Part shown: piece after piece, positions 1 through 20,744 of the stretch
Numbering within the stretch: the stretch's first letter is position 1
How the letters are laid out: every line of letters starts with the position of its first letter
Virus record (IMG/VR): IMGVR_UViG_3300009529_002109
Location: 1-20,744 of that record
Length of the DNA: 20,744 nt
Source: a virus
Strand: one strand, 5' to 3'
Position numbers and translations under genes: made by a program
Notes under the pieces: generated by a model
Databases searched by the model: none
Told to the model about the DNA's origin: nothing
Seen by the model: only the letters and a program-made list of their open reading frames with translations

Positions 1-1
1 C

Positions 2-1051
2 GTCTGGAAGGTAGCGGCTCGTAACGAGTGGACGGAGCGCGTTAAGCGAGCTTATGTCACACTTGACGACGACTCTACTCCCTCCTTCGACATGAAGAAC
101 TACGGCTGGGTCGAAACCAAGGAACTGACCGAAGCGGTTGGTGCTGATGGAGGCTTTACAGTCTTCCCAGAGCAGCGTCCCAGCCTCTTTATGCTCACCG
201 AGTTCCAGCGCCTCGTTCGAGAGCGCGCACTGGTCCTTCCGATGAAGGCTAGAGAGGTACACTTCCCGACGCTTGATCAGACCGGAAGTACTTCAGGGGT
301 CGCGAACCTCTACGGTGGCGTCATCCCGAAGTGGACTGAAGAGTCTGCCGAGAAGGAAGAAACGCAGCCCTCCTTCCGCCAGCTGAAGCTTATCGCTCAC
401 AAGCTCATCGTCTACACGGAAGCTTCGGACGAGTTGATGGAAGATTCGGCGGTCGGTCTCGAAGCTCTGCTCAAGAAACTCTTCGGTGGTGCTATCAGCA
501 ACGAAGAGGAGTGGGCCTTCATCAATGGCACTGGCGCAGGCCAGCCACTGGGCATCACCGATCCAGGTTGCGGGGTCACGCTTCGACAGACTCGTGTCGC
601 TGCGAACGCGATCAGTATCGTGGACGTCTTTAACATGCTGTCGATCTTCATGGGAACTTCACCGATCTGGATTGCACATCAGAGCACGATGCCTCAGATT
701 CTTCAGCTGAACGGCCCTGCAGGGAACGCTTCCTACGTCTGGATCGGCAACGGTCGAGACGCGATGCCGACGACCTTGATGGGCTACCCAATCTACTTCA
801 TCGAGAACTGCCAGACCCTCGGCAGCGAAGGTGATCTGATCCTGTCCGACTGGAGCAAGTACGTGGTTGGAGATCGCAAGATCACGACCATTGACTCCAG
901 CAAGCACTTCAAGTTCCGGAACGACCTTACAGCCTGGCGAGGTGTGCATCGGGTAGGTGGGCGTCCGTGGCTATCAGCTCCCTTGACTCTGAGGGATGGT
1001 ACCACCCAGGTTAGTCCGTTCGTAATTCTGGATGACGCTGTAACCAGCTAA
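2..1051 (+). CDS. Major capsid protein, HK97 fold (5' end outside window)
   Basis: The reading frame is open from base 2, so the gene starts upstream; 349 codons and the stop are visible. The part seen carries hallmarks of HK97-type (gp5-like) capsid proteins: an ADGGF segment entering the core fold at about residue 49 of the visible part, an FPTLDQTGS strand, the EEWAFINGTGAGQPLGI segment typical of the P-domain, and a C-terminal half ending in RVGGRPWLSAPLTLRDGT. It would build the icosahedral shell by self-assembly. An in-frame ATG at 92 exists, but the coding frame continues before it and a capsid protein starting there would lack its N-terminal arm, so 92 is not the start. Isoleucine is written only ATC or ATT here, never ATA, which contrasts with the cassette downstream and suggests high expression. 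The family call is secure. Whether a scaffold or protease domain lies upstream cannot be seen. Confidence 0.93.
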   Translation, partial: VWKVAARNEWTERVKRAYVTLDDDSTPSFDMKNYGWVETKELTEAVGADGGFTVFPEQRPSLFMLTEFQRLVRERALVLPMKAREVHFPTLDQTGSTSGVANLYGGVIPKWTEESAEKEETQPSFRQLKLIAHKLIVYTEASDELMEDSAVGLEALLKKLFGGAISNEEEWAFINGTGAGQPLGITDPGCGVTLRQTRVAANAISIVDVFNMLSIFMGTSPIWIAHQSTMPQILQLNGPAGNASYVWIGNGRDAMPTTLMGYPIYFIENCQTLGSEGDLILSDWSKYVVGDRKITTIDSSKHFKFRNDLTAWRGVHRVGGRPWLSAPLTLRDGTTQVSPFVILDDAVTS

Positions 1052-1078
1052 TCCTTGTAACGCTGACGGATCTTCAAG

Positions 1079-1142
1079 CAGCCAGGGGTCGACTCGTCCG
1101 CTAAACTTTACCCTAAGCGGAGAGAAGTTGGCCCCTGAGCTG
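1079..1142 (+). promoter_or_regulatory. Long imperfect inverted repeat in the capsid-gene 3' spacer
   Basis: In the 122-base spacer after the capsid gene, CAGC plus CAGGGG (1079-1088) can pair with CCCCTG, a bulged A, and GCTG (1132-1142). A second short stem, CCGCT (1098-1102) with AGCGG (1116-1120), is nested inside. No run of T follows, so it does not look like an intrinsic terminator. It could be an RNA structure in the polycistronic message that protects the capsid transcript end or spaces translation of the next gene. The pairing is read directly from the bases; the function is inference. Confidence 0.4.
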
Positions 1143-1161
1143 AGAGCTAATCAGGACTCAC

Positions 1162-1169
1162 AAGGAGGT
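1162..1169 (+). promoter_or_regulatory. Strong ribosome binding site of the capsid-accessory gene
   Basis: AAGGAGGT lies four bases before the ATG at 1174. It is a near-perfect match to the anti-Shine-Dalgarno sequence and fixes that start codon. It is one of the strongest sites in the window, consistent with an abundant virion component. Confidence 0.8.
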
Positions 1170-1173
1170 AGCA

Positions 1174-1617
1174 ATGTCGTACACCGAACGCTTTACTGAG
1201 GTTAATCTACCAGCTGGTGTGTGGTACCCTATCGAGAAGGTGCCAGCAACATATACGTCAGACTGGATGCTTATGAGCAACTATCAGCGGTTCATCGCGG
1301 TTATGCTCGTAGGTGTCATCGCTGCCGGCGGCACGGTCGACTTGAAGCTTGAGCAGGATGACGTCGGAGACGGCTCCAACACGAAGGACATCTCGGGTAA
1401 GTCGATCACCCAGCTCACGCAGGCTGGAGGTGATGGAGACGATCTGGTTGGCATCGAGCTCAAGACGGAAGAGATGGACGTGGATGGAGGGTTCAAGTAC
1501 GTCCGGCTTAACCTTGTCGTAGCCGTAGGCAACGCGTTCATCTCCGCACTGCCGCTGCGGTTCATCGCGAACTATCCCCCAGTACCGACGACTGTCTGGG
1601 AGGAAATCGTCGACTAG
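1174..1617 (+). CDS. Putative capsid-accessory (decoration/stabilisation) protein
   Basis: A 147-residue protein encoded directly after the major capsid gene with a very strong ribosome binding site. It has no signal peptide or membrane segment. Its middle (about residues 61-115) follows a pattern I associate with small phage proteins encoded next to capsid genes: QDD.GDG..KDI.GK.ITQLTQ, then an acidic loop, then ELKTEEMDVDGGFKYVRL. The predicted character is beta-rich. Position and apparent strong expression argue for a virion protein that binds the capsid surface, such as a cement or decoration protein. Isoleucine is never ATA here, as in the capsid gene. If the neighbouring cassette modifies the virion, this protein and the capsid protein are natural acceptor candidates. 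The role is inferred from context, not from a recognised domain. Confidence 0.6.
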   Translation: MSYTERFTEVNLPAGVWYPIEKVPATYTSDWMLMSNYQRFIAVMLVGVIAAGGTVDLKLEQDDVGDGSNTKDISGKSITQLTQAGGDGDDLVGIELKTEEMDVDGGFKYVRLNLVVAVGNAFISALPLRFIANYPPVPTTVWEEIVD

Positions 1618-1657
1618 CTCTGACGACTTAGTATACGAGCACACGAGACGTTAACCT

Positions 1658-1704
1658 GGTAGGGGAGGGGCTCTTCCTTCGGCTTCTCCCTTACCTTCTA
1701 ATTG
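1658..1704 (+). terminator. Terminator-like hairpin after the capsid genes
   Basis: GGTAGGGGAG (1658-1667) pairs with CTCCCTTACC (1686-1695) over ten positions with a single G-T wobble. The interior GGGC...GCTT may extend the stem by further G-C and G-T pairs. TTCTAATTG follows, a weak T-rich tail. The element sits between the capsid genes and the accessory cassette, where attenuation would lower cassette expression relative to capsid. The stem is clear; the poor T-tract makes real termination uncertain, and it may act only as a partial terminator or an RNA processing or stability element. Confidence 0.45.
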
Positions 1705-1722
1705 CTCAGAAGATGAGGTAAC

Positions 1723-2367
1723 ATGGCAAGGACTTGGGTACAGGCCCTAGTAGTTATCAATAGACACGACGAACTTGGAGCTCCCATAAGGCACTATAAG
1801 GGTGACTGGTTCCCCTGCAGGGGGAGAGAGCTAGCACAACTTCTATCACAAAGTAAGGTAGCTCTGCCAGGTCATTCTCATCCAGTCCAAACAGCTCAAG
1901 TCGGTGAGGTTGGTATCGTTACCGAGAGTGCCTCGACCGCCTTGAAGGGAGCTAAATGCGAGATCTCCTACGTTCCTGGGCTAACCCTGCCCTATGAGAA
2001 GACGCTGATCTACAGAGATGGACCGATCAGACCTGAACTTATACCAGTAGCCTTTGGGCTGCTAGATTCATGGGAGCTGCTGGTCCCGTTATGGACCTTC
2101 AGCGAAGACGCAACGATGATCGGTACCGAGAAGGATAGAGCTCTAACGCGTGAAGTTATCGGAGAGCTTCGCGTACCAGTGTATGACACGCGGCAACTGT
2201 ATGCCCTTCGGTGCCCTGCCGTAGAACGGCTCTTCAAAACCTGGGAGGTAGAGAAGGATAAGCTACCTGAGGGAGATGAACGGCTCGCATTCTTACGGGC
2301 CCTATATGTAACTCCGATGCTGATTCTAGCTTTACCTCCTAGCTGGTCGGTGAAAGATGCCCTCTAA
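1723..2367 (+). CDS. Protein of unknown function, first gene of the cassette
   Basis: A 214-residue soluble protein whose ATG is preceded by a GAGGT site at 1715-1719. I do not recognise the family. The N-terminal half (residues about 8-50) has a short strand followed by HYKGDWFPCRGRELAQLLSQ. This resembles a Y.pGD....A..Ll pattern also seen in the small protein at 11844-12164 of the tail module. The C-terminal half is rich in Leu, Pro and Trp and has no obvious catalytic motif. It overlaps the following glycosyltransferase by 11 bases, so the two are probably translationally coupled. It may be an adaptor, acceptor or virion protein served by the cassette. ATA codons appear here, unlike in the capsid genes, marking a change of codon use at this boundary. 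Confidence 0.7.
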   Translation: MARTWVQALVVINRHDELGAPIRHYKGDWFPCRGRELAQLLSQSKVALPGHSHPVQTAQVGEVGIVTESASTALKGAKCEISYVPGLTLPYEKTLIYRDGPIRPELIPVAFGLLDSWELLVPLWTFSEDATMIGTEKDRALTREVIGELRVPVYDTRQLYALRCPAVERLFKTWEVEKDKLPEGDERLAFLRALYVTPMLILALPPSWSVKDAL

Positions 2368-3064
2368 ATCATCGTATGAGTATTATCAGCCTGAAGGAGT
2401 ATGCTTCGTGGCCTATGGAGCTCCAGCTCTTAGAGAAGTTGGACATTCTCTGCTGAGGCTCAAGAAGATGGCACCAGATCTTCCAGTAGCCCTTATATGT
2501 GACGAACCAACGCCCTACACTGGGATAAAGCAGATTTACCTAAAAGATCGGAGTTACGGAGCGCGATGGGCCAAGCTGAATCTTGATACACTAACGCCCT
2601 TCGAGCGAACGCTCTACTTGGATGCTGATACGCGAGTAATGTCTCGAGATATCGTCCAAGGGTTCGAAATACTGAAAGAGGGCTGGGATCTTGTCATAGT
2701 TCCCTCCCAGAACCAGGGTAAGGACCTCTTCAGCCATCTGGACCGTACAGAGAGAGAAGAGACGCTTGCGAGCCTCTGGAATCCGAGACCCTTGCAGCTT
2801 CAGGCCGGCGTGATGTGGTTTAATCTCACTACAGAAACGTTAGGTTCCCCTAGCGCGTCTGGCACTCCTGGTACGTCTAAAGAACGGGTTCACAAGTTCT
2901 TCGAGCTTTGGAGAGCTGAATGGGAGAAGTACGAGAGGCATGATCAGGCAGCCCTAATCAGGGCCCTGGAAGAGTCTAGCCTTCGAATCTGGCTACTTGG
3001 ACACGAGTACAACAGTCGTCACGGTAAGGTTATCGAGCACTTATTCGGAAGGGCTAAGTTATGA
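2357..3064 (+). CDS. GT-A fold glycosyltransferase-like protein
   Basis: A 235-residue protein with a nucleotide-diphospho-sugar transferase (GT-A) layout. The N-terminal strand GVCFVAYG at 14-21 starts the nucleotide-binding half. The acidic metal-binding motif YLDADT (Asp89 and Asp91) follows a helix containing RWAKLNL, as in GT8-like enzymes. LQAGVMWFN at 148-156 resembles the acceptor-side segment after the DxD motif, and HDQAAL at 195-200 is the usual late DQ signature. It would transfer a sugar from a nucleotide-sugar donor; donor and acceptor cannot be read from sequence. It is a close relative of the C-terminal half of the next gene: both have FF.LW..EW....(H/R)DQ.AL.RAL. It overlaps that gene by four bases (ATGA). 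The family is well supported, the substrate unknown. Confidence 0.8.
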   Translation: MPSKSSYEYYQPEGVCFVAYGAPALREVGHSLLRLKKMAPDLPVALICDEPTPYTGIKQIYLKDRSYGARWAKLNLDTLTPFERTLYLDADTRVMSRDIVQGFEILKEGWDLVIVPSQNQGKDLFSHLDRTEREETLASLWNPRPLQLQAGVMWFNLTTETLGSPSASGTPGTSKERVHKFFELWRAEWEKYERHDQAALIRALEESSLRIWLLGHEYNSRHGKVIEHLFGRAKL

Positions 3065-4731
3065 AAGTCGTAGTCGTTTGCCAGAACTATGCGAAGGATC
3101 GGGTACTTCCGAGATATGCTCGTTATCTTGCCGAGGGCAATGGCTGGGACTTATCCATGAGGGCTCTCGTAGGCTATGACATTAACTACTACATGGCCTA
3201 CTTCGACCATCAAAAGAACAAAGACTTCAAGGGTCGAGTTGCGGCCTACTTTACACATAGGGAAGAAGGTAAGAAGGGCGATCTCTACGACCAGGTAGCA
3301 GAAAAGGTCTGGTTAAGGTTAGCAATGAACCAGGGGCAGCTTCGGCATCTGAGAGAGTCTGGACCCTCGATTGCGCCGACCCTTCCACTTGAAAGGGACA
3401 CATTTACACTGCGGTCTAGTAAGACCCTGCTAAAGGATAGCGAGAGACCGGTACTAGGGTTCAGCGGGTTCGTCTATGGTAGCGGCAGGAAAGGTGAGCA
3501 TCTCGCTAATCTCCTGACACAGGAATTCGGTAAGCATGCAACCTTCAGGGCTTCTGGTAGGGGATGGCCTTGCATCACTAAGATGTATAACTGGATATAC
3601 CTACCAGACTTCTATAAGTCCTTGGACTTATACATCTGTACCGCGTCAGTAGAGGGCGGTCCAATGACGACCTTGGAGGCGCTCTCGACAGGTATACCTG
3701 TAGTCATTCCAGAAGACGTCGGAATCCATCCAGAGCTACCAGACATACCAGGAATCTACAAATATCAGACAGGTAACTATAGATCGCTTTCGGATGCTGT
3801 TGATAGGGCGCTCGCTAAGCTCGGGAAGCATAACAGAGCAGATCTGCGAGAGTCAGTCACCAAGTACAGTGTCGAGGCGTTCTGCGAAGAGACACGAACC
3901 TACTTTGATGAGAACCTATACGGAACGTCGCAGGTTCAGGCTGAGGCTGAAGTAAGACCCAAGTGGCCAGGTAAGTCAGGGATATACCTAGTTGCATTTG
4001 GAGAGCAATCGAGGCGGTGCGCGGAAAAGTGCATCGCTGCTTGTAGACAGTATCTTCCAGGTGTACCAATCGCCCTGTGTTCAAACGAGCCGCTCGATGC
4101 AGGCGAAGATCTCTATATCTTCCAGAAGGACAAGGATATCGGAGGTCGTATCGCTAAGCTTAAAGCATACGACCTCACTCCAGAAGATTGGGAGTACGTC
4201 CTGTATCTCGATGCAGATACGGAGCCGGTTGAGGACTTCAGCTTCCTCTTCGAGACCCTTCAGAAGGGCTGGGAAGTTGTGATCTGTAAGGACATGGATA
4301 GGTATTCAGTCGCTAAGCTGATGATGAAAGGTGACAACCGGCCTGAGTCGGAAGCAACCTGGTTGTTAATGGGTACTGACGAGACTCTCCAGTACAACGG
4401 AGGCGTATTCGCCTTCAGGCGTAATGATAGGGTTAAGCACTTCTTTACACTTTGGCAGGAAGAATGGCAGCGCTGGGCCCAGAGAGATCAGGGAGCGCTT
4501 CTACGAGCACTCTACACGCAACCCTTGAAGTTGTTCGTACTTGGGAACCAGTGGAATGCAAGTGATCGCTATCCTGCCCCTGTCGGTAAAGTGGCAATAT
4601 GGCACCACAACGTCGCAGCTAGACGCTGGGCGGGCAAGATTCGAGGTCGTCTAGATGGAACGGATGCTTGGAGTAAGGTCGCAGAATGGGAAGCGTCGCG
4701 TGGGAAGGTATCTCCGAGGGGGACGATCTAA
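3061..4731 (+). CDS. Two-domain glycosyltransferase: GT-B (GT4-like) fused to GT-A
   Basis: A 556-residue fusion. Residues 1-285 resemble a GT-B enzyme of the GT4 type with a shortened N-terminal lobe. The C-terminal lobe starts near LGFSGFVYGSGRKGEHL and holds SVEGGP at 196-201, with Glu198 and Glu206 forming an EX7E motif in the donor site, then GIPVV. After a linker at about 286-305 comes a GT-A domain (306-525) with YLDADT (Asp384, Asp386), YNGGVFAF and RDQGAL (475-480), paralogous to the protein encoded just upstream. The C-terminal WHHNVAARRWAG fits a closing HxH-like segment. One polypeptide could add two different sugars in sequence. It starts at an ATGA overlap and ends in a TAATG overlap, so it is embedded in a coupled operon. 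Both domains look intact. Donors and acceptor are unknown. Confidence 0.85.
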   Translation: MKVVVVCQNYAKDRVLPRYARYLAEGNGWDLSMRALVGYDINYYMAYFDHQKNKDFKGRVAAYFTHREEGKKGDLYDQVAEKVWLRLAMNQGQLRHLRESGPSIAPTLPLERDTFTLRSSKTLLKDSERPVLGFSGFVYGSGRKGEHLANLLTQEFGKHATFRASGRGWPCITKMYNWIYLPDFYKSLDLYICTASVEGGPMTTLEALSTGIPVVIPEDVGIHPELPDIPGIYKYQTGNYRSLSDAVDRALAKLGKHNRADLRESVTKYSVEAFCEETRTYFDENLYGTSQVQAEAEVRPKWPGKSGIYLVAFGEQSRRCAEKCIAACRQYLPGVPIALCSNEPLDAGEDLYIFQKDKDIGGRIAKLKAYDLTPEDWEYVLYLDADTEPVEDFSFLFETLQKGWEVVICKDMDRYSVAKLMMKGDNRPESEATWLLMGTDETLQYNGGVFAFRRNDRVKHFFTLWQEEWQRWAQRDQGALLRALYTQPLKLFVLGNQWNASDRYPAPVGKVAIWHHNVAARRWAGKIRGRLDGTDAWSKVAEWEASRGKVSPRGTI

Positions 4732-5327
4732 TGATAGGGGTTAGATCAGCAGTTTACTATCCTAGCAGTTCGGGTTGCTCGAGGGCTGGCCAGAAAGCCT
4801 TCAAGCGTAGCGAACATATCTCACGCCAGATGTTACCGTATCAGGCAGTACTCCTATACGACCTAATGGCTCAGTACAACGAGCCTGGTAACGTTATTCT
4901 TGAGATAGGTACGAGGGCAGGGTTCAGCGCTTCGATGATAGCTCTAGCAGCTCCAGAGGCTAGTATCATTACCCTAGAACCAGAGAAGCTTCGAGTAAAG
5001 CAGGCAAGAAGCAATCTAGAGCATCTACCAAACATCTGGGTAGTGAAGGAACTTTCGTGGAACTACCTGAACTTCTACGTAGGTGAGCCGATCTCGGCGA
5101 TCTACGTAGATGGGGATCACAAGCGCGTTGCGAAGGATATTCCTTGGTTCTACAAGTTGAAGGTCGAAGGGTTGATGCTCTTCCATGACTATACGATGAA
5201 GAGCTCGCCTCCTGTCGTTCGAGAAGTGGATGCTCTAGCTGCTTTGGTTGGGAGGCCGTTAGACATTCGGCTCATCGACAGTAACGGAGTAGGTATGGCG
5301 GGCCTGTACCGTAGAGAGGGTGATTAG
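4731..5327 (+). CDS. Class I SAM-dependent methyltransferase (Methyltransf_24-like), copy A
   Basis: A 198-residue Rossmann-fold methyltransferase. Motif I is VILEIGTRAGFSAS at 55-68, followed by the acidic strand end TLEPEK at about 81-86. VDGDHKRVAKD at 126-136 and FHDY at 151-154 are typical of the methyltransferase group that modifies sugars and small molecules next to glycosyltransferases. I place the start at the ATG of the TAATG overlap with the fused glycosyltransferase. GAGGGGG at 4716-4722 stands eight bases before it. An in-frame ATG at 4686 would add 15 residues buried in the upstream gene and has no site. It is a paralog of the next gene, sharing EIGTR.G.SAS, VDG.H..VA.D.PWFYKLK and a C-terminal GMAG..RR. 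The likely role is O-methylation of a sugar, inferred from context. Confidence 0.82.
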   Translation: MIGVRSAVYYPSSSGCSRAGQKAFKRSEHISRQMLPYQAVLLYDLMAQYNEPGNVILEIGTRAGFSASMIALAAPEASIITLEPEKLRVKQARSNLEHLPNIWVVKELSWNYLNFYVGEPISAIYVDGDHKRVAKDIPWFYKLKVEGLMLFHDYTMKSSPPVVREVDALAALVGRPLDIRLIDSNGVGMAGLYRREGD

Positions 5328-6121
5328 TGATCATTAACTCTCGAACCTACCCTCTCTTTGTAGCGCCTGGTAGCCGAAGAGGTCTTCAGGTTGAGTATCT
5401 TGAGGTTAACATTCGGCTTGACGCTAAAGAAGTAGCAGACTGGCCCATGCGCGTTAAGCCTCAGGGGATCTTGAAGTTCAGGTACAACAACCTAGAACCC
5501 TGGCGGAAGTGGGACGTAATAGGCGATAAAACCTGGCGTAACCCTGTCAAGACGTTTACAGAGGAGGAACTTAGACGAAGCTACCCAGTTCCAAATTGCT
5601 TTGATAGGGGCGTGCCAGCTAGTGGAGTGCTTCCGTATCAGGATGGCGTTCTCAGGCACTTTGCACGACGAGCAAACTATCCCTCAGGGCGAATCCTAGA
5701 GATTGGGACTCGGCTCGGTCACAGTGCATCTATTATGGCTCAGGCGGCTTCTCACTGCCAGGAGATTATAACGATCGAGCCCTATGAAGATCGCGTCGAG
5801 CAGGCTAGAAAGAATCTTGAGCCCTGGCCATACGTTAACGTAGTGCACGATAAGTCTTGGGAATATCTTAAGACGTACCAGGGCGAGCCGTTTGATCTAG
5901 TCTTCGTAGATGGGAACCATAGGTACGTAGCTCACGACAATCCTTGGTTCTACAAGTTGAAGGAAGCTGGCTGGATCTTGTACCATGATTGGTCTACCTG
6001 GGGATGCTGGCACGTTGTTGAAGCGGTCGAGATGATGAGCCGACATCTAAAGCGTCGTCCGGACTTTGAGCTCGTAGACACAAACCAAAAAGGAATGGCA
6101 GGGTTTAGGCGCAATGTCTAG
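5327..6121 (+). CDS. Class I SAM-dependent methyltransferase (Methyltransf_24-like), copy B with N-terminal extension
   Basis: A 264-residue protein starting with GTG in a TAGTG overlap; GAGAGGGT just before gives the ribosome site. The first 95 or so residues (strand-rich, with many Trp and Arg) have no counterpart in the shorter paralog upstream and no family I recognise. Residues 105-264 form the methyltransferase: motif I ILEIGTRLGHSAS at 123-135, TIEPYEDRVEQARKNL, VDGNHRYVAHD at 194-204, His220-Asp221, and a C-terminal GMAGFRR. A 23-base stretch at 5941-5963 is identical to 5141-5163 of the upstream paralog, which suggests tandem duplication or later gene conversion. The extra domain may set acceptor choice. 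The methyltransferase call is firm; the substrate is not known. Confidence 0.82.
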   Translation: MIINSRTYPLFVAPGSRRGLQVEYLEVNIRLDAKEVADWPMRVKPQGILKFRYNNLEPWRKWDVIGDKTWRNPVKTFTEEELRRSYPVPNCFDRGVPASGVLPYQDGVLRHFARRANYPSGRILEIGTRLGHSASIMAQAASHCQEIITIEPYEDRVEQARKNLEPWPYVNVVHDKSWEYLKTYQGEPFDLVFVDGNHRYVAHDNPWFYKLKEAGWILYHDWSTWGCWHVVEAVEMMSRHLKRRPDFELVDTNQKGMAGFRRNV

Positions 6122-6728
6122 TGAAAGTGAAGATACGTTCCGGTTCCTTGGAAAGCAGTACGAGTACTTTTCGCATCCGTATAATCGGGCTCGCGATAAT
6201 ATGCGTACGCTTGAGGTGCCGATAATCCGAAGGATTCTGTATCAGCAGCCAGTAGCTGCTAGGATCCTAGAGATAGGGAATGTACTCTCCCACTACTTGC
6301 CCTTAGGGTCGGTTCCTACCTGGGACGTTCTCGATCTCCAAGAAGGTCCGATACATAAGGACTTACGAACCTGGGAAGCGAAGCAGCGTTACGATCTGAT
6401 AGTTAGCATATCGACGTTAGAGCATATAGGGTTCGGAAAGTTTGACGATACTCTAGGTGCTACAGATTACTCAGCCATCATCCTGAAGATTCGCTCATTG
6501 CTAGCTAAAGGAGGTAAGGCCTACATAACCATACCTACGGGGTACAATCCGATACTCGACAAGCATCTGTTCTATGAGGCGCTAGACGTGGAGGTATATG
6601 GATGTATGGAGCGAGTAGATGATAAAGGTACTTGGGAAGAATGTTCCTTGTGGGACGCACTCAAAAAGCCCTACCGGAAAGATTCCTATCCCTGGAGTAA
6701 AGCAATGGTCGTTTTGCTATGCGACTAA
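6114..6728 (+). CDS. Class I methyltransferase-like protein with EIGNVLSHY motif
   Basis: A 204-residue protein. ILEIGNVLSHY at 51-61 replaces the usual glycine-rich SAM loop, and VSISTLEHIGFGK (98-110) plus a LLAKGGKAYITIPTGYNP segment (129-146) match the later methyltransferase strands. This version of the fold, with Asn-Val-Leu-Ser-His in the SAM loop, occurs in proteins of bacterial surface-glycan clusters as I know them. Here it lies between clear methyltransferases. The ATG at 6114 overlaps the upstream gene by eight bases and has only a weak ribosome site, so translation is probably coupled. The second glycine of the SAM loop is absent, so activity should not be assumed. The fold call is good; a catalytic role is less sure. 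Confidence 0.72.
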   Translation: MSSESEDTFRFLGKQYEYFSHPYNRARDNMRTLEVPIIRRILYQQPVAARILEIGNVLSHYLPLGSVPTWDVLDLQEGPIHKDLRTWEAKQRYDLIVSISTLEHIGFGKFDDTLGATDYSAIILKIRSLLAKGGKAYITIPTGYNPILDKHLFYEALDVEVYGCMERVDDKGTWEECSLWDALKKPYRKDSYPWSKAMVVLLCD

Positions 6729-7183
6729 ATCTTGGCTGCGGAAGTGCGCCCATCGAAGACGGGATAAACGTTGATCTAGTTAAGCATTCTGAGCACGTGG
6801 ACTTTGCTTGGGACCTTAACGAACTACCGTGGCCCTGGGAAGATGAGCAGTTTGATGGAATCATAGCTAAGGCAGTTTTCGAGCACCTGGATCATAACCT
6901 ACTTGTCAGCGTCAACGAATGCTGGCGACTTCTTAAGCCCGGTGGCCATCTGTATTTGAAGCTGCCCTACTGGAATAATGAGATAAGCTACAACGATCCA
7001 ACTCACCAGTGGTGGTACGGAGTTCGTGTGTTTGAGTACTTTGATCCAGAGATGCCTCTAGGTAAGAAGTACTACTGGTACACGCCGTACAAGTGGAGAC
7101 TGGTTAAGCCTGGAGAGCTGAACTCTGGTAGTACGAGCATTCATGGTACCCTAGAGAAGATAGTTTATGATTCAGGAGAATGA
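6719..7183 (+). CDS. Small class I SAM methyltransferase (Methyltransf_11-like), copy A
   Basis: A 154-residue minimal methyltransferase. Motif I is LNLGCGS at 3-9, right at the N-terminus, with an acidic residue at the end of the second strand (NVDL, Asp19). PWPWEDEQFDGI (37-48), AVFEHLDH (52-59) and ECWRLLKPGG (67-76) complete the usual Methyltransf_11 order. YNDPTHQW (91-98) and a YYWYTPYKW block follow. The protein is short for the family because no N-terminal cap precedes motif I. It overlaps the upstream gene by ten bases and the sulfotransferase by 17. The gene after the sulfotransferase encodes a paralog sharing LNLGCG, PWPW, FEHL, ECWR.L and DPTH.W. Probably it methylates a sugar or an attached group; this is inferred from the cassette. 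Confidence 0.83.
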   Translation: MRLNLGCGSAPIEDGINVDLVKHSEHVDFAWDLNELPWPWEDEQFDGIIAKAVFEHLDHNLLVSVNECWRLLKPGGHLYLKLPYWNNEISYNDPTHQWWYGVRVFEYFDPEMPLGKKYYWYTPYKWRLVKPGELNSGSTSIHGTLEKIVYDSGE

Positions 7184-7967
7184 TCTTACCAGGGACCCGC
7201 AGAGCTTCATTATAGTGGCATCTGTACGAAGCGGCGGTACGATGCTCGCTCATGCTCTGGATAGTCATTCGCTGATATTCTGCACAAGAGGTGAGCCCTT
7301 ACACAGCCGAAGTGTGTGGCATAGAGCTAAGTTGTCGAACCTAGAGATCCTCGAGCTTTTAACTTCACAGACGGGATTCCAGGCCAGCGGACTTAAGGTC
7401 CAGTGCGGACAGTTCATGTATCCGAGCGTAACTCATTTCCTAGATACGAGACGGCCGAAGATAATTAGGGTACAGCGCCAGAATCTACTAAGGCAGGCTG
7501 TTAGCGTACGAATAAACACGCTAGTGCGAAAGCGATACCTTAAGATCGTACCGCAGCATACCTTTACAGAGGTCGAGAAGCATCAGCTTGAGATCACTCC
7601 AGTTTCCATCCTTAAGATAGCTAGGGAGCTTCGAAAGGTAGATCGTCTCGTTAATGATCGCCTCAGTGCTTATGAGGGTCTAGTGTATCAGACGACCTAC
7701 GAGCAGCTAACGGATCAAGCGGTTATAGGAGCAGGAACAGGTTCGTGGTTAGCCACCGAACTTCCAAGTAAGCTGTCAACCCAGCTCTGCCGATTTCTAG
7801 GGGTTAACAGCCTTCCAATTTTCACGTACCTTCAAAAGATTAACTTTCAGCCTCTCAAAGAGATACTGCGTAACTGGGAGGAAATAAGGTTAGCGATCGA
7901 GCAGGAAGAGCCGTTGTCAGAGGCCGATCCTATTATCGAGCTAAAGAAGGAACTTGCGCTCTTATGA
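7167..7967 (+). CDS. PAPS-dependent sulfotransferase (Stf0/NodH-like)
   Basis: A 266-residue P-loop protein. ASVRSGGTMLAHAL at 18-31 is the 5'-phosphosulfate binding loop of sulfotransferases, with RSGGT in place of the ATP-type Walker sequence. RVQRQNLLRQAVS at 101-113 is the 3'-phosphate binding motif, with the conserved Arg and Ser. GEP at 42-44 gives an acidic residue after the loop. The C-terminal KINFQPLKEILRNWEEIRLAI matches the helix found at the end of Stf0 and NodH-type carbohydrate sulfotransferases. Such enzymes move sulfate from PAPS to a hydroxyl group of a sugar. The start ATG overlaps the upstream methyltransferase by 17 bases, and the end overlaps the next one by four (ATGA). 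No PAPS synthesis gene is seen, so the donor would have to come from the host. The family call is strong; a glycan acceptor is inference. Confidence 0.82.
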   Translation: MIQENDLTRDPQSFIIVASVRSGGTMLAHALDSHSLIFCTRGEPLHSRSVWHRAKLSNLEILELLTSQTGFQASGLKVQCGQFMYPSVTHFLDTRRPKIIRVQRQNLLRQAVSVRINTLVRKRYLKIVPQHTFTEVEKHQLEITPVSILKIARELRKVDRLVNDRLSAYEGLVYQTTYEQLTDQAVIGAGTGSWLATELPSKLSTQLCRFLGVNSLPIFTYLQKINFQPLKEILRNWEEIRLAIEQEEPLSEADPIIELKKELALL

Positions 7968-8422
7968 GTACCTGTTTACTAAATCTGGGCTGTGGTCTAG
8001 ATATTCGAGATGGCTGGGTGAATCATGATATCTCTCAGCACGATAAGCGGATAGCCGTCGTGCATAACCTCAACGTGAGACCCTGGCCCTGGAAGCCTAG
8101 CACCTTTGACAGAGTCGATGCCATCAGTGTATTTGAGCATCTCGAGATAGATCTGATAAAGGTAATGGACGAGTGCTGGCGGATTCTCAAGGGCAGTGGC
8201 GCACTCCACATAAAGTACCCTCTACTGACCTCGCCCTTCGTTCGAGATGATCCTACTCATAGATGGTTCTGGAGCGAGAAGGTTCTCGACTTCGTAATCG
8301 CAGGGACGAAGTACGAGCAAGGTTGTCCCTACTACACAAAGTACAAGTGGAATCTTATGCAGCGGACGGTAGGTCCGAAGAATCGTAATTGCTGGGCGCA
8401 GCTCTCACCTAGGGGAAAATGA
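7964..8422 (+). CDS. Small class I SAM methyltransferase (Methyltransf_11-like), copy B
   Basis: A 152-residue paralog of the methyltransferase on the other side of the sulfotransferase. LLNLGCGLD at 5-13 is motif I, then NHDIS with the acidic ribose-binding position, PWPW at 40-43, VFEHLE at 56-61, ECWRILKG at 70-77 and DDPTHRW at 95-101. A YYTKYKW block aligns with YYWYTPYKW of copy A. The glycine pair after the ECWR helix reads KGSG rather than KPGG. It starts in an ATGA overlap with the sulfotransferase and is the last member of the overlapping run. After its stop, 46 bases without a gene lead to the next ribosome site. The substrate is unknown; different acceptor positions on one glycan would explain two copies. 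Confidence 0.82.
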   Translation: MSTCLLNLGCGLDIRDGWVNHDISQHDKRIAVVHNLNVRPWPWKPSTFDRVDAISVFEHLEIDLIKVMDECWRILKGSGALHIKYPLLTSPFVRDDPTHRWFWSEKVLDFVIAGTKYEQGCPYYTKYKWNLMQRTVGPKNRNCWAQLSPRGK

Positions 8423-8452
8423 CTTCTTGCAGATTCCCTAGAGACACAACCT

Positions 8453-8460
8453 AGGAGGAG
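8453..8460 (+). promoter_or_regulatory. Strong ribosome binding site of the kinase-like/methyltransferase gene
   Basis: AGGAGGAG stands eight bases before the ATG at 8469. The preceding cassette genes rely on overlaps, so this site shows that the last cassette gene is translated independently. CCTAG at 8437-8441 could pair with CTAGG at 8451-8455 and partly hide the site, but five base pairs are too few to claim control. Confidence 0.7.
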
Positions 8461-8468
8461 TACAAGAC

Positions 8469-9605
8469 ATGAAGTTTTATCCGAACATCACTGTAAAGCC
8501 TGATTTGCTAGACAGAGATAGCCTGAGCCGCTTCGAGAAAGGCTCGTATTCTATCATCTTGAATACACCTAGCGTAGAGTCCCGTCTGAAGGCGACCTAC
8601 GGACGCAAAGGTTTGTGCCTGAAGGTCCTGAAGGGCATGACTGAGGGGAGAGAAGTCCGTGTCGGCAAGTCTGAACTTCTATACGGAAAGGTGTCTCTTC
8701 TACACGCAACACTAATACAGAATCGCTTTGCCAGGAAGGGGCTCTCACCAAGAGTCTTCGGCTGGGCGGTGGTGAACGGTCTTGTAGCGCAGGTAATGCC
8801 CTATATAGTCAGAACCAGAGACCCAGCACCAGAGGCTCACGACAAGCGCGTGCAGGAAGCCCTAGGCGTGCTGGGAGAGCTTGATCTTGTGAACCTCGCA
8901 CCTGAACCAGATCTCGGAGTTAACAACTGGAGAGGCGGAAAGCTTGTCGACTTCAGCCATTTCGAGTTTAGAGACTTCGAAGGTTACTTGGAGAATCTAG
9001 ACGTTCGGGCCAGGACTCGTCGAGGGGTCGTACTGGATAAGGCCTACCAGGCTGTCCCGCCAACCACCGCCGTGCCGAGTGAGCACGCAGATAGAGAGCC
9101 TGCGGAGATCCTAGAGATCGCAGGGACCAGAGATAACGGCTTAAGGGTCAAGAACCTTCAGCTCGAGAAGATTCGCTGGAAGGGGAAGAACGTTCTCGAC
9201 GTAGGTTGCAACCTTGGGGCATACAGCCGATACGCGGTAGATGCTGGAGCCCGCAGGGTCATAGGGGTTGATCGTATGGGTGACCTAGCCTTCGAGGTCA
9301 ACAACGTCCTAGGTTATTGGAACCTAGACGTTGTGCAGACTAACTTGCCAGGATACTTCAAGAAAGTGAAGATGCCCAAGATCGATTACGTCTTCATGAT
9401 GGCCTTCCACAACTACGTAGGTGGTCTTGACGAGGCCTTGAAGTTCGTGTTCCCTGTCGTGAAGACGCTACTGATCCTAGAGAGTCATGGCGGGGAAGAT
9501 CAGGCAGAGTGCGAAGAGGTTCTTAGAAAGTACTTCTCTCGGATAGATTACCTTGGCTTCGTGAAGGATCCACAGGTTCGCCATCAGTGGCACTGCTGGG
9601 TCTAA
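8469..9605 (+). CDS. Kinase-like N-terminal domain fused to a class I methyltransferase
   Basis: A 378-residue two-part protein. Residues 1-185 resemble the phosphotransferase/protein-kinase fold: LCLKVLKG (Lys52) suits the nucleotide-binding lysine, LSPRVFGWAVVNGLVAQVMPYI (92-113) looks like the inter-lobe strand and hinge, and GVNNW...LVDFSHFEF (150-167, Asp161) looks like the metal-binding DF segment. The classical HRD loop is not clear, so kinase activity is uncertain. Residues 225-378 form a methyltransferase with VLDVGCNLGAYS at 242-253 and VIGVDRM ending in the acidic position. Such a layout suggests successive phosphorylation and methylation, or a kinase-like domain used only for binding. 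It has its own strong ribosome site and closes the cassette before the connector genes. The methyltransferase half is sure, the kinase half moderately so. Confidence 0.75.
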   Translation: MKFYPNITVKPDLLDRDSLSRFEKGSYSIILNTPSVESRLKATYGRKGLCLKVLKGMTEGREVRVGKSELLYGKVSLLHATLIQNRFARKGLSPRVFGWAVVNGLVAQVMPYIVRTRDPAPEAHDKRVQEALGVLGELDLVNLAPEPDLGVNNWRGGKLVDFSHFEFRDFEGYLENLDVRARTRRGVVLDKAYQAVPPTTAVPSEHADREPAEILEIAGTRDNGLRVKNLQLEKIRWKGKNVLDVGCNLGAYSRYAVDAGARRVIGVDRMGDLAFEVNNVLGYWNLDVVQTNLPGYFKKVKMPKIDYVFMMAFHNYVGGLDEALKFVFPVVKTLLILESHGGEDQAECEEVLRKYFSRIDYLGFVKDPQVRHQWHCWV

Positions 9606-9633
9606 GCGAGTTAGGCGAAGAGCGATTGAACAC

Positions 9634-9638
9634 AGGAG
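9634..9638 (+). promoter_or_regulatory. Ribosome binding site that sets the connector start
   Basis: AGGAG lies six bases before the ATG at 9645. The in-frame TTG at 9642 would leave only three bases, which is too close, so the ATG is the likely start. Confidence 0.6.
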
Positions 9639-9644
9639 ACCTTG

Positions 9645-10319
9645 ATGGCATCCTACGCTACAGTAGCAGAGCTCAAAGTTAGAATCCAGATCGAATCAGT
9701 TCTCTCAGCAGCAGTAACAACTACCTATGAGGAGATCTTGGAAGCTATATCTCGTAAGATCGACGGCTTCTGTCGCAGACCGATGGGCTTCTTGGCCCCT
9801 GCCGTAGCTGAGCTTCGCTACATAGGGTGCGATGGCGGAGCTACAATTGAGATACCTGAGTGTGTAGAGATCACGACCGTCTCAGTTAAGAACATCTATA
9901 CCGATACCACCTATGTAGACTGGACAACTCCAACCTCTCAAATCTCCGGGGATGGAGACTGGTTCGCTTACGCAGGTAGCAAAGGCAATCCGCTCTTTGG
10001 TCGAACACCTTACAGGTTCCTGCAGGTTGACCCGAACGGTGACTACTCATACTTCACGAAGAGTGAGGGGCTCCCGACCGTTAAGTTGCTCTTCCGCCCA
10101 GGCTATGCGACTACGACACCTCCAACGATTCAAGAGGCTTGTCTGGCCCAGGCTGCTATTCTAATCAAGCGGTACGAGTCCTCGATGGATTCGAGCTTGG
10201 CAAACTTTGATCTCGGAGTGATCTCGATGAAGATTCGCCAGACAGCTCTTACCCGAGACGTACGAGAGCTTCTGGTAGATGCAGGTTACGTCCTACCGCT
10301 GATGGCGGGACAGTGGTAA
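9645..10319 (+). CDS. Head-tail connector (adaptor) protein, gp6/gp15-like
   Basis: A 224-residue protein with the layout of phage head-tail adaptors (HK97 gp6, SPP1 gp15 type). The N-terminus is helical: YATVAELKVRIQ, then a helix ISRKIDGFCRRPMGF that corresponds to the usual ID.YC.R segment. A long beta region about residues 55-150 follows, and a C-terminal helix ACLAQAAILIKRYESS with a region ending VRELLVDAGYV closes it. It would form a ring under the portal. Position after the cassette and before a gp10-like gene restores the normal head-to-tail order, showing that the cassette was inserted into a conserved module. The insertion at 55-150 makes it longer than minimal adaptors. Its last seven bases overlap the next gene. 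Confidence 0.75.
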   Translation: MASYATVAELKVRIQIESVLSAAVTTTYEEILEAISRKIDGFCRRPMGFLAPAVAELRYIGCDGGATIEIPECVEITTVSVKNIYTDTTYVDWTTPTSQISGDGDWFAYAGSKGNPLFGRTPYRFLQVDPNGDYSYFTKSEGLPTVKLLFRPGYATTTPPTIQEACLAQAAILIKRYESSMDSSLANFDLGVISMKIRQTALTRDVRELLVDAGYVLPLMAGQW

Positions 10320-10795
10320 CCTACGTACCGATCTTCGAGGTTGAGCTCCTAGGAGATGAAGAGATCCTTAAGAAGTTTGAGGAGCTCTCAGAGTTCCACA
10401 AGGGCGGACGGCTCGAAGAGGCTTGGGAGCGCGTTATCGAACTTGTCGCTGATGCAGCCCGAGATTTAGCACCTGAATGGGAGCGAACCTTGCTCAGCTC
10501 CATCGAGGAGGGAGAGATCCTGATCGACGCAGAAAACGTTGAGGGAGAAGTCTATACAGATTCACCTTACGCTGCAGCGCAAGAGCGCGGGACCGATCCG
10601 TACTTCCCGAACTTAGATAACATATCAGCTTGGGCAGAAGCTCATGACATGTCTCCCTGGGCATTAGCCCTAGCGATTGCTGCCAACGGCTTACCCGAAC
10701 GACAATTCATGGAGAAAGCTCTCACCGAGAACGAGCTAGAGATCGTTGAGCTTATCGGACAGGCCATAGGTCAGGTCCTAGAGGAGCGGTACTAA
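10313..10795 (+). CDS. HK97 gp10-like tail completion protein
   Basis: A 160-residue protein starting with GTG inside the end of the connector gene. It has the signature of the HK97 gp10-like family: an N-terminal helix, DAARDLAPEWERTLLSSI, a beta part ending in YAAAQERGTDPY (about 86-97), and PERQFMEKALTEN near the C-terminus. Members join the head to the tail or complete the tail end. A charged run, rich in Glu, marks the first 60 residues. It is followed by the terminator gene through a TAATG overlap. The family is recognised from the E.GT and R.F...A motifs; the exact place in the particle is not shown by the sequence. Confidence 0.75.
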   Translation: MVTYVPIFEVELLGDEEILKKFEELSEFHKGGRLEEAWERVIELVADAARDLAPEWERTLLSSIEEGEILIDAENVEGEVYTDSPYAAAQERGTDPYFPNLDNISAWAEAHDMSPWALALAIAANGLPERQFMEKALTENELEIVELIGQAIGQVLEERY

Positions 10796-11244
10796 TGGCA
10801 GTAACCATCGCTGCAATCTGCGACGGAATAGAGTCTACCCTAGCCCTGGCTACAGGAATCAATACTGGTAAGTCTTACGACGAGATCACCGAAGGCGTAC
10901 CGGCTAGGGACTGTCCTAGGATACATGTGTACCCTGACACGATAGGTCCCGACGACAGGACACGGACTGAGCGAACTACTTTCCAAGCCGGCCTTCAGCA
11001 GCTCGACGTCTCCGTGTTCGTAGATGTGTATGCTCGGCAACGCTCACAACTACCAGAAGACATGAAGGCAGCTGTAACGACACTCGACAACCTAATCACG
11101 GTTCTCCAAGCCCAGGAGGTACCGCCGTTCTTCGGCGTGACAGGTATCAAGGCCTTTCGATGGTCCTGGAGACGTGCAGTGTTCCGATTAGGGAACGCTA
11201 AGTACATGGGCGGAAGATTTCTCATCGTTGCTAGAGTCTATTAG
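10795..11244 (+). CDS. Tail terminator-like protein
   Basis: A 149-residue protein between the gp10-like gene and the tail tube region, where siphoviruses encode the tail terminator (lambda gpU / HK97 gp11 position). It begins with a helix AAICDGIESTLALATGI, continues with PRIHVYPDTI, and has a strand QLDVSVFVDVYARQRSQLPEDMKAAVTTLDNLITVLQ. The strand-helix order, in which a strand ending VDVYA runs into a long helix, is typical of terminators. The C-terminal strands WSWRRAVFRL and YMGGRFLIVARVY finish the fold. It would form a hexameric ring that stops tail tube growth. No sequence hallmark is unique, so the call rests mostly on order, size and predicted fold. It starts in a TAATG overlap. 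Confidence 0.62.
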   Translation: MAVTIAAICDGIESTLALATGINTGKSYDEITEGVPARDCPRIHVYPDTIGPDDRTRTERTTFQAGLQQLDVSVFVDVYARQRSQLPEDMKAAVTTLDNLITVLQAQEVPPFFGVTGIKAFRWSWRRAVFRLGNAKYMGGRFLIVARVY

Positions 11245-11258
11245 CACCAGCGGAACTA

Positions 11259-11309
11259 GAAGGAGCCGTAGCCTTAGTAGAAGTAGCCGTAGCCTTAGTA
11301 GAAGGAGCG
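11259..11309 (+). repeat. 21-base direct tandem repeat (about 2.4 copies) ending in the ribosome site
   Basis: The unit spans 11259-11279, repeats at 11280-11300 with one change (GAAGGAG to GAAGTAG), and a third partial copy runs 11301-11309. The core GCCGTAGCCTTAGTA is identical in both full copies. GAAGGAG of the partial copy at 11301-11307 is the ribosome site for the ATG at 11314, and the first unit contains the same seven bases, so the repeat has duplicated a Shine-Dalgarno sequence. Slippage during replication is the simple origin; an effect on translation is possible. Confidence 0.85.
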
Positions 11310-11313
11310 AAGA

Positions 11314-11778
11314 ATGCCTAGTACCCTGATTGAGTTCATACTACAGTGCCTCCCATACCTCCTGAGCGGGGCATCTCTCTTCCTCCTCTACAAACAGAAT
11401 CGAAGGCTCAAGGTAGCAGAGGCAGGTAAGCTTGAGGCAGAGTCCGAGAAGGTTATGGCTGAGGTAGAGAACATTACAGTCTCTACCTTGAGAGAGGCGA
11501 TAAAGATCTTATCTGCTGAGAACTCTAGGTTAACTAAGGACGTTCAGGCCCTTAAGAAGACGCAGAGCGAGATGCAGTTAGCCTTCGACACAGCTGTAAA
11601 GAGCTTAGCAGCTGAAACAGACGCCCTCAGACGTAGGATACTTATCAAGCATGAAGGTATTGAGAAGCTCCTAAGGGGTATTTCTAGGCTCATTGCTCAG
11701 ATCCATCGCTTGGATCCTACTGAGGATCCAGACTGGTCACCGCCTAAGATAGAAGAGCTCCTAGGGCCTGCTGCGTAG
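11314..11778 (+). CDS. Small membrane-anchored coiled-coil protein of unknown function
   Basis: A 154-residue protein. Residues about 5-26 are a hydrophobic segment (FILQCLPYLLSGASLFLLY) followed at once by KQNRRLK, which predicts an inner-membrane anchor with the C-terminal part in the cytoplasm or, if the segment works as a signal anchor, outside. Residues 30-130 are a long helix with heptad-like Leu and Ile, Glu, Lys and Arg rich, most likely coiled coil. A Pro-rich tail ends in EELLGPAA. I recognise no family. Its place between the tail terminator and tail tube genes is unusual. It could be an i-spanin-like lysis protein, a membrane factor for assembly, or a minor virion protein. The ribosome site lies in a tandem repeat. 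No lipobox or cleavage site is visible. Confidence 0.65.
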   Translation: MPSTLIEFILQCLPYLLSGASLFLLYKQNRRLKVAEAGKLEAESEKVMAEVENITVSTLREAIKILSAENSRLTKDVQALKKTQSEMQLAFDTAVKSLAAETDALRRRILIKHEGIEKLLRGISRLIAQIHRLDPTEDPDWSPPKIEELLGPAA

Positions 11779-11843
11779 ATCTTCTTCGTCGCCCTGTGTA
11801 CAAGAATCGGGTGCGGGTAAGCGTGCCTTAGAGGGAGAAGGTA

Positions 11844-12164
11844 ATGTTATTCAGAGTGCATACGAATCTAGGTTTCACAAGTGGAATCCGCTACGTTCCA
11901 GGAGATATTGAGCCTCTCAAAGAGGTATCTGGGACTATTAGGCAGATTCTTCTAGCTCGAGGGGCCATCTCGAAGGTCCAGGCTCCGCCACTCCACATCC
12001 TTCCAGGTTGGAGGGATCGAGCGGAGCTATTTGAATCAGTGGGTATAACTGACGTAGATCAGCTCATCTGCGCTGATCTTCGTGAGGTGTCTGAGAAGAC
12101 GCAAGTACCATTGTCTACCCTTGTGTTGTATGTAAGCGTTGTTAAGCAGTTCTTAGTTCTCTAA
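11844..12164 (+). CDS. Small protein with helix-hairpin-helix-like C-terminus
   Basis: A 106-residue protein with GAGGGAG and AGAAGGT in front of its ATG. Residues 1-48 form a short beta-helix part, RYVPGDIEPLKEVSGTIRQILLARGA. Residues 53-106 (LPGWRDRAELFESVGITDVDQLICADLREVSEK) repeat the L.G....A..L...GI.....L......... pattern of helix-hairpin-helix / DUF4332-like domains, which often bind DNA or proteins. The Y.PGD...A..Ll pattern also appears in the first cassette gene. Encoded just before the tail tube gene, it may help connect head and tail or contact DNA at the portal end. The family similarity is my reading of the pattern; the role is unknown. Confidence 0.62.
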   Translation: MLFRVHTNLGFTSGIRYVPGDIEPLKEVSGTIRQILLARGAISKVQAPPLHILPGWRDRAELFESVGITDVDQLICADLREVSEKTQVPLSTLVLYVSVVKQFLVL

Positions 12165-12176
12165 GGAGATTACAGC

Positions 12177-12632
12177 ATGCCAAGAACAACTGAAGGTCTA
12201 TCGTTTGTAGCAGCAGATGTGGAGGTTAGCCAGGATAACGCTACCTGGGTGGACCTCGCACCCTACGGTTCGACAATCGCTGTCAGTGGTGGTGACCGTC
12301 GAACTGGTGAGGTGAACGTCTTCGACGATGAGCGTCCCATCGTCAAGGCAGGTAAGAAGGCTTCGCAGGTGCTTACCATTCGGTATGCGTATACTGAGGA
12401 AGCACTGGGGCCCTTCACTACCATTAGGGGCTGGGATGATACAGAAGGTGGTGTCATCTATGCGCGTTACTGGCCAGCAGGGCAGGTAGCCGGTAACTTT
12501 GTCTTCACAACTGGGCAAGCAATCCTTACGGTCTTTGAGGACCCAGGGGGTGAGGCTGGTGCTGGTGATCCGGTGCTTTGCGAAATCCAGATCACGATGG
12601 AGCAACTATCGAAGGCGACCTGGGTGAGCTAA
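12177..12632 (+). CDS. Major tail tube protein
   Basis: A 151-residue beta-rich protein in the position of the siphovirus tail tube subunit: after the terminator, before the assembly chaperone and tape measure. AAGGAGAT at 12163-12170, overlapping the preceding stop, is a strong ribosome site. Sequence features fit the tube fold: VEVSQDNATWVDLAPYG, GEVNVFDDERPIVKAGKKASQVLTIRYAYTEE, and a long strand pair near VLCEIQITMEQL close to the end. Isoleucine is never ATA, as in the capsid genes, which supports high expression. It would polymerise as stacked hexameric rings around the tape measure. The call rests on order, size, predicted fold and codon use rather than a unique motif. Confidence 0.75.
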   Translation: MPRTTEGLSFVAADVEVSQDNATWVDLAPYGSTIAVSGGDRRTGEVNVFDDERPIVKAGKKASQVLTIRYAYTEEALGPFTTIRGWDDTEGGVIYARYWPAGQVAGNFVFTTGQAILTVFEDPGGEAGAGDPVLCEIQITMEQLSKATWVS

Positions 12633-12635
12633 ACA

Positions 12636-12953
12636 ATGCCTAAGCGACAATCAGTAAAGCGGCACGACACCACTGAAGTACAAGGAGAAGACTCTTACGC
12701 GATTCTCTCTAGTGTCAAGGTTAAAGAGATTAAGGCGATTCGCTTAAAGAGTGAAGCCGATCCAGAGTTCGACGCTTTTCAAAGCGGTCTGGACATTCTA
12801 GCCGATCACATTCTAGGCTGGAACTGGGTTGACGACGCAGGAGACCCTCTGCCATCTCCGAAGGGGAACCCTGAAGTGCTGGACGAACTTTGTCAAGAGG
12901 AGGCTACGTATCTGGTAAGCCTCTTAATGGGAGATGAAGAGTCAAAAAACTAG
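12636..12953 (+). CDS. Tail assembly chaperone, short (gpG-like) form
   Basis: A 105-residue acidic protein encoded between tail tube and tape measure genes. It matches tail assembly chaperones: a central helix region AILSSVKVKEIKAIRLKSEADPEFDAFQSGLDILADHI, then GWNWVDDAGDPLPSPKGNPEVLDELCQEEATYLVSLL, a pattern found in actinophage and other siphophage chaperones. It would bind the tape measure protein and help tail tube subunits assemble, and is usually absent from the finished virion. Its end is the slippery sequence A AAA AAC followed at once by TAG, so this is the unshifted product. The ribosome site is weak, which fits coupling to the tail tube gene four bases upstream. Confidence 0.8.
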   Translation: MPKRQSVKRHDTTEVQGEDSYAILSSVKVKEIKAIRLKSEADPEFDAFQSGLDILADHILGWNWVDDAGDPLPSPKGNPEVLDELCQEEATYLVSLLMGDEESKN

Positions 12954-13132
12954 AGAATCGAGCCACCATGTTCATCTGGTTAGGGGCAGGTGACTCTCCC
13001 TGGGAGCTAACCTCTTACATCTTACGACGTGACATATATCACTGCCTACCTTCCGAGTTGGACGAGGAAGACTGGATAGGGGTATCTAATGACATAGCTA
13101 TTAGGAACGCGATAGCGAAAGCTAGGAGATAG
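12636..13132 (+). CDS. Tail assembly chaperone, -1 frameshift (gpGT-like) form
   Basis: At 12944-12950 the gene reads A AAA AAC in the zero frame, the classic -1 slippery heptamer, with the zero-frame stop TAG next to it. After slipping back one base, translation continues from CTA at 12950 for 60 codons (LENRATMFIWLGAGDSPWEL and on) to a TAG at 13130-13132, one base before the tape measure GTG. The product would be about 165 residues. The added segment is compact and charged, with two Trp residues, like the T part of lambda gpGT. No ribosome site precedes the ATG at 12968, so independent translation is unlikely. A 35-base hairpin downstream might assist. The arrangement is as conserved in siphoviruses as gene order gets; frameshift efficiency is not known. 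Confidence 0.85.
12944..12950 (+). other. Slippery heptamer A AAA AAC for -1 frameshifting
   Basis: The seven bases A AAA AAC are in the exact X XXY YYZ register of the chaperone frame and are followed by the in-frame stop TAG. Both codons can re-pair after a one-base slip (AAA AAC to AAA AAA). Confidence 0.88.
12978..13012 (+). promoter_or_regulatory. Stem-loop downstream of the slippery site
   Basis: GGTTAG at 12978-12983 pairs with CTAACC at 13007-13012, and CTCC...GGAG (within 12996-13006) can form a small hairpin inside. It begins 27 bases after the heptamer, farther than the 5-9 bases usual for a stimulatory structure, so a role in frameshifting is possible but not strongly supported. 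Confidence 0.35.
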
Positions 13133-13133
13133 A

Positions 13134-16100
13134 GTGAATCTGTCACATGCGCTTACGATCTTAATCAAGGGTAAGAATCTCTCAGCCCCAGCGTTGAAAG
13201 ATGCTGGGGCTGGGGTGACCGAACTCGCGACTAAGGTTACCATGCTCGGACAAGCTAGTGCTGCTATAGGTCCAATCATCGGGCTTGTCGGGGCTGCAAT
13301 AGGTAAAGTCTTTACAACCCTACTGGCAGGGGCTGTACTGCTTATTGGAGGTATAGTATCACTAACCGCTGCGTTTGTAACCAGTGGTTTTGCTGCCACT
13401 AAGTATGCCAGACAGCTCGAGTCTACCTCTGCGGCTTTCAGAGGAATCGCTCGAGATGATGCACCTGCCTTACTAGAAGCTATGCAGAAGAACTCCAGGC
13501 ATATGATGGATGACCTTCGTCTGCAGGAGCAGTACGTATCTGCGTACATGCTCACTGGTAAGGTCCTCGCAGATCGTCTTCCTGAAGCGTACCTCTACCT
13601 CAGTAAAGTAGCCCTAGCTACCCACGATGACCTCGACTTTCTTACAGAAAGACTGTACAGGAGTGTCGGTCGGCTATCTACTAGGTGGATGGCGTACATC
13701 GGAACTGTGGTAGAGCTCGAGGAAGCAACCGCGCATGCAGTTAACATGACTGGCAAGATGGCCGACGCGCTGACGCGTGAGGAAATCCAGGCTGCTATGC
13801 TTGATCGTGTTCTGCAGAAGTTAGCCGTCAGGACTGCTACTCTCCCAGAGATTCTTGGGAGTACAGAGCAGATGACGATGCACCTCAAGACTGCCTTTAA
13901 GAACCTCTGGGGCGAGTTCGGTACTCACTTCCTACCTATCGTCAGGAGCGGAGTATCGACGATCTTAAAGTTCATTGCTGCTCTAGATGCCCTTATATCA
14001 AAGGGAGGTGGTATGTACACCTTCCTTCGAACACTAGCGGCAACTGCGGCTGTGGTGCTAGACGTTATCGGTGGGCTTGCCGATAAGTTCCTAGCGAATC
14101 AAGACGTGATATCCGCAAAGCTGGAATCATTCACCCAGAGAGTACTCCAGATCGCTTGGAATGCCTTCTCTTGGGGAGTCACAATGATCTCGAATCTAGC
14201 GCGTGGTATGATTGAGGGAGCTGCTACTGCGCTTATTGCTGCAATCAACTTTATAACCAGTCTGCTAACCTTCTGGTTCAGACCTGGTTCGCCTCCTCGT
14301 GTCGCTCCTGATATTGACAAGTGGGGCGCTGAGACGATGAACATCTGGCTCGAAGGGTTCACTCATGCCTCCTTCGATATTCTGGAAGGTGTCCAGAGTA
14401 AACTCGAATCTGTTCTGTCTGCTATGGTTAGCGTCGAGATGCTTTCAAAGGTCGAGGCCGCAAGACTCTTCCTAGACATCAGCGCGGATATGATACAGGC
14501 GCTTTCAGATCTCCAGAACACAGGGAAGATCACGGAGCAACTCTACGCTAGAATAATCAGGATCGGTGGCGGGTTCGGACAGCATCTAGCGGAGCTTATC
14601 AATCGACAGCTGGCCTACGCAAAGGCCGTCGAGCGTGTCGAACTAGCTACTAGGAATCTTGAGTGGGCTGAGAGGGAGCTGACGGAGTCCCAGACGGCTC
14701 TCTCACGCGTATCAAGTGAATACTTCACGATGCTGATTCGGAAGGCATCGTATCAGGACCTGATAGCCAAGCGGACTGAACGTGAAGCGGCTATTATACG
14801 GAACAGACGGGCCGAAGCTGGCTTAACAGCTGCCGAGGCCGAGGAGAAGGCTGCACAGGAAGCTGAAGAGGGTCTTCAGTCCCGTCTACGTCTGCAGAAT
14901 CGGCTGATCGACCAGCTTACTCTTCTACTCAGAAAGCAGGCTGAGCTTGCCGAAGCAGAGTCAGAGAAAGGTGGAGGAGGCGGAGCTAAAGCCGGAGGGG
15001 GCGCAGGGGCTGGTCTAGAGCTTCCAGAGCTAGATGTACCAGGTTCGCTTGGAGCATCTGTAGACCAGGCTTTCGAAGATCTAAAGGACCGTATCCGTAA
15101 GAAGTTCAAGGAGCTCTGGGACGAGATCAAGAAGGACTGGGCTGAATCTGACGTAGGTGAGCTTTTCGGGGAGCTCCAGACGGCTCTTGAGGAGCTGAAA
15201 ACCTTCCTAGATCAGAATGCCCCAGCTATTAAGGAGAGGTTAAACGAACTAGCCGAGCCGGTTGTAACCTGGCTAAAGGAAGATATCTGGGGCGAAGTCA
15301 CGACGTCTATCGACTCATGGGGCGAATGGTGGACTCGAGAAGGTCCATCGGTTTCGGCTGCGATGCTAAAGGTTCAAGATGCTATGATCGAGCTCTGGGA
15401 GGCAGCTGAGGAAGGACCTCCGAGGGACGAGAACGTCGGTACGGTTGGCTGGTTTAAGTGGCAGGGGACGAGAACTCAATACTGGGCAAGCGAGATGCTT
15501 CATGGGGCTGTTAACGCTATTAAGACTATCCCCGTAGCGATCTCCGAAGCCGTAAGTACCATAATACTAGGAGATGAAGGTCTATTCGGAGGCTCTGGTC
15601 AGAACGCCATCGACATTATAGTGGCCTTGATCCTAGGTGAGGAAGGAGATCTAGATACAGCTCTTGAAGAGCGTATGAATCAGTCGAAGGAGCGCTTTAA
15701 CACAGTCGTTGAAGGCTTCTTCACGGTACTTGACGATCTAACAGGCGGATCAATCACCAACTTCGTAAATGAGCTTGGAAGATTAGGTGGGATCATCGTA
15801 ACCTGGTTCGAGGAAGATGTAGATCGACCAGCTTCAGAAGTTAATACCGCGTGGAGTAACACGTACTTCCCAGGTATGACTCTGGCAGTACAGACGAACT
15901 GGGATCTAATGAAGGTTAACTTTGATCTAATCAAGAATTACCTAACAGGTGAAGATGGTCTCAAGGCAGATGCAGAGGCCGTGGCTCTGAGCTGGTCCGT
16001 TTTCTCCTGGCCGATAATCTCTGGAGCAGTTGAGATTGCCTGGAAGATCATCCTCGGAATCTTTGAGCTCCTAGATACGTGGCTAGGGATAGACATTCCA

Positions 16101-16502
16101 GCGGCCCTAGGTCTGACTGAGACAGCCTTCAGCGATAAGATGGGCAAGATCACGAAGCATATCAGCCCTGTACAGACTATGATCGACAATCTGTTCACAG
16201 GGATAAAGAACTTCTGGAACTGGCTAGAGACGCACATCTTCAAGTTCGACTTCAGCTGGCCAGAGATTCCAGAGTGGGCTCAGACACGTTCTCCGATGAA
16301 GATTCACACAGCCTGGATGAACTTCTACAGAGACCTAGAAACGCATACAGCACGACCTAGGATGGACTTTTCAGGTATGGGAGGGACAGGTGAGGCCTTT
16401 GGGGTGGGAGGTACCTCCACTAGAATTTACATCGAGAGGCTGGTCATCCAGGATGCTAGTGATGTGCCAGATCTGCTTCGGCAGATTCAGGAGGCTGCTT
16501 AA
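13134..16502 (+). CDS. Tail tape measure protein
   Basis: The longest gene, 1122 residues, starting with GTG one base after the frameshifted chaperone ends; AGGAG at 13124-13128 is its ribosome site. Hydrophobic segments cluster at about 43-87 (AAIGPIIGLVGAAIGKVF and LLAGAVLLIGGIVSLTAAFV), a common trait of tape measure proteins that enter the host membrane. Helical coil regions cover about 430-610. A Gly-rich linker (612-628) divides the protein, and two SP-containing segments, FRPGSPPRVAPDIDKW near 382 and TRSPMKIHTAW near 1051, match the RSP-W motif often seen near functional domains of these proteins. The C-terminal third is Trp-rich and lacks a recognisable lysozyme or peptidase domain. 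At about 0.15 nm per residue the tail would be close to 170 nm. Position, size and composition make the call firm. Confidence 0.93.
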   Translation: MNLSHALTILIKGKNLSAPALKDAGAGVTELATKVTMLGQASAAIGPIIGLVGAAIGKVFTTLLAGAVLLIGGIVSLTAAFVTSGFAATKYARQLESTSAAFRGIARDDAPALLEAMQKNSRHMMDDLRLQEQYVSAYMLTGKVLADRLPEAYLYLSKVALATHDDLDFLTERLYRSVGRLSTRWMAYIGTVVELEEATAHAVNMTGKMADALTREEIQAAMLDRVLQKLAVRTATLPEILGSTEQMTMHLKTAFKNLWGEFGTHFLPIVRSGVSTILKFIAALDALISKGGGMYTFLRTLAATAAVVLDVIGGLADKFLANQDVISAKLESFTQRVLQIAWNAFSWGVTMISNLARGMIEGAATALIAAINFITSLLTFWFRPGSPPRVAPDIDKWGAETMNIWLEGFTHASFDILEGVQSKLESVLSAMVSVEMLSKVEAARLFLDISADMIQALSDLQNTGKITEQLYARIIRIGGGFGQHLAELINRQLAYAKAVERVELATRNLEWAERELTESQTALSRVSSEYFTMLIRKASYQDLIAKRTEREAAIIRNRRAEAGLTAAEAEEKAAQEAEEGLQSRLRLQNRLIDQLTLLLRKQAELAEAESEKGGGGGAKAGGGAGAGLELPELDVPGSLGASVDQAFEDLKDRIRKKFKELWDEIKKDWAESDVGELFGELQTALEELKTFLDQNAPAIKERLNELAEPVVTWLKEDIWGEVTTSIDSWGEWWTREGPSVSAAMLKVQDAMIELWEAAEEGPPRDENVGTVGWFKWQGTRTQYWASEMLHGAVNAIKTIPVAISEAVSTIILGDEGLFGGSGQNAIDIIVALILGEEGDLDTALEERMNQSKERFNTVVEGFFTVLDDLTGGSITNFVNELGRLGGIIVTWFEEDVDRPASEVNTAWSNTYFPGMTLAVQTNWDLMKVNFDLIKNYLTGEDGLKADAEAVALSWSVFSWPIISGAVEIAWKIILGIFELLDTWLGIDIPAALGLTETAFSDKMGKITKHISPVQTMIDNLFTGIKNFWNWLETHIFKFDFSWPEIPEWAQTRSPMKIHTAWMNFYRDLETHTARPRMDFSGMGGTGEAFGVGGTSTRIYIERLVIQDASDVPDLLRQIQEAA

Positions 16503-18416
16503 ATGCTTACGATAACTACCTGGGATGCTCATGCCATCAACGACGGAACTAACTACAAGTCCGGCTTTAGCCCAGCAGACGTATGGGGCCTGCCAGTAGC
16601 CAGAGTAGCGTCGGTAGCACGCTCTGGCGGCTGGCCCGTCTACGGATCGCTCGAGAGGGACCCTGTCGAGTTCTCGATCTTTATCGCAATCGAGGATTCC
16701 AGCAACATACGGGCCCTCAGGGCTCAGCTGATGCGATGGTTCGATCCTGAGGATGGCACGCCAAAACAGCTTATAATCACTGATGATGGAGCCGCTAACC
16801 CTAGGTACAGGGAATGCACCTGTCAGTCGATTCGACCTGTTCATAGCGGGGACGTTGGAGCTCGAGATCTCTTCAGGGCCGTGCTCGTGGTCAGTGGAGA
16901 TGTCCGGTGGCGTTCTACCTCAACTACTACTGACATCTGGGCGATCACAGCGAGCGGCGACACTAACGTAGTTGCTAATGCAGGTGATGACGACGTCTAC
17001 CCTGTGTACAAGATTGAGCCGACGACTGGTAAGGGTACTGGATTCCTGTATAGATGCTGGGTTCCGATTAAGTGGTTGTCGCTGAACGCTGGCCCTCAGT
17101 ACCCATTGATGGCAATAATGGACACTGCAACTCCAGTGGCAGCTGCGAAGATGCAGGCTGATGGGGATGATCTTCGCGTGCTAATTGATGGCATTGAGAC
17201 TAACAGGTGGCTGAATGATATGAACGATGCCACTACGGATATCTGGTTCAACGTCGACTTTATCAGGGCTCCTGCGCTGGTGCTTAAGACGACTATCGCG
17301 GGAGCGGGAGCTATCGCAAGCATCGAGTTTACTGATGCAGTAGAATTGGCGCTGATGCCTGATCGGGGGATCGTTCTTATCGAGAACGAGGCGTTTACCT
17401 ATACTGAGCGGGACTTGGTAGGTGGAGCTGTCACTGGTGTTACGCGGGAAGCCAAAGGTACCACAATCGCAGGGCATGCTGCAGGGCTAACTTGCTACTG
17501 GATTCAGCACGACATCTATATCGTCTACGGTAACGCAGCGTTAGCAGCACCTACGACAGATGATGCTTATAAGCCCATCTTCGAACTAGCGCTATCGACT
17601 AACACGAACTGGTACTGCGCGAACTTTGCGGTAAACATACCTGCTAGAGCAGATATAGGTAAGGTAAGGTCTGGGAGCTGGATACCGACAGATGGATCTA
17701 GTATCCTAAACAACTGTGGGGTCTATTCTGCAGCTCAAAAGACTTGGGCTAATATCGTATCAGTAGCTGGGGCCTATCGCTGCGGAGATGGAATAACTTG
17801 CTTTTCTCAGGGATGGACTTTTGAAAATCCTTGCGGTATAGTTAACGCAACCTGGGTAGGTGGCGAGAAGAGGTGCGAGGACATTACTGAGTTTCTAGTA
17901 CACTTACGGTACTGGGTTCGTGGTGATAGCTGGTGGAGTGAACAGGGGGATGTAGCAGCTCCAGCCGTGCCTAATAACTGGGAAGCCTGGACTGACGGTC
18001 CTGAGATGGCTGACTGGGACCCTGCAGATGCTATTGGTATGTATCTGTATCTCTATAACTCAGAGGTTGGGGTATCCCTAGTAGATGTAGATCTGTATGC
18101 TGCTGAGGTTCCTGTCGTTACAGTGAATGCCGAGCAGGGTAACTATGAGCTCTCTGCGGTTCTATCGAACAATACAACTGGCGAGGCGATTGAGATCAAC
18201 TTTGTTCTCGACTTGAATAGTGAGCTCGAGATCGATACATATGACAAGGTAGTGACCTGGCTTGAAGACGATACTCGTCAGCAGCAAGTCGTGGAGTTAG
18301 ACTCAGCTAGGAGAACCTGGCTAAGATTGCAGCCTGGAAACAATACGCTCGAGTTCACTGACGTAGCGACTGGAAACGTTACCCTAACGACTACTTGGGA
18401 GGACCGAGACTACTAA
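16503..18416 (+). CDS. Distal tail protein (Dit-like) with large inserted domains
   Basis: A 637-residue protein placed directly after the tape measure stop. Residues 1-135 look like the N-terminal Dit domain (WPVYGSLERDPVEFSIFIAI, RALRAQLMRWFDPEDGTP, RYRECTCQSIRPVHSGD). The last 90 or so residues, ending W..L.PGNNTLEF.....V.LTTTWEDRDY, match the C-terminal half of such proteins. Between them lie extra modules: a part near 165-250 resembling DUF2341-type domains (PLMAIMDTATPVAAAKMQAD, DLRVLIDG), and a segment at 288-330 (VLIENEAFTYTERDLVGGAV, GVTREAKGTTIAGHAAG) that recurs in phage tail proteins as IDdE.i.YT....LtGvtRG..GT.AaaHaaG. A region about 340-530, rich in Trp and Cys, is of unknown type. 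Minimal Dit proteins are near 250 residues, so this is an enlarged form, perhaps host-binding. Domain limits are estimates. Confidence 0.65.
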   Translation: MLTITTWDAHAINDGTNYKSGFSPADVWGLPVARVASVARSGGWPVYGSLERDPVEFSIFIAIEDSSNIRALRAQLMRWFDPEDGTPKQLIITDDGAANPRYRECTCQSIRPVHSGDVGARDLFRAVLVVSGDVRWRSTSTTTDIWAITASGDTNVVANAGDDDVYPVYKIEPTTGKGTGFLYRCWVPIKWLSLNAGPQYPLMAIMDTATPVAAAKMQADGDDLRVLIDGIETNRWLNDMNDATTDIWFNVDFIRAPALVLKTTIAGAGAIASIEFTDAVELALMPDRGIVLIENEAFTYTERDLVGGAVTGVTREAKGTTIAGHAAGLTCYWIQHDIYIVYGNAALAAPTTDDAYKPIFELALSTNTNWYCANFAVNIPARADIGKVRSGSWIPTDGSSILNNCGVYSAAQKTWANIVSVAGAYRCGDGITCFSQGWTFENPCGIVNATWVGGEKRCEDITEFLVHLRYWVRGDSWWSEQGDVAAPAVPNNWEAWTDGPEMADWDPADAIGMYLYLYNSEVGVSLVDVDLYAAEVPVVTVNAEQGNYELSAVLSNNTTGEAIEINFVLDLNSELEIDTYDKVVTWLEDDTRQQQVVELDSARRTWLRLQPGNNTLEFTDVATGNVTLTTTWEDRDY

Positions 18417-19480
18417 TGAGAGTTCTAGTGGGTAACAGGTACGGAGCGATTATGGCGGAGCTATCTCCCTTGGTAGGGGAGATAACTTGGCTTCTAAACG
18501 ACGTAGGAAAGGTTAGGCTTACGTTCTCGACACGTGACCCTAAGACTTTGGAAATCTACATCTGTCCAGGGAATAGAGTCTATATCGAGTTCGATAACGG
18601 TCTACCTCCTTGGGGCGGAGTGATGGACCCACCGATAATCTGGGGACCTGGTACTGTTTCTATAGACGTCTACACGATTCTCTACTCGTTGAAGTCACGG
18701 CTTACGGAGAAGAACGATGACTTCTATGAGTGGCAGGTAGGTGGGATCTTTCAATGGGTTCTTGAGCGTACACAGCAGAAGGGACCTCTAGGTATTACCT
18801 ACGGAGAAATCTGGAAGGGGGGTAATCCACACTATCCAAGATACAACTACAAGACTCTCTGGTACGTACTGGACTACTCTCTTCGTGGTCTCGAAACTTG
18901 CGACTTCGACTTCGTACCCTACATAGAAGATAGCGTTATAAAGTTCCAGGCTAACTTTACCCAGGTAGCCGGTTCAGATAAGACACAGGAAGTAACCTTT
19001 AGTGAGGGTTCTAACGTTGCTCACGAGTTTATACTTGAGGAGCAGGGCCCAATCATCAACTCACACTATGCAGTAGCTGAAGGATCTGTCTGGGACGAGA
19101 CTCGGACAGTGATAATCGGTAACGTACAGGCCAGCATCGCAAAGTATGGTCTTAGAGAGTCTCGCATCATCTACGCAAAGATATCTATGCCAGCGTCTCT
19201 AGAACTGTACGCGAGGAAAGTACTTAAGGAAAATAGCTACCCGCGAAAGATCTTCCAGCTAAGCGTAACAAATAATGAGCCCGGAACATTCGCTTCCTAT
19301 GATCTAGGTGACGTTGTTGGCTGTAAGCTCCCAAGCTATCTCTTTGGCGGCTTCGACGAGAACGTAAGAGTCCTAGGGAGAGAATATAACCCACAATCTG
19401 GTGAGTGTAAGCTCGTCGTTGAGCAACCTCGCGATCTGCAGTATTGGTTCATAGAGGAAGAAGCTTCCCTTGAGGAATAG
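18416..19480 (+). CDS. Tail hub / Tal-like baseplate protein
   Basis: A 354-residue protein. I place the start at the ATG of the TAATG overlap with the Dit-like gene; an in-frame TTG at 18395 would add seven residues and lies within that gene. The sequence follows the pattern of phage hub proteins (gp27/Tal type): an N-terminal beta part with MAELSPLVGEITWLLNDVGKVRLTFSTRD, GNRVYIEFDNGLPPWGGVMDPP, and a beta-domain ending with LGREYNPQSGECKLVVEQPR. SIDVYTILYSLKSRL and the LGDVVGCKLP strand are also typical. It would form the trimeric hub closing the tail tube. No C-terminal lysozyme or peptidase domain follows, so it is a hub without a long lytic extension. Confidence 0.68.
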   Translation: MRVLVGNRYGAIMAELSPLVGEITWLLNDVGKVRLTFSTRDPKTLEIYICPGNRVYIEFDNGLPPWGGVMDPPIIWGPGTVSIDVYTILYSLKSRLTEKNDDFYEWQVGGIFQWVLERTQQKGPLGITYGEIWKGGNPHYPRYNYKTLWYVLDYSLRGLETCDFDFVPYIEDSVIKFQANFTQVAGSDKTQEVTFSEGSNVAHEFILEEQGPIINSHYAVAEGSVWDETRTVIIGNVQASIAKYGLRESRIIYAKISMPASLELYARKVLKENSYPRKIFQLSVTNNEPGTFASYDLGDVVGCKLPSYLFGGFDENVRVLGREYNPQSGECKLVVEQPRDLQYWFIEEEASLEE

Positions 19481-19484
19481 ATGA

Positions 19485-20231
19485 ATGAGCCTTAATAGAC
19501 AGTCTCTACCAGGTAATATACTAGATCGTCTCGAGGACATAGAGAGACGTCTAGATGACCTGTACTCAAGTGTGGCTATGTCAGTCGTGGATCCTTCAGC
19601 TGGACCAGGTTCAACTACCTATAGTGAGATTCTTATCGAGGCTGAAGTTACTGAAGGGCCTGGTATCGACGTAGTTGGGCCATTTCCGATTCAGCAGGTA
19701 GGTCTTGGGGGTGACACGATTCTGTTGTTTGATTCGGGTGGCAGTCCATGCGCTGAATATGCAGCGTCCGACGCAGGGCTGACAGCGGCACTTGTAGCAA
19801 TGGGTGCTAGTGACGTAGTAGAGCTACCGGACGTGACAATCTCAGGTGGTCCTTGGACAGTAGCTAATGGGACGTTGCGCGGTCATTCGCGTTGGAGATC
19901 GGTACTTGATGGACTGCTGATAGTTCAGGCAGATGCACAGGCGGAACGACTAAGCATCATCCGAAGCGAAAATGACGCTAATCCAGTTGTTGGCATTGAA
20001 CTAGAAGAGGACGGACGGGCCGAAGGGTGCTTCATTTCAGTTACCAATGCCGGGGGAGATGTATACGGGATCTTTGGAGCTCCGGCAGGCAACTGCTACT
20101 CCGAGGGAAACTTATTCGATCTTAGCGCCTCTGGAACCGCCTATGGATTCTATGTTGACGGAGCCACATTGTATGCTACAGGGGGCGGTTTTGTGCCTGA
20201 TACTACGTATATCCCAGTGGAGGCTACGTAA
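19485..20231 (+). CDS. Putative tail fibre/spike protein, beta-helix type
   Basis: A 248-residue protein. The N-terminus LDRLEDIERRLDDLYSSV (about 13-30) is a short coiled coil, the usual trimerisation or attachment region of tail fibres. After a Gly/Ser-rich part, residues 90-240 have a repeated pattern of short strands: VVELPDVTISGGPWTVANG, RSVLDGLLIVQADAQAERLS, GIELEEDGRAEGCFISVTNA, YGIFGAPAGNCYSEGNLF, YGFYVDGATLYATGGGF. Alternating small, hydrophobic and Gly/Asn turn residues suggest a right-handed parallel beta-helix (pectin-lyase-like) stalk. The ATG at 19485 has a TGAGGA site; another ATG at 19481 in a different frame stops after four codons. It probably binds the host surface. No enzymatic residues are evident. 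The fold is inferred from pattern. Confidence 0.6.
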   Translation: MSLNRQSLPGNILDRLEDIERRLDDLYSSVAMSVVDPSAGPGSTTYSEILIEAEVTEGPGIDVVGPFPIQQVGLGGDTILLFDSGGSPCAEYAASDAGLTAALVAMGASDVVELPDVTISGGPWTVANGTLRGHSRWRSVLDGLLIVQADAQAERLSIIRSENDANPVVGIELEEDGRAEGCFISVTNAGGDVYGIFGAPAGNCYSEGNLFDLSASGTAYGFYVDGATLYATGGGFVPDTTYIPVEAT

Positions 20232-20744
20232 TGGTTTGGCCGCGTAGGATCTACGTCGCAACGACTGCGCTCGGTGTGTACTACACCAGCAACTTCACCG
20301 ACCCTGGCACACAGACAACGTGGACTGCGGTCAACACCGGGCTTGCAGCAACGGACTGCAAGGAGTTCTGGCTTGATCCGTTTGACCCAGCCAATAGGCA
20401 ATACGTGTTATCGAATGCCAGCGCCACGCTCTATCGCCGTGAGAGTGGCGGCGCGTGGGCCAGTCTCCTGACGCTCGCACAGATCAGCACACTCACGGGA
20501 CTTACGGCAGATCGGTTCGGTGGGTTCTGTATGGACCCCACAATTGCAGGGCGCATGTGGGTGCTGGCGCGCTGTTATGATACAACTTGGCCTAATCAGC
20601 GAGGGCGAGCTTTATACTCAGACGACTACGGCGACACGTGGACTAATGTCACGACGCTCTACACCATTCCGTGGGGGTATTTACGATCTATCGGCAGCAT
20701 ACGAGCAAGTGGCGATAATGTATATGCCTCGCTCAACACCGGAG
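20231..20744 (+). CDS. Beta-propeller protein with Asp-box (BNR) repeat, 3' end outside window
   Basis: Starts at an ATG sharing its A with the preceding TAA stop and stays open to the window end; 171 codons are visible. Residues 130-137 are SDDYGDTW, a canonical Asp box (S.D.G.TW). GVYYTSNF...TTWTAVNTGL at 15-38 looks like a degenerate first repeat with an insertion. Asp boxes sit in turns of beta-propellers in sialidases, glycan-binding proteins and similar enzymes. The following VYASLNTG could start another blade. Encoded after a fibre gene, it is likely a tail tip or receptor-binding protein that recognises or cleaves a glycan. Catalytic residues of sialidases cannot be judged from this part. 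Its codons seem richer in G and C than the tape measure gene, which may point to recent acquisition. Confidence 0.72.
   Translation, partial: MVWPRRIYVATTALGVYYTSNFTDPGTQTTWTAVNTGLAATDCKEFWLDPFDPANRQYVLSNASATLYRRESGGAWASLLTLAQISTLTGLTADRFGGFCMDPTIAGRMWVLARCYDTTWPNQRGRALYSDDYGDTWTNVTTLYTIPWGYLRSIGSIRASGDNVYASLNTG

Follow-up and report, generated by a model that had tools for sequence, protein, structure and literature searches.

Glycosylation of phage virions is known from few isolates. In the actinobacteriophages Che8 and Rita, glycans are attached covalently to capsid and tail tube proteins (Freeman et al. 2023, as cited in PMC11256854 and PMC12619734), and those of Che8 are credited with antibody shielding, again as cited in PMC11256854, a paper which also reports two putative glycosyltransferases (GTs) in Maravista, their genes lying towards the genome's 3' end. 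Chlorovirus PBCV-1 encodes A064R, comprising two GT domains and a methyltransferase, and its capsid glycan is O-methylated (PMC7019647). Two further comparisons come from bacteria. WbdD is the kinase-methyltransferase that terminates chains of the E. coli O9a O-antigen, and in it an N-terminal methyltransferase is followed by the kinase and then by a coiled coil (PMC3482155). GtfA/GtfB is the initiating pair for serine-rich-repeat adhesins; here a GT-like partner binds the acceptor and the additional GTs differ among strains (PMC6973325).

The locus described here lies in IMG/VR record IMGVR_UViG_3300009529_002109, all 20,744 bases of which are referred to below as the window. Positions 1723-9605 hold ten ORFs, on the + strand like the genes on either side of them. 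Upstream are the gene for the capsid protein (MCP, HK97 fold; 92-1051; PF05065, E = 6e-37; phrog_10, E = 3e-35), the N-terminal part of which falls at or beyond the start of the window, and that for P147, a 147-residue head protein (1174-1617; phrog_28483, E = 2.5e-27). The 3' boundary of the cassette is a head-tail adaptor gene (9642-10319; phrog_442, E = 8e-5), beyond which come neck (phrog_5), tail-terminator-like and tape-measure genes. The first cassette gene, ORF1 (1723-2367), was assigned by AlphaFold2 modelling, hhalign and motif scanning as a small N-terminal domain followed by a GT-A domain without the DxD motif. It is followed by GTA, a GT-A enzyme resembling glycogenin and family GT8 (2357-3064), and by GTF, a GT4 (GT-B) enzyme fused to a second GT-A domain (3061-4731; PF00534, E = 6e-7). 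Then come two methyltransferases of the Methyltransf_24 type (4731-5327 and 5327-6121; PF13578, E = 1.6e-8 and 4e-14), a third of the DUF268 type with an atypical SAM motif I (6114-6728; PF03269, E = 5.5e-8), a short fourth of the Methyltransf_11 type (6719-7183; PF08241, E = 5e-9), a sulfotransferase-like protein (7167-7967) assigned from its family alignment and PAPS-type motifs, and a fifth methyltransferase, a Methyltransf_11 paralogue of the fourth (7964-8422; PF08241, E = 3e-5). The last gene encodes KMT (8469-9605), in which a possible kinase-like N-terminal half is fused to the sixth methyltransferase domain, as judged from an AlphaFold2 model and the structural matches of the methyltransferase half. 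Although the first methyltransferase ORF was called from 4686, its true start is likely to be the ATG at 4731 within TAATG.

The first nine ORFs overlap head to tail, and the tenth has a strong site of its own, just as the first-pass annotation had described: all ten are present. A gap of 46 bases precedes the tenth, and its site, GGAGGAG, lies at about 8454. That annotation had also listed GTs and six methyltransferase domains; a count of two GT genes and six methyltransferase domains is right, with Pfam placing a methyltransferase at the end of the last gene, but in the gene at 3061-4731 two GTs, one GT-B and one GT-A, are joined.

With the actinobacteriophages, where glycans sit on capsid and tail tube proteins, the locus shares phage-encoded GTs. 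It differs in that three GT-fold core proteins, with variable methyl-, sulfo- and sugar-nucleotide enzymes, stand between capsid and connector, and in that a head protein bears a dead GT-A domain. With PBCV-1, whose glycosylation genes are not known to be embedded in a head operon, it shares virus-encoded GTs and a methyltransferase, and the GT-A domain of ORF1 resembles the capsid glycosyltransferase A064R (Z = 8.4); PBCV-1, however, is a eukaryotic giant virus with other GT families and no sulfotransferase. GtfA/GtfB, of GT-B fold, provide a precedent for the docking of a GT-like partner that we propose for ORF1, but they are bacterial and secretion-linked, whereas ORF1 is a GT-A domain fused to a head-protein domain. 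The combination of a sulfotransferase with several methyltransferases had at first been considered to go beyond known systems. That needs qualification: open-access literature, with subscription papers mostly outside its scope, yielded no report of such a head-embedded, sulfotransferase-bearing locus, but phage virion glycosylation and methylated chlorovirus glycans are already known, and the new elements are the fusion of a dead GT to a head protein and the sulfotransferase-bearing variable region.

The GTA/GTF core was found in at least 126 distinct IMG/VR contigs when all + strand ORFs were scanned, a recurrence of the layout that exceeds chance. The capsid gene lies within 5 kb of the GT core in 61 of the 65 contigs having at least 5 kb upstream, the GTs are 5' of the adaptor in all 38 contigs with a recognised adaptor and, in 111 of 112 contigs (the exception being L086), ORF1 comes after P147. 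An apparent absence of ORF1 from some contigs proved to be an artefact of antisense ORF calling, and disappeared when all + strand ORFs were scanned. The searches were seeded with GT, ORF1 or P147 rather than with the capsid, except for the first four contigs, which were retrieved with the window capsid at 62-79% identity; all four have the order MCP, P147, ORF1, GTA, GTF and, as far as each contig extends, differ in the later enzyme mix. Alignments were needed for the viral contigs, since single-sequence searches with GTA and with the sulfotransferase gave no match. A GTA alignment returned, as its best, 79 loci of 117 relatives, an ORF1 alignment 50 loci (the two profiles being defined as mutually exclusive classes) and a KMT alignment contig L003 only, in which the kinase-methyltransferase gene runs directly into the same adaptor as in the window. 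The order capsid, GT, methyltransferase/sulfotransferase, connector suggested by the first-pass annotation therefore holds strongly across public contigs. Neither of two outcomes it had set against its own reading was seen: relatives keeping the cassette unlinked to virion genes did not turn up, and dead key residues were confined to ORF1, being absent from GTA, the GT4 domain and the methyltransferases.

Among 50,697 phage records neither GTA nor ORF1 was found, and no isolate phage with GTA, ORF1 or the sulfotransferase was found. GTA occurs in two MAGs, one of Phycisphaerae and one of Anaerolineae, and ORF1 likewise in two. Binned viral contigs are weak evidence for host.

Relatives of P147 were found in 383 viral contigs, cassette-less phages included. 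This search does not presuppose GTs and, of the 40 further distinct contigs that it contributed, 28 have the cassette, 11 lack it and one is undetermined. In contigs with a recognised adaptor, the gap between P147 and adaptor is 88-328 bp without the cassette and 2,358-10,805 bp with it. In the isolate Caulobacter phage TMCBR2 and in a Bradyrhizobium prophage the order is plain: the MCP gene is followed by one or two small genes and these by the connector genes. Together, the short gaps and this plain order vindicate the initial statement that capsid and connector genes are normally adjacent. P147 itself is possibly a decoration or acceptor protein. Position alone could mean that the cassette is expressed late along with the capsid genes, and need not point to the capsid as target.

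ORF1 appears to combine the small head protein of cassette-less relatives with a GT-A paralogue that lacks DxD. The small domain covers residues 1-50 or so and the GT-A domain residues 53-214 approximately; in the AlphaFold2 model (pLDDT 92.7) residues 53-214 adopt a GT-A fold, and the model's best matches among solved structures are all GT-A enzymes (Z = 8.7, 3.5 Å over 151 residues, 9% identity). Foldseek alone gave no match to the PDB with E below 0.001, so the fold assignment rests on sequence homology and structure jointly. In profile-profile comparison, ORF1 residues 88-210 or thereabouts align to the part of GTA that begins at the DxD strand and runs to its C-terminus, with an hhalign probability of 95% from five sequences each and of 99.2% (E = 1e-19) in a single pair of deep alignments. 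A Pfam scan of 60 ORF1 members gave one marginal match (a DUF, E = 0.004) and none for the rest. The DxD motif, the mark of metal-dependent GT-A enzymes, is present in 0 of 77 ORF1 proteins as against 88 of 88 GTA proteins and, lacking it, ORF1 probably cannot itself transfer sugar. No invariant tyrosine was found among ORF1 members, and a glycogenin-like self-glucosylation model is therefore not claimed.

Compared with viral models, residues 1-50 match small phage structural proteins. One is a 129-residue 'putative structural protein' of ArV1 (47 columns, 1.3 Å), equated by length and name with ArV1_010, whose gene lies directly 3' of the ArV1 capsid gene; another is a 77-residue protein of phiAxp-2, equated in the same way with a gene two genes past the presumed capsid gene. 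In six of the 11 cassette-less relatives, moreover, the gene after P147 encodes an ORF1-type N-domain, in proteins of 74-109 residues where the start is clear. The hhalign probability between the ORF1 N-domain and this small protein, in an alignment that included one phage isolate protein, is 79%; 30 controls with shuffled columns reached no more than 0.9%. A relationship of the N-domain to the window's 106-residue K106 protein was also considered and is unsupported (6%). The first-pass annotation had singled out the first gene as the odd one among transfer enzymes; it does carry an extra head-module domain, but the remainder is a degenerate GT-A paralogue. Read most simply, the gene arose when an ancestral head protein gained a GT-A paralogue, whose catalytic activity has been lost. 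These matches also bear on the idea that the glycan decorates tail proteins, those of the tube or the fibres, and modulates receptor binding. Mycobacteriophage glycans do occur on tail tube as well as capsid subunits (Freeman 2023, as cited in PMC12619734), but the present cassette adjoins capsid genes, and the proteins that the ORF1 N-domain matches are encoded near MCP; we consider a tail target unlikely.

The other two core proteins look catalytically competent. The GTA profile matches glycogenin-2 (E = 1e-5) and Glyco_transf_8 (PF01501) is matched by 13 of 52 GTA members, the window GTA alone having no Pfam match; with a DxD motif that is D89-A-D91 in the window, the family shows both the profile match and the motif of GT8 enzymes. 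In its C-terminal part GTF carries a GT-A domain that shares 34% identity with GTA. The intact catalytic motifs looked for in a phage GT are thus found in both, as the universal DxD of GTA and the GT4 match (PF00534) of GTF. While the ORF1-GTA-GTF core is conserved, the genes 3' of it vary. Closed cassettes (106 proteins, searched with Pfam and NCBIfam) contain most commonly methyltransferases, then GT2 and GT4, along with GalE/PseB/LegB-like NDP-sugar epimerases/dehydratases, polysaccharide-synthesis dehydratases, DegT aminotransferase, TylF and sulfotransferases. By these domain assignments the variable genes are typical surface-glycan enzymes.

Such content resembles O-antigen loci, and modification of the host surface is a common role of phage GT genes, so that the enzymes might instead act on the LPS, capsule or teichoic acid of the host, in serotype conversion or superinfection exclusion. 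A membrane segment is predicted in just one of 237 cassette proteins, and two segments in none, so the cassette lacks the membrane flippase and lipid-linked GT of Gtr-type systems; no GtrA/GtrB-like or flippase-like membrane proteins are present. LPS conversion is less likely because the cassette proteins are predicted to be soluble, and a fixed head-operon position and the ORF1 fusion would be unexpected under it. Cassette prophages are also rare: ORF1 was seen in two MAGs, and a sample of about 1,190 genomes from three phyla yielded none beyond the two genomes that served as centres of the sampling. Host-surface alteration thus seems improbable. The near-absence of membrane segments points rather to a self-contained, cytosolic pathway, well suited to modifying particles that are put together in the cytosol but not to making lipid-linked surface glycans.

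The assignments of sulfotransferase and kinase, both proposed in the first-pass annotation, fared less evenly. Taken by itself, the window protein at 7167-7967 matches Sulfotransfer_3 with a non-significant E of 0.07, making the assignment as sulfotransferase-like weak for this protein; its family fares better, with Sulfotransfer_3 matched by eight of nine members and Stf0 by three of nine (E <= 0.05, best 8e-6). An RSGGT 5'-PAPS-loop and R104/S113 for the 3'-phosphate can be recognised, and R21, G23, R104 and S113 are invariant in the family alignment. In KMT (AlphaFold2 pLDDT 83.6) the methyltransferase half is sound, with structural matches to CmoB (Z = 16.7) and WbdD (Z = 14.6; sequence E = 7e-7). 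A kinase half is possible, a weaker assignment than the sulfotransferase: what recalls a kinase is K52 and D161, invariant in nine of nine sequences, but the residue after D161 is F in most, the catalytic-loop Asp is not conserved, and the N-terminal half found no kinase among PDB sequences, the fold search with the whole model being filled by matches to the methyltransferase half. Like WbdD, KMT combines in one polypeptide from a glycan locus a methyltransferase half, similar in the two, with a possible kinase half; unlike WbdD, its methyltransferase is C-terminal, the order being reversed, and no coiled coil was seen. By analogy, KMT is possibly a WbdD-like chain terminator. The sulfotransferase family is present in 24 of 126 cassettes and KMT in 11 of 126, so neither sulfation nor capping can be called general.

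GTs and methyltransferases might also hypermodify the bases of phage DNA and so shield the genome from restriction. A thymidylate-synthase- or hydroxymethylase-type enzyme is the usual source of hydroxymethylated bases. No PF00303 protein was detected in 17 records of 47-73 kb, which may be incomplete and in which controls worked; all 17 carry GTA, and nearly all matches are confined to the cassette. DNA glucosylation is less likely for want of such an enzyme in these long records. Some viruses do encode GTs that attach diverse glycans to DNA as hypermodifications (Pyle et al. 2024, as cited in PMC12619734), and the window methyltransferases do weakly match PHROG 'DNA methyltransferase' families. 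Against this, the cassette is without any DNA-metabolism gene, a head-protein domain is fused to a GT paralogue, and a surface glycan is what the sulfotransferases and NDP-sugar epimerases suggest. DNA modification is accordingly very improbable.

The junction between head genes and cassette may also be a point of regulation. The gap 5' of ORF1 in the window contains a hairpin of 15 pairs followed by a T-rich tail (1658-1695, + strand), the sole terminator-like site in positions 1-12000. Most relatives, too, have strong hairpins in this gap. Across 34 distinct relatives with a P147-ORF1 gap of at least 40 nt, the median folding z-score is -3.5, compared with -2.9 for the MCP-P147 gap and 0.05 and -0.6 for gaps inside the cassette core; the window's own P147-ORF1 gap reaches only -2.1. 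This candidate partial terminator or attenuator could plausibly hold the enzymes below capsid levels.

We therefore consider it likely that the phage uses this cassette to glycosylate its own virions in the cytosol, with variable methyl, sulfo and phospho decoration. In favour of this, searches not seeded with the capsid place the GT core between MCP-P147 and the adaptor; relatives without the cassette have only a short gap there; ORF1 joins a head-module domain to a GT-A homologue; and the enzymes are those of surface glycans, with few membrane segments and intact catalytic motifs. A head protein, or one close to the head, would receive a short glycan from GTA and the two-domain GTF; the five free-standing methyltransferases would O-methylate it, the sulfotransferase would sulfate it and KMT might cap it by kinase and methyltransferase action, as in WbdD. 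ORF1 would most likely bring GTA/GTF to the assembling head, or would itself be the glycan-bearing subunit. The acceptor, glycan chemistry and order of steps are inferred, as is the benefit, which may be a surface changed with respect to host or environmental recognition, or adhesion. A bolder version, which we put forward tentatively and with some doubt, sees a head-embedded, O-antigen-like variable locus in which the dead-GT head protein is the on-capsid platform, or the acceptor, for a glycan that is methylated, sulfated and in some cases phospho-capped, giving relatives different 'capsid serotypes'.

A core-plus-variable glycan system sits inside the head operon of a widespread uncultured phage lineage. 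This turns the abundance of GTs and methyltransferases in phages into a question with a defined acceptor candidate, ORF1 or P147. If confirmed, the locus would be a source of cytosolic, self-contained capsid-decorating enzymes, may encode the first phage-encoded sulfated virion glycan and would do for the phage capsid what O-antigen variation does for bacteria.

The smallest cassette is that of the related locus L017, which spans only 2.4 kb from P147, the 147-residue head protein encoded after the major capsid protein (MCP), to the head-tail adaptor. It holds only ORF1, the glycogenin-like GT-A glycosyltransferase gene and one gene for a 263-residue protein (L017:10597-11385) with no Pfam or NCBIfam match. 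At L016:9353-9946, on the contig shared with L005, a protein judged by eye to be nitroreductase-like is encoded within the variable enzyme region among methyltransferase and glycosyltransferase-like genes, and would be an atypical component of a glycan cassette. Also by eye, two additional sulfotransferase-like proteins, bearing the motifs PRSGGK and TRCGGT, were recognised in the cassette region of a Phycisphaerae MAG contig (L124:17932-19246).

Among the connector and tail genes of the window, positions 11314-11778 encode a 154-residue protein with a hydrophobic stretch at its N-terminal end and a long likely coil; no family match to it was found in the other contigs.

The head genes of the window are separated from the cassette by a strong hairpin in the P147-ORF1 gap (1658-1695). 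The same gap in relatives (e.g. L011, L012, L045, L065 and L101) again contains a strong hairpin, of differing sequence, and another is present between MCP and P147. Such a hairpin is a candidate partial terminator or protector of mRNA 3'-ends.

In some cassette phages (L034, L036, L045, L048, L066, L079, L083 and L085) the MCP gene encodes 632-794 residues, 200-350 codons above the usual 440. P147 itself (window 1174-1617) matches no Pfam family and has relatives in 383 viral contigs, being duplicated in L066, L154, L158 and L159. Decoration protein and glycan acceptor are both candidate roles for it.
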